Below are positions 1-64,000 of a DNA stretch of 64,000 bases, piece after piece. Source of the DNA: Zanthoxylum bungeanum (Eukaryota > Streptophyta > Magnoliopsida > Sapindales > Rutaceae); assembly GCA_019454045.1 (NCBI GenBank), contig SKCR01023789.1, forward strand, positions 124,001-188,000, read 5' to 3'. The first letter of the stretch is position 1, and every line of letters starts with the position of its first letter. Under the pieces are notes generated by a model, which did no database searches, was not told the DNA's origin, and worked only from the letters and a program-made list of their open reading frames with translations. The translations under genes and the position numbers were made by a program.

Positions 1-1099
1 ATGGTGTTCATCATTCTTCCGAGAAGTATATGAGTATTTTACTTAAAAGTTGATTCGATACATGAATAATTAGATCTCGAATCTTTCTATTATGAATAAA
101 AAGATAAAATTCATAAAAGTTATGAATAAATTAATTATTTGATTAAATTCCTTCCGCAGTGCGATGGAATCGTTGGATTGTAGGGGCTGTCCAAAACCCT
201 GAGGTTGATGCAAATTCCTGGCTATGCATGGAGCTGTCCAGTTTTGGTTAAGGCATAGAAGGAATAGGAAAAAATTTCAAGTCCGATCATAAAGCCTAAT
301 CATAGATTTCATTATGCGAAGAGCTTTCCCGTGAAGAGTTCGGGAGATCGACTCTTATACTCTCTCCACTCTCTGCCAATGTTTTTTTTTTTTTACTTAC
401 TTATTTGGGAATTTTATTCCACATATCTGTAAATTCGGAGTTTCCACTATTGTAGTGGTAGTTGTCCAACTTTAGTGTTGGCTTTTATTTTTATTTTTTT
501 AATTTTTGTAGGATATTTTATCTTTTCTTCAACCTATAAAAGGTTTGATGCATGTATATGGGTAAATCCGACATTGGTTGTCAAGGCAGTGATTTGAATT
601 TCTATGGTTCTTTTGTTAGATTTTAAATCTTATTTATATTAAATTGATTACTGGTTTTATGTAAAAAAAAATTTATGTTACGTACACGATTTTCTGTAAC
701 TGTTCAGGAATGTGTGTTCACAAATAATAAAAGAGGTCATAAATTCATACCAGTTTATAAAGATCTCTAGCACCTTTATTTGATTCCAAACCCAACTAGT
801 TGTGAGGAATGAGCAGTATCCAACTTTATGTTGCTAAGTTTTGTCCTAACTAAGTTCGAGTATTAGGATTTCCTAAGTTTATAATCGAACTAAAATGGTT
901 GTGTATATACATCATTATAGTGTTTTTAATTAATGAAATATTTCATTAACCTTTAAAAAAATATAAAATGGGTTGAATTATTATGTTATTTGTATAAGCC
1001 ATGACTTTTATCATTATCAATGTTTCTTTAGACTTGCGTTAAGTGGTTGGCATGTGCACTATGGAACTGGGTTACTTAGGCTTTAAATTTAGTTATTTA
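1..1099. other. AT-rich sequence, nothing recognised
   Basis: I see no gene, terminal repeat or duplicated segment here. It has poly-T runs near 378 and 490 and many stop codons in all frames. It is probably old repeat or intergenic DNA left of the LTR cluster. Confidence 0.5.
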
Positions 1100-3173
1100 T
1101 GTTGGGGTTGGTGGTCTGAGTGTTAATCCATATTGTATTTATGAAATGGTCATGAATATGAGCAATTACGTTTTCCATAATATTACTCAATATATGATTT
1201 AACCTCTTGTCTTTTATGTACATATTTGATCTACTTCATTTTAAATAAAAACTAACTAAGGGTTAAAGATGTATATATTTAGACAAAGATTCAATAATAT
1301 ACAACAGTCATATAGTTAGAATGAGATTTATAATTGACAATGGGAAGTGTTACTACTAGTGGTATAATCTAAAATAAAGTTCTTGTTCGAGATTTACTCA
1401 CATGTATCGATTAGTAAAATCTTTCAGACCAGTACATGTCATATATCAAGATGTGATCTGATGGTTTATCTTAATAAACCAAAAGTCTTGAAAGTCCATA
1501 TAGTCATGTAGGTGTTGATTTCATGAGCACTGAATGATTCACTAGAAGACACCCGAAAGAGTACTTTTTTATCCGTCATGTGTACAGGATCACTTGAAGG
1601 TCCATATAGACATGGAATACAATCTCACATATCACTGATGCCTATGAAGTGTCGATGTTCATGTGTACAGGATCTATCATGTCTGATAAGAGGAGTAGAT
1701 ATCATGATCTATGAGATCTTGATATGTGAGATCGTATTCCATAAATCTCCGACCGAAGTTAATGTTGGAAATTGTTTCTGCTAGTTATTATTGAGAATAT
1801 AAAATATGTGTAGCTGTATGAGTTAAACACATAAGAGATTTGACGGTTTTATCTATATCTCATGTTCAAATCGAACATCTGATGATAGAACGATTATACT
1901 TATGCTTAGACATCGACTTGTATGGTTTAGCACGATTAACTATGGTCATCGTAATTTGCAAGTAGGCAAATAACCGAAATGAAAATGGTTTCTGTGACAG
2001 ATATACCAGAAGCTAGAGAATCCCATTAATAAAGCAAACTTGCAGAACACTAAGGCAATTAGTTACAAATAATATAGATTTTCTTAACTTTACACATGCC
2101 AGGGTATTTTTATATCTAATGTTTATAAATATATTATATATAATTTAACTAGGTACACTTTAGATCCAATTAAATTTTGACACATGTTAATAAATAATTA
2201 TTTAATTAATTAAAATTTAATTAATTTTATAATTATTTATTTATCAGAATATTATAGGAATATTCTTTATACATGTGAAAATGTTTATTTAATTAATTAA
2301 ATTAACTAATTAAATAATGACACTTATTAAAGCTTATTTGATAAGCTTTGATTTGGCTAAGGATTTGATAAAAATAACAAAAATACCCCTATCCTAAAGT
2401 GGATATATTCGGCCATTGTAGAGGGAAAAAAATGTTGATGATGGTTTCGGAGCATTGAAATTGTTCAAAAGAGTGTTAATTTTATGGTTCTTGAGTTATA
2501 AAAAATTCCACTAAAATTGAGAGTGAGGAAACTTTATTTATTCATTTTTTTGATTTAGAAAATTTGATTCTTTTGTTCCATAATTTTACATATGATGTAG
2601 AATATTTTTCTTTCATATTTGGTGTTGAATTTATGTGTTTAATAGCCAAATAATAACATTGACCATGCATGTGTAAATTAATTAGTTTAATTAGTATAAT
2701 TAAGCCTAATTAGGATGTATGACATCAAATTTCCATTTTAGAGTTGCATATACCACTCCATGGTGACCTAAAATTATCTTAGAGTGACCTTATGATGGCG
2801 ACATCTCCATTGGAAAATTTGGATTTGAAATTGCAAGAATTTAGAATTAATTTTTTGGTTAATTTGATTAATTATATAATTCATTCAAAAATACTTAATT
2901 TGAGATGTTATTGATGAAATTATGCATGTTATACTGCGTAAAAAATGCCCAAAATTTTTGGAATTGTTTCAGAAACTTTAAGAAGCGTTTTCATATTTTT
3001 CCATAAATCATAATTTTGGATAAACCGCTGCGACAATGACCCGATCTGGTTCTATAGCTGAATCGACTTACCAATTCTCCCAATCGCCTGGTTAGTCAAA
3101 TCAGTAAATCTAATCATGTGTAAACACGAAAAATATTTACGGAAATTTTACCTCGAGTTACTAATGTGTAATT
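1100..3173 (+). mobile_element. LTR fragment, LARD-like family (copy A)
   Basis: It begins TGTTGGGGTT and its first few hundred bases align by eye with the long LTRs at 11336 and 32608 (shared stretches such as GAGTGT.AATCC, TATGAGCAATT and CCATAATATTA). The right part near 3128-3160 resembles the late part of those LTRs, but no CA end is found before the next LTR begins at 3174. I read it as an LTR truncated or interrupted by copy B. It has no coding capacity. The similarity is seen in the sequence; truncation by copy B is inference. Confidence 0.55.
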
Positions 3174-5633
3174 TGTTCGGGTTGATGCCCAGAACGCCAA
3201 TTTCCTATTGTATTTCCTTATAAATACTATTGTAAACGTTTTATTATTAATAAAATAAGCAGTTTCTGTAATATAATATATCTCTTGATATGGTAAAAAT
3301 GTAATTGACCTTAGAATGATTAGTCATGATGCAGTTTCAAAAGTGTCGCAACTGACATTGAGTTATATCATGACGTTGTCATTCTCAGACAGTTCATGGT
3401 CAATGTTTACACTACTTGGTCAGTAAAGTAAACCCATTGAGACTGATACATATCGTATATTGGAATATTGGATTCCAATGGTTTCTCATGAACCATGAGC
3501 CTTGGAGACTCATTTAGACGTGTATATGTTTATAGCGGATAAACACTGAACGACTCACTGAAGATTCTTAATGGATGGTAAACCAATGTCAATAAGAATC
3601 TTCTCAGGTTGAGTAGCATTTGTGATTCTTCGACTTGAGATACCACTAAGGGCACATGAGACATCTTCCACATAGATGACAGTCACGTCACCGATCTATT
3701 AAGATTAGACCTCCGTCTATTCGTTGGGTGTGGACAGATCCTTAGGGTGTCATGTGTGTGTCAAGATAGGATCCGTTAGTTCTGTGTACAGTGCATAGAT
3801 AGTCCAAATATGATTAGCAATCAGATAAAAACCATGGGCTCGTGGTACACTTTAGAAATAAGTTCTAAGTGTTCTTTTAGAGATTATTAATAGAGACATC
3901 GACAGAATTATCCCTATAGAGATTTAACGTTTACATCTATATCTCTGGGATATATCCGGATAACTTGTATGATTTAGCGAGTTTATCCGTGACAGGTAGG
4001 TAAATTATGGACAAGAAATTGGATTTCGTGACGGATATACCTGAATCTAGAGAGTCTCACTAGTGAAATATACTCGTAAAGCACTAGGGCAACTTATATG
4101 AATAATACTGATTAATTATAAGTCATTTAAAGGTTAAACGAAAAATACATGCAAATGGACCTAATGATCATTTCCTAATTAATGTATATTTGTATTTAAT
4201 GAAAGATTTTATTAAATACACATTAATTAAATTTCAAATTGTGATATTTGACATATATCATAATATATATATATGTATTTGGATATTTAAAGTAAATATA
4301 ATACATATATTTAAAAATAATTATATTAAATAATTATTTAATTATTTAACTGTTAAATAATTAAAGTAATTAAAAAATAAATAACTTTAGTTATGATATT
4401 TTTAGGAGATGACTTTAGTTGCTTTATTTGACTTGTTATAAATCTTTAAATGAAGTAATGGTCATTACACAAGTTGAATTAATGAATTAATTGAAACAAA
4501 AAAAAATCTAGATATTTTATTATTTACTCTAAAATTCGGCCAAGGCTAAAATTGGGAGTATAAATTATTTTGTTTCTTTTTCATTCATATTAGGTTAAGC
4601 CACCAAATATTATAAAGTGAGTTTGAGAGAAAAACGTTTGAAAAACAAAAGAAAAGCTTGAAAAACTTGGATTTTTGCAAGTTTTTCTTAAAATTTTTCT
4701 ATTAGAAAATTATTTCTATGATACTAGGCTTTAACTTATATTACCTAGAATCTTCTCTACTCTTTCAGTTTGTAATTAGATGGTTGGAAACTTGCTTGAA
4801 AAACTTGTTTAAAGCATGAAATTAGTTCATTGGATCTCTTTTGATTATTTGATAATCACGTTGCTATTCTAGAGTTGGTAAGTCACTCATTGATGACCTA
4901 TAATTGTTCTTGAGTTGTTTTATAGTGGTGAGACTTGTTTGGTGTGGTAAAGATTGAATTAAAGTGTTGGATTTAATTAATTTGGTGTAATTTGTCAATT
5001 TGAAGACATTATAAAATTAAGGTTCATAACGCTTTCCAAATTTGGGGGTTTTCATATATGTGATTTATTATGATGTGTATAAGATGCATATTAATTTTTG
5101 GGTTGACTGGATTTGATTTTGACATGTTTTGAACAAAAATGGACCAAATAGCAAAAAATGAAAAATAGTGGACTGTTAGGCAATTTCAGACTTTTTGGGG
5201 TTTTGTTGCAATTTATTTCTGATGTGTTGGACATGTTGGAAATCATTTTAGAATTGATTTAGAATCATTTTGAGGACTAAATCGAACAAAATATAAAGTT
5301 TAGGGGTCAAACGATTATTTTCAAAAAAATATGATTTCTCGAGTTAAATTTCAGTTTTAAAGTATTGGGTAATTAAATAAATAAGTTTATTTAATTAATC
5401 TAAGAAAAATTATTGAAATCAGAAAATTTTGATTTTCCGCATTTCGCTGTATTATCGGACATTCCCCATAAAACCCCTACATAATCACATCTCGCTATTG
5501 GATATCTATACATGACTTATACGAAATACATATACATTAGCGGTATATGATACCGGTTAGTTCACCCGAACAATAAATATTCTAAAATTCAATTTCGTCT
5601 GTCATCGTGCTTCCGTCGCAATTACCCCGAACA
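3174..5633 (+). mobile_element. Long LTR, LARD-like family (copy B)
   Basis: This 2460-bp unit starts TGTTCGGG and ends CCCGAACA, an 8-bp perfect terminal inverted repeat. Internal stretches match the long LTRs at 11336 and 32608, for example the GTCACGTCACC...GATCTATT block near 3684 and the TCTGTGTACAG block near 3780. The flanks TAATT and AGTTA do not match, so I cannot call it a solo LTR with a target duplication. It may be a survivor of a recombined element. No ORF is credible. Confidence 0.65.
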
Positions 5634-5758
5634 AGTTATGAATTAGTTAACAAGCGTGGCGAGATTTGCACTGTCTTCATAATTTGGCCATAACTTTATT
5701 ATCCAATATTCAATTGAGGTGATTTAAGTTGCGTAAGAGAGAATACTCAAAGATATAT

Positions 5759-7552
5759 TGTTAGGTTCTCTAAGAACATTGCCAAGGATCAAATAAGCAT
5801 AAAACATGTGAGTACTCGAAGTAAGATAGCGGAAAAATACTTACAACGATCAGATAAGTGGATGTAGAGAATATAAAAAAATTCCTCTGTGAGAAGTGCT
5901 CCAATATCTTCTTTGATTGTATGATGATAAAGAGCGCCAAGCTTCTCCTTGTATTCCAAACTCTTGGGAATAGTTTCCTTATCACCTTTATAGAATCCTT
6001 TATGTGCTAGCAAGGTTTGATTTTTGAAACAAAATCAATGGAGAAGAACTTGAAGTTCTCGGCCAAGGGAGAAAAGAAAGAGAGGATTTTGTGTTTTGGT
6101 AATTTGGTTTCTAAAACAATTACCACACATTACCAAAAGTCAAACTCAATTTTGGTATATGCTTTACCAAAAGCAAAAAATAAAGTGTTGGAGGGAAAAA
6201 TGCATTTAATGCCTCCAACCACTTCCATCACTCAACTTGACACTTGATGGACAAGTGATGTAAGTTGGTGGGACCTATTTTAATTCAAAATTCAAGTGGC
6301 TTGCTCCACACATTTCGAGCTCGGGTTCGCTTAATCTGATTAAACGAATTTTCCATCGCGATGTAATTAAATCCAATTTAATTAAATAATAGTGCCTCGT
6401 AAAATTATTCCAAAAGTCGCTGGCGAATTAATTCTAAATTAATTCGTTCTCCCGAATTAAAATCCAATTTTAATTTTGCATCGAAATCTAATTTCATTTA
6501 ATACATCGAATATATTATTTATTCGATTAATTCCAAATTAATTGTTCTCTCTCTCCTTATCGAATTTTATCCCAGATAAATTCTTACCGTAATTAATCTC
6601 ATAATAATTTTCTCTCTCTTACAATTAATCCTAGATTAATTCTGTTCGAGTCATACATCATCGGTGAATCTTTGGGAAGCAACCCATGAGATCTCTGGAT
6701 ATGTAGGCAGTAAATCCGGTCGTCGGACTATCCAAATATGTGCGTACCCGGTACCAAATTTATACCGATTTACAAGACATGGTTGGCTTCTAGCAAAGCA
6801 CCGTGCCTACCCAATTCTCCAGAAATATTCTTTAAGGAATATATAATCTTTGTCAGAAGTAGTATACTTAGTATTGCGTATTGCGATCCAGTATCGGATG
6901 TCACATACAAGGCTTGGGGCTGGAATAGTGTATGCCTCGTATGTAGTATATATCGGATCACTAGCAACTGGTCTCTTTAATCGGATAATCATGACCTTGT
7001 CATAGTATCTCGATAGTTGCAATATATGAGAGTACTAGTTCTGTATCCCTGCGTGATCATCATCTCCATATAACTGAAGTGATACTTCCATCTTGACATC
7101 ATACCCAATACACTACGATTCTCAATAAACCTAGAAGAGGCGTACACAGAACCTATTAAAGTCCCGAATGACCAAAACCAAAGCGTATCGTTGTCGCAAG
7201 TATTAGCGATGCAAGTCTCAGTTTAAGACCAAATACACCTACCCTGATTCGAATTCCCATAGACACATAATCATACAATGAGATTCCGAGGGGTTTATCC
7301 AGAGCGAATCTATTTCCATACCATCGGTAAACAGAACCTCATATTACACTTGCATGAGTATCCAATACCCAAATATATGAGAACTATGTCATTACGCTTC
7401 CATAACATGCACAAGTGTAATACTAGTCTATTCCGTATTATCGATGTCCAGTCTCGATAATACTATGACTATGGATATTTAATGATTAACCTTTAGTGGA
7501 TTGATATTGTCTCATATCTTATAATCTGGAACTAATCATAAGGACTTTTATC

Positions 7553-7592
<40 letters not shown>

Positions 7593-7706
7593 GTAATCTA
7601 ATTACAAAATAATAAAATAGCAATTTCCATTATCACATAATTAATTTGTACAAAAATCACAATGTCTTTTATAAATAGTGGCGCTATGGGTCATAATTAT
7701 CCAACA
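5759..7706 (-). repeat. 3' LTR of the minus-strand copia element
   Basis: This 1948-bp LTR starts on the minus strand as TGTTGGATAATTATGACC and ends ...CCTAACA at 5759. Its first part (7390-7706) is repeated at 9152-9445 and, in plus orientation, at 54231-54625. It contains a (TA)n tract at about 7556-7588. Small ORFs inside it show no family resemblance and are treated as noise. Confidence 0.85.
7556..7588. repeat. (TA)n microsatellite
   Basis: A roughly 33-bp alternating TA run inside the copia LTR. The second LTR copy has only a short version (about 9317-9330), so the tract expanded or contracted after insertion. Confidence 0.9.
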
Positions 7707-7720
7707 ATCTCTCACTTGGC
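7707..7720 (-). other. Polypurine tract of the copia element
   Basis: On the minus strand the bases just before the 3' LTR read roughly GGCCAAGTGAGAGAT, directly before TGTTGG. This is the expected place and composition for the plus-strand primer of a copia element. The pol stop codon lies immediately upstream. Confidence 0.7.
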
Positions 7721-9151
7721 CTATAGCCAGTCACTCAAGTATCTAACACCTGAACTATATACATGTCGCTCAAACTTTATCTGAGGAATAGCTTTCGTCA
7801 GCGGATCTGCAATGTTGTCATCTGATACGACCTTCTCGATCTTCACATGACCATGATGTATGATCTCATGAATCAGATGGAAATGTCGAAGAACATAATT
7901 AGATCGTTGATGAGACCGCGGTTCCTTAGCCTAGGCTATAGCCCCGTTGTTGTCACAATATAATGGAACAGACTCAGCTGCTAACAGAACTACTCCTAAT
8001 CCAATTAGGAATTTACGGATCCAAACTACCTCTTTTACTGCTTCAGCTACAACAATATATTTCGCTTCTGTTGTTGAATCGGCAATAGTCTCTTGCTTGG
8101 AAGATGTCCAGCTTACTGCTCCATTTTTCAAACAAAATATGTACCCGGATTGCGACTTACAATCGTCTTTATCTGTTTGGAAACTTACATCAGTATACCC
8201 TGTTACTTCAAGTTCTCCATCTCCATAGATCAAGAAATCATCTTTAGTTCGTCTAAGATACTTAAGGATGTTCTTGATCGCCATCCAGTGACCATCACCT
8301 GGATCGGCCTGATAGTGACTACACATGCTTAAAACATACGAGACATCAGGTCGCATACATATCATGGCATACATGATCGATTCGACTGCCGAAGCGAATA
8401 GGATCTAACTCATGTTGTCTCTCTCATCTTGAATTTAGGACACATGTCCTTAGATAGAGTGACGCCATGTGACACTGGCAAAAGTCCCCTCTTAGACTGA
8501 TCCATGTTGAATCTCTTCAATACTTTATCAATGTACGTGCTCTGGGAGAGTCCAAGCAGCTTTCTAGATCTATCCCGGTAGATCTTTAATCCTAGAATAA
8601 AGGCTACTTCTCCCAGATCTTTCATGGAAAATTTTAATGAAAGCCAAGCTTTCACCGATTGTAGCATGGGAATGTCATTACCAATAAGCAATACATCATC
8701 AACATAAAAGACAATGAATGTTAGTGCGTTCCCACTAACCTTCTTATATACACAAGGATCATCCTCATTTTGAACGAAATCATATTCTTTTATGATCTCA
8801 TCAAAATATTGGTTCCAAGAACGCGATGCTTGCTTCAATCCATAAATGGATCGATTTAACTTACAAACCTTGTTTGCAAGTCTTGGTAATACAAAACCAT
8901 CAGGCTGTTGCAAATAAACATCCTCCAAAAGGTTTCCGTTAAGGAAAGCGGGTTTGACGTCCATCTACCATATCTCATAATCGAAATATGCAGCGATAGG
9001 AAGCATTATCTGAATGGATTTAATTATGGCAACGGGTGAAAAAGTTTCGTCGTAATCAACACCATGTCATTGACGATACCCTTTTGCTACAAGCCTGGTT
9101 TTGTACGTTTGTATGTTGTCATCCATGTCGGTCTTCTTCTTGTGCCGTTAC
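7721..9151 (-). pseudogene. Decayed copia pol: reverse transcriptase and RNase H
   Basis: The minus-strand reading starts inside RT (YKTRLVAKGYRQ, then VDYDETFSPVA) and continues through VKPAFLNGNL, IYGLKQASRSWN and the catalytic FYVDDVLL motif, which is intact. RNase H follows, with GYTDVSFQTD, SGYIFCLKNGAVSW, TEAKYI and YCDNNGAIA, ending ADPLTKAI...YLSDWL and a TAG at 7721-7723. Lesions are stops at about 8970-8980 and 7928-7930, one stop in the YRQ region, and a frameshift near 8395-8410 between the two large open segments. Everything upstream of RT is missing and the break abuts LTR sequence at about 9152. The element lacks its own gag, protease and integrase, so it is inactive. The order of motifs is that of Ty1/copia. 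Confidence 0.9.
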
Positions 9152-9445
9152 GCTTCCATAATACGCACAAGTTCTATACTAGTCTATTCCGTATTTTCGA
9201 TGTCCAATCTCGATAATACTACGACTATGGATATTTAATAATTAAACCTTTAGTGGATTGATACGGTCTCATATCTTATAATCTGGAACTAATCATAAGG
9301 ACTTTTATCATTTATATATATATATATTCAATTAATCTAATTATAAAATGATAAAATGGAAATTTTCATTATCACATAGTTAATTTGTACAAAAACCACA
9401 ATGTCTTTTACAAATAGTGACGCTATGGGTCATAATTGTACAACA
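9152..9445 (-). repeat. 5' LTR fragment of the copia element
   Basis: This matches the first roughly 300 bp of the 3' LTR (7390-7706), starting TGTTGTACAATTATGACCC on the minus strand. It is cut at about 9152, where RT coding sequence begins, which marks one end of the large internal deletion. Confidence 0.85.
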
Positions 9446-9450
9446 TATAT

Positions 9451-9686
9451 AACTTTATAATTCAAGTTAAAGACATATTTAACCTCAATTCTAGTCAAAA
9501 GACATGATTTTATATATACACATACGCACACACGGTTAAGCTGCAGTCTATACTTTACAGTTCACATTCAGCTACGAGACTGAAGATTTTTTTTATCTTT
9601 ATCTGCCTTTACAATCCACATAATGTACACATGAACCTTGTGCTTGACCATATGTGTATATATATAGGTATATATATGTGTGCATA
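9451..9686. other. AT-rich flank, nothing recognised
   Basis: This is sequence between the copia target duplication and the gypsy LTR remnant. It contains short TATATA and CACACA runs only. Confidence 0.5.
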
Positions 9687-10100
9687 TGTTGACGGCTGTT
9701 TTTCATTCCAATGGTAATATGGGAAATTAACCCCTCGAACGATCCTCATTCAACAATGAATTTTTTGTTAGTAGGGAACCAAAAGAAAATTTAGCAAGCA
9801 GACAAGAAAAAAAGATAGAGACAATGATTTATGTGGTTCGTTAGAGGGTGGCTCCCACCTACGTCTACGAGAAAAGATAGTGTATTTTATTACTTGCTCA
9901 GGGTCAAAACCAACTCGAGCTATAAGTGGTGGGGAATACAGGAATTAAAAAAATAAGCACCTCGGGTCTTACAAATCTCTCAGGTGGTCGGAAGCTGACC
10001 TGTTTTCTCTCTCTATAATTAACTCTTAAAGTTTCAATTTCTCCAAAAGACGTGAGATATAAAAATTTTCACCTGACCTAGGTGTCATCCATCTGTTCCA
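9687..10100 (-). repeat. LTR fragment of a minus-strand gypsy remnant (lower copy)
   Basis: Aligns in direct orientation with 35560-35960. Shared stretches include GGTAATATGGGAAATTAAC, TTTATTACTTGCTCAGGGTCAA and ACAAATCTCTCAGGTGG. It is cut at about 10100, where gag sequence begins, so most of the LTR is missing. The left boundary at TGTTGACGG is a guess from the TG dinucleotide; no target duplication is found. Confidence 0.65.
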
Positions 10101-10127
10101 GGTGATAGATACCTGACCCGATGACCT

Positions 10128-11335
10128 ATGCTACCGGTGTTGCCTTGCCCACATGGAATCGTGGTTGATGCATTTCTAGAGGTATCCATTTCTAACCAGG
10201 TCTTTAACCTGCTCATGCAAATCTCCGCAGCTTCTAGTAGCATGTCTCATTGTATTATGATGGGAGAAATATGCCTTGTTGACTCTCTTCTCTACCGGAA
10301 ACCTTCATAGGTCAGGCTCTATCAGTAACCCTTTATCTTGTAATTCCAGAGCTATCTGAGATAATGACATGTTGAGGGCCGTGTAAGTCATGCCCCCGTA
10401 ACACGTGTAACTTGGATTGGAGGACTCCTTCCGGACACTGAGTTGCCCCGATTTACAGGCCTGAATCATTGTCGCCTTGATTCTGGTCATCTTCATCCAT
10501 TGTCACCATCCCGACGGGTTTCTCACCTCGACTCTTTCTTTTCTGAGCTCATTGGGTTATCTTATCCTCATATTCTAACAACACAAACCTCATAGTCTGT
10601 TCCAAAGATGTTGTATAGTCCGGAACTTCTTGAATCCTAAGATGAGATCACAATCTCCTAACCTTTAAAGCCTTTTTAAAACTCTCAAATGCTTTTGGGG
10701 AATTATACACCCCTACTTCTAATATCAAACTATAATATATTGCTAAAAAACATCTTTAGTGGCTCATCATACCGTTACTTCATCATCCTTAATGACCCAA
10801 CTGTCTTCCTTATTATACATGCCATTTGAAATGGCGAACAAAGAATTTCCTTATCTGAGAGACGCTGCCGATACTCCATGGTGTTAGGTTCTTGAACCAT
10901 AAGTTGGCCAGTCCCCCCAAGGTCAATGGTAAAACCTTACAGACTGCTTCCCCGATCATGTCTTGGATCTCCAGTAGCAAGATGAACCTTCAACATGGGA
11001 CTTAGGGTCTGCATTACCCTTGTAGATGTTTATCGCAGGCATGGAGATTCTCATCGGGATCTCTAATTCCAATACCTCTCTGGTGAAGGGGGACGTTATC
11101 TCTACATCTTGATCTTCCCAAGCACCTCCCCACACACTCATCTCATATATTTTCATCTCATGTTGGAACCAGCCCCTTAATAATCCTCGATGTCCTTCTA
11201 CTATCTGCTGGAGGCCTCCTAATAATCTTCTTTCCTGATATGATGTCTTCTTCCTCGTGGGGCTTTAGGATATTGTTCCTCATAATGCCTCATATCGCTC
11301 TCCCTCAAGCAATGGCTATTATTGTATGATTCTGG
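10128..11335 (-). pseudogene. Decayed Ty3/gypsy gag
   Basis: On the minus strand the start of the segment reads SPFTREVLELEIPMRISMPA, IYKGNADPKSH, the capsid-start pattern of Tat-like gypsy gag proteins. Further down in broken frames come a PWSIGSVSQIRKFF-like capsid stretch and a nucleocapsid-side stretch resembling YFSHHNTMRHATRSCGDLH...QVKDLVRNGYL. The frame is interrupted many times. The N-terminal part of the same gag lies beyond the LARD insertion at 35145-35530, so the gene was split by that insertion. Its C-terminal end is joined directly to LTR sequence at about 10100-10128, showing loss of all pol. Assignment to gypsy is fairly sure; Tat lineage is inferred from gag pattern and primer site. 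Confidence 0.7.
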
Positions 11336-13606
11336 TGTTAGGGTTTGTGCACAGAGTGTCAATCCGGATCGTATTTATGTCTGATTCATAAATATGAGCA
11401 ATTCTATTTTCTATAATATTATTACTAATTTAATAGCAGCACTCTTGTCTTTTAGATCGAAATTGAATCTGGTTTAGTGATACATGTATATTAGACAAAT
11501 ACCCTAGGATTTACAAAATAGTACGCAGTTATAACATAATTTGTAATTGACATTGGGAAGTGAACTATTAGATGTATATCCTTAAATAAAGTTCCTGGTC
11601 AAGATTCACTAATGACTGACTGAAAATTTCCTAATAAATGGTACACTACCGTCAATAGGAATCTCCACGAGTTGAGCATAGTGGTCTTTCAACTTGAGAT
11701 GCCACATTGAGATATATGAGTTATCCCTCACACTTTGATGATAGTCACGTCACCTATCTATTTAGATCAGACCTCCGCCTGTTAGTCGGGTGTGCACTGA
11801 TGCTCATGATATCCAGTGCGTATCAAGATATGATTCGTTAGTCTTGTGTACAAGGCATAGGCATCCTCATGTGTTTACGATCCAGTAAATTCATGGTCGT
11901 GGTATAACTTCGGAAATCAGTTCAAAGTGTTATTTAGAGATCATAAATTGAAAGTCAACTATCTTATACCGAACGGATTTGACGTTCTCACTTATATCCC
12001 AGGTATAATAAGGATGGCCTGTGACGGAGGGATTATAAGTATGCAATGATCTCGATTTGCATAGTTTAGCGATATTATCCATGGCCATCATAATTCATGA
12101 GTAGGTGAATTATCGACATGAAATTGGATTTCGTGACGGATAAATCTAAACTTAGAGAGTCTCATAATATGAAGTGTTCTCGTTGAGCACTTGGGCAACG
12201 CGATATGAATAATAAGGATTATTCATTATACTTCATTGGATTAAATGAGTTAATTCGAATCGTTTAATCGGTTAAACGATAACACATGCATAAGGGTATT
12301 TTTGGTCAACATTAATTAATATGTTTTTATATGTGATACAAAATTTAATTTGATACATATTAATTATTTTTCAAATGAGATTTTTACATATGTCATTAGT
12401 ATATGTATTTTTTATTTGAAAAATTAATTGATAAACTTTTTCATAATTGTTATGAAATATGTTTAATTATTATTTGAACACAAGGTATGTTTTTATTAAG
12501 CTAAATGTGTGTGCATCTGATTGGCTATCAAAAAGATTAATATAATTTAATTAGATTAAATTGTAAAAAATGACCATAATACCCCTAAATGACGGCAATG
12601 TAATTTTAAAGAGGGAAATGTTTTCTTCTTCATTTAATCTTCATCAATGGCCGAACCAGTCCTAAAATAAACCATAAGATTTTCTTTGATCAAATCATGA
12701 AGAAATGAAGGAAAAATTCTAGAAAAGGCTTAGCAAAACAAAAGATTAAAGGTAATCTTTTATAACCCTAAGCTTGAAATTTAGTTTCATGTTTTTCTTG
12801 AATTCTTAGAATTTTTCTAGGGTTCCTTAGTTTCTTAAATTTGGGGTTTTTGGTTGTAGTGGGTGAAATTGGAAGTATTGGCATGTGTGAAGTAGACTTT
12901 GGATGGAATTAGTGTAATCTTTGTACAAATTACTCATTTGATGATATGTTTCTATTATAGAGTGTTATGACCACTCTTGCAACACCTAGAATTGTTCATG
13001 GTTGTTCATATGTGGTGACTTGATTTGGTGTTTTGATTAATTAATTTAACCTTGAAAAATTGGATTTAAAGCATGAAAAATCATTATTTCGGTTTCCATC
13101 TCAGATCTGAACAAACTAGAATTCTGTGATGAATTTGATGTCATATAAATGTATTGGATTTGTTTTGGGAGTTTAAAAATTACCGAAAAGTATTTCGGAG
13201 TTGAAATAAGTGAAAACGGTAAAAAAACGATGTTACCGGATGACTTTTGAGCCAATCGAGTAACAGCTATCCAAACAGTGAATTCGTCACTATTCGGACA
13301 GCCCATGAACTTCCCTAACACTATTGGGGCTGACCTGTGCAGCCGCCATAAGTGTTAGGTGGTCGGTTCGGTCAAAAACGTGTTTAAGGCTATTTTACGA
13401 AAAAAAATATTTTTCATAAATATTTCGCGACGTTTCATATATATTTATGTCGTTATTTGATATCGAATAAATAGGTTTAGGTGAAATATGAATAAATTAT
13501 TCATATTAGCTATTGAATAATTTATTCAGTAACTTGAAAAGGATTTAAAATTATGATTTCGCCCGAAACCGCGCTTCCGCCGCGCCCTTCGCCCAAAACC
13601 CTAACA
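11336..13606 (+). repeat. 5' LTR of the LARD-like element
   Basis: Begins TGTTAGGGTTTG and ends AAAACCCTAACA. It lacks about 160 bp present in the 3' LTR (after GGTCAAGATT.ACTAA, near 11615). It contains two conserved inverted repeats near its 3' part (13270-13296 and 13314-13359). The ORF on the minus strand at 13046-13321 has no recognisable family and is not called. Confidence 0.9.
13270..13359. repeat. Two adjacent inverted repeats in the LARD 5' LTR
   Basis: The first pairs TCCAAACAGTGA with TCACTATTCGGA around ATTCG. The second pairs CCTAACACTATTGGGGCTG (13314-13332) with CAGCCGCCATAAGTGTTAGG (13340-13359) across a 7-base loop, with a bulge and two mismatches. Both are also present in the 3' LTR at about 34810-34900. 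Confidence 0.7.
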
Positions 13607-13610
13607 AAAA

Positions 13611-13626
13611 TGGTATCAAAGCAGGT
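13611..13626 (+). other. Primer-binding site of the LARD-like element
   Basis: TGGTATCAAAGCAGG lies four bases after the 5' LTR end and resembles the plant copia initiator-Met primer site TGGTATCAGAGC with one change. It fixes the element as plus strand. Confidence 0.8.
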
Positions 13627-14246
13627 CTATTGCTTCATCCATTACATTAATCATGCTTGATATTTGATATTTAATCCAATTTTAATGTCCGCACATGCTT
13701 TTAATCTATATATGTTTCTTGACTTTTTAGTTTTACGCTAACGAAAATGTAACATAAATTTAATTGTTAAATTAAGTTATGTTTTCTAAAAGTAGAATTG
13801 AATTGTTTAAAAAAGATTTAGATTAAAATTATACATTTGATGTAGAGTATTGATTCCTAAGGAAAATCCCAGCTTAAAAATAAGGTTGTAAAGTGACGTG
13901 TATTGGATACATGTTCCTTGGTCCGTCTTGTCAGCATAGTTTATGGATAACTTTCTCTACAACTGCATCTGAGATCATGCCAAAGCTGTGAGGGTGTAGG
14001 TTATGGGATTTTATCCACGCTGGTTGTATGTTGATACTAGACAAATTCAAGTGAAAGTAGAAATCTTGAACGTCCCAAAGCTGTCAAGACAACATCGGTA
14101 GCTTGAGTTTGTCATTGACAAGTGAAGCCTTGATACTCTTCCTTGTGAATGTGTCAAAGCTGTCATAACGAGAAACGGTCAGGACCAAAACTAGGAGTCA
14201 CTGTTGAGTGATTGACAATGAGTTGTCTACTTAATGAATATACGTA
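13627..14246 (+). other. LARD internal region, left part (noncoding)
   Basis: AT-rich leader after the primer site. No ORF is credible. The segment GTCAAAGCTGTCATAACGAG near 14153 and similar CAAAGCTGT stretches at 13979 and 14075 form a loose repeat. It continues at 29294 beyond the nested copia element. Confidence 0.6.
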
Positions 14247-14251
14247 GGTGA

Positions 14252-14995
14252 TGTTGGGAAGCAGCCGTGAGTGCGCAGCGGAAAAATTGAAATTATTATA
14301 CTGCTTTCTCTTTACCCAAGGCCCATTTATTTTGATTATTCTACAAGCCTAGGCATGTTACTATATATTCTAAGCAAAAAACTCATAAAACATGCAAAGA
14401 ACATAAACCTAAACATGCTAACTATCATAAGAACTCTAATTAAAATAAATAAAGAAAATGACTTACTTGAACCGTAGACTCCTACAGTCCTCCCTCCAAT
14501 CTACAAGCTTTTCTCGAACTCAGCAAGCTCTTCCATATTACAAAGAGCCACCCAATTGTGTGGCCTCCAAAGATGCACACACCAAAGCCAAAACTCAATG
14601 GCAAGACTATGCCTTGAGTGCAAGTGTATTTTGCCCTTAGTACTAGCCTAGGCAAATACCTCAAAACTTTTAACTCGAGGTTCCTCTAGTCAATTAGACT
14701 TAAGGATCCTCAAAATCAGTGGCTTAAGGATCCTCAAAATTAGTGGCTTACTCTTAAACTTTAGAGTTGATCACTTATATAAACCTAAGATATGAAAGGT
14801 TTGGTGCAAAAATTTGTGAAGAATTCTTTGGGTTTATATAGTGCTCCAAAGACAACAAAATTAATTAAAAATCCGATGTGTGATAAAAGCCAATTTAATC
14901 TTAGCCATTGGTTCTTAATTTAGTGGTTTAATGAGGTTATAAAAACCCTAATAAGAGTTTGGACCGAATTGGAATTCAAAACAAATAACAAAATT
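14252..14995 (-). repeat. Truncated 3' LTR of the nested copia element
   Basis: Aligns with 27370-28090 of the intact LTR, starting in plus sense TGTTGGGAAGC. Similarity stops at the AACAAAATT stretch near 14990, where pol-derived sequence begins. It includes a local duplication of AAGGATCCTCAAAAT.AGTGGCTTA near 14700-14750 that the other LTR lacks. Confidence 0.85.
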
Positions 14996-14999
14996 AATA

Positions 15000-16490
15000 A
15001 AAATTGAATTGACCTAAGTGATTTGGTCATTTTACCTTTGAATGGTGATTTGGTCATTTTACCAAGTAAACAAGACTCACAAGTTCCATAAGGTTCATAT
15101 TTGAAGGGTCTGAAATACCCATCCTTATGTAGCTTAGTTAATCTTGTTTCATTGAAATGACATAAACGACTGTGTCATAGAAGTGATTCATTGAAATTAT
15201 TCGAGTTAACATTGTATATATTAGAGGTTTAACATTCTTTATTAGTTTGTAAGACATAGATACCATTATTCAAAATACCATCTCCATATTTTATTCATTG
15301 AATAAATAGAACATTCATTAAAACTTATTAGGCATGAAAGCCTTTATTCCATAATGAAGAAATTGAAATGATGTTCTTTACTAGAGAAGGTACATAAACA
15401 CACAATCTTCTAAGTCTAAAACTAAACCATTCGACAAAACTAATGATAAGTCCCCATGCACAATGCAGCCAGTTTTGCTCTATTACCCTTGCGTAAGTCA
15501 ACCTCCCTATGACGGAGTCTTCTACTGTTTCTCAGGCCCTATATACATTGTTACACAAGTGAGCCCCACAATCGGTGTCAAGCACCCAAGTAGAAGGTTC
15601 AAAGTTTTGAGAATATAGTTCAATCATATACAACATACCTGAAGCATTGGGCTTCTTGGCCTCTTGGGCTTCCCTAGCTTCCTTGGCTATCAAGGATCTG
15701 CAGTCTTTCTTCCAATGACCATTCTTTCCACAAAAGAAACATTTCCCCTTTCCCTTTTTTCTTCTCCACCTTACCATTGGGCTTTAGGTGATCTGGAGCC
15801 TTGGCCTTGCCCCTATTTTTCATTGGGCCTTGTGGCTTCAGGTCCATACCCGTAAGCATGACGGAGGTTTTAAGCTCCGATTTCAAGTCATTCTCTGCTT
15901 GCTTTATTATATTATGCAATTCTGCTAAAGTAGCTTTTTTATCAGACAGATGAAACTGCATAATAAAGTTAGAGAATTCTTTTGGTAAGGACTGAAGAAT
16001 TAGATCCTGACATATCTCATGATCCATGATGAACCCGAGGTTGGCCAATTTTTCAATGTGGCCAATCTTCTTAAGCACATATCCACTAACAGATTATTTC
16101 TTATACCTTGTTTGGAATAAGGCACATGACACTTGGAATCTCACGAAATAATGGAAGTTGCATACAATGCTTCAAGTGAAAGATGATGGTTTGAGCATCC
16201 ATATCTTCGTGATCTTTCTGAAGTTCATCCAACATAAATCCAAGCATTATGCAAATGCTTGCTCATCATCATCTACGTGTTTCTTCCAAGCATCGAATGG
16301 ATTTTGGTCAGCATCTTCTGCTGGTTCAGGGGGAAATGGTCATTCAAGAACATAGACAATCTTTTCTTGTCGTAAGACAATTTTAAGGTTTCTAAACCAG
16401 TCATTATAGTTGTCCCCTTTGAGCTTATGATTATCAAGGATGGAACGAAGTGATACTCTGTTTGTCATTTGAATGTTTGTGAAATATTTT
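15000..16490 (-). pseudogene. Copia gag, protease and pre-integrase remnant
   Basis: On the minus strand the gag start reads NRVSLRSILDNHKLKGDNYN, DWFRNLKIVLRQEK, followed by LKKIGHIEKLANLGF, DLILQSLPKEFSNFIMQFH and the zinc knuckle CFFCGKNGHWKKDC (C-x2-C-x4-H-x4-C, near 15700-15740). The protease motif WVLDTDCGAHLCNN (about 15550-15590) keeps its Asp but reads DTDCG where DTGCG or DTGAS is usual. Then comes the pre-integrase zinc domain, with LLWHSRLCHFNETRLTKLHK-like and YGTCESCLLGKMTKSPF stretches (about 15020-15180). Frameshifts lie near 15750 and 16080, with several stops, including one at about 16350. The order is that of copia. The remainder of pol is deleted, so only a gag-like product could have been made even before decay. 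Confidence 0.88.
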
Positions 16491-16784
16491 AACCCACCTG
16501 TAAGAGAGAATGTTAAAATTAGGAATATGTTTTCATTAATGTTTCATAATAACATGGGCTTTTAATATTATGAAGTTGCTCCCACTCAATTATTTTAAAA
16601 TTTTAAGCAAATCGCATTAACCCCAATATGAAGGATTTCTTGTGGGCAAGGATCCCATTATCATTTCATGACTCCGACTAGGGCCCGTCGTTATAAAATA
16701 TGATAATTAGGTAAGTTCCCAACCAATTTATGATATAAATCACAATTCCTTGATCATTGGGTTGGGCAATCAAACATGCCATAG
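16491..16784 (-). other. Leader of the nested copia element, gag-proximal part
   Basis: This untranslated stretch between the copia gag start and the Tat insertion site continues at 26326. It contains no ORF of note. The CTTAT target duplication of the Tat element is at 16785-16789. Confidence 0.7.
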
Positions 16785-16789
16785 CTTAT

Positions 16790-18808
16790 TGTAGGCATTG
16801 CATTTTTGCATATCAGCCCGATGATGAGTCTCGTATGGAGACAACTACTTCTTTAGTCATGAAAGCCGCGGGAAACGAACGTTGGAAGGGTAAAGTTGGA
16901 AAATAGAATTTTGTTGGATTTTATCTGAGTTGTTTAGCTTCGGCTGCTTGTTGGAGTTCTGTTTCAAAGCTTATCTTAGGCCCAAGACCCCACAAACCAT
17001 TTACCAAACCCAAAATACCCAAGCCCACCAAGTCAAACCAAGTCCACGCCCAAGGAGGGGTGATTCACGCCCAAATAGTCTTTATTTAGGTATATGCATA
17101 TTTATCACATGCTAAAATCTTGTAAAATCCTTACCTAAATAAAAGAAATCAAATCAAATCCCTACCAAATCAAATCCAATCCCCACCCCAAAAAAGGAGA
17201 TCTATTCCTTATTAAGAAGATGTCACCATCAATAGAAATCCTACTCCTAGTCGTATAAGGAAAGTCTCATCTCCTTTGCCTATAAAAAGAGACCTTCACC
17301 CCCATTCACAACCCTAGCACTTATACCTCTCTCACACGCCTAAGACACTCATCCAAGCCCTCTTGTTCACGCCCAAGCATCTCCTTCAAGCCTCCATTGC
17401 CGCACCTTCAAACCAAATCATCTCTCTTTGCCGCATCCAACCTCCACTCCCTACACCCTTCACGGCCAACACCCTAAACAAAGCCCCATTTGCCGCATCT
17501 TTTGCCACCCTTGACAGCCCTAATTCACGCAGAAATAAGCCTCCAATACAGCCCTAAAGTGACGTAAATCATCCCCCAAACACAGCCCCAATTCCACATC
17601 CAAAACAGTCCCAAAAACGCCCCCCACTGCACCTTGAACTGCCACAAATCAGCCCTCTGTTCTGCCAGTTTTTGCAGTGATTTTAGTCCTCAAAACAGTC
17701 CCCGAAACACCTAAAAACTGCACAAAAAAACTGCACAAGACCCCCCCTAAAAAATCACCAAAAACCGCACCTCTTTGGCCTCCCAAATCACCTGAAACAT
17801 TCCACTAATCAACCAAAACAGTGACCTAAAACGCAGCAGCAAAACAGCAGCAAAACGGACTTAAAACATCAGCCCAAGAATCAAAACAACGAGGAAAAAC
17901 ATTGAGTAAACAAATCGGAAAAGTATCGGATCATTCGCCCTTCCAATGGACGTGTAACACCCTTTCTTGAGACGACAAAAGAGGTTAGACCTGAGGGCAC
18001 CTTTTTACTTATCTTCTTTCTTTCATTTTTTTTATTTATTTTAAAATATTATTGCATGAGAGTCGTTTGAGGCATGATGTGATTGTTGGATGAGCCGGAT
18101 ATGTGTTCCCTTTTGTGGTATATCTGATGGAAACCCGGACGTAAATTCCATAGCCGATTCCGAATGGACGGTAGTATGGTCTGCACTCGGGATACAACGC
18201 CACGTACCACTTAAGATACACGTATCTCGTCTCATCCAAATTGTGTATTTGAGTATGTCATAGTTCTAGGTTGTTTATTTATTATTTTTAAGCATGATTT
18301 AATTTAGTTTTGTTATTTAATTTTAAAGCATGATTATGTTATTTAGGCATGTTGTTTCTTTACTCGTTATGCATGATGTTTAGTCTAGTTTATATCCATG
18401 TTTAAATAATTATTTGTTTATGTTGGTTTGATGGCTCAATATGTTCGATGTATGATATTACGTGTTTGTTGTTTAAAGACTTATTTTCAAGCATGCAAAC
18501 TTAGATTAGGATTTATTTAGCGGAAGCATATTAGATCTAAGTGACCTTTGAACATGATTATTGAGTAGATGCGGTTGATTTATTGCACGAATTATATCAT
18601 CACAATGACATAAGTAAGGGACCATTCCGAACCCAACGGTTTGAGGTCTTCCCTTGCGAGGGGTAAGTGTGGCCTTAAATCTTTGTCCCGGTTCACACCG
18701 GGTGGTGACTCCATTATTCTCCAGTTTAGTTCCCCGCGGACTACTCCGTACTCTCAACTAGGCCCTGAGCCTAGAACAGCATGCGTCGCCCAAGTTCTGT
18801 GCCCTACA
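16790..18808 (+). repeat. 5' LTR of the Tat element
   Basis: Starts TGTAGGCATTGC and ends GTGCCCTACA. A TATA box (CTATAAAAAG) sits at 17280-17289, followed by a C- and A-rich stretch that gives spurious proline-rich ORFs. Its partner is 24296-26320. Confidence 0.93.
17281..17288 (+). promoter_or_regulatory. TATA box, Tat 5' LTR
   Basis: TATAAAAA lies within GCCTATAAAAAGAGACC, about 490 bp into the LTR, and is identical in the 3' LTR at about 24799-24806. The position and composition fit the element's polymerase II promoter. Use is inferred. Confidence 0.65.
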
Positions 18809-18811
18809 GTC

Positions 18812-18829
18812 TGGCGACTCCACTGGGGA
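18812..18829 (+). other. Primer-binding site of the Tat element
   Basis: TGGCGACTCCACTGGGGA begins three bases after the LTR end. It has the form used by plant Tat-type gypsy elements (a tRNA 3' end beginning TGG). Which tRNA is used would need comparison with tRNA sequences. Confidence 0.8.
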
Positions 18830-18889
18830 TAGAGAATTGGCCTCGAAATCATCTCTTGTGTTGTGTATAATTTGTGCATTAGTTGACCG

Positions 18890-19166
18890 TGTCTGTAGTG
18901 GGTTGAGGGGGTTAATCAAAGGCTTAGTTGAAGCTAGGTGATGGTTGGGTGTCTTCCTTCATTCACTACCTTTCGAGGAAAAGATGTGAAGGCACCTAGA
19001 AGATCATTACCTTTAGCTTGTTGTGATAGACTAGTTTGGAAGACCCGTTGTTTATTCCTGTCACCAAGCGATAAGAGCCTAAGAGGCTTGGGTATTTAAG
19101 AGAGCCTCGCTCCACCCTCCCTCTGGGGAATCTTCAACGGGAAGTCCATTCGACAGTCAGTCACAC
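18890..19166 (+). repeat. Leader module shared with the nested copia element
   Basis: This part of the Tat leader matches the reverse complement of 26565-26900, the leader of the minus-strand copia element. Shared blocks include GGTGTCTTCCTTCA.TCACTACC, TGTTTATTCCTG, GCGATAAGAGCCTAAGAGG and TCCACCCTCCCTCTGGGGAA, in the same order with indels. In both elements the module lies in sense orientation between primer site and gag position. Confidence 0.85.
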
Positions 19167-19730
19167 ACCATAACTCGTTGGCACGTACCGTAAGGTATAA
19201 AAAAGGTGCGCTCACTTGGTCATTTGAACCCTTGAGTAGGGAGTCCTAGTTGTGGGCAAACCTTCGTCAGCGAGAGCTTTTGTCCGCGCCCCGTGAACCC
19301 ACTCGTGAACCTTAGCCATAAAGAACCAATAGAAGTTATTTGTTATTAGTGTGGTGGACCGTCGTCATTTGGATCCAGTTGGACCTTCTGTCAAAGGGTA
19401 TGAACTTGTTGGGCCATTTAAACTAGGACAAGTTTGTGTCTTTTGACAGTTGGGCCAAAATCTTCTAAAATGCCGGTGAGCCATTTTGTGAATGGGCCTC
19501 TTATCATTTGAAGTCATTTAGCCATATCACCGCAAAGTGTAAACCTGTTGGGCCTTTTCAACTGGGACAAGTTTGCACCGCGCGATGGTGTGATTGAATA
19601 CTTGAAAATGACAATGGGCCAAGTAGTTTAAAGTTTATTCTTTATAATTTTATATATTCCATGCATCGCATACATCTCATGCATCTCATGCATACATGCA
19701 TCATGTTAACCCTTGTGTCTTAAAAGCCAT
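19167..19730 (+). other. Tat leader, remainder
   Basis: Noncoding leader with repeated AAACTTGTTGGGCC / AAACCTGTTGGGCC stretches (near 19402 and 19551), followed by ACAAGTTTG(T/C) motifs, suggesting a local duplication of about 150 bp. It ends at the internal deletion junction near 19730-19760. Confidence 0.6.
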
Positions 19731-19739
19731 CATAGATAC

Positions 19740-22110
19740 CCATTGGGTTAGGAAAAAGAAGTTAGAGCATTCATTGGGAAAATTCAGTATATCAGTCGGT
19801 TCATTGCCAAGTTGACATCAGTATGTGAGCCTATGTTCAAGTTGTTGAGGAAATATCATCTAGAGAAATGGAACGAGCAGTGTCAGAAAGCATTTGACAT
19901 AATAAGGGAATATTTGGTGAAGCCTCCCGTTCTGAAACCTCCGAGATAAGGAAAACCATTGGTACTCTATCTGGCAATTAAACCCGAAGCATTGGGGGCG
20001 ATGATGGTACAAGTCGATGAGATGGGAGTGGAACATGTCGTCTACTACCTCAGCAAGAAACTACTTCCGTACGAGGCCCGTTATCAGGAGGTGGAGAAGA
20101 TTTGTTTAGCAGTAGTATGGGCATCCAGAAAGTTGCGCCACTACTTCCATTCTTACAAGATCCAAGTAGTAGCAAAGGAGAATCCTTTGAAGTACTTGCA
20201 CTCAGTACCCTCGCTGGTTGGGAAGTTGGACAGATGGTTAGTGCTGCTGACTAAATTTGACATCGAATACCTCACCTCCAAGGTAATCAAATGGCGAGCC
20301 GTGGCAGAATTCCTGGCACTGCAACCTATTGAAGGAGATCAGTATAAGTTTGAGTTCCTCGACGAGGAAATCCAAGCTATAGCAGTCCAGGGGTGGAAGA
20401 TGTACTTTGACGGAGCAGTGAATTGCAAATGATTAGGAATCGGGATTGTAATAGTAACCCTGAGGGAGAAACCCTACCTATGGCCAAGAGGTTAACATTC
20501 GGGGTGACTAATAACATGTCTGAGTATGAAGCATGTGCATTCGGATTGACGGCATTGATAGCCTTGAGAGCTAAGAATGTGGAAGTCTACGGGATTCAAT
20601 GTTGGTGATCCGACAGATGCAAGGAGAATGGGAACTAAAGGAAGAACAGTTGAAGCCGTACTTGTTCCATCTCAGAAGTCTGGCACAGACTATCCCTGAC
20701 TGCAAATTTCAACACTTGCTACGGGAAGAAAATCAGATGGCAGATGCATTGGCAACACTGGCTGTAACTTGGGAAAATCCAGAGAAACTGGTGATGAGAC
20801 CGCTTGTGTTGACAACGGCAAGCAAGCCAGTCTATGAGATAGGTAGAATATTAGAGGTGGAGGTTGATGATGGGAACCTTGGTATTATGATGTACACAGG
20901 TATTTGGAGCGTTGGGAAATCCCAGAGGAAGCAAACCAAGAAGACCGAGTGGCCATTCAGAAATTAGATTCTCAGTATGTGAGTCTGAAGGGAGAACTCT
21001 ACAAAAGGCAGGCAAATGGGATTCAGCTAAAATGCTTGAAGAGAGAAGAAGCTCAGAAGGTGATGGAAGAAGTACATGCTGGAGTGTGTGGGCCGCATAT
21101 GAACGGATGGAACTTGTCCCGCAAGATTGTGAGACAAGGCTTTTACTGGTCAACCATGGAAGCCGACTGTGCGAAGCTGGTAAAGCACTGTCACGATTGC
21201 CAAGCACACGGCAATTTGAATCACCTGCCGTACACAGAATTACATGGGCTGTCGGAGCCATGGCCTTTCTCAGCTTGGGGAATATATATGATCGGAGAGA
21301 TTCGACCGAATGCATCGAATGGGCATCGCTTTATAGTAGTGGCCGTAGACTACTTCTCAAAGTGGGTAGAAGCCGAATCTTTCCGCAATGTTACAGCAAA
21401 GCAGATGGTGAGGTTTATAGCTCGGAATCTCATTTGCCGGTATGGTATGCCGCACCATGTGGTCACAGACAATGGAGTCCAATTTCAAGGAGAGACAAAG
21501 ACAATGCTACAGAAATATGGAATCGGCCATCACAAGTCCTCACCATACAGGCCGCAGGCTAATGGGGCAGTCGAGGCAGCCAACAAGACGATAAAGACGA
21601 TCTTGGCAAAGGTGACTGAGAATTACAAGGACTGGGCTGACAAGCTACCATACGCCTTGTGGGGATATAGAACGTCTGTGAGAACGGCAACAGGAGCCAC
21701 GCCGAATTCTTTGGTCTATGGAATGAAAGCGGTACTACCGGTAGAGATGGAGATCCAGTCCATGCGGGTATTAGCAGAAGTAGAATTGCCTGAACGAGAG
21801 TGGACCTCGCAAAGGTTTGAACAGATGGCTCTGATGGATGAGAAGAGGATAAAGTCCTTGCATCACATGCAGATCTATCAGAAGAGGCTAGCTCGAGCGT
21901 TCAACAAGAAGGTGCGGCCTACCAAGATCAAGAAAGGTGATCTCGTGCTTAAGTAGTCGAAGCCATCAACAACATACCCGAGAGGAAAGTTTAGACCGAA
22001 TTGGGAAGGACCATACATTGTTCAGAGAGTAATGGGAAACGGAGCAGTAAGGCTGTCAGACTTGGAAGGGAATGAGTTCACTGAGGCCATCAATGTTGAC
22101 AATTAAAGCT
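19740..22110 (+). pseudogene. Tat pol remnant: RT end, RNase H, archaeal-type RNase H, integrase
   Basis: The segment opens with the RT C-terminus (FIGKIQYISRFIAKL-like, then LRKHHLEKWNEQCQKAFD). RNase H follows, with KPEALGAMMVQ, YYLSKKLLPYEARY and FDIEYLTSKVIKWRAVAEFL (19959-20432). A second RNase H of the archaeal type is seen as WKMYFDGAVN, TNNMSEYEACAFGL, MLVIRQMQGEWELKE and ENQMADALA (20390-20780). Integrase (20904-21956) has the zinc motif ending HCHDC, then DYFSKWVEAESF, VTDNGVQF and YRPQANGAVEAAN. The first catalytic Asp, normally in a G-[IM]-D-[VLI]-[IV]-G context, is Tyr here (WGIYMIGEI, residue 128 of that ORF); the second Asp (189) and Glu (224) remain. Stops lie near 19948, 20430 and 21955 and frame changes near 20590 and 20900. 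gag, protease and the RT catalytic core are gone. Confidence 0.92.
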
Positions 22111-23311
22111 GTATTTTGCCTGAGGGACAGAAGACTGGATAGTCGCCCGAAGAAGACCTAACCCAACGGGATGAAGAAAACTCATGCACGCAAACATACA
22201 TATAACCCATTATTGTATTCTTTTTGTGTTTTGTGTTTTGTGTTTTGTGTTTTGCATTCACAGATTTCGAAGACAGAAAAGTGACAACGGTAAAGACAAG
22301 CCAATCAGAAACATCGAAAGCATCGTATTGAATTTGGGTAGAAATCCTAGGGCTGAGGTCCACTTCGGTGTTAAGATTCAGATGGTGATCTGAGGGTTGA
22401 GGCCCATTTTTGAGTTTGAGTTTCGGGTATGGATCCCTGGGGGCGAAGCCCACATGGTCAGCAGTAGAGAGGAAGAATTCCTTTGAGTGAGTAAAAAAAA
22501 AAATGAGAGAGCAGTATTTGGTAATTCGATATATATATGGTGATGACATTGTATGCTATAGGGAGAAGCCTTAGAAGCAACGAGTGCTGTAAGTGTTCTT
22601 CGCCGATATGCTGAATAGATTGATCTTGATTAGACTCTCAAGGCACTTGAATGCGGGATTCCAACAGCAGAGGCCTGAGTGGTTGATGAGATGACTTGTT
22701 GAAGAGATGGTAGATCGGTGAATGACCGTTTTCCTGGATGTCCACTCTGGATTACGAACGCTACGATATATGATATGGTCAGAAATAAGAGAAATGTCTC
22801 TGCAATGAAAAGAAAAGAAAAGAAAAAGGCCGCCTATAACCGATAAGCGTGAAGCTACCCATGGGCGAGTATTAGGACCACCATGAGGAGAAATGCTACC
22901 TTAAAGGGTATGTGTGTCAGAAAAAAAAAAGAGAAAAGCAAAGAAAAGAAAAGAAAAAGTTCCAAATGAGAAGAAAGAGACAAGAGTAAAATGCAAGAGA
23001 CCATATCATGTTTAGTATGCTGAAGTAATCACAGAATGTGATTAAGACATTCACGTTGGTTAGACCCACCGATCCGATTCTCCGAAGTGAATTCATCAAA
23101 TTGGCTTGAGGAATAAGTTGGAAAGGTCCTTGGCGCACACACACTAGGAGTCTAGTTCGGATCACCTATTCAGACGATCGGAGTTGAGCATATCGAGTAC
23201 TTTGAAGATTCTCTGGCTTTGACACCAAGCATTCGTTGAGGACGAAAATATATCTAGTTATCAAAGATTATCTTGTGAGAGAAATTGCAATATGCTAAGA
23301 GGAATCATCAG
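22111..23311 (+). other. Tat 3' untranslated region, unique part
   Basis: It holds a TTTTGTG microsatellite (about 22219-22253), purine-rich AAAAGAAAAG runs (22805-22830, 22925-22960) and no ORF with family resemblance. Long 3' regions are usual for the Tat lineage. Confidence 0.65.
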
Positions 23312-23500
23312 CATCAGTATCAGTTTCTGCCGGGAATGGCATTCTGGGGGCGAGGCCCATATTACATCAGTATCAGTTTCTGCCGGGTATGGCATTCTGG
23401 GGGCGAGGCCCATATTACATCAATATCAGTTTCTGCCGAGTATGGAATTCTGGGGCGAGGCCCATATTACTTCAGATCAGTTTCTGCCGAGAATGGCACT
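23312..23500 (+). repeat. 53-bp tandem repeat, about 3.5 copies, Tat 3' region
   Basis: Units begin CATCAGTATCAGTTTCTGCC at 23312, 23365 and 23418 (exact 53-bp spacing), with a diverged partial copy at about 23470. Each unit includes CGGG(A/T)ATGG and GGGGGCGAGGCCCATATTA. Confidence 0.9.
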
Positions 23501-24175
23501 CCGAGAATAGAGATATAGTCCGGGAATGGACAGCTCGGGAATGAGCACACCGGAAATGGCACGCCGGGAATGGCACTCCGAGAATGGAGATATAGTCTGG
23601 GAATGGACAGTCCGGGAATGGACAGATCGGGAATGAGCACGCCGGGAATGGCACTCCGAGAATGGAGATATAGTCCGCGAATGGACAGCTCGGGAATGAG
23701 CACGCCGGGAATGGCACGCCGGGAATGACACTCCGAGAATGGAGATATAGTCCAGGAATGGACAGTCCGGGAATGGACAGCTCGGGAATAAGCACGCCGG
23801 GAAAGGCACTCCGAGAATGGAGATATAGTCCGGGAATGGACAGTCCGGGAATGGACAGTCCGGGAATGGACAGCTCGGGAATGAGCACGTCGGGAATGGC
23901 ACGCCGGGAATGAGCATGCCGGGAATGGCACTCCGAGAATGGAGATATAGTCCGGGAATGGACAGTTCGGGAATGGACAGCTCTGGAATGAGCACGTCGG
24001 GAATGGCACTCCGAGAATGGAGATCGGTTCGGGAATGGACCACAACACGGTGACAGTTCGGGAATGGACTTCATCACATCATATCACAGCAACACTCCGG
24101 GAATGGAGATCGGTTCGGGAATGGACCACAACACGGTGACAGTTCGGGAATGGACTTCATCACATAACATCAACT
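23500..24175 (+). repeat. CGGGAATG-based higher-order tandem repeat, Tat 3' region
   Basis: Built from 14-18-bp sub-units around CGGGAATGG or CGAGAATGG, in a recurring order: CTCCGAGAATGGAGATATAG, then one to three TCCGGGAATGGACAG, CTCGGGAATGAGCACG, CCGGGAATGGCACG. The whole pattern repeats about every 95-125 bp. A distinct last form (GGTTCGGGAATGGACCACAA, CACGGTGACAGTTCGGG) repeats twice at 24024-24160. Open frames of about 190-200 codons exist in all three minus-strand frames only because the repeat lacks stops. They are not genes. Confidence 0.9.
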
Positions 24176-24279
24176 CAACACAACACGGCAAGCCAAGTGG
24201 CAGCTGGTGAGCCAAGTAAGTAAAAATTCATTGCACGTACTTTGATAGGATTGTAATTGTCACACACTGCACAAGGCCA

Positions 24280-24295
24280 TCAAAGTGGGGGCGAC
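24280..24295 (+). other. Polypurine tract of the Tat element
   Basis: AAAGTGGGGGCGAC directly precedes the 3' LTR start TGTAGG at 24296. This is the expected plus-strand primer position. Confidence 0.85.
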
Positions 24296-26320
24296 TGTAG
24301 GCATTGTATTTTTGCATATCAGCCCGATGATGAGTCTCGTATGGAGACAACTACTTCTTTAGTCATGAAAGCCGCGGGAAACGAACGTTGGAAGGGTAAA
24401 GTTGGAAAATAGAATTTTGTTGGATTTTATCTGAGTTGTTTAGCTTCGGCTGCTTGTTGGACTTCCTTTTCAAAGCTTATCTTAGGCCCAAGACCCCACA
24501 ACCCATTTACCAAACCCAAACCAAACCCAAAATACCCAAGCCCACCAAGTCAAACCAAGTCCACGCCTAAGGAGGGGTGATTCACGCCCAAATAGTCTTT
24601 ATTTATGTATATGCATATTTATCATATGCTAAAATCTTGTAAAATCCTTTCCTAAATAAAAGAAATCAAATCAAATCCCTACCAAATCAAATCTAATCCC
24701 CACCCCAAATAAGGAGATCTATTCCTTATTAAGAACATGACACCATCAATAGAAATCCTACTCCTAGTCGTATAAGGAAAGCCTCCTCTCCTTTGCCTAT
24801 AAAAAGAGACCTTCACCCTCATTCACAACCCTAGCACTTATACCTCTCTCACACACCTAAGACACTCATCCAAGCCCTCTTGTTCATGCCCAAGCATCTC
24901 CTTCAAGCCTTCATTGCCGCACCTTCAAACCAAATCATCCCTCTTTGCCGCATCCAACCTCCACTCCCTAAACCCTTCACACCCAACACCCTAAACAAAG
25001 CCCCCTTTGCCGCATCTTTTTCCACCCTTGACAGCCCTAATTCACGCCGAAATAAGCCTCCAATACATCCCCAAAGTGCCGTAAATCATCCCCCAAACAC
25101 CGCCCCAATTCCACATCCAAAACAGTCCCAAAAACGCCCCCCACTGCACCTTGAACTGCCACAAATCAGCCCTCTGCTCTGCCAGTTTTTGCAGTGATTT
25201 TAGCCCTCAAAACAGTCCCCGAAACACCTTAAAACTGCACAAAAAAACTGTACAAGACCCCCCTAAAAAATCACCAAAAACCGCACCCCATTGGCCTCCC
25301 AAATCACCCGAAATAGTCCACTAATCAACCAAAACAGTGACCTGAAATGCAGCAGCAAAACAGCAGCAAAACGGACTTAAAACAGCAGCCCAAGCATCAA
25401 AACAACGAGGAAAATTATTGAGTAAACAAATCGGAAAAATATCGGATCATTCGCTCTTCCAACGGACGTGTAACACCCTTTCTTAAGACAACAAAAGAGG
25501 TTAGACCTGAGGGCACCTTTTTACTTATCTTCTTTCGTTTTATTTTATTTATTTTAAAATATTATTGCATGAGAGTCGTTTGAGGCATGATGTGAATGTT
25601 GGATGAGCGGGATATGTGTTCCCTTTTGTGGTATATCTGATGGAAACCCGGACGTAAATTCCATAGCCGATTCCGAATGGACGGTAGTATGGTCTGCACT
25701 CGGGATACAACGCCACGTACCACTTAAGATACACGTATCTCGTCTCATCCAAATTTGTATTTGAGTATGTCATAGTTCTAGGTTGTTTATTTATTATTTT
25801 TAAGCATGATTTAATTTAGTTTTGTTATTTAATTTTAAAGCATGATTATGTTATTTAGGCATGTTGTTTCTTTACTCGTTATGCATGATGTTTAGTCTAG
25901 TTTATATCCATGTTTAAATAATTATTTGTTTATGTTGGTTTGATGGCTCAATATGTTCGATGTATGATATTTTGTATTTGTTGTTTAAAGACTTATTTTC
26001 AAGCATGCAAACTTAGATTAGGATTTATTTAGCGGAAGCATATTAGATCTAAGTGACCTTTGAACATGATTATTGAGTAGATGCGGTTGATTTATTGCAC
26101 AAATTATATCATCACAATGACATAAGTAAGGGACCATTCCGAACCCAACGGTTTGAGGTCTTCCCTTGCGAGGGGTGAGTGCGGCCTTAAATCTTTGTCC
26201 CGGTTCACACCGGGTGGCGACTCCATTATTCTCCAGTTTAGTTCCCCGCGGACAACTCCGTACTCTCAACTAGGCACTGAGCCTAGAACAGCATGCGTCG
26301 CCCAAGTTCTGTGTCCTACA
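24296..26320 (+). repeat. 3' LTR of the Tat element
   Basis: Starts TGTAGGCATTGT and ends GTGTCCTACA, followed by the CTTAT duplication. It has a TATA box (CTATAAAAAG) near 24798. It is nearly identical to 16790-18808. Confidence 0.93.
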
Positions 26321-26325
26321 CTTAT

Positions 26326-27352
26326 GCTAGTCCTTATGGACACCCAATTTTTGCCACTAAGTTATAAGACCATGCCTAAGGGTCGCTGCATCTTATGACT
26401 CAGAAATGTCAAACCATTATCAATAGTATGATTTATGGACAAATTGGTATTGCTTAGTCTGGTAAAGCTTAGTCCTACTAATACGGTTTAAGCCCTTTGG
26501 GTCTATACTTTAAAATGGGAGGCAAATTTTAGACTTAAATTATTATTGAGGATTTTAGAAAGTTTAAGTGAATAACTGTCAAATGGATTCCTCCATTGAA
26601 AATTCCCCAGAGGGAGGGTGGAGCGAACTCTGTTAAATACCCTTACCTCTTAGGCTCTTATCGCCTTGGTGGCAGGAATAAACAATAGATCCTCCAAATT
26701 AGTCCAACACTTTAAATATGCTTTAAGGTAAGCTTTGAGTAAATGATTATTTAGATGTCTTTACAGCTTTTCCTTTTGGCTATAAAAAAGGTAGTGAGTG
26801 AAGGAAGACACCAAATCATTATCTAACTCTAGTAATACATTTGGTTAAATTAACTTTAGTTTGGAAAGTTTTATTAATGCTTTGGTCCCACCCCACTTGT
26901 ATCTTTTATAATATCTTTTATTATAAACAAGTGATTTATATTTATTATCCTTAAAGGTAATAAATCTCTAAGTTCATCACGGAATAATTACTTAGATAAG
27001 GATAAACAATACACTCTCTATTTCTTAGAAAGTCTCTAGATGCTTGCACCCTAAGATAATCATGCCAATTCTAATCATACATAGAATCATCAAGCATATG
27101 AGTTTTAATATGTTGGGATTATTTTAGGCATTAAATAACTTTGATTAATATTTAATTATGATATTGTATTTTATTTTATTCAAATAAATTTACTATTCAC
27201 ATTTTTCTGTAGACATGTGAATTTTAAATGCAATTTCATAATTCAAATCTTAACCAAATCATGCAAAACATGTGCCTAACATTAATTTCAGGGTGTTAGC
27301 TTTCCAACGAGCTTTTAAACACCCAATTTCGAGTTCAAATGAGTGATAAAAA
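26326..27352 (-). other. Leader of the nested copia element, primer-proximal part
   Basis: Untranslated sequence between the copia primer site and the Tat insertion. It includes the module shared with the Tat leader (26565-26900 on the minus strand). Joined with 16491-16784 the leader is about 1.3 kb, long for a copia element. No ORF is credible. Confidence 0.7.
26565..26900 (-). repeat. Shared leader module, copia copy
   Basis: The reverse complement aligns with the Tat leader at 18890-19166. The best-conserved core corresponds to plus 26600-26690, which holds TTCCCCAGAGGGAGGGTGGA, CCTCTTAGGCTCTTATCGCC and GGCAGGAATAAACAA. The copia copy is more AT-rich and has small insertions, as expected for an older copy. 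Confidence 0.85.
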
Positions 27353-27368
27353 TGGCGCGCTGATACCA
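27353..27368 (-). other. Primer-binding site of the nested copia element
   Basis: On the minus strand TGGTATCAGCGCGCCA follows the LTR end CTTCCCAACA after one base. It matches the initiator-Met primer form of copia elements and fixes the element's direction. Confidence 0.85.
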
Positions 27369-27369
27369 C

Positions 27370-29288
27370 TGTTGGGAAGCGACCACGAGTGTGCAGTGTA
27401 AAAATTAAAATTATTATGCTGCTTTCCCTTTGCCTAAGACCCATTTATTTTTATTATTCAACAAGCCTAAACATGTTACTATATATTCTAAGTAAAAAAC
27501 TCATAAAACATGCAAAGAACATAAACCTAAACATGTTAACTATCATAAGAACTCTAATTAAAATAAAGAAAGAAAAAGACTTACTTGAACCGTAGACTCA
27601 TCCAGTCCTCCCTCCAATTTACAAGCTTTTCTCGAACTCAGCAAGCTCTTCCATGTTCCAAAGAGCCACCCAAGTTTTTGGTCTCCAAAGATGCACACAC
27701 CAAAGGCAAAACTCAACGGCAAGACTATGCCTTGAGTACACGGGTATTTTGCCCTTGGTGCTAGCCTAGGAAAATACCTCAAAACTTTTAACTCGAGGTT
27801 CCTCTAGTAAATTAGACTTAAGGATCCTCAAAATCAGTGGCTTACTCTTAAACTTGAGAGTTGATCACTTATATAAACCCAAGATATGAAAGGTTTGGTG
27901 TAACAATTTATTAAGAATTCTTTGGATTTATATAGTGCTCCAAAGACAACAAAATTAATTAAGAATCCGATGTGGGATAAAAGCCACTTTAATTTTAGCC
28001 ATTGGATCTTAATTTAGTGGTTTAATGAGATTATAAAACCCTAATAAGAGTTTGGGCCGAATTGGAATTCAAAACAAATAACAAAATTTTTTTTTACTAT
28101 TCAAATATTACTATTCACATGAATCGTAAATTTTTTTTAATCTATTTATTCCAATTTCCAAAGTTCCCATATCGTCATTCACCAATCCCTAAGCCACTAT
28201 GGAACCTCATAAATGATCTGTTCAATAATTAAATAGATTGAACCATTTATGAACAATTCCTACAGCAATCATATATGCTGTTAAATATATAATGTGCACT
28301 GTTAACAATTGATTTCGACTTTGTTGTGTGTGACCTTTTGGGTTCCCCTCAAGTTGGAAATGAAATGAATCATGATAATTTAATCGAACATAAATTATCC
28401 TTCGATCAGATGGTCTTTCGATTTCAATGACTAAGGTTGACGTCTAGCAACATGTCTAGGCATGAGATTAACATATGATACGGTCCCTCGTCTCACTATA
28501 TCCCTACCTATTGACCTAGGATACGGAAAGTGTCTACCCATATGTTCAAAGGTATGATGTTAATAGTGTCATGAATCGTGCTAACCCAAGAATCTTACAT
28601 GATTCTTCAGCTGTGGCCACAGTCTCAAACATTGATCATACATATCAACCTGCGAACTGGAATACTACTTTTATAAAAAAATATTATCCGTGAGAGTGGC
28701 GATTCTCTATTGTATCTTTACAAACTTCATGTGTTTAAACAAATGACCCAATCATACCCTTATGACTAGATTTTTTGAACCGGTGAAGGAAAATATCAAA
28801 GTTATTTGATCCACACATAAGATTATAAAGACCTCAAGTCTAAGGACTAGTCATATAATCGATACATGAATGTTCTCACAGACACATGGGATAAACACTC
28901 CATATGAAAACTTTCGACGGTCAGTTCGATAGACACAAGCAACTCATGCATCCATGTGATACACCAAGCGGACGGATCTCCACTAGTAGCCTATGATATT
29001 GGCTACCCCACTTAAGGGCGGATCATATCATCATGCTAGTCTCTCCGCTTTGTGAATGTCTAGATTATTCACAAAACTATGACTAGGAACATTTAAGAGT
29101 AATGATTCTCATAAGGCGTGGAAGCCATCGTCTTATTACTCCAAGGGCTTTATTACAGTTTTGATAATTCATATAAGTAATGTAAGACACGTACAATAAA
29201 AATTTGTATTTTATTAATTTATGAAAATATTACAAATACATATACATATAGCTCATCCACAAGTTGGGTATAGGGCATATCCCTAACA
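27370..29288 (-). repeat. 5' LTR of the nested copia element
   Basis: 1919 bp, starting on the minus strand TGTTAGGGATATGCCC and ending CTTCCCAACA. A TATATAAA on the minus strand at about 27927-27934 is a candidate TATA box. Its right edge meets the LARD interior at 29289. Confidence 0.88.
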
Positions 29289-29293
29289 GACGA

Positions 29294-32200
29294 GATAGTT
29301 CCAAAACTGTGAGTCGAAATATATTCATAGGATCCTGCTCTCACAATGGAATTCGATTTAATTATTGAATTCCCATTCTCCGTTAGGATTTATGGTATTA
29401 CTTAAAGTAATGGAAAATATTACTGTGTTAAAATTCCATAATTAAGGCAGTGGGTAATTTTATAAAATATTTTACTTCGTTTTTCTTTTATTCTATATTG
29501 TTTATAGAATTATACTTCTAATCCACTACATGTTTATTACTTGAATAGGTTTTCTGACTTTACGTATGGTTACGTAATTCTAGAATAGATTCTAGAAAGA
29601 CAGTAGACTTAGATATTGTTAGATTAGTTAAAACCATCGGGAACTGTTGTTCCAATTTCCTTGATAATCAAGATGGTTAGTGACTCATTTTCTAAGTCAC
29701 GATTAAGTAATCTAAATAGATATCTTTTAAGGATATAATAGACTTGAAAGAATTGTTTCTTATGCAGTAAGAATTGACTTAAACTAGTTCATGTCTCGAG
29801 ATTCTTGACTGGCATTAAGAAAACCCCTTTATTATTTGTTTATCTTTTAATGAAGTTTCTTGGCTTTAGTGACTTTTAGAAGTCACGTGTTTGACACGGT
29901 TTTCTAATCAATTATTTGAAATTATTTTGAATCATTGAAGGCAAATTATAAAGCTAAAGAAATGAGATATGTATAGTTGTGTATAGAGAATATCGATTCT
30001 CACAATACAACAACTGTATGTATTGGATACTAGATCTTCCGTCTAGTTATTTAAAATAATGTTTAATAACTGTTTTGATATTTGATATCAGAACTTATGA
30101 CTATTAGATAGTTACTTGTTCTGTATAAACAGATGTTACATTTTTTAAGATGACTAGTAGTGTCATTAATGAAAAGATAAACATTAAGAAAAATATTCGG
30201 TAAAATAAATAACTTAGAACTGTGCATTATGAAATTTTATCATAAAAGCATTAGATGTTTATTCTATTTGGTAAAGGATGGTTTGATACGAGATCACACC
30301 ATATACCTTATCCATTTAATGAATATTGTATTCAGGATATGATTATATTTCATTTAATCAATTATCGTAATTGGGCCACAAGATTTATTAAACTGATACA
30401 TTGAATGTATTTAGTTTAATGAATTAAAAATTATCTTAGATAGTTTTCTTTACTCCGTAACTTAGTTAATGATTTTTTATGACTTTGTTACTTGTTTCTA
30501 ATAGAGAACATATTGAACGTCTTGAATTATTCGAGAACTTTCAATATGTTTCTGATGGATGCGGATAAAATATTTTGAATGGTTCAAAAATATTCTATTT
30601 GAAGTGTTGAAAACTATATGTTATAAAATTCATCGTGAGTCTTTGAATTTTTCAAGGATGTTTGATATGATCAAACACATGAATTTAAGGTAATTAGTTC
30701 TAAAGTTATTTAAAGAATGTGATTCTTGCTCAATATTAAACTTCCACGATTCCATATTGATGGAATTGGTCATTGGGAGTAATTGAATCTTATATGATTC
30801 GATTCATTGATATTGAGTGTTACCGAATTAGGTTTCAATACTCTTGGGGTTATGCTCCACTAACACTAATTCATCTCTTTAATTAAGGTTCCATTTATTC
30901 CTATAGTTACATATATGATATGTATAGTGAAAAATTCGAATCTTGAAAAGTTTGAGATTTGAATCTTTCTTTTGTATAATGGTTATATAATTGAAAGTAC
31001 TTGTGCCTATGAAGTACGAGTGAATGGTTTATTATTTATTCTATTAATGGAATATTATATTCTATTTGATAGAATATCTTTGCTACGATCCCGAGCAATA
31101 AAATTATTTTGTTACTTGGTGGTTAACATTATATGTTAACGATTGAAGAAAATATTTGACTTATTGAAGTCAAATGTGAAAATGATAAACAATAAATGGA
31201 GCTACATAATTAATAAGATGAAAAGATCCTTAGTCATCTTCCGTATAAATCCAATAGGATGTTAGAATCATTTACGAAGTATTTGATACTTATTGGTTCT
31301 GTTGTTTTCTTATTGAAGAAAATTATCATATAACTTACAGTGGGAGCGATATTTGATATCGATTTCGGAAGTTAACATTGAACTATAGATCTAAGATTGT
31401 TCATAGCTTACTACGATCAAGTTTTAAACTTGATTAAGCTTTCGTTATGAATAGTTCATAATGTTTGTAAATTATTTACGCAGCAAAAGCACGGTGAGCT
31501 TGATAAAGGTTTGACATTTATAGTATGACAATGAGAAAGGTTATCCTCAATAATCTATTATAGATTCTGAAAATACTTGTCTCTAGTCGTACTAATTGAA
31601 CAGTTAAATATTTGTTAGTTAATATTGATATTAAACTATGTATTTTGGCTAAAGAATGCAAAGTGGCGTCCTTGAGTGATTTCTTCGAATGAGAGATCCA
31701 TCGTGATTTCTTTGTTTGAAGAGTTAATTCTAGAATGGCCCTAGAGTTTGCATTCTGCTAAAATCACAGTTTGATATACTAGCTTATAGAGCCTATTGTA
31801 CACTTAGATAAGCTTTCTGAAAATTATATTGTAGACTCAGATAAGCTTTCTGAAAATTTGTGTTCTCTAATTTTGATACAGTTATATTGTCTGATTTTAT
31901 CAAAGCATAGAGAATACATATTTGTTAGTAGGGTCAGTGGGAGCATACAAACTTCTTTCTAGTATTCTATATCCTAAGTCTTCTTTTCTCCATGAAAGTA
32001 GTGAGAGTAGTCTCCGTTATATTTGATATAAAGTTTTATATACGATATAAAACTAAGAGACTTGTGAGATATTCTCATTAGTCGCGTATTAGATATGATC
32101 TAATAAGGGACATAGTAAAACTATCTGTATGACAGTTAGTATAACTGTTTGACAGTTAACATGTCTTTTAGATATATAGTGTTCATCTTTCGTAAAGAAT

Positions 32201-32607
32201 GATTCCATTACCGAAAGAGACATTGATTGGAATGTCTAGTCAATCTTATGCATCATAGGATGATGACGTAGTGAATACAATATTATGTGCGATTAAAAAT
32301 ATCAATTTAATCGTAATTGTTATAAGTTATTTTGATATGCTACAGACCATGTGATGGATCTTGAACATGTTCTTTGTGATCTTTGAGATATTAAGAGCGG
32401 ATTTCTAATTCACGGAGAATTTAATCTGCAACCATAAGATGTTATATTAGTTATGATCCTAATTATGAAATTAGATGGTCTATGTCATATAAAGTCAGAA
32501 AAGATGCAGTGGGAGTGTCATCATTGTATCTACTAAACTAGTGGAATCAGTTGTAACTTATGAAGTATTGACTTAAGAAGTTACAAAGTGACCTCAATGG
32601 TTAGAAG
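29294..32607 (+). other. LARD internal region, right part (noncoding)
   Basis: About 3.3 kb of AT-rich sequence dense in stops, with no recognisable gag or pol. The string CAGTGGGAG(C/T) occurs three times (near 31340, 31936 and 32506). One occurrence is in a VSGS-like context that could be a faint trace of copia RT, but neighbouring motifs are absent. I treat it as noncoding. Confidence 0.6.
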
Positions 32608-35144
32608 TGTTGATATTACAACATGTACTGGTTTTCAGAGTGTCAATCCGGATCGTATTTATGTCCGATTCATAAATACGAGTAATTCTATTTTCCATAA
32701 TATTATTACTAATTTAATGATAGTACCCTTGTCTTTTATAGACTTATTCGATCTAATTACGATTAGATATCTGATTACGATTAGATTGAAACTGAATCTG
32801 GTTCAGTGATATGTGTATATTAGATAAAGACCCCTAGGATTTATAAAATAGTGCGCAATTACAACATAGTTTGTAATTGATATTGGCAAGCGCACTATTA
32901 GATGTATATCCTTAAATAAAGTTCCTGGTCAAGATTTACTAACACATGTCGGCTAGTAAAATCCGCTGACACCAGTACATGTCGTATATCATGACTTGGT
33001 CCGATGATTTATCCCAATGAACCATGAGTCTCGGGAGACTCGTATAGACATGTATGTGTTTATTTGATAAACACTAAACTACTCACTGAAGATTTCCTAA
33101 TAGATAGTACACCAACGTCAATATGAATCTTCATTAGTTGAGTAAGCATAGTGGTCCTTTGACTTGTGATACCACAGTGAGATATATGAGTTATCCTCCA
33201 CACTTTGATAGTAGTCACGTCACCGATCTATTTAGATCAGACCTCCGCTTGTTCGTTGCGTGTGGAGTAATGCTATGATATCTAGTGTGTATCAAGATAG
33301 GATATGTCAATCCTGTGTACAGGGCATAGGCATCCTCACGAGTTTACGATCTAATAAATCCATGGCCGTGGTATAATTTTGAAAATCAGTTCTGAGTGTT
33401 ATTTCGAGATCATAATTGAAAGTCAACTATATTATACCGAACGGATTTGACGTTCTCATCTATATACCAAGTATAATATAGATAGCCTATGACGGAGGGA
33501 TTATACGAATGCAATGACCTCAGTTTGCATAGTTTAGTGAGATTATATGTGATCGTCATAATTCATGAGTTGGTGAATTATGGACATGAAATGGATTTCG
33601 TGAAGGAAAAACCTAAACTTAAAGAGTCTCACAATATGAAGTGTACTCGTTGAGCACTTGGGCAACGCGATATGAATAATACAGATTATTAATAATACTT
33701 CATTGGATTAAATGAGTTAATTCGAATCGTTTAATCGGTTAAACGATAACACATGCATAAGGGCATTTTTTGATCATCAATAATTAAATGTATTTATATT
33801 TGATACAAAATTTGATTTTATACATATTAATTATTTGTCAAATGAGATTTTGACACATGCCATTAGTATATGTATTTGTTATTTAATGTAAATAAAATAC
33901 ATATATAATAATAATTATATTAATTAATTATTTAGATATTTAATTGTTAAATATTTGAATAATTAATTGATAAACTTTTCATAATTGTTATGAAATGTGT
34001 TTAATTATTATTTGAAAACATGACAGGTTTTTATTAAGCTAAATGTGTATGAATTTTATTGGCCACCAAAAAGCTTAATATATTTTAATTAGATTAAATT
34101 GCAAAAAATGACCATAATACCCCTAAATGACGGCAATGTAATTTTAAAAAGGGAAATGTTTTATTCTTCATAATTTATCTTTATCAATGGTCGAACCACT
34201 CCTAAAATAAACCCTAAGATTTGCTTTGATCAAATTATGAAGAAATGAAGGAAAATTTCAAGAAAAGGCTCAGCGAAACAAGAGATTAAAGGTAATCTTT
34301 TATAACCCTAAGCTTGAAATTTAGTTTCATGTTTTTCTTGAATTCTTAGAATTGTTCTAGGGTTCCTTAGTTTCTTAAATTTAGGGTTTTTGGTTGTGGT
34401 TGATGAAATTGGAAGTGTTGGCATGTGTGAAGTAGACTTTAGATGGAATTAGTGTAATCTTTGTCCAAATTATTCATTGATGATATGTTGTCATTCTAGA
34501 GTGTTATGACCACTATTGTAACACCTAGAATTGTTCTTGGGTTGTTCATATATGCTGACTTGATTTGGTGTTTTGATTAATTGATTTAATCTTGAAAAAT
34601 TGGATTTAAAGCATGAAAAATCATAATTTCGGTTTCTGGATCAGATCTGAACAAACTAGAAATTATGTGACGAATTTGATATCATATGAATGTATTGGAT
34701 ATGTTTTGGGAGTTGGAAAAATTACCGGAAAGTATTTCGGAGTTGAAATAAGTGAATACAACCAAAAACGGCATTACCAGGTGACGTTTGAGCCAACCTG
34801 GCGATAGCTGTCCAAACAGTGAATTCGTCACTGTTCGAGCAGCCCATGAACTGCCCTAACACTATTGGGGCTGACCTGCGCAGTCGCTATAAGTGTTGGG
34901 TGGTCGGTTCGGTCGAAAACGTATTTTAGGCCATTTTGCCGAAAAAAAAATTTCGTAAAAGTTTCACGATATTTCATATATATTTATGTCGTTATTTAAT
35001 ATCGAATAAATAAGTTTAGGTGAAATATGAATAAATTATTCATATTAGATTTTGAATAATTTATTCAGTAATTTGAAAAGGTTTTAAAATTACGATTTCT
35101 CCCGAACCGCGCTTCCGCCACTCCCTTCGCCCAAAACCCCAACA
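32608..35144 (+). repeat. 3' LTR of the LARD-like element
   Basis: It ends CCAAAACCCCAACA, followed by the TCTGG duplication. Homology with the 5' LTR is clear from CAGAGTGTCAATCCGGATCG (about 32636) onward. The first 25 bases differ (TGTTGATATTACAACATG), so the exact start is uncertain. It keeps about 160 bp that the 5' LTR has lost and has a GATTACGATTAGAT duplication near 32757-32786. Confidence 0.85.
34810..34900. repeat. Two adjacent inverted repeats in the LARD 3' LTR
   Basis: Counterparts of 13270-13359: TCCAAACAGTGA with TCACTGTTCG, then CCTAACACTATTGGGGCTG (34855) paired with CAGTCGCTATAAGTGTTGGG (ending 34900). Both structures persist although the two LTRs have diverged. Confidence 0.65.
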
Positions 35145-35529
35145 TCTGGCATCATTTATCATCACACCTTCCCAGAACCTCTTCTGCTGGTGCTTCACTG
35201 TCTATGACCACCGACCTCACTCACCGTGGTTTCCTCTTTCTAACCTCTAGCTCCCTTTCTACACCAACCATTCTCTTCCCACTAGCAATTTCTTCCATCT
35301 TTCTATTAGGCCCCATTTGTGTAGTTTTCTTATTTTCCTTTCCAACATCTTGATATTCTCCATCATGGTTTTCATGAAAGCTTGAGTTACTTCCTTTTCT
35401 TTCGAGCATTCTCTTTCCAACAGTAAATTCATTTCCATTTTTCCATCCACTTCGCCGTTAAGGCCTTCAGGACTCTATGATTTTTGTCTTCTGCAATCGC
35501 CTCAGTGTGTTGGCTGTTTTTTATACTTT
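35145..35529 (-). pseudogene. N-terminal gag remnant of the split gypsy element
   Basis: The minus strand holds a charged, helical-looking segment (MDGKMEMNLLLERECSKEKE, then QAFMKTMMENIKMLERKIRK), typical in composition of the N-terminal gag region of Tat-like gypsy elements. It abuts the LARD insertion (35144/35145) and would continue at 11335 downward into the gag described at 10128-11335. It lies just downstream of the primer site at 35530-35546. The frame is broken. Confidence 0.6.
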
Positions 35530-35546
35530 CCCCAGTGACGGAGCCA
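35530..35546 (-). other. Primer-binding site of the split gypsy element
   Basis: On the minus strand it reads TGGCTCCGTCACTGGGG, of the form seen in Tat/Athila gypsy elements (TGG-CNCCGT...GGGG). It sits between the LTR (higher coordinates) and gag, as expected for a minus-strand element. Confidence 0.65.
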
Positions 35547-35547
35547 A

Positions 35548-36633
35548 CTATTTAGGGTTTTTTTCGTTCCAAGGGTAATATGGGAAATTAACCACTCGAA
35601 CGAATCTCTTTCAGCAATAAATTTTTTTAGTTAGTATGGAAACAAAAGAAAATTTAATAAGTATACAATAAAAGCAAAGAGACACAGATTTACGTGGTTC
35701 GACAAAGAGTTACTCCAACCTACTTCCACGAGAGAAATTATGTGTATTTTATTACTTGCTCAGGGTCAAGACCGACTTGAGCTACACGTGGGGGTGAATA
35801 CAAGAATACAAATAAGCACTCCAAGCCTACAACAAGTCTGGTACAAATCTCTCAGGTGGCCGGGTGTTGACCTGCTTTCTCTCTCTCTATCACTAACTTT
35901 TCAACTATCAATGTTTCTAGAAGTTGTGAGATATAAAAATTTATCAACTATTGAATCTGAGACTTCGACCTCTTTATATATGCTCTCAAATTTATTATTC
36001 TACCAACCTATGATATTAGTTTTCGTTATCAGGCCATCATTGTCCTCATGCTGCTTTCCCCAACCACTCAACAAACAGCTATACTATCACTAGGCTCAAC
36101 TACCTTTGTCAGCATAAACACATCATTACCACATTTTAGCCACTGCTACATACTTTGTTGACGTGACAACCTATGATTCAACTACTCCAATACTTTTTCG
36201 TCCTATGAATAGCTGGCATAGTCTTCCTCTAATAAAAGTCGTTGATCCACTGCTGACATCATTAATCTTTTAGAAGCTCAAACTCCTAAATATGACGTAC
36301 ATCATATGACCTCAGCACAGGTCGACCTATAGTTACACCGTTGGGTTGGGTTCCTGAAGTGGATGATACTCTTGGAAGCTCTGTCAAACTCTTTCAACCA
36401 GGTCGGGGCTCTGCTGATAAGGACCTCTCGGGTCGGTTTTCACAAATCCTCTAATAACCTCAAATCCATCATTCATTCATTAGGTCGGGTCGATATGATA
36501 ACTCACTTCGTCCCTAATACGATCTATCCTAAGGAGAACTCATATGTGTCACAAGGTAGAGTCCTTTATCTGACCTATCTCACTCCGAGTCCTTAGGAAT
36601 TTGCTATCCTTTTTTGGTCGATTATAATACTCA
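35548..36633 (-). repeat. LTR of the split gypsy element (upper copy)
   Basis: Positions 35560-35960 match the lower copy at 9690-10100. On the minus strand a purine run (CCGAGAAGGGGGAAAA, from 36634-36649) directly precedes TGAGTATTATAATCG, which would put the LTR start at 36633. If so, this LTR has both a polypurine tract and a primer site beside it. An alternative outer edge is TGTTGGTGAAC at 36865. Neither edge has a matching target duplication. Confidence 0.55.
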
Positions 36634-36649
36634 TTTTCCCCCTTCTCGG

Positions 36650-37032
36650 TATTTGAACTTTCATCCGGACTAAAAAACCATAAATTTCAATTTTATGGGT
36701 CCCCTGACATGTAGTAGAAATTGTCACGTATCTCACTTCAAACTGAAATCTTGAGGAGCCAAAATAAGAATTTAAATACTACAAAACTTTGGGCTGGCCG
36801 AAATTTGCTGTCCTATTTAATGCTGATTATATTTGTTCAAATATATTTATTTATGTTCACCAACAATTTGGGCATCAACGAGGACGCCCATAAATAAGTG
36901 TCTCATCATTTTAAGTGTCTCATTAATAATAATAATTTATTATTTATGGAATCCTATTCACTTGTCGGTGAGTTAAAGCTTTGCTCATTCGGTAGGTAAT
37001 ATGAAATGAAATTATACAATTTAAGAAGTGGT
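36650..37032. other. Unassigned sequence beside the gypsy LTR
   Basis: No gene or repeat recognised. If the purine run at 36634-36649 is a true polypurine tract, this would be 3' untranslated sequence of another gypsy copy. Confidence 0.4.
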
Positions 37033-37049
37033 AATATAGGCCACGATAA

Positions 37050-37282
37050 CCTCGAGGAGTTGCCTCAATGGTAAAGGCTTTGGGCTTAAGTGGTGTGCTC
37101 CCTCTTAGGTTCAAGGTTCGAATCTCACTAGATGCATTTCCTTGGGTCCATGCCCCCTGGTGTGAAAAGCCAGTGACTTACCCTGATCTGTGTTGGGAAA
37201 CTTCTGAGGGCACGGGGCACAGGTCCCGGGAATTAATCGAGGTGCGCGTAAGCTGACCCGGACACCCCGGTTATGAAAAAAA
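37050..37282 (+). mobile_element. tRNA-derived SINE with 17-bp target duplications
   Basis: The flanks AATATAGGCCACGATAA (37033-37049 and 37283-37299) are identical. The head has a polymerase III A-box-like stretch (TTGCCTCAATGGTAAAGGC, about 37060-37078) and a B box (GGTTCGAATCTC, 37115-37126). The tail ends GGTTATGAAAAAAAA. Length is about 233 bp. A long perfect duplication, internal polymerase III promoter and A tail are diagnostic of a SINE moved by LINE machinery, and the perfect duplication indicates a recent insertion. Confidence 0.95.
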
Positions 37283-37299
37283 AATATAGGCCACGATAA

Positions 37300-38000
37300 A
37301 ATTATTTAACACAGATACAATACATATTATTATATTTTACTTGATAAAAATCGACATGATTAATAATCATTTAATATTAATATATTTATTAATTGTGCCG
37401 TATTTATGTTACATCATTTCAACACTTTTATCTATTTATAATACAAATAATAATTGTACAATCGTGTAAACATGACACAATTACCCATCTAAGATCGGTT
37501 TATGACAATTATATATTTTTAAATGACACAATTTCATGTTTATGATACATTTACAATATGATTACTCGTTTATTCATTTATTAATCATTATAATTAAGTC
37601 AAACACAAAATTTATTTATTTATTATTCGTGTTAATACATTGTATTCTTATTGACCTGTTTATGTTGTATTCGTATTTGATAATTTTAACATGATTATTA
37701 AACGAATCATATCCATATTTACTTCAATTTAATACTATACTATTATGACACGACACGAGCCTTATATTTTTTTTTTTTTGAAATCGTTGGAAACCCCGCC
37801 ACCAAACCACCCATTCTGGGCCGCGGCGCAGGTAAAACCCCCGGCTGCCCCAGGCTCTTACAAGAAGTTGCACCCCCTGGATTCGAACCCAAAACCTCAA
37901 GGTGAGATTTTGGACCCTTCACCACCAAACCACACCCCTTGGGGGCGACACAAGCCTTATACGATAACACAAATTACCACAATACGTAAAAGTCTTAATA
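37300..38000. repeat. AT-rich dispersed-repeat-like region hosting a SINE
   Basis: Rich in ACACGA, GTGTTA and CGTATT motifs (for example ATTCGTGTTAATACATTGTA near 37627 and CGACACGAGCC at 37751). It looks like an old nonautonomous repeat, but I cannot define its ends. The SINE at 37767-37945 is inserted in it. Confidence 0.4.
37767..37945 (-). mobile_element. tRNA-derived SINE, minus strand, with 16-bp target duplications
   Basis: The flanks CGACACGAGCCTTATA (37751-37766) and CGACACAAGCCTTATA (37946-37961) differ by one base. On the minus strand it has an A-box region (GTGTGGTTTGGTGGTGAAGG), a B box GGTTCGAATCC (rc of 37879-37889) and a 3' A run (the T run at 37767-37779). It is a different SINE family from 37050-37282. 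Confidence 0.93.
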
Positions 38001-38757
38001 CTAGTACAATCTTTTAGGGTTGAATACTTTCAGGTTTGGTTAGCAGGTAAGTTTTTGAGAAAATAGAACCGAACCACCGGTTCAGACTTTTTTGGACCAA
38101 TCGATTTGGATTATTGGTTCCTTAATTTTTATTTTTCAGTTTTATTGAATTTTAAGAACTATGAACTAAATGAACCACAAATCGATTGATGTAAAAGAAT
38201 AATTCCAATTCGAACAAAATTTTCCCACTTATAATCTCTCGTTATACGTCTCAGACTTTGGAATCACTAATAAGAAATGTAACATCTCATTTCACTTGAT
38301 AAAAATATTGGTGATATGATTATATGTATTGGACTCTTTTAATTATTTATACGTATTATGGGTGGGGTTGTAATTTATTTCAAAAACAACAAATATAAGG
38401 GTAAATATAGCCCAAACATACAATATTTGACTAGAATCGAATGGTTTCGGAACCGAAATCGGAATCAATTTTTTTTTAGGTTCGGTTAGGGTTAGTCCCT
38501 AGCCGAACTGAACGAAACCGGACGGTTCCAACGGTTCCGGTTGGAACAGTTGAGGCCTAACGTCCAGTAGCCGTTGGGTAATAAAACGGCTAATTTTAGG
38601 GGCATTTTACGCATCACAAAAATAATTGGTCATTCTTTACTTTTACAACACTCCAATTCTCAATTCTCTCAACTTCTTTAAATATGTCATTCTCCATTCT
38701 CTCATCTACAATTTCTCATTTTCACTTATCTCATTCTTCAATATTTCTTTAACAAAA

Positions 38758-41240
38758 AATGACAAACTCATATGAGAACACCATATCCAATGTGCCAACC
38801 CAAGAAATCGGCCCTAGGATCGGTACACGGAGAAGAGAAGTTAAGTCTCGATCCTCCGATTCAAAATTCATTTCCATGTAGTCGAGACTGAAAATGAAGG
38901 TCCAAGAGCAATATGCAACTATTGTAGCGTATCTTACAAATTTATAGATATCTTGCCACTGAAATTGGACTTGATACAACGCAAACTCAAATGGGCAGGT
39001 ACGCATCGTCTAGTAGAGGTACGAGTTCTTTAGATTTTTATTAAAGAAGAATTTGCTAAATTTAATTGTATGACACATCTTTCTTTAAGTTTTGGTGGAA
39101 AAATTACTTTTACTAATTATGTTCGAAATGTTTTAAATCCTGATGCCCATAAAATGACTAGAAATACAACAAAATGTCAAAATTTTAAATTATACAAAGG
39201 TGATTGTGGATACGAGTTTTCACTTGAGCCCCACAATCGAGAATCTGGATTTTAAGGGCACTAGAGAACCTGCAAAACAAGGGTAGTATGAGCGGGGAGT
39301 ACTGCCCACCGGTTTGGTGGAAGCCGTATGCTCTCCGACACCCAAGTCAGTAGTGTGGATAGGACGGAAATAAGGAGAATAAGGCTTGAAGTTACCTCTA
39401 TTTTTGTTTGCTGTGAGGGCAGGGTGCTGTTATTTCTCGGGTGATATGCTGTAGAACTGTGTAAAAAAATGTTGGCCCTCCTTCCTTGCCATGACCCTTC
39501 TCTTTTATAAGTCCTCTGGTGTGGGTCATTTACTCTTCTTTTGCCCGTTGGAGCTTTTGTAACAGTCAACTTAGTGGAGCATTTATGAGCTTTAGGCGTT
39601 TCTTAACTTGGTAACTGTTGAGTCTGTAGGTCCTCTTGGTGATATTAGGCTTGGGCTTGTGAGGCCTCTTGGTCTGATATTGGTTCTCACATTGGACTTA
39701 CTACTGGGTTTCGGGTTTTGTGGTTGACCCCGAAGCGAAATATCAATTTTACCATTGGGCTCAAATTTGCCCATACAGTGATAAATTTATTTTAAATGAA
39801 ATATTTAAAGATATTAAATATTTTCTTCTATTTGTTCTGATATTTGAAGTGACCATTGGCAAACACACTCATACATGGGTGTGATTTGTCATTGGATTGA
39901 TGCATCATGGAACATACAAAAACGACATATTGCATTTAGAATTTTCGATGAGCTTAGAATGATTAAATTAATTTTTGATGAATTTGATTTATTATATAAA
40001 GTTTTTAACAATTGATTTTGACAATGCATCTGCAAATACTGCAACAAATAGAGAATTGAAAGAAATATGCTAACCAAATTTGAGGGGTCGATTTTTTTCA
40101 TATTAGTTGCACATGTCATGTTCTTAATTTATGTGTTCAAGATGGTCTAACTTTTTTAGCACCTTTCATTGATCCTATTAAGATTTTAATTAATTGTATT
40201 TGGTTATATTCTCAAGTTAGAAGAGAATGAACCAAGTTTTGTAATTTAAATGGAGTTAAATTGGTAAAATTTTCACGAGATGTTCCAACACGTTGGAATT
40301 CAATTTATTTTCTTTTAAGTCAAGCTTTCCAATACAAAGATGTATTATGTAGTTTTTTTCCCAACATGTTCAATATTTATTTATGAGCTTTTAAAAGTTT
40401 TTAATCATGCTACAAATATTTTTAGCGAAGTTTATTATCCTATAACAAATTTATTTATTGTTGTAAATTTGAATATTGTTGGTACTTTATATGAGCATGC
40501 TGAAAATTCTAATCATAATGATATTATTTTAATTGAAATTATTACTATTATAAAGAGAAAGTGGTTGATTTATTTTAAAGACATTTCATTACTTTATCTT
40601 ATTGCCACAGTTTTTGATCCTAAAGTTAAAATATAAGGTTTAAATAATGTCTTACAAACTTACTATACATATTTAGGAATATCTGATGAAATAAATATTA
40701 CAATAATAATAGATAAAATAAAAATTGATTTAATAGATTTTTTTAATGATTATTTTAGTAGATATAACTTGAAATCATTAGGACAATCTCGTAGTAAACT
40801 TGTAATTAGTCCCAGATTTAGCGTAGGTGATTGATGGTTACTACAACGACGAAATAAAAAAACATAAGAATAACACGACTAATAATCCGAAATTAGATAA
40901 TTATTTATCTACCAATTTCGAATTTACAGCCGAACGTTTAGTGCGTAAAAATTTTCAAGTCATTGAATGGTGGAACTGACATCAAAATGTCCATCCTGTT
41001 TTATCAATTATTGATAAAGATGTGATGCCAGCACTTGTTTCCACCGTTGCAATTGAACAAGCCTTCAGCTTATGAAGAAATATTTTGGAAGCGATACGGT
41101 CTTCATTACATCCAAGAACTTTAGAAGTAACAACATGTGTGATGATGATTTGACCTGAACTGATCTGAGGCAACAAGAAATGCCTCCGATGACTTTGAAG
41201 ACTTTTTCGATAATGCATCTGCAAGTGCAAGCGGAATGAG
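38758..41240 (+). pseudogene. hAT transposase remnant, copy 1
   Basis: From the ATG at 38758 the reading is MTNSYENTISNVPTQEIGPR, then a BED-type zinc finger trace AICNYCSVSYKF (about 38906-38945) in a shifted frame. After the solo LTR come weak matches to the central domain (TRWNSIYFLLSQAF, near 40290-40330, then FPTCSIFIYELLKVFN and LLYLIATVFDPKVK). The C-terminal dimerisation domain reads HPVLSIIDKDVMPALVSTVA, IEQAFSL and SSLHPRTLEVTT (40985-41135), close to the usual A-x-[PL]-V-S-T-V-A-S-E-x-A-F-S form but with E and S changes and a stop. Stops and frameshifts are many, so it cannot make active transposase. BED finger plus this dimerisation region is the hAT signature. Confidence 0.85.
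39205..39777. mobile_element. Solo LTR with GTGAT target duplication inside hAT copy 1
   Basis: 573 bp beginning TGTGGATACG and ending GCCCATACA, flanked by GTGAT at 39200-39204 and 39778-39782. The empty site is visible in hAT copy 2 (rc of about 43217-43250, where the bases run on without the insert), which confirms precise insertion. Orientation is not fixed because no internal region remains. Confidence 0.92.
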
Positions 41241-42109
41241 AGCTGAATGATCAACAGACACTGATAATGATGATGATTAATGAGTTTGAATAATTGTAAT
41301 GAGGAACTATCCTAAAAATATAATGGAACTATTTGAGTTTTGATTCCTCTCACCCCTAGAGAATACGTATGTAATTTAAGTTTGTAAAAATTTAAGTTCA
41401 AGTTCTTTAATTTTATTTTAAATTTAATGTAATATAATTCAAATTAATTATATTAAATAAATTTTTTAATCTCATTTTTTTTTTAAAAACGTTATTAAAA
41501 TTTAAAATTAAAAAAAGTTGAAACCGAACCGAACTGTTGGTCGGGTCTAATTAGACATGTTTTGAGCTATGTGAGTAAATGTCTAAAACGGATTAGTGTG
41601 ATAGATTATGAAAAACAAGAGTTGTTACATAATTCAAGACTTATAATTAGACCCGGCCACCGGTTCAGTTCGGTTTGGTTTTCAACCAGAATCGAACCGA
41701 ACGGTTCTCGGTTCCACACTTGTAGAACCGGAATTGAACAGGATCATTCTGGTTCAGTTTTGGTTCCACAAGATTATGGAATTGGAACCGATTCTTTTTT
41801 CCATTAATTTAAAAATTGAAAATTCATTTAAAAAAATAGAAATGAGATATTATTAATACTACCAAATACAAATAATGAAAAAAATTATTACATTAAATTA
41901 AAAACGTAAAATAAAAATAAAAGAGCTAAAACTTAAATTTATAAAAATTTAAACTGTCTACGTATCTTCTTAGGGTGAAACTGTCTACGTATCTTCTTAG
42001 GGTGAGAGGAATCAAACCTCACGTAGTTCTATTACTCATTATGATTATTTACTCAACATCGTTATTTGTTTATACTGTTGATTCTTCAGCTCTCGTTCTG
42101 TTTGTAGAT

Positions 42110-43700
42110 GTATTGTCGAACAAGTCTTCAAAATCATCGGGGTATCTTCTTGTTGCCTAAATCATCTCTGGTCTAATCATCGACAAATATGGTTGCTTCT
42201 AGGATGCTTGGATGTAATGAAGACTGTCTCGTTTCCAAAACATAGTCTCCTAAGCTGAAGGCTTGTTCAACTGTAACGGTGGAAACATGTGCTGCCAACA
42301 TCTCTTTAGCAACAATCGATAAAATAGGATAGACATTTGATGTCGGTTCCATCAGTCACTTAAAATTTTTACCTACAACACTTTCAGCTGGAAACTCGAA
42401 ATTTGTTGATAAATAATTATATAATTTCAGGTTGTTAGTCGTGGTTTCCTTCTGTTTTATATTTCATTGTAGTAACCAACGATAAATAAATTTTTTGTTA
42501 GCTAATAAACACTACCAAAAATATTTGTTGTATCATTAAATTTTTTTAATATATCTAAAATTCTTTCATAAATATCTCATTGACTAGGAAAAAATGTTAT
42601 TTGTTGACCATGTCGAGAAAAAAAACTATATAATATATATTTGTAAGCAAAATCATGAATTAAAAGAAAATAAGTTGAATTCCAATAAGTTGGAACTTCT
42701 CGTGAAAATTTTATTGGTTTAACACTATTTAATTTACAAAATTTGGTTCATTTTCTCCTAACATTAGAATATGACCAAATATAATTTAGTGCAACCTTAA
42801 TAGAATTAATTTGCATTTTTAATTCAGTCAAACCATCTTGAACACATAAATTAAGCACATGGCATGTGCAACGAACATGAAAAAATCAACCCCCCAAGAT
42901 TTGGTTAGCATATTTATTTTAATTCTCTAATTGATGCGGCATTTGCAGTTGTATTGTCAAAACTAATTGTTAAAATTTTACATAATAAATCATATTCATA
43001 AAAAATTACTATAATCATTCTATAAATATTATGTGCAGTATGTCGCTCATCAAAAACTTTAAATATAATAAGTAATTTTTGCATGTTTCATGATGTATCA
43101 ATCCAATGACAAGTCACATCTATGTATGAGTGTGTTTACCAGTTGTTACTTCAAATATCAGAACAAATAGAGAGTGGATATTTAATATCTTTAAATAATT
43201 CATTTAAAATAATTTTACTATCTTTGTATAATTTAAAAATTTACTGTTTTGTTATATTTTTAGGCATTTTACATGCAGTATGATTTAAAGCATTTCAACA
43301 GTGATTAGTAAAGCAGTTTTTCACCAAAACTTAAAGAAAAATATGTCATGCAAGTAAATTTAGCAAAATCTTCGCTATTTTTACCATCATAATATTTACA
43401 TAAATCTAAAGAACGTGTACCTCTACTAAAGGAAGTGTATCTATCCATTTGAGTTTGTGTTATATCAAGTCCGATTTCAGCGGCATACTGTTTATACAAG
43501 TGCTTATTCATATTGTCATAACTGCCAATAAATTTTAAGATACACCACAATAGTTGCATATTGCTCTTGAACCTTCTTTTTCAGTCTCGATTAAATGAAA
43601 ATGAATTTTAAAAATATTAGAAGATCGAGACTTACCTTTTCTTCTTTGTGTACCGACACTTTAACCACTCTCTTGGATTAGGATATTGGACATGATATTC
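42110..43700 (-). pseudogene. hAT transposase remnant, copy 2
   Basis: Minus-strand reading with a BED finger trace (RAICNYCGVS, near 43580), then a better preserved stretch NMNKHLYKQYAAEIGLDITQ, QMDRYTSFSRGTRSLDLCKY and NSEDFAKFTCMTYFSLSFGE (43305-43520) that copy 1 has mostly lost. The C-terminal dimerisation region corresponds to plus 42180-42345, with TVTVEQAFSL-like and SSLHPS stretches. Sequence identity to copy 1 in this part is high by eye. Stops and frameshifts occur throughout. It is inactive on its own. Confidence 0.82.
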
Positions 43701-44075
43701 TCAGATCAGCTTGTCATTTTTTTTTTTAATATTGAAGAATTGCAAAATTAAATCAATTGGAGAATTGAAAATGAGAGAATTAGAATGAGAGAATTAATAA
43801 AATTGAGAATGAGAGAATTGTTGGTATGTAGCAAATGAATTATGTCCTCTATTTACAGATTATTTGGTTAATGTTGTGATGTATAAATTGTCCGTAAAAA
43901 TAGTCGTTTTTATTAGTGTTATTGTGGTAATTTAGACATTTTACAATTATATATTGAAAATAAAAATAAAATATTTGGCAGGGAGTCGTTGGCCTTGCAA
44001 CTGTTCCAATCGGAACCGTAACAATTCCTTTTGGAACCGTGGACCTTACGATGGAAGGGAACCATAATATTTTGA

Positions 44076-44403
44076 TAGACTTGGCCACCAGTTCGGTTCG
44101 ATTCCGATTCAATTCTTTTAAGAAAATAATTTTAAAAATAGAAATTAAATTCTAAAGAAATTTATAATTTGATATTATTATCAAATAAATATAATAATTT
44201 TTTTATTCATTTGAATTTTATTAAATTAAATAAAAATTAAATTTATTTGAATTTTAATAGTGGAACCGAATAGTTCCAGTTGGAACCGTCTAATTCCAAC
44301 AATTCTGTTAGGGTGGGAACTCTAATCGAACTGTACGGAACTGGAACCATGCAGTTCCTTTTGATTCGATTTCGATTCCGAACCGGAACCGTGACCAAGT
44401 CTA
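44076..44403. mobile_element. Small hAT-type MITE
   Basis: 328 bp with terminal inverted repeats TAGACTTGGCCACC and GTGACCAAGTCTA. Flanks TATTTTGA (44068-44075) and TATTCTAG (44404-44411) agree at five of eight positions and differ only by transitions, consistent with an old 8-bp duplication. The interior is AT-rich with no coding capacity. Confidence 0.65.
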
Positions 44404-44511
44404 TATTCTAGTGCGGTTCCAAGATTTTTTTCGATTAGGAATCTGATTCCTTAGAACCGAAAGGATCCAAGGTTCCAATTTTCTTCCGATTCGGAACCGT
44501 GTCCGGGTGTA

Positions 44512-45300
44512 GAAAAGTGAATCAATGCTCTCCCTAATCCCAAAATAAAGCTGATGGCCCACCTAATCGGACGGTTTGAATTACCCAAGGGGGATAAGTC
44601 ATAAAGAGCACTAAGCACATGAAAGTGTAGTGTAGGTCCATAGTGTATGATTGAACCCATTCACCATAACCATATGATTTTTTCCAATGCATCGTTGTCT
44701 TCATATTCTCTTTTTGTGTTATTGTGATCAAATTTTTTATTTAAATTCGAGTTTAAAAACATACTAAAATATCAATTCAAATTTTAATAAACTGAATTAA
44801 AAAATATTAAAAAAAATCAATAAATAATATTTGAATTTAAGAATGAATTTTTTAAAACCAGACCCATTTGCCAACAATACCCTTGTTTAGATATTATTTA
44901 ACCATTTTTGTAAATTTTGCATGAAAAAGAATACTCAGATGTTGATCAATTACTACTAGCTGGATGCGAGTGACCTGTTACAAACACATTTGAGTAAAAC
45001 TCATGCTTGTAAAGAAACAATGTCCAAGTGCTCGTTATATCGATGCTCTAAATTTCTCTACAGGCTAAGTTTTCTTCAATGAACTAAGAAATTAAGGTCA
45101 TGGCACAGCATTGAAGTCCAAAAACTAGCTATGTACATATGTTGCTGCATAATATTTACGTCAAATCAGACTACAAAAATTAAGTACATACCGATTTAAC
45201 CAAAAAAAAAGTCGAAGAGATTACAAACTTATTGCGTATATATACATACCTTAGGAGGGCGAAGATATGTGGATGCTTTTTTATTGGTACCCACTAGCTA
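44512..45300. other. Intergenic sequence between hAT copy 2 and the ARM-repeat gene
   Basis: AT-rich with poly-A/T runs and no gene recognised. Short ORFs at 44451-44731 on the minus strand show no family resemblance. Confidence 0.5.
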
Positions 45301-46017
45301 AGTTTCTTGTTTAGTCCTCCAAATTCGCTCACTAATCTTCCCGATCTGTGAATAATTAAAATTACAAATAGCTCATTAAGCAAGGTCAATGTGTTTAGTT
45401 ATTAAACAAGTTGTTCAAGTAAACAAAGTAATAAAGCTTAACCGTCAGTGTACACAATACTACAAGCATATAATAGATCAGATTAAAGCATGTAAATCAA
45501 GAGATTCCAGATGGAAGCATCGCACTCAGAGTTGAAGGTTGAGGAAAGGAATAGATACCCAGATGGAAGATTGCAGTTAAATGTCACTGTTTCTCTGGGG
45601 ACGAAAATGAATGGACACCTATTTTAACATGCAGGAATACATAATTAAAGCGTAGGGACATAAAGTTGGACAAAAATGTACTAATGGTTTGGAAGTGAGT
45701 CCGTGTTTATAGGGAGGGATACTGGTAACATTCTCCAGCCCTCGAGATTTTCTAATTTTGCATGCCATACCATTGACAGCAAAGCTTCACTAGTTAAAAT
45801 AATTAAAATACACAAGAGTTTTGTTTACTTGTTTTCATTTTGATTAGATCAAAGAAAATGGAAATGAGCATGAACTATTAAAATGACATTAAACTAGTAG
45901 ATATGGGGATCTTTAACTATAACACTTAGCTACACTACAATAACAAGAGCTACAAAAATCAGAAGAAATTGCAATAGGATTGTGAAAAGAGGACTCACTT
46001 CGAATTCATCTCTTCAA
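45301..46017 (-). other. Probable 3' untranslated region of the ARM-repeat gene, maybe with an intron
   Basis: Just after the stop codon the minus strand has a donor-like GTGAGT (rc of 45993-45998). A strong acceptor-like TTATTCACAG lies at about 45346-45356, followed by exon-like sequence (ATCGGGAAGATTAGTGAGCG). An intron in the 3' untranslated region is therefore plausible but not proven. Confidence 0.4.
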
Positions 46018-47064
46018 TCAAAAAGGTAAGCTCTTGGAAGTTGAACTGGCAGTGAGAGTCTTGAAATGTTCTGATGGGACAAAATCTTGTGGCAAATTGG
46101 CCCTCTTGACAATTTTCTTCATATTGTTCTGCAAACTTTGTTGGACTAATTGTTTTACTGCTTTCTTTTCCTCGCTCATCACGTCTTTTTCGTCTTCTAA
46201 ACACTCCTTTGTAACCCCAATTGGATTTGTAGATTTTGATGAAGATCCGCAAATGGGAGCAGACACTGCTGCTGCTGCCCCTAAATTTCCACCATAAATC
46301 TCCGAAACTTGTTTCCCTTTATAAACTCTCAAGCATTCCAAAATTCGTGAAGCCCTCTTCTGTGCCAATGTACTGCCCAAAAGTGTTAATTCAAGCAATG
46401 CTGATGCAATGCCAGCTTCCATCATGGCCTGTCTATCTCCATATGATTTATGTGCCATCACCATTAAAACATATGATGCCTTCTCCTGGCACCCTGGTGA
46501 GTCGGTCCAATTCAAAACATCAACTAAAATCGGGAACGCATCAGGCACCATGCTAATTGCTTTTCGACCTTCTGGGGTAGATACTACATTGCTTAAAATG
46601 GACAATATTCTCTTACTTGATTCCATATCTCCTAGCATCTCCAACAGAAATGGGATTAAATCTGTTTCTAATAAAAACGAAATATTTGATGGAAAGATTG
46701 AGAGATTGTACAAAGCTCGAAGAGCATCTTGTTTCACTTGTGAACAACTATTATTCAAATTCTTCAGGGTTTCAACCAAGAATGGAACTGCACCTGAAGA
46801 TCCAATGATAGGTTTATTTGAGTCCAATGCACTCAAGCCTAAGAAATTCGCTACTATTGCTTCAGACACTGCTGAGTTAGGAGCATTTGGAGACTCAATA
46901 AGCTTTAGCATCTTGTGAACAGTACCTGCTTTCACAATAGCTGCTTTGTTCCTGCAAATAGGGTTGCAAAAAATCAATCACATTTTTCAATTCTCAAATA
47001 CAGAAACACATTTTTAACCATCAAATCTTGGAAAGTTACTAGTCAAAGCTAATTTACATTCTAT

Positions 47065-47128
<64 letters not shown>

Positions 47129-48033
47129 AACAAAAACATGAATCCCATAACCTCACAAACTATGCAGTTAAAGGTGCTGCATAACCGGCGTTTGGGCGGG
47201 TTCTTCACATAGCCATTTAGACAGCTGCACATAGCGATTAGGTATTTTAAATTTTGACTCTATTAGATAAAATTATACATACTTTGACTGGTCAAACCGG
47301 TCTTTGGACGGGTTGATCTACCATGATCCCTTGCCCCGCTACGGCATTTGACAGCATAGCTCACAAACAGAGCAAAACATAACAAAAGCACATCAAAAAT
47401 CGAAACTTACCAATCATTGCCGATTCCAAGATTGAGGAGAGCATAAAGAGCAAAAATTTGAGAATCAAGAAGTTGAAAATCCAGCATCCCAGCTAAAGGA
47501 GGAATGGCACCTAGCATAGCAAGAGTGACCCTTGTTTCAGAATTTTCTTTAGCCAAAACCCTCACTTTACTCGCTGCTTCTCTTCTTCTATCTTCACTAA
47601 CACTTTGCAAATCATTAACAACGATCTTTAACTCCTCTAAAGCTTCCTCTTTTTTCTTCATCTCTCTCTCAACTTCACCCTCAGCCAAGTTCAAGAGATC
47701 CAACAGCTTCTCCGATTTTGAAGCATACCCTTTTGCTTCTTTCTGATTTTCTTTCTTTCCCATATTCATTTTCTCGGAATCAACGCTTGTACTCCCTGTT
47801 ACCGATTTTGTTTTCGGCGTCGGAAAATAAATCTCCTCGTCATCGTCGGGAATTTCTCGACTGTTTCGGGTGCTACCACCACAACTCACGGCGTTAAATA
47901 TTTTCTGGCGGAATGAAGCGCCGGAGAAGGCGGTCCATACTCGGGAACGATGGTGGCCAGTGGCGGTGGATGTGGGTTCGTCGTTACGGTCGAGGGCAAA
48001 AGAAATTAAATTGTTTTGGTGAATTTTTACCAT
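46018..48033 (-). CDS. ARM-repeat superfamily protein (two exons)
   Basis: Exon 1 runs from the ATG at 48033 to 47411 and exon 2 from 46951 to the TGA at 46018-46020. Joined they give 518 residues in one frame. Donor GTAAGT (47410-47405) and acceptor TTTGCAG (ending 46952) are canonical, and the split codon gives GNDW/NKAA at residues 205-211. Residues 1-95 are low-complexity. Residues 108-165 are strongly charged and probably coiled coil (EGEVEREMKKKEEALEELK). From about 165 to 430 lie ARM-type helical repeats with family blocks LAMLGAIPPLAGMLD, LNLGIG, VKAGTVHKMLKLIESPN, ANFLGLSALDSNKPIIGSSG, DALRALYNLSI, DVLNWTDSPGCQEKASYVLM and QKRASRILECLRV. The C-terminus, NLPQDFVPSEHFK...SSTSKSLPF, is a conserved tail. 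This matches from memory the Arabidopsis At4g31890/At2g25130 group, often called U-box 7/45-like, although no U-box is present here. The biochemical role is not established; ARM repeats usually bind proteins. The frame has no lesions, so the gene looks functional. Confidence 0.93.
46952..47410 (-). other. Intron of the ARM-repeat gene with a long (TA)n tract
   Basis: 459-bp GT-AG intron after residue 207. It holds an uninterrupted TA alternation of about 55 bp (47070-47125), which is likely length-variable between individuals. The intron position after LNLGIGND looks like a family-conserved site, though I cannot check that here. Confidence 0.9.
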
Positions 48034-48180
48034 TTTTTCCCCTACATTGGCGAGGGAAAAAAAATAGAAACAAGTGAAGTGAAGTGAAGTGATTGAGAGC
48101 AAGGGAAGAGTTTTGAGTTTGGTACTGGTGTTTTGTTGTGAAATTTTGGTTCCTTTGTTTATTTTTTTTATATAATAGCT
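48034..48180 (-). promoter_or_regulatory. 5' untranslated region and TATA box of the ARM-repeat gene
   Basis: On the minus strand TATATAA (rc of about 48169-48175) lies roughly 140 bp before the ATG, in AGCTATTATATAAAAAA context. The intervening sequence includes CACTTCACTTCACTTCACTT (rc of about 48073-48093), a CT-rich leader common in plant genes. Transcription probably begins near 48140. Confidence 0.6.
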
Positions 48181-48239
48181 GATGAAAAAGTGACAAAAGA
48201 GGGGGAATTGACAAGGATTACCCAATAACTTTTGTTAAT

Positions 48240-48890
48240 TACACAAATAATCCCACTCTCTAATTGCTTACTTTAATACTGTTGTGGGACAGGTAATGTT
48301 GAATTAGTGAGGCTGTCCATTACGACTATGTCATTTTACAAATGACAGAATAGATAGGTTTCATAATAATTTTTTAAATTTTAAATTAAAAATGTGTGAC
48401 CTAGTAAAATTGAGTCTCATAAGAGTCAAAGAAGATTAGAGATGATGATGGCCGGATATGGTACATGAATGTCAATATCTATACCAGCGACATTTAATCA
48501 ACAAGTATAAAAATTGCCCCTATCAAGCTTTTAACATACATGTGCAGGTCCTTATTCATATGGAAATTTTACTTCTATTTGAAAGGGGATGTCAATACTC
48601 CTACTTGACTCATCCAATCAATAGATATAAAAAATTATTTCTTTCATAATGTACTGTGACCTCACGACCCCATCCCCACAAGTATTTTTGCGATTCCTAG
48701 TAGAGACCCTATTTTACTCCTAAAATATCTTCATTTTCTCAAAAACTCTAATTCTCATGTTCTCGACTAGTTTGCGATAGTGGTGGTGACAGCGAAAGAT
48801 TTAGTTAAGAATAGAAAAATATTTGTACTCTCTATTGATACAATTTATCATACATGTTAGTTGAATGGTTTAGATATATGTATTGGAATC
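48240..48890. other. Intergenic sequence upstream of the ARM-repeat gene
   Basis: No gene recognised. Two weakly similar stretches, GTCAATATCTATACCAGCGACATTT (48472) and GTCAATACTCCTACTTGACTCATCC (48591), both followed by AATCAA.A, suggest a roughly 120-bp ancient duplication. It may contain the gene's distal promoter. Confidence 0.45.
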
Positions 48891-48898
48891 CTTATACC

Positions 48899-49663
48899 TA
48901 GGGGTGGGCGCAGTTCCATATTTTACGGTTCAGATTTTTTACCTCTCAAACCAAACCATTAAATAACGGTTTGGTTCGGATTGAAAATTTTTTAAACCAA
49001 CGGTTTACGGATTGGATCGGTTCGGTTTACGGATTAATATATTTAAAATAATTTTTCATCCACTTAAGTGAAGACAAAAAAAAAAAAAAAAAAACACTAG
49101 TTTATCCAACAAATAGTATGAAGTGCTATGGTGTAAGCTGTGACTCCATGGAACACATGCACTTCATTAAGAATTGAAAACTGAGGCACAATTCATTCTT
49201 GTATGTTTTTAAAAATTACCTTGAATAATGATGCTACCATCATTCTAATTAAGAGACAAATTCAACATCTTACTTTCAAGAATAATGATGCTATCATAAA
49301 ACAAAAAATTTAAGAATAAAAGTATTAACAAATAAATTGAAGAATAAAAGTATTAACAAATAAATATATTAACAAAAAATTTAAGAATAAAAGTATTAAC
49401 ATACTAATAAAAAGAAAACATAGAATAAAATTAAAAGAAAAATAAAAAAAATTTTATAAAAATATATAATTTTTTTAATTATAACGGTCCGATTCGGTTT
49501 AACAGGTGCGGTTCAGATTAGCCCCTGAACCGAACCGTAAACCGTTTGGGGTGGGCCAAATCGAATCGCAAACCGAACCGTTAGAAAAAAAACCATAAAT
49601 TCAATCTGATTTGATTCGGTTTGCTGTTTGGTTCGGTTCGGTCGGTTTTTTTGTCCACCCCTA
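48899..49663. mobile_element. hAT-type MITE with 8-bp target duplication CTTATACC
   Basis: 765 bp bounded by TAGGGGTGGGC and GTCCACCCCTA. CTTATACC occurs immediately outside both ends (48891-48898 and 49664-49671). Subterminal regions are dense in GGTTCGGTTTACGG and its complement; the interior is AT-rich with an A run at about 49078-49095. It encodes no protein and would depend on a hAT transposase in trans. Confidence 0.93.
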
Positions 49664-49929
49664 CTTATACCATACTTGACTTGTTACCATCTTTAGACCC
49701 AACGGAGGCAACAATAGTATGAGGTGGTGGCGTTGGCGGAAAATTCATAACTTTTCAACTTCTCTCAATCCATCTATCTCATAAATGAGTCCATCACAAA
49801 TACATATTTCTCAACCCCATAAAAAATTATAAATCTGTATTGGCTTAAAAAAAAATAAAATAAATTTTCTTTAAATCTTTTAAAAAATAATGGCGTGTTA
49901 CATGTTTGAATTTTAAATAATGGCATGTT
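49664..49929. other. Unassigned sequence between MITE and LINE remnant
   Basis: AT-rich; no feature recognised. Confidence 0.4.
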
Positions 49930-50541
49930 ACAAGTATTCAGCCTGAAATAGCAGCTTTGATGATCACTTCCATCACGATGAGGAGATTATCATAACCCTA
50001 AACTCAATTCCAGAAAACAAAGCTCCTGGGCCAGAAAAGTTTTCCTCCATTTTCTTCAAAAAAAAGCTTGAGGTCTTATAGGCTCGGATTTCTTCTCCGC
50101 CATCCATTACTTTTTCTTGATAGGTAATATCCCCTGCTGTATCAACTCTATGACTATTGCTCCTAGTCCCCAAAATGGAGAACCTAGATAGTCTAAACGA
50201 CTATCGACCCATTTCATGTTGCACAGTAATATACAAGTGTATTTATAAGATCTTGAGTGGCAAGATTAAAACAACTTTTTCAGACATCATTAGCTTAAGG
50301 TGCCTTCGTTCCGGGACGTCTCATCTCGGATAACGTTATGCTCTCAGGAGCTGCTATGAAATTATCATCTTATTGGGCCACCGAAGTGTGTCTTGAAAGT
50401 GGATATTCATAAAGCTTTTGATACCATTCGTTGGGATTACATCATTCAAGCTCTTCATGTAATGAGTTTCCCTATCATGCTTGTTGATTGGATCTCTAAG
50501 TGCATCATTACTGTTAGTTCCATTTTTATTGGTAATGTCCG
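49930..50541 (+). pseudogene. LINE (L1-type) reverse transcriptase remnant
   Basis: Across shifting plus-strand frames it reads a KAPGP-like block (NSRKQSSWARKVFLH frame-shifted near 50010-50050), LVPKMENLDSLNDYRPIS (about 50163-50213) with the first C of the CC-x-V-x-Y-K block following, and KILSGKIKTTFSDII. Then come GAFVPGRLISDNVML (50300-50345) and KCVLKVDIHKAFDTIRWDYI (50390-50450), followed by SFPIMLVDWISKCI. These are the ordered blocks of plant non-LTR reverse transcriptase: N-x-RPIS, Q-G-A-F-V-x-G-R, and D-[LIM]-x-KA-[YF]-D. Many frameshifts and stops occur. The later YADD block, RNase H and the poly-A end are absent, and the sequence stops at the LTR near 50542. Confidence 0.85.
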
Positions 50542-50873
50542 TGACAAAACAAGTTCAATTGAGTTGTAATAAGTCTTGAATAACTTGGAGCAATTGGACT
50601 GGTTTTTGGCTAAGTTGGAGCATTTTCGTTAGTGCTGCTTTCGTTGCAGTGTTCGCACGTGTGGCGTTAGTGTCACGTTCTCCATTGGGTTCAAATAAAA
50701 TATTCCAGAGAGCAAACGTTCATGGTACGTTTGAGGAAATATTCAAACAAAACATTCCAGGGAGCAAGCATCCGTGGTGCGTTCCAGTAGCGCTCGAACG
50801 AGTTTTTCCAGTAAGCACGCGTTCGTGGTGCGTTCGATTAATCATTCAAACGCGACTACGATCTGAACGTGTT
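50542..50873 (+). repeat. Copia-like LTR, left part (split by a Tekay LTR)
   Basis: It begins near TGACAAAACAAGTTCAATTG and continues GTTGTAATAAGTCTTGAATA. The part beyond the Tekay insertion is 53684-54230. It contains three imperfect tandem units at 50700-50850. LTR identity is inferred from layout (promoter, pyrimidine-rich leader) and remembered similarity, so it is moderate. Confidence 0.5.
50700..50850. repeat. Three imperfect ~50-bp tandem units in the copia-like LTR
   Basis: Units start ATTCCAGAGAGCAAACGTTC, ATTCCAGGGAGCAAGCATCC and TTTCCAGTAAGCACGCGTTC, each followed by (A/G)TGGT(A/G)CGTT. Arrays of this kind in U3 can act as transcription-factor sites. Confidence 0.75.
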
Positions 50874-53683
50874 TGTAACATCCCCGATCCGGAGATGTTA
50901 CCGGCAGGGGATAGCGGTACTAACCCCATAAGCCTCTAACTTCCTGAATGTATTCTAAACTATACAAATGCAATGTCATGCATGGAAACTATAACTCAAT
51001 TTAAAATACTTTTATTTCTCATGTATGTGTACTCTAAATACTTTTTTTACAAACATTAACAAGTACTTATAAAGACTCATACTATACTAGTGCATACAAG
51101 AAACTTTTACTTTTACACTGACTGGACTCTCATGCTATAGGACTCAATGCTGGTGGACTCTTTCCCTGGTGACTGCATCAGTATCCGTCCTCCTGAGCTC
51201 ATCCTCCTGGAATTCCTGCAAAACAAATACTGCGAGTGAGGGGTTAGATCGTCGTACGATCTAAGTGAGTGGACTAAAAATTGAAAACTGATAAAAATCT
51301 TTTAGTTTTAAAATCATATTTTTTTAAATATTTTTACATAAAAACTTTATTTATGAAAACTGTTCATCTTTCTGAAATCTGTCTTTAAAACACTAGTTTC
51401 TGAAAACTCTTTACTAAAGTCTGACTTTTGAAAACTATGTACTGATGTTCTGAAAACTGGTAACTGAAAATACTCGATGCCCAGAACAACAGCTGAACTG
51501 CAGCATCTCTAAAAACTGATGGTACTAGATGCCCAGGACAACAGCTCAACTACGGCATCTCTGAGGCTGGTGGTGCCCTACGTCCAGGACAATAACTCAA
51601 CTGGCAACGTAGAGCTCTACACCTAGGACAACAGCTCAACTGGCAGTGTAGCCACCAAATAGAATTTCGGGGATCTGTCAACCCTATTCCTGCTCGAGGA
51701 TCTGAGAGCGTCCCCTCAGTCTTCCACATGTGCACATGTCTCTGAATTCGTCAATTCCACTATGTCTCAAGTTACATACTGGGGTGAGGTTTTACCTCAT
51801 GTCCCGAAAGAAAAGAACATAAACATATACTGAAAACTTATATCTCGAGCTGAAATATCTATTTCTCCATAAACTTCTTAATCATGCTGAATCATATATA
51901 ACATAAATACAAACTTGGCTAACGCCCTATTTGTTGAAAAGTAAGTCTGATATTCAGAAATACGAGATAAAAATCAAGAAAAATGGAAAGTGTCCACTCA
52001 CTGATTTAGAAACTGGCTGTATCTACTTCACGATGTCGAAGTGAGTCGCGGTTCCTGTCGATAATCTATAATCGATAAACTTTATTAGAATATAAGTTGT
52101 GGGATATGTTTCCGATCAATAAATAGAATATGCAATGCATGCATACTTGACTTTGCTGAGTTAATAACTGATAAGCGTGGTCTATGAATTTTTACGGACT
52201 GAGGTTTGAAGTTACACTAGTGCGGAAAGAGAAATTTAGATTCTACGGGTCGCTAAGAATTCACTGCTCAACACCTCACTTTGAAAATTCACTGCCACTA
52301 ATCGGGAATGAATCTGAAGCTAGAATTTTAATAGAATGGTCCTTAATGTATGTAGTTTATGATGGTTTTTACGGATCTTGATTCTGACTTCAGGGACTCA
52401 CGTTATAAGCTCAAGTTCAAGGGCTGTTCAGCAAAAACAAAACTGGGCACAGGGGCTGTAGGTTGCCCGACTTCAAAAATTCGATCTGATCTCATCTTTA
52501 GTCCAAAAATTCTAAAATTTAGATATGTTACACCTCTATGTGTCTATTTTATCCAAAATTTTACGGTTCATTAATCGGACTTATAAAACTCAAGTTACGA
52601 GCGTCCAAGCATAGGCTGTCCGAAATGGGACAGAATCGACTTCACTCTCTAACTCCCTTATCTCACCATCTTATTAGCATTCCTTATTACACTCAAAACA
52701 AGCTATTATCAAGCATAATTAGCTCACAAATACAATTCCCCAACATATCCATAAAAATCATCAAAGACTTTAATTTCTATCAATCTTCAAGTTCTCAACC
52801 CAAGCAAATTAAACTTATGTTATATCTTTTTCTTATACATGAAACACATTAATTTATTAGCCAATCATCAAAGATAACTCCCCCAATCAAGCTAATGAAA
52901 TTCGGCCCTTACTTATTCTTACACCTTAACATATTTCAACCAAAAACTATTCTAAACAACTCCAAAACAAGTATAGATGCTCAATTTTTTTGCTCAACAT
53001 CCTTAAACAACAAAGCCCCAATTTCGTAGGGTTCCTTAATGTGAAGATTCAAGTGATGAATGCATGCTTATTTGCTAAAATAAGAAGAAGAAAAATGAGG
53101 AGGAAGCTTACTTGACTAATAAAAACATGAGAACTTTTCACCATTCTTCTCAAAATTCGCTTGAGTAAGAAAAGATGGAAAACTTGTTGTGGAGTTGCTC
53201 CCCACGTTTTTTTTAGCCTTTTTGAGAGATGAGTGAATAGTATTCTATGTAAAGAAGAGAGGCTGATTTGTATGTTGTAATTGGGTGGTCCACAACTTGC
53301 CACATCACCCAAATTCTAGCAAATTCCCGAACTCACTGTAGCAGTTGCGGTAATTATAATTTTTGACCCATTTCTGGTCCATATTTGGGAAAAGTTTCAA
53401 TGCGGAAGTTGTAGCTCTCTGTCTTAGCTTTGCGGTGATATAAAATTCATAAAAATTGGAGATTTTACGAAAAAGTTAGAGCCCGATTACTAAAGACTAT
53501 TTGGAACAGTTGTAAGCTAAGTTCCGCGTCGAAATTTCAAGGGATTTACCAAATGTCCCAAATGCCATTTTTTTTGAGCACGTACTTGCTCCAACATAAT
53601 TCATATCAAGTATTATACCTTCGTACTGTAATGATCGTCAAATTATGGTAAAGTACAAGTCGCCGGGGTCACCGGATGTTACA
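50874..53683 (-). mobile_element. Tekay/Del-type gypsy LTR, minus orientation, no interior
   Basis: 2810 bp bounded in plus sense by TGTAACATCC and GGATGTTACA, a perfect 10-bp terminal inverted repeat. Its 3' half matches the plus-oriented LTR at 54900-57432. Shared stretches in LTR sense include GGGGTTAGTAC.GCTATCCCC(T/C)GC and GTCCACTCACTTAGAT, which fixes minus orientation. Flanking pentamers GTGTT and ACCTT do not match, so it is a solo-like LTR without a clear duplication. It contains a four-hairpin array (51476-51651). Confidence 0.82.
51476..51651 (-). repeat. Four-hairpin array, minus-oriented Tekay LTR
   Basis: Units at 51476-51507, 51527-51560, 51578-51612 and 51617-51651 share a core close to CAGGACAACAGCTCAACTG. 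Each is flanked by its own complementary arms: GATGC/GCATC, AGATGCC/GGCATCT, CTACGT/ACGTAG, CTACAC/GTGTAG. Units 1 and 3 add an inner CAG/CTG or CCAG/CTGG stem. Arms differ between units yet always pair. Confidence 0.85.
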
Positions 53684-54230
53684 ACCTTTTCCAATCTTTT
53701 CACTTTGAAAAAACCCTAAATCTTCACCCTACCTATAAATAGAACATGTAGCCACCATCCCCAAGTGTTGAAACATAATTCCTTTGAGCCAAAATCCTTC
53801 AAAGCTTTCAACCTTATTTGATTCCACCATTGAAGACTTCTTTCTCTTCTTGTATTATTTGTTAATGATGAGAATCCTTCTTTGATAAACCTTCAACACA
53901 ACCTAACCCAAAATTCCTTTTAAGAGTTCTCAAGGAGGAAGTTTGGTACTCGGAGTTCCGGCGCTCAGAGTTGCAGAGACAATCCGCTCAGAGACTTCAG
54001 AGGTTCTAAAGAAAACTGTGGGCTACGAGTTTGAGGAGTTCATTGAGTTCTTGCAGTCTAGAGGTACTTGAGTCGGTAGAGTCACCACCATAGGTCTTGA
54101 CCATCGCTATAAGTTTTTCTCTATGTAGTAGATTGGACAGGTAGCCGAGATACCCGGAGTGATTTTTTACTCGCATGAGTTTTCCACTTCGTCACCAAAA
54201 TTATTGTGTTGATTTTGTGTGATTGCTTTT
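53684..54230 (+). repeat. Copia-like LTR, right part
   Basis: It continues 50542-50873 after the Tekay LTR. It has a TATA box (CTATAAATAG, about 53733-53742), then leader-like sequence with repeated CTCAGAG..TT motifs (53965-54005), and ends at the next LTR start (54231). No primer site follows. Confidence 0.5.
53734..53741 (+). promoter_or_regulatory. TATA box, copia-like LTR
   Basis: TATAAATA lies within CCTACCTATAAATAGAACATG, about 490 bp before the LTR's right edge. Confidence 0.55.
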
Positions 54231-54625
54231 TGTTGGACAATTATGACCCACAACATCTCTATTTGTAAAAGATATGATGTTTTTGTACAAATTAACTATG
54301 TGACAAAGGAAATTGCTCTTTTATCATTTTATAATTGGATTACTTTGATATATATAAATGATAAAATTCCATATGATTAGTACTGATTAATAAGATATGA
54401 GACAGTATTAATCCACGAAAGGTTTAATCATTAAATATCCCTAGTCGTAGTATTATCGAGACTGGACATCGATAATGCGGAATGGACTAGTATTACACTT
54501 GTGCGCGTTATGAAAGCTTAACGACATAATTCTCATATATTTAAGTATTGGATACTTACGCAAGTGTGATATGAGGTTCTGTTAGCCGTTGGATTGGGAA
54601 CAACTTTGCTCTGGATAGACCTATC
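54231..54625 (+). repeat. LTR fragment of the same copia family as 5759-9445
   Basis: It starts TGTTGGACAATTATGACCC and follows the minus-strand LTR 7706 downward through TTTTTGTACAAATTAACTATG, ATTATCGAGACTGGACATCG and GTGTGATATGAGGTTCTGTT, ending near CTCTGGATAGACC (about 54615). The rest of the LTR is missing, and sequence of a Tekay interior follows. Confidence 0.85.
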
Positions 54626-54639
54626 AGAAACCAGCTAAT

Positions 54640-54899
54640 AAGATTTTGCTCATGTTAAGGAACCATGAGGCATAAGTGAAAGTCTATAAAGAAGAGATCT
54701 TAGAAGCAAGAGTATAAGGAATAAGTGGAACGAATAGAAGGACAATAATCACGAAGTACTCAGCAGAATTATTATAGAATAAGGACCTAAGAAGATAGAT
54801 CAAGTAACTCATAAGGATAGAAACTAGAAGATCAATAAGACCACGAGTTAGACGCCAAAGAGGATTCGAGGACGAATCCTATTTAAGGGGGGGATAATT
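54640..54899 (+). pseudogene. 3' end of Tekay/Del pol with polypurine tract
   Basis: The last readable part is GFEDESYLRGG followed by TAA, the usual C-terminal ending of Tekay/Del chromovirus pol (FEDE...GG). It is followed by the polypurine tract AAGGGGGGGATAATT (54885-54899) directly before the LTR. The preceding 230 bp are purine-rich and decayed, with no certain chromodomain. Confidence 0.7.
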
Positions 54900-55318
54900 T
54901 GTAACGACCGGTAGAAAATACTACTACCTATGACGATACTATTAACGGGACAAAGGAACGTAAAATAAATCATGTGGTGATTCAAGTACAATTATAAAAA
55001 GGCTTTGGGAATGATTGTAAGATTTCTCGAGGTCCCGAGAAGAAAACTGCACCGTATGCCCTTTCGAACTATAAATGGTATTTAGGGCATAACTTTTTCA
55101 TACAAACTCGGAATTTTATGAACTTTATATCATCGGAAATCTTAGACCGAGACCTACAACTTTCGTATTAAATATTTTTCCAAATCGGACCAAAACTAGG
55201 TTAAAAATACGAGTCAAAAGCTGAGTGAATAGTGATTTCGGGCCAAAGTGTAAGAATCTCAATATTTCTCAAAGTTTCTACACTCTTCCCTAACTTGTAA
55301 AATATCCAAAGGGTTCAC

Positions 55319-55326
55319 TATATAAA
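55319..55326 (+). promoter_or_regulatory. TATA box, plus-oriented Tekay LTR
   Basis: TATATAAA within TTCACTATATAAAGAGGC, about 420 bp into the LTR. A purine-rich leader with AAGAAGAAGAAG runs follows. Confidence 0.65.
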
Positions 55327-56530
55327 GAGGCAACTATTCCCCAATACAAAAGATAAAAACCGAATTTAGAGAGAAAGAAAGAGAGCAGACCGTGAGAGGA
55401 ATGGAGGGAAAAGAAAAGAGGAAGAAGAAGAAGAAGAAAACTGGAAGAAGAAGAAGAAGGAAAAGAGAGGGAAAAAATAAAGAGGCTTGACTTCCATGGA
55501 GGACTTGGAAACTAAAGGAAAAAGAGGAGAATGGAGGTGAGATTCCATTACCTAAATCTTGGATTTTTGGTTTTATTAATATAAAAGACTTGATTATGAT
55601 GATTAACATGTTAAGATTTTAGTTAATAATGATTTTGAAATGATTGGGTATTATCTTAAGTGTTTTAGATAATTTTGGGTTAAATTTCCAAGTTTGTTAA
55701 TGTGATAAGAATGATGAGGATTGATGAGTGTTGATAATTATAAGTGGGTTGAAGTGGTAGATTGAATAATATATTTGTTTAGAAGTGTGTTAGGGATGAG
55801 AAGATAGTTTTGGGTTTTGTAAATTTTGGGGTTGGGTTTGTCTTCAGCAGGGCAGAAATCTGCCCAGGAAGACGACCCAGCGTCGCGACGCGCAACCTGT
55901 GCCGCGTCGCGACGCTGAAGCCAGAAACCGAAAAATTTGTTTCTCGCATGATTCAAAACCAGAACTTTACCAGACCAGTTCTAGACCCCCAGTATCACCC
56001 TATCACGAGAGAATTCACCTTTTAGGAACTTGTATAAATCATATACACCTTCCATAATCAAATTATGACTATTATAAGTCTTAAGTAAATCCATAAAAAA
56101 GATATTCCACTAGATCGATTCTAATCAATTTCCGATCATAGATTATTCGCAGGAATTGTAGTGTCATTTGATCAAGGAATCCGGTGCCAGCTAAGTTCAG
56201 AACTGTGAGGGGACATATCTCTTTTCTTGATTTTTATATTGTAATTTTATCATACTTATATTTTACGCTTTAGGGCGTTAGAAACTTTTATTCTCAGATA
56301 TTATACTTTTCTTTTCAGTTATTATTATATATAGTTTTTATTTAAGAAATGAAATGATTTTGCAGAGATCCGTATATACAGATTTAAACTTTAAAGTATG
56401 ATTTTATGTTTTCGGGGCATGAGGTAAAACCTCACCACAGTATGTAACTTCAGACACAGTTGGAATTGACAGATATAGAGAGCTTGTGCACATGTTGAGG
56501 ACTGAGGGGACGCTTTCAGATCCTCCAGTT

Positions 56531-56783
56531 GGGTTAGGGGGACGGCGATACGTAACGCCCCTAGACCCTAGTTTGAGCTTGGGTGGTAGCATAGATCCGC
56601 ACCCCCAGCTCCAGTTTGTGGCTTGGGGGACGGCGATACGTAACGCCCCAAGACCACCAGATTATGAGACAGTAGTGGCATGCTTTGGGGGACGGCGACA
56701 CGTAACGCCCCAAAGTCATGGATTTGCATTGCTGGCTCCAGTTAGGCGTATGGGGGACGGTGATACGTAACGCCCTCATACGT
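56531..56783 (+). repeat. Four-hairpin array, plus-oriented Tekay LTR
   Basis: Four copies of the 17-base core GACGGCGATACGTAACG (one or no changes) at 56541, 56629, 56691 and about 56755. Each is enclosed by different complementary arms: GGGTTAGGGG/CCCCTAGACCC, GTGGCTTGGGG/CCCCAAGACCAC, CATGCTTTGGGG/CCCCAAAGTCATG, and GGCGTATGGGG/CCCTCATACGTCC. In every unit the right arm has one unpaired base at the same place. The core itself is near-palindromic around TACGTA. Confidence 0.9.
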
Positions 56784-57432
56784 CCAGGTTTTCAGACTAA
56801 GAAATAGATTTCAGAAAAGTTTTCGGTTTTCAGACTTTCAGTATACAGTTTTCTTTTCAGATTTTCAGTATAAGGTTTTCAGAGTTTTAGAATCCAGATT
56901 TTTAGCAAATAGTTTTCAGAAACCAGATTTTCAGAAATAAATTTCAAAAGAAATAGAGTTTTTATAAAAGATATTTCTAAAAGTATGATTTTAAAGTTAA
57001 AAATACTTTTACTTCAGTTTTCAGTTTTAGTCCACTCACTTAGATTATATAGCAATCTAACCCCCCACCAGTTTTTAGTTGTTTGTAGGGATTCCAGGAG
57101 GACAAGCTCGGGAGGATGGATACTGATGCAGTCGCCAAGGATGGAGTCCACCAGTACATGAGTCACAAGCATAAGGGTCCACTTCAAAGTCAAAGGGTTT
57201 ATATGCATTTCCCGATGTGGTAGTCATTTTAAGTGTCTGTTAAAGTATTGTAAAAAAGAATCATTCATGAGTATGCATTTATAAGTAATAAGTATTATAT
57301 ATTGATTTAGTTAAAGTCTATATGCTTGACACTGCATAAGAATAGTTTGTAATACAGTCAGAGAGTCAGAGGCTTATGGGGTTAGTACAGCTATCCCCTG
57401 CTGGTAACATCTCCCAGATCGGGGATGTTACA

Positions 57433-60400
57433 CATTCTCTCACGAAAACAGAGATTGGGAGATTACGAGACAGTAGCAGTGACAGAAGAATGTAGCGCCA
57501 TCATTCAGAGGAAACTTCCCCTGAAATTGAAAGATCCTGGCAGTTTCACTGTCCCATGCACCATTGGAGAACATTATATCGGTAAGGCTTTATGTGATTT
57601 AGGTACAAGTGTTAATTTGATGCATTTTTCTATTTACAGGAAATTGTAAATTGGAAAAGTAATGCCTACCTCAATCTCTTTGCAACTTGCTGATAGAACG
57701 CTCGCACTTCCGAGAGGAGTGGTTGAAGATGTGTTGGTCAAAGTTGATAAACTCATTCTCCCAGCAGATTTCATCATCCTTGATATGGAAGAAGACAAAG
57801 ATGTTTTTATCATTCTTGGGAGACCATTCTTGGCTACAGGTAGAACTGTGATTGATGTGCAAAAAAGAGAACTAACCATGAAAGTTCAGGACCAAGAAAT
57901 TACCTTAATATTTTCAAAACCATGAAATTTCCGAGTGATGAAAATGAAGAGGAATGTTTCAGAATTGATGTTGTTGATGGCATCATCCAAGATACTGATA
58001 CAATTCCCACAGAAAAACTTGAAGATTGCATCACCAACATGACTGATAGCAAGATAGATGCTGAAATTCTGGAATGTATCAACTATCTGGACAAGCTGTT
58101 CCGCTTCAAATCAGAACCACAAGTCGAAAGCCTGGAACTCCCTAAGAAAGATCGAATCAAGCCCTCAATTGAAGAACCACCGCAGTTGGAGTTGAAGTTA
58201 CTTCCGAACCATCTCAGGTATGCATTCTTGGAAACTCTTCTGAATTACATATAATTATTTATTCTTCGTTAATATTGGAACAGGAAGAAAAATTACTGAG
58301 AGTGTTAGGAGAACACAAGAGAGCCATTGGCTGGACTATAGCAGACATCCGATGTATTTATCTATCATTTTACATGCACAAGATTCTGATAAACGATGAG
58401 TACAAACCCACAGTGGAACATCAATGAAGACTCAATCCAATCATGAAGGAAGTCGTGAAGAAAGAAATTATCAAATGGTTAGATGCTGACATCATTTACT
58501 CCATCTCAGACAGCAGTTGGGTGAGTCCTGTACAGTGTGTGTCGAAGAAAGGAGGAATTACTGTAGTCACAAATAAAAAGAATGAACTGATTCCAACAAG
58601 AACAGTGACTGGATGAAGTGTATGCATGGACTACTAGAAGCTGAACAAAGCAATAATGAAGGACCATTTTCCACTGCCATTCATTGACCAGATGCTGGAC
58701 AGATTAGCGGGACATTAGTTATATTACTTTTTGGATGGATACTCAGGGTACAATCAGATTGCCATAGCCCTAGAAGACCAGAAGAAAACCATATTTACAT
58801 GTCCCTATGGAACTTTTGCTTTCCACAGGATGCCGTTTAGACTATGTAATGCCCCTGCCACATTTCAGCGTTGCATGATGGCTATCTTTTCAGACATGCT
58901 TGAGGAGAGTATGGAGGTATTTATGGATGGATTTTCTATGTTTGGAGACTCTTTCAACCATTGCTTGCAAAATCTGGATAGGTGTTATAAAGGTGTGAAG
59001 ATACAAACCTGATACTCAACTGAGAGAAATGCCATTTCAAGGTGCAGGAAGGCATTTTTCTTGGACATCGGATTTCACAAAAGGGAATCGAGGTAGACAA
59101 AGCAAAGATTGAAACAATTGAAAAATTACCTTCACCAACATCTATCAAAGGTATTCGGAGCTTTCTCGGACATGTAGGTTTTTACAGGAGATTTATCAAA
59201 GACTTTTCCAAGATTGCTAAACCTCTGTGCAATTTTTTAGAGAAAGACGTGTCTTTCAACTTCACCAAAGAATTTCAGGAAGCTTTTGAGAATTCGAAAC
59301 ATAAGCTTATTTTTTCTCCCATCATTGTAGCACCAGACTGGACCCATCCATTTGAGGTAATGTGCGATGCAAGTGATTTTGCTATAGGTGTAGTTTTTGG
59401 GACAACACAAAGCAAAGATTTTCCATGCCATTTACTACTCTAGCAGAACTCTGAATGATGCTAAACTCAACTACACAACCACTGAAAAGAAGTTTCTTGC
59501 AATTGTGTTTACTTTTGACAAATTCCACTCTTATCTACAGGGTCCCAAAGTGGTGGTCTACACATATCATTCAGCAATCAAATATCTGATCGTGAAGAAA
59601 GATGCCAAACCCATATTGATCAGTTGGATACTTTTTCTCCAAGAATTCGATGTGGAGATTCAAGACATGAAATGGACAGAAAATCAAGTGGTAGATCATT
59701 TATCGAGTCTCGAAAATAGTGAAACAGTTGGCAAAGAAATGACAATCAAAGAAACTTTTCTAGATGAACAGTTGTTTGCCATGAAACAGCATGATGTCCC
59801 TTGGAATACTGACTATGTCAACTACATAGTGTTAGGAAAATGACCGTTGGAATGGATAACTCAACAACGGAAGAAATTCTTCAAAGAAGTCAAGCATTAT
59901 GTCTGGGATGAGCCGTACCTGTTCAAACGCTGTGCTGATCAATTACTGAGACGGTGTGTTCCACAGAAGGAGGTCAATAGTGTTTTGCAACACTGTCATT
60001 CCTCACCATATGGCAGACACTTCAACGAGAATAAAACTGCAGTAAAAGTCATACAATCAGATTTGTTCTGGCCCACTCTTTTTAAAGATGCTTATCTATT
60101 TGCTCTTCAATGTGACAAGTACCAGAAAACGGGGAATATTTCAAGGAGAAATGAAGGACCGTTACAAAACATTCTGGAAGTGGAGATATTTGATGTATGA
60201 GGTATTGATTTTATGGGACCCTTTGTTCCATAATTCGGAAACATGTACATACTGGTTGCTGTAGACTATGTCTCCAAATGGGTTGAAACAATTACATTGT
60301 CATCCAATGATTCAAAAGTGGTGATTAAATTCCTTAAAAAGAATATTTTCACTCGCTTCGGAATACATCAGGTAATTATCAGTGATGGTGGTACACATTT

Positions 60401-61050
60401 CTGCAAAAGATACTTCGATGCAATCCTATCAAAATACGGAGTTACTAATAAGGTTACCACTGTCTACCATCCACAGTCAAATGGACAGGTTGAAGTTTCA
60501 AATAGTGAGATAAAAAGAAGAGAGAACTGTTGGATCAACAAGGAGGGACTGGTCTATAAAACTGGATGACGTATTATGGGCCTACCGGACAGCTTACAAG
60601 ACACCCATTGGTATGTCACTATATCGAATGGTGTTTGGGAAAGTGTGCCATCTACTAGTTGAGCTTGAACACAAGGCGTACTGGGCACTGAAGAAATTGA
60701 ATCTTGATCCACAAGCTACAGGAGAGAAAAGACTTCACCAACTCAATGAATTGGAGGAATTTCGCCTACAGGCTTATGAGAATGCCAGATTATACAAGGA
60801 AAAGACCAAGAAATGGCATGACCGAAAAATAGTGCACAGACAATTGGAACCAAGGCAGCAGGTGTTGTTGTTTAATTCAAGGTTGAAATTTTTCCCTAGA
60901 AAGTTGAAATCAAGGTGGTCAGGTCCATTTGTGATCACTCAGGTTTTACCATATGGAGCTGTTGAGTTACTTGATCCCAGCACCAACAAAACATTCAAAG
61001 TTAACAGTCAGCGTGTCAAGTATTATTGGGGAGAATCATTTGAGCGATAA
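57433..61050 (+). pseudogene. Athila-type gypsy pol (protease, RT, RNase H, integrase)
   Basis: Protease: YETVAVTEECSAIIQRKLPL, ALCDLGTSVNLM, LPRGVVEDVLVKVDKLILPA and ILGRPFLATGRTVIDVQK (57433-57910). A linker follows (EEECFRIDVVDGIIQD, 57940-58250). RT: KEIIKWLDADIIYSISDSSW, FLDGYSGYNQIAIA, FHRMPFRLCNAPATFQRCMM (58440-58990); the catalytic YxDD-type motif reads VFMDGFSMFG, so the second Asp is Gly. RNase H: FEVMCDASDFAIG and [20 protein letters not shown]. Integrase: [43 protein letters not shown] and [13 protein letters not shown] (59850-60560), all three acidic residues kept. The end is [15 protein letters not shown]...[15 protein letters not shown]. Stops and frameshifts lie near 57648, 57922, 58255-58440, 58615, 59012, 59440, 59841, 60198 and 60560. 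The 5' part (LTR, primer site, gag) is replaced by a Tekay LTR. Confidence 0.93.
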
Positions 61051-61205
61051 AAAGAAAGTGTCACACTTCCAGATCCAGCCTAATGTTCGGGCAATCACGT
61101 CTAGCTGACGATATTAAACTTAGCGCTAGGTGGGAGGCAACCCAAGCAATTTGTGTATATATTGTGATTTGGTGTGATTTAATTTGGTGTGTTTAATTTT
61201 TGCAG
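61051..61205 (+). promoter_or_regulatory. Intercistronic spacer with splice-acceptor-like site
   Basis: After the pol stop comes a stretch with GTCTAGCTGACGATATTAAA, GCGCTAGGTGGGAGGCAACC, a block I recall from Athila elements at this position. It is followed by TTTAATTTTTGCAG ending at 61205, a good plant 3' splice site 17 bases before the next ATG. This suggests a spliced subgenomic RNA for the following ORF. Confidence 0.5.
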
Positions 61206-61221
61206 GTTAAATCTTTTCAAA

Positions 61222-61749
61222 ATGGAAGAAACTCTCACAAATCTTCACAAGCAATTTCCTTATCTCCCTCAAAAATCTCTGATGAAAGTCTACAAAGCTT
61301 GCTTAGAACAGATGAGACTACTGATGATCAAAGGCATTCCTACTGATATTCATTGGATTATTGAAGCACAGGTCCGATTGGTAGGTGAATCTTCTGACTA
61401 TTTTATTTCACATTGCCTGCCTGGTTTAGGAAGAAGCACCTATGCTAAAAAGAGAATAGCCAAAAGAATGTGTGTTTGTTATAAATGTGCTCGCATGTTT
61501 TGTAATACTCGTTGTCGTTCTTTAGGAATGGTGTCTGATAACCGCGAAGATAAGATTAATTTCATTAGGGATGACTTGAGTAAGGAGTCTTTGCATGACA
61601 TATCTAAAACTCTTGAGACGCACCCCAGTGGATGTGTGTATCACGAGATTCATGTTATATGCACAGTTCCGGAAAGAAAGACAACAATTAAGTCTTGGGA
61701 ATCTGACTCAAAAAGATCATGTTTGCCAATTTATAAGAAAATTGGATGA
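61222..61749 (+). CDS. Cysteine-rich ORF in the env position of the Athila element (unrecognised)
   Basis: I do not recognise this protein. It is 175 residues from the ATG at 61222, which I prefer to the upstream in-frame ATG at 61189 because a splice-acceptor-like site ends at 61205. The first 60 residues are helical and basic/hydrophobic (LPQKSLMKVYKACLEQMRLL). A compact cysteine cluster CVCYKCARMFCNTRC follows (C-x-C-x2-C-x4-C-x3-C, about residues 84-98), then KINFIRDDLSKESLHDI, THPSGCVYHEI and further Cys, ending PIYKKIG. The cluster could bind zinc. Unlike pol next door, the frame is free of stops. In the same frame just after the stop lies a hydrophobic run (LVHIISLCLFLIILICFVI, about 61795-61850) that would make a membrane segment, as env-like ORFs of Athila elements are described as having. 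An env-like relic or an accessory gene are both possible. Confidence 0.6.
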   Translation: MEETLTNLHKQFPYLPQKSLMKVYKACLEQMRLLMIKGIPTDIHWIIEAQVRLVGESSDYFISHCLPGLGRSTYAKKRIAKRMCVCYKCARMFCNTRCRSLGMVSDNREDKINFIRDDLSKESLHDISKTLETHPSGCVYHEIHVICTVPERKTTIKSWESDSKRSCLPIYKKIG

Positions 61750-61844
61750 GAAGCTTGTCCCTGACGCATAGACGTCAATCAAGCCCCTACTTTTCTTGTA
61801 CATATTATATCTCTTTGTCTTTTTCTAATAATTCTGATTTGTTT

Positions 61845-61926
61845 TGTTATTTTCTCCGACAGGATCCAGACCTTTTTGACAATCACGATTTATTTTACTG
61901 TTTAACTAATAATTGTCATTTGGCAG
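61845..61926 (+). promoter_or_regulatory. Two further splice-acceptor-like sites
   Basis: TTTTCTCCGACAG (ending 61862) and GTCATTTGGCAG (ending 61926) follow pyrimidine-rich stretches. Both lie between the Cys-rich ORF and the LOG-like ORF, and either could bring the LOG-like ORF near the 5' end of a spliced RNA. Inference only. Confidence 0.35.
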
Positions 61927-62013
61927 GTACTAGTGCTTTTACTTTCACTCACCCTTTTTAGGTATTATAAATTCAACTCATCATTGCACTTTTGAAGACG
62001 TCCAAAGTAAAAC

Positions 62014-62667
62014 ATGGAAGCCAATTCAAGAAGACGAGTTGAAAACATCTGTGTGTTTTGCGGTACTAGTGGTTGTACTAAACCACAATACATAGAAGCA
62101 GCACATGAATTAGGCCGAGTCTTAGCTGAAAGGAATATGCACTTAGTATACGGCGGAGGCAATCTTGGACTTATGGGGATCATTTCAAAGGTTGTATAGG
62201 AAGGAGGCAGTCAAGTTCCGGGAATCATCCCAAAACCCTTGGCAGAGGCGAATCTAATAGGTCCATCAAATGGAGAGGAACTGATCGTACCGGGAATGTC
62301 CGAGCGACTGGTGGAAATGATTAATCGTGCTGATGCTTTTATTACTTTTCCAGGTGACTTGGGCACATTGGAGGAAATTTTTAAAGTGCTATCTTGGGCG
62401 AACTTGAACATACATCAGAAACTGCTTGGACTATACAATGTTGATGGATTTTATAATTTTCTTTGTGTGTTTCTTGAGGATGCCCCGAGAAATGGGTTCG
62501 TGACAAAACCTCTGAAATAACTCCTCTTTACTGCCAGAATTGCCCTGGATTTGATTGACCAAATCTTAGCTTTTGAACCACAAATTGACCCTATCCTTTC
62601 TAAGATAAAATGGTCTGAGGATAATCGTGGTAAGAGGCGTCGGATTAATCTGGACCTTAACCTTTAA
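62014..62667 (+). pseudogene. LOG-like cytokinin riboside 5'-monophosphate phosphoribohydrolase, intronless, two stops
   Basis: The frame gives 217 residue positions, the usual LOG length. It has ICVFCGTSG (12-20), LVYGGGNLGLMG (44-55), EGGSQVPGIIPKPL, the catalytic Arg in SERLVEM (R98), and the PGGxGTxxE motif as PGDLGTLEE (113-121). Then come SWANLNIHQKLLGLYNVDGF and a C-terminus ending KRRRINLDLNL. LOG enzymes release active cytokinin base from the nucleotide in the cytosol. Lesions are TAG at codon 62 (62197-62199), where relatives have a Gln or His codon, and TAA at codon 169 (62518-62520). Gly115 is Asp, in a residue normally fixed for nucleotide binding. No frameshift occurs over 654 bp and there are no introns, whereas plant LOG genes have several. 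So it came through a processed RNA and was kept in frame until fairly recently. Kozak context AAAACATGGAAG is good. It lies between Athila ORFs and Athila 3' motifs. Confidence 0.92.
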
Positions 62668-63219
62668 TTTTCATTTAGATGTATAATTTCTGCTAACCAT
62701 GTACTATCTTCAAAACTCTTCTTCTACTGTTTAAGACATTGTGGACAATGTCTCATTTAGGTTTGGGGGAGGGAAATAGTTAATAGTATCTTTTTTTTTT
62801 TATGTTGTTAATTTTAGACTAAATTTTTTGAAAAATACAAAAAAAAAATTTACAAAATTTTACAAAAAATCAAAAAAAAAAATATTTTATGTTTTTTGTT
62901 TTTAATTTGATTAATCAAGTGAAATTGGTGAGAGATAGTTGTGTAAGGAGTTTCCACTCCTGATACGTATTTCAAACCTATTTCAGAACAAGTTAATTTT
63001 TGTTTATTTCCTTTTGAATTATTTAATTTGTAAATTCTCCATAAAATTGACTAAAATGGATCTTCATATGCTCAGTTGACAGGTATTATCAACATGCATG
63101 GTAACATACGGACATGAGAAGTAATTGACGAGTTTGTAATATTCAGTGCTATAGTTTAATTGGAGGAAGCATCTAAAAAAGCAATGGGATAAAAAAAAAG
63201 AAAGAAAAAAAGAAGTGAA
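62668..63219 (+). other. Athila 3' noncoding region with purine block
   Basis: GACAATGTCTCATTTAGGTT followed by TGGGGGAGGG (62747-62776) is a block I recall after the last ORF of many Athila elements. It is followed by A-rich sequence (62838-62885) and a region with no ORF. No LTR start is recognised before the window ends. Confidence 0.6.
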
Positions 63220-63224
63220 AAAAA

Positions 63225-63482
63225 ACGTTTGAGATCCGAGTTATTAAGTCCGTAGGGGTGTCTTAACACCTAGTTCCCTAAAGCCAACTGGTTTGGGAGT
63301 CACTGGCCCAAAGCTCGCTACATGAATTGAAGATGTTGCCAAATATATATATATGTATATATATATATATCTGAAGTCTGAGTAATTAAGTCCATAGAGG
63401 TGTCTTAACACCTAGTGCCCTAAAGCCAACTGGTTTAGGAGTCACTGACCCAAAGCTCGCTACATAGATTGAAGATATTGTA
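63225..63482 (+). repeat. Duplicated ~110-bp unit in the Athila 3' region
   Basis: Two copies (about 63230-63341 and 63373-63480) share TTAAGTCC(G/A)TAG.GGTGT, CTTAACACCTAGT.CCCTAA, AGCCAACTGGTTT.GGAGTC and CCAAAGCTCGCTACAT. A TATATA tract separates them (63342-63371). The GGTGTCTTAACACC core is itself an inverted repeat. Confidence 0.88.
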
Positions 63483-64000
63483 TATAAATTAAAAAAAATC
63501 AATCAAAAAAAGAAAAAAAATCATAAAAATTATTCCATTGTTTAAAAAAAGGTGTGGATTCTGATATAACTTTAGGACAATAATATTACTCTCTTTTCAA
63601 CTACCCTTGTGACTATTGTGGTAAAATGAGTTGATTAATATTTTGTTGGCTGTGTATATGGAGAATGGTAAAAATAATCGGAGAATTTACTTATTCGGTA
63701 ATTTAGAAAGAAACAAAACAACTATTGACTTGGGTAAGAAGTTTCACCTGTTTAGTCACTATCTTTTTTATTCTCTTTTCTATTGTCTTTTTGCTTTTGT
63801 GTACATTAGTTTTACTATCTTTTTACTTTTATCAAACGTTTGTGGGTATCGTTGCTGTAAGCCCCCACGAGACTACAACTCGTCCACTAGGGACACCTAG
63901 AGGTTTAAAGGCTTGTTGCATACGCCAAATGAAACCGTGATCCCTACGAAAGTGGCTTAATTTAATTTTAATTATTTTCTGCATTTTAGTTTGTTTTTTT
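63483..64000 (+). other. End of window, Athila 3' region
   Basis: AT-rich, with pyrimidine-rich stretches near 63750-63840 and a less AT-rich segment at 63840-63950 (GCCCCCACGAGACTACAACT). The small ORFs show no family resemblance. The 3' LTR is expected beyond the window. Confidence 0.45.

Follow-up and report, generated by a model that had tools for sequence, protein, structure and literature searches.

A long terminal repeat (LTR1) in the window, which is the whole 64-kb stretch of Zanthoxylum bungeanum DNA analysed here, contains a row of five hairpins whose arms differ from unit to unit while remaining complementary within each unit; four of them are built around one 17-base core (type I), and in a sister repeat, LTR2, the same slot is occupied by a second row with an unrelated loop (type II). 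The rows probably represent a platform of RNA hairpins, selected in the active lineages of the element and recognised through the loops, and their matched stems suggest an undescribed RNA signal that is needed for the copying of the element.

The core GACGGCGATACGTAACG occurs four times in LTR1 (Table 1), twice exactly and twice with one mismatch, against a shuffle expectation of 0.01. The cognate combination of left and right arms pairs better than all the 23 alternative permutations, and folding of the entire 321 nt of the row gave a z-score of -4.26. The initial annotation had described one 17-base core in four copies, each held by different complementary arms, and this is borne out by the core search, the folding scores and the arm permutations; its number of hairpins had to be corrected, as a fifth unit, u0, precedes the others, having lost most of the loop and being closed by GACG. 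A single unpaired base had been placed at the same point of every stem: every unit does have it in the 3′ arm, though at a variable distance from the loop, 7-8 pairs in u1-u3 and 10 pairs in u4 (read by hand). The stretch of u4 written as CCCTCATACG has no inner bulge and pairs as GGGGG/CCCTC with one G.T pair.

The arms had also been said to change together, which holds for part of the stem. On a MAFFT alignment of the type I array, where u4 is out of register, 35 of 39 cells are paired; four of the ten counted pairs change on both sides, a value equalled by 9 of 500 shuffles, whereas three are invariant and, in GGGG/CCCC, the fourth pair shows no variation other than one G.T. The covariation is located in the outer pairs. 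The pair adjoining GGGG/CCCC is G-C in u0, A-T in u1 and T-A in u2, and u2 and u3 differ by a matched change of one base in length (CTT/AAG versus CTTT/AAAG). A consensus row from 30 loci of the same genome comprises five positions, and the arms are specific to each of them (Table 1); these loci gave 100 type I matches, and 96 units were obtained after leaving out four antisense matches of the same sites. The u0 pattern matches 70 of 122 sequences, seven of the 70 being doubtful by length; across the LTR types its inner pairs are G-C,A-T or A-T,G-C or G-C,G-C or G.T,G-C, and the commonest form, found in 22 of the 70 matches, has the G.T pair.

When the 64 kb were scanned for hairpins, separated by no more than 400 nt, that have similar loops but 6-bp arms of different sequence, seven unit pairs were found, three in the LTR1 row, three in LTR2 and one in A+T-rich DNA, and a mirror-repeat control of the same scan gave none; once the limit on distance is lifted, the scan loses its discrimination (117 pairs versus 152 in the mirror control). 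The empty mirror control at this distance and the shuffles speak against chance repeats or low complexity as the source of the row. A coding role was rejected as well: an open frame extends over 56423-56767, but the spacings of 88, 62 and 65 place the loops in different frames.

Table 1. Features of the two LTRs in the window, with folding z-scores of single hairpins and the arms of the consensus row from 30 loci.
Feature	Position	Strand	Sequence or composition	Core	Folding z	Consensus (30 loci)
Purine tract, directly before LTR1	54885-54893		AAGGGGGGG
LTR1, 3′ LTR of chromovirus-like element	54900..57432	+	TGTAACGACC...GATGTTACA
Promoter-like (TATA-like) block	55316..55341	+	CACTATATAAAGAGGCAACTATTCCC
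Conserved flank, itself a small hairpin, used as anchor	56421..56434	+	GAGGTAAAACCTCA
u0	56497..56525	+	GAGGACTGAGGG-GACG-CTTTCAGATCCTC, one bulged A in 3′ arm		-2.61	AGGACTGGGGG/CCCCCAG-A-TCCT
u1	56531..56568	+	GGGTTAGGGG / CCCCTAGACCC	56541-56557	-2.87	GGGCTAGGGG/CCCCTAG-A-CCC
u2	56618..56657	+	GTGGCTTGGGG / CCCCAAGACCAC	56629-56645	-3.15	GTGGCTTGGGG/CCCCAAG-A-CCAC
u3	56679..56720	+	CATGCTTTGGGG / CCCCAAAGTCATG	56691-56707	-3.27	CATGCTTTGGGG/CCCCAAAG-T-CATG
u4	56745..56785	+	GGCGTATGGGG(G) / CCCTCATACGTCC, one G.T pair	56756-56772	-4.00	GCGTATGGGGG/CCCCCATACG-T-C
LTR2, sister LTR, opposite orientation	50874..53683	-	same flanks, different hairpin array in same slot
u0 of LTR2	51702..51719	-	CTGAGGG-GACG-CTCTCAG
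Type II array of LTR2	51475..51651	-	units 51651-51617, 51612-51578, 51560-51527, 51508-51475

The element to which LTR1 belongs has lost its interior in the window. The LTR start was taken as 54902 in the calculations, which leaves distances to the LTR end unaffected; the rows are internal to the LTR, most of them 600-940 nt upstream of its end, with one type II row at 1205-1328. A relative with type I rows, on contig C97, has type I units at 127,018 and 135,111 and a primer site at 127,859, and between the two units it contains an integrase piece, a chromodomain-like piece, an SH3_Tf2-1 match and a purine tract followed by TGTAACGACC. SH3_Tf2-1 scored 43.6 against a cut-off of 30, and Chromo PF00385 (25.0 bits, E 1.8e-5) and rve (31.4) fell just below their cut-offs of 25.1 and 32.6; order and spacing suggest that these pieces form one element. 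A tRNA-Met primer site behind the 5′ LTR, a mark of plant chromoviruses such as Tekay, is present: the combination ATGTTACA + TGGTATCAGAGC is found at 4661 exact places in the genome. That the element is chromovirus-like is well supported, and its assignment to Tekay, already proposed in the initial annotation, is likely from the length and form of the LTR and fits both the long LTRs and the chromovirus-like domains of the relative.

A search of Rfam 15 gave no match in positions 50800-57500 of the window at E up to 1; in five loci it gave four weak matches, all under the gathering score, with no hammerhead and no other family. LTR1 contains two further conspicuous regions. One, at 55802-55981, is a very stable hairpin region (z -5.2 and -5.1 in the sense direction, -8.1 and -3.2 on the other strand) and includes a palindrome in two copies, GCGTCGCGACGC and GGGCAGAAATCTGCCC; the other, at 56786-56990, directly after the row, has many TTTTCAG repeats, which are present in both LTRs and in many relatives and resemble plant 3′ splice sites or a site for a pyrimidine-tract protein.

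LTR2 can be aligned with LTR1 on both sides of the slot, at 85% over the 130 bases before the row and 74% over the 584 after it, while the row itself is unalignable. Its loop, AGTTGAG......TCCT, is unrelated to the type I loop, and its arms are CTACAC/GTGTAG, CTACGT/ACGTAG, AGATGC/GCATCT and AGATGC/GCATCG. Of the 24 stem cells 23 are paired, the exception being an uncompensated A.G in the fourth unit (B4), and sliding the partners destroys the pairing; five of the six stem pairs change on both sides, which is reached by 9 of 500 shuffles, and neither the number of paired cells nor the covariation score is reached by any of the 500. Two of the five compensated pairs are transversions (C-G/A-T and G-C/T-A). 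The cognate pairing of the arms ties for first of 24 in a ten-base test and ranks 8th in a fourteen-base test, because units 1 and 2 have arms that can likewise pair with one another. As a whole, the LTR2 row folds no better than shuffles (z -0.05), and the same was found for the type II row of another LTR, L083 (whole-row z -1.49); unit B1 of LTR2, folded alone, does not form the drawn hairpin. The complementary sequences GGTGG/CCACC bracket units 1 and 2 of type II, at 51569-51656 on the minus strand of the window and at 1666-1753 of L083, so that a three-way junction may form.

In the genome, which comprises 3,956,113,105 bases, the type I core, taken as GGGGACGGCGATACGTAACGCCCC, is present, with up to two mismatches, 23,753 + 23,986 = 47,739 times, and its reversed control is absent. 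From 1350 exact places of the flank motif 90 LTRs were taken, one of which was too short; the slot of the remaining 89, chosen by the flank only, holds type II in 69, type III in seven, type I in six and other sequences in seven. Twelve LTRs chosen by the LTR end plus primer site gave seven type I, two type II and three other, so that the flank anchor and the primer-site anchor sample different subfamilies. In type III the slot is filled by a unit of 18 bases, GGGCGGAGATGCGCCTAC, repeated in tandem (L072, L073, L086 and L098 are among the carriers), which could possibly form a short GGCG/CGCC hairpin. In one LTR, L090, an LTR2-like start is mixed with type I units, which by eye is a recombinant row.

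The collected type II units numbered 281, the commonest loop middles being CTGTTG (59), TTATGG (48) and TCGTTT (37). A rule that considers the left arm only, excluding arms that lack a terminal CC or that end in TGCC, dropped 143, and the 138 retained, minus 13 duplicates, left 125 distinct units. In pairs 3-6 of these units, 426 of 500 cells are Watson-Crick, compared with a mean of 293.8 and a maximum of 332 in 2000 arm shuffles and with 174, 78, 12 and 136 after sliding; as type II units share ancestry, the shuffle counts overstate the independence of events. Pairs 3, 4 and 5 are mainly of two Watson-Crick types each (C-G/T-A, G-C/A-T and C-G/T-A, respectively), and five fully paired combinations of them are each seen at least six times, while one A.C pair recurs in six units. 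Two to four arm types are present in 27 of the 44 LTRs having a fully paired unit of the tested class. The first unit after TGGTGG, which is orthologous among LTRs (n=46), reads CTACAC(TG)CC/GGGTGTAG in 13 cases, CTATGTCC/GGACATAG in four and CTACACCC/GGGTGTAG in four; other forms also occur, some of them unpaired. Kissing via a palindromic loop, suggested by TACGTA in type I, was discarded as a general feature, since by eye two of these three type II loop middles have no palindrome.

It may be asked whether such rows are a residue of tandem duplication or slippage, their palindromes being chance products without meaning. The copies of a given unit indeed decay uncompensated, as would be expected of such a residue; however, the mirror control within 400 nt is empty, the 2000 arm shuffles fall short of the data, and duplication, which copies arms, would not by itself produce five arm types with one loop, all of which makes this origin very improbable.

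Sequences from other plants were also considered. Eighteen genome-contig loci match the primer-site pattern, and eight of them (L013, L014, L017, L020, L022, L023, L026 and L028) were judged from their letters to be plant LTRs; these plant-like loci sit in contigs titled bacterial, an apparent contamination of public bacterial assemblies. L017, L020, L022 and L023 are practically identical (99.8-100%), L014 contains no more than 218 nt of LTR, and the five were counted as one family. L013, which encodes zinc knuckles, a protease (RVP_2) and RVT_1, has two tandem hairpins, and all four substitutions between them make up two compensated pairs, a result that, with two sequences only, is equalled by 128 of 500 shuffles. 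Between L017 and L028, LTR copies that are 81.5% alike, a hairpin picked by eye keeps 12 of 12 pairs through three double changes and one change from A-T to G.T; 925 of 200,000 random placements show as much compensation. A scan of the plant LTR loci for rows found one in L013 only and none in L026 or in the L014/L017/L028 family, the four matches each in L014 and L022 being A+T repeats; the sole tandem repeat of the L017/L028 family, ACCCTAAAATGAGGT versus ACCTTAAAATAAGGT, is by eye uncompensated. L026 has one GACG-closed hairpin, GTAGGG-GACG-CCCTAC, in surroundings that fold no better than shuffles (z -0.59). LTR2, L013 and L026 have a single GGGGACG motif each, 710-1003 nt upstream of the LTR end; LTR1 has five, and two more are found elsewhere in the window, while the L017/L028 family has GGGGGCG instead.

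A protein search with the spurious frame of the row retrieved 13 short proteins (E up to 10; six below 1e-5), which are LTR copies. In one of these spurious open reading frames, P0002, the fourth hairpin has CAY on the left and TGG on the right where u4 of the window has CGT and CGT, a change from G-C to A-T in which both bases are fixed by the codons (read by hand). The codon-level test on the protein-derived arms is weak, 891 of 20,000 permutations reaching its value, and three of eight units pair below the foreign-arm average on both sides and a fourth on one side. The protein search with the LTR2 frame gave no match, part of the anchor was found in none of the four contaminated assemblies in which it was sought, and the flank pattern had no match in genome contigs; searches of viral contigs gave no relatives, five and six stretches and L030 being judged chance matches. 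Taken together, these observations support the statement of the initial annotation that pairing is maintained; they show it between the units of one LTR, between the LTR types of one genome and in the LTRs of other plants, and hence as a feature of the element rather than of a single locus.

The individual copies behave differently from the lineages. Across the 96 type I units, 1052 cells contain 131 one-sided changes (53 G.T and 39 A.C) and eight two-sided changes, three of them still paired, where 4.9 are expected if the sides are independent; coupled change of both arms was thus not clearly found in these chromosomal copies, and inserted copies decay without clear coupling of the arms. Furthermore, three of the 82 assignable type I units (14 were ambiguous) are chimeras joined in the loop (L051, L060 and L062), and they are unpaired. 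The decay pattern and the unpaired chimeras indicate that mutation alone does not keep the pairing; since copies of one position decay uncoupled while lineages differ in a matched way, we infer that selection operates as long as the element is active. Drift of the arms without compensating changes in other copies had been named as a sign of coincidental pairing: such drift is seen among the copies of one unit position, whereas the parent lineages differ instead by compensated changes.

These data also bear on template switching, during DNA replication or reverse transcription, by which one arm would be copied from the other and the pairing kept without selection. Hairpin stems are known to arise and to be mended through this process (PMC8794818), it would easily explain the matched one-base length change of u2 and u3 by one copying event, and some compensated pairs are transversions (two of five in the LTR2 array, and A-T versus T-A in u1 and u2). 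The near-independence of arm changes in chromosomal copies and the persistence of unpaired chimeric hairpins are nevertheless contrary to it, as are the double transitions, expected via a G.U step, which are found in 3/3 variable type II pairs, 2/2 in L013 and 3/3 in L017/L028; for one-step changes, 61.0% is given for the data of PMC8794818 in the same part of that paper. Template switching is therefore an unlikely source of the pairing, although switching by reverse transcriptase during transposition is possible.

In 7 of 39 anchored LTRs, a count that includes LTR1, the source of the pattern, the anchor is preceded at about 1.0-1.5 kb by a TATA-like block, with none in the reversed control, and AATAAA follows the anchor by 600-1000 nt in 22 of 37 LTRs, at a chance rate that is sizeable in such A+T-rich DNA; placed between these two signals, the slot is probably within the transcript. 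The same layout is relevant to a repeated enhancer, as in the Tnt1 LTR, in which the loops would be DNA-binding sites (the type I core has ACGT) duplicated for transcription. Tandem repeats able to regulate transcription are known in LTRs, as stated in the accessible part of PMC3601003; here, however, the slot is more than 1 kb downstream of the TATA-like block where the block was found, and the matched arms and the type II loops devoid of ACGT are left unexplained, so that an enhancer is a very doubtful explanation.

The departures from pairing have no clear strand bias, G.T being 53 versus 39 A.C in type I and 26 versus 22 in type II (pairs 3-6), and sense RNA is therefore not firmly favoured over antisense RNA or DNA; RNA is favoured over DNA only because of the loop size and of the commonest u0 form with its G.T pair. 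Cruciform DNA, in which the LTR would extrude hairpins recognised by an integrase, a recombination protein or a chromatin protein, is suited by Watson-Crick covariation as well as RNA is, and agrees with the lack of strand bias. Loops of 16-17 nt are unfavourable for extrusion, though, and the commonest u0 form would carry a mismatch in DNA, which renders a cruciform improbable. Among the three mechanisms that the initial annotation had put forward, RNA structure fits best, copying on chromosomal copies is disfavoured by their decay and by the unpaired chimeras, and cruciform DNA keeps a small probability.

If the slot is transcribed, its hairpins could alternatively feed or dodge plant silencing, the LTR RNA being diced to small RNAs or blocking dicing. 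This would not explain the conservation of the loops, and arms of 6-12 bp are short for dicing. In the accessible part of a maize study (PMC10760457), structured regions of transposable elements have more small RNAs and CHH methylation, which would favour a role of this kind, but Ty3 elements are described there as being without an obvious peak of structure. A link with silencing is accordingly given very little credence.

The reading that we favour, an RNA hairpin platform, can be formulated as follows. The long chromovirus-like (Tekay-like) LTR has, some 600-1000 nt upstream of its end, a slot occupied by the row, within which the loop is constant and the stem would need only to pair; the LTR transcript would fold into this row of hairpins, and a protein would read the loops, which the stems would merely present. 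Selection would act during the active phase of the elements, after which the inserted copies would decay neutrally, and tandem duplication together with recombination would rebuild the rows, one loop family replacing another while the hairpin architecture stays. As to the ligand, Gag of the element itself is the leading candidate, proposed with considerable doubt, and the row would then resemble a packaging or dimerisation signal; a host RNA-binding protein comes next. A more speculative reading, less likely than not, is that Tekay LTRs possess an exchangeable hairpin slot, in which loop families I, II and III swap and the architecture is kept, as if in the lineages of the element the loop and its ligand (Gag or a host factor) evolved together or in conflict.

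Plant LTR retrotransposons make up much of large plant genomes, and, to our knowledge, their cis-acting RNA signals are hardly known. The rows provide a concrete and testable candidate for such a signal, one that has a defined motif and position in the element and is present in thousands of copies in a genome. They are also a test case for selection versus template switching, as the paired arms of the lineages can be compared directly with the neutral decay of dead copies. Binding of Gag by the loops, if it occurs, would explain how such elements select their own RNA.

The initial annotation knew of no earlier account of such arrays in Tekay LTRs, and, in agreement, no description of rows of covarying hairpins in plant LTRs was found in searches of open-licence PMC papers, where the letters of the core match no paper; the accessible parts of PMC6911290 and PMC10578108 are likewise without them. 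In maize, according to the accessible part of PMC10760457, hairpins are concentrated in Copia LTRs, with no obvious peak in Ty3 elements. Plant retrozymes are an example of a functional RNA structure, the hammerhead ribozyme, in a plant LTR-type element (PMC4918200, accessible part), whereas the present loci have no hammerhead or other Rfam family at gathering score. Stem-loops of the long R regions of retroviruses are linked to residual sequence conservation in the accessible part of PMC3601003, which names neither tandem rows with covarying arms nor a plant Tekay model. Hairpins formed by template switching share with the present ones matched multi-base changes in both arms, as reported in the accessible part of PMC8794818, but the genomic copies analysed here are without clear coupling of the arms.

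The Psi region of murine leukaemia virus belongs to the leader, outside the LTR, and, to judge from the title of a 1992 paper by Konings, a GACG motif is reportedly common to hairpins of the murine leukaemia virus type. A hairpin closed by a GACG loop, as in the packaging signal of this virus, is present in u0 of LTR1, in u0 of LTR2 and in L026; in u1-u4, by contrast, GACG only begins a larger loop, and the array loops, of 16-17 nt, are not tetraloops. The viral pair of GACG hairpins, together with the tandem hairpins SL-C/SL-D (PMC7599994), is the closest counterpart of the rows; the pair is part of the Psi region. These viral structures, too, are RNA hairpins placed side by side in an LTR element's leader, whereas the hairpins described here are arranged in rows of mostly 3-7 inside the LTR.
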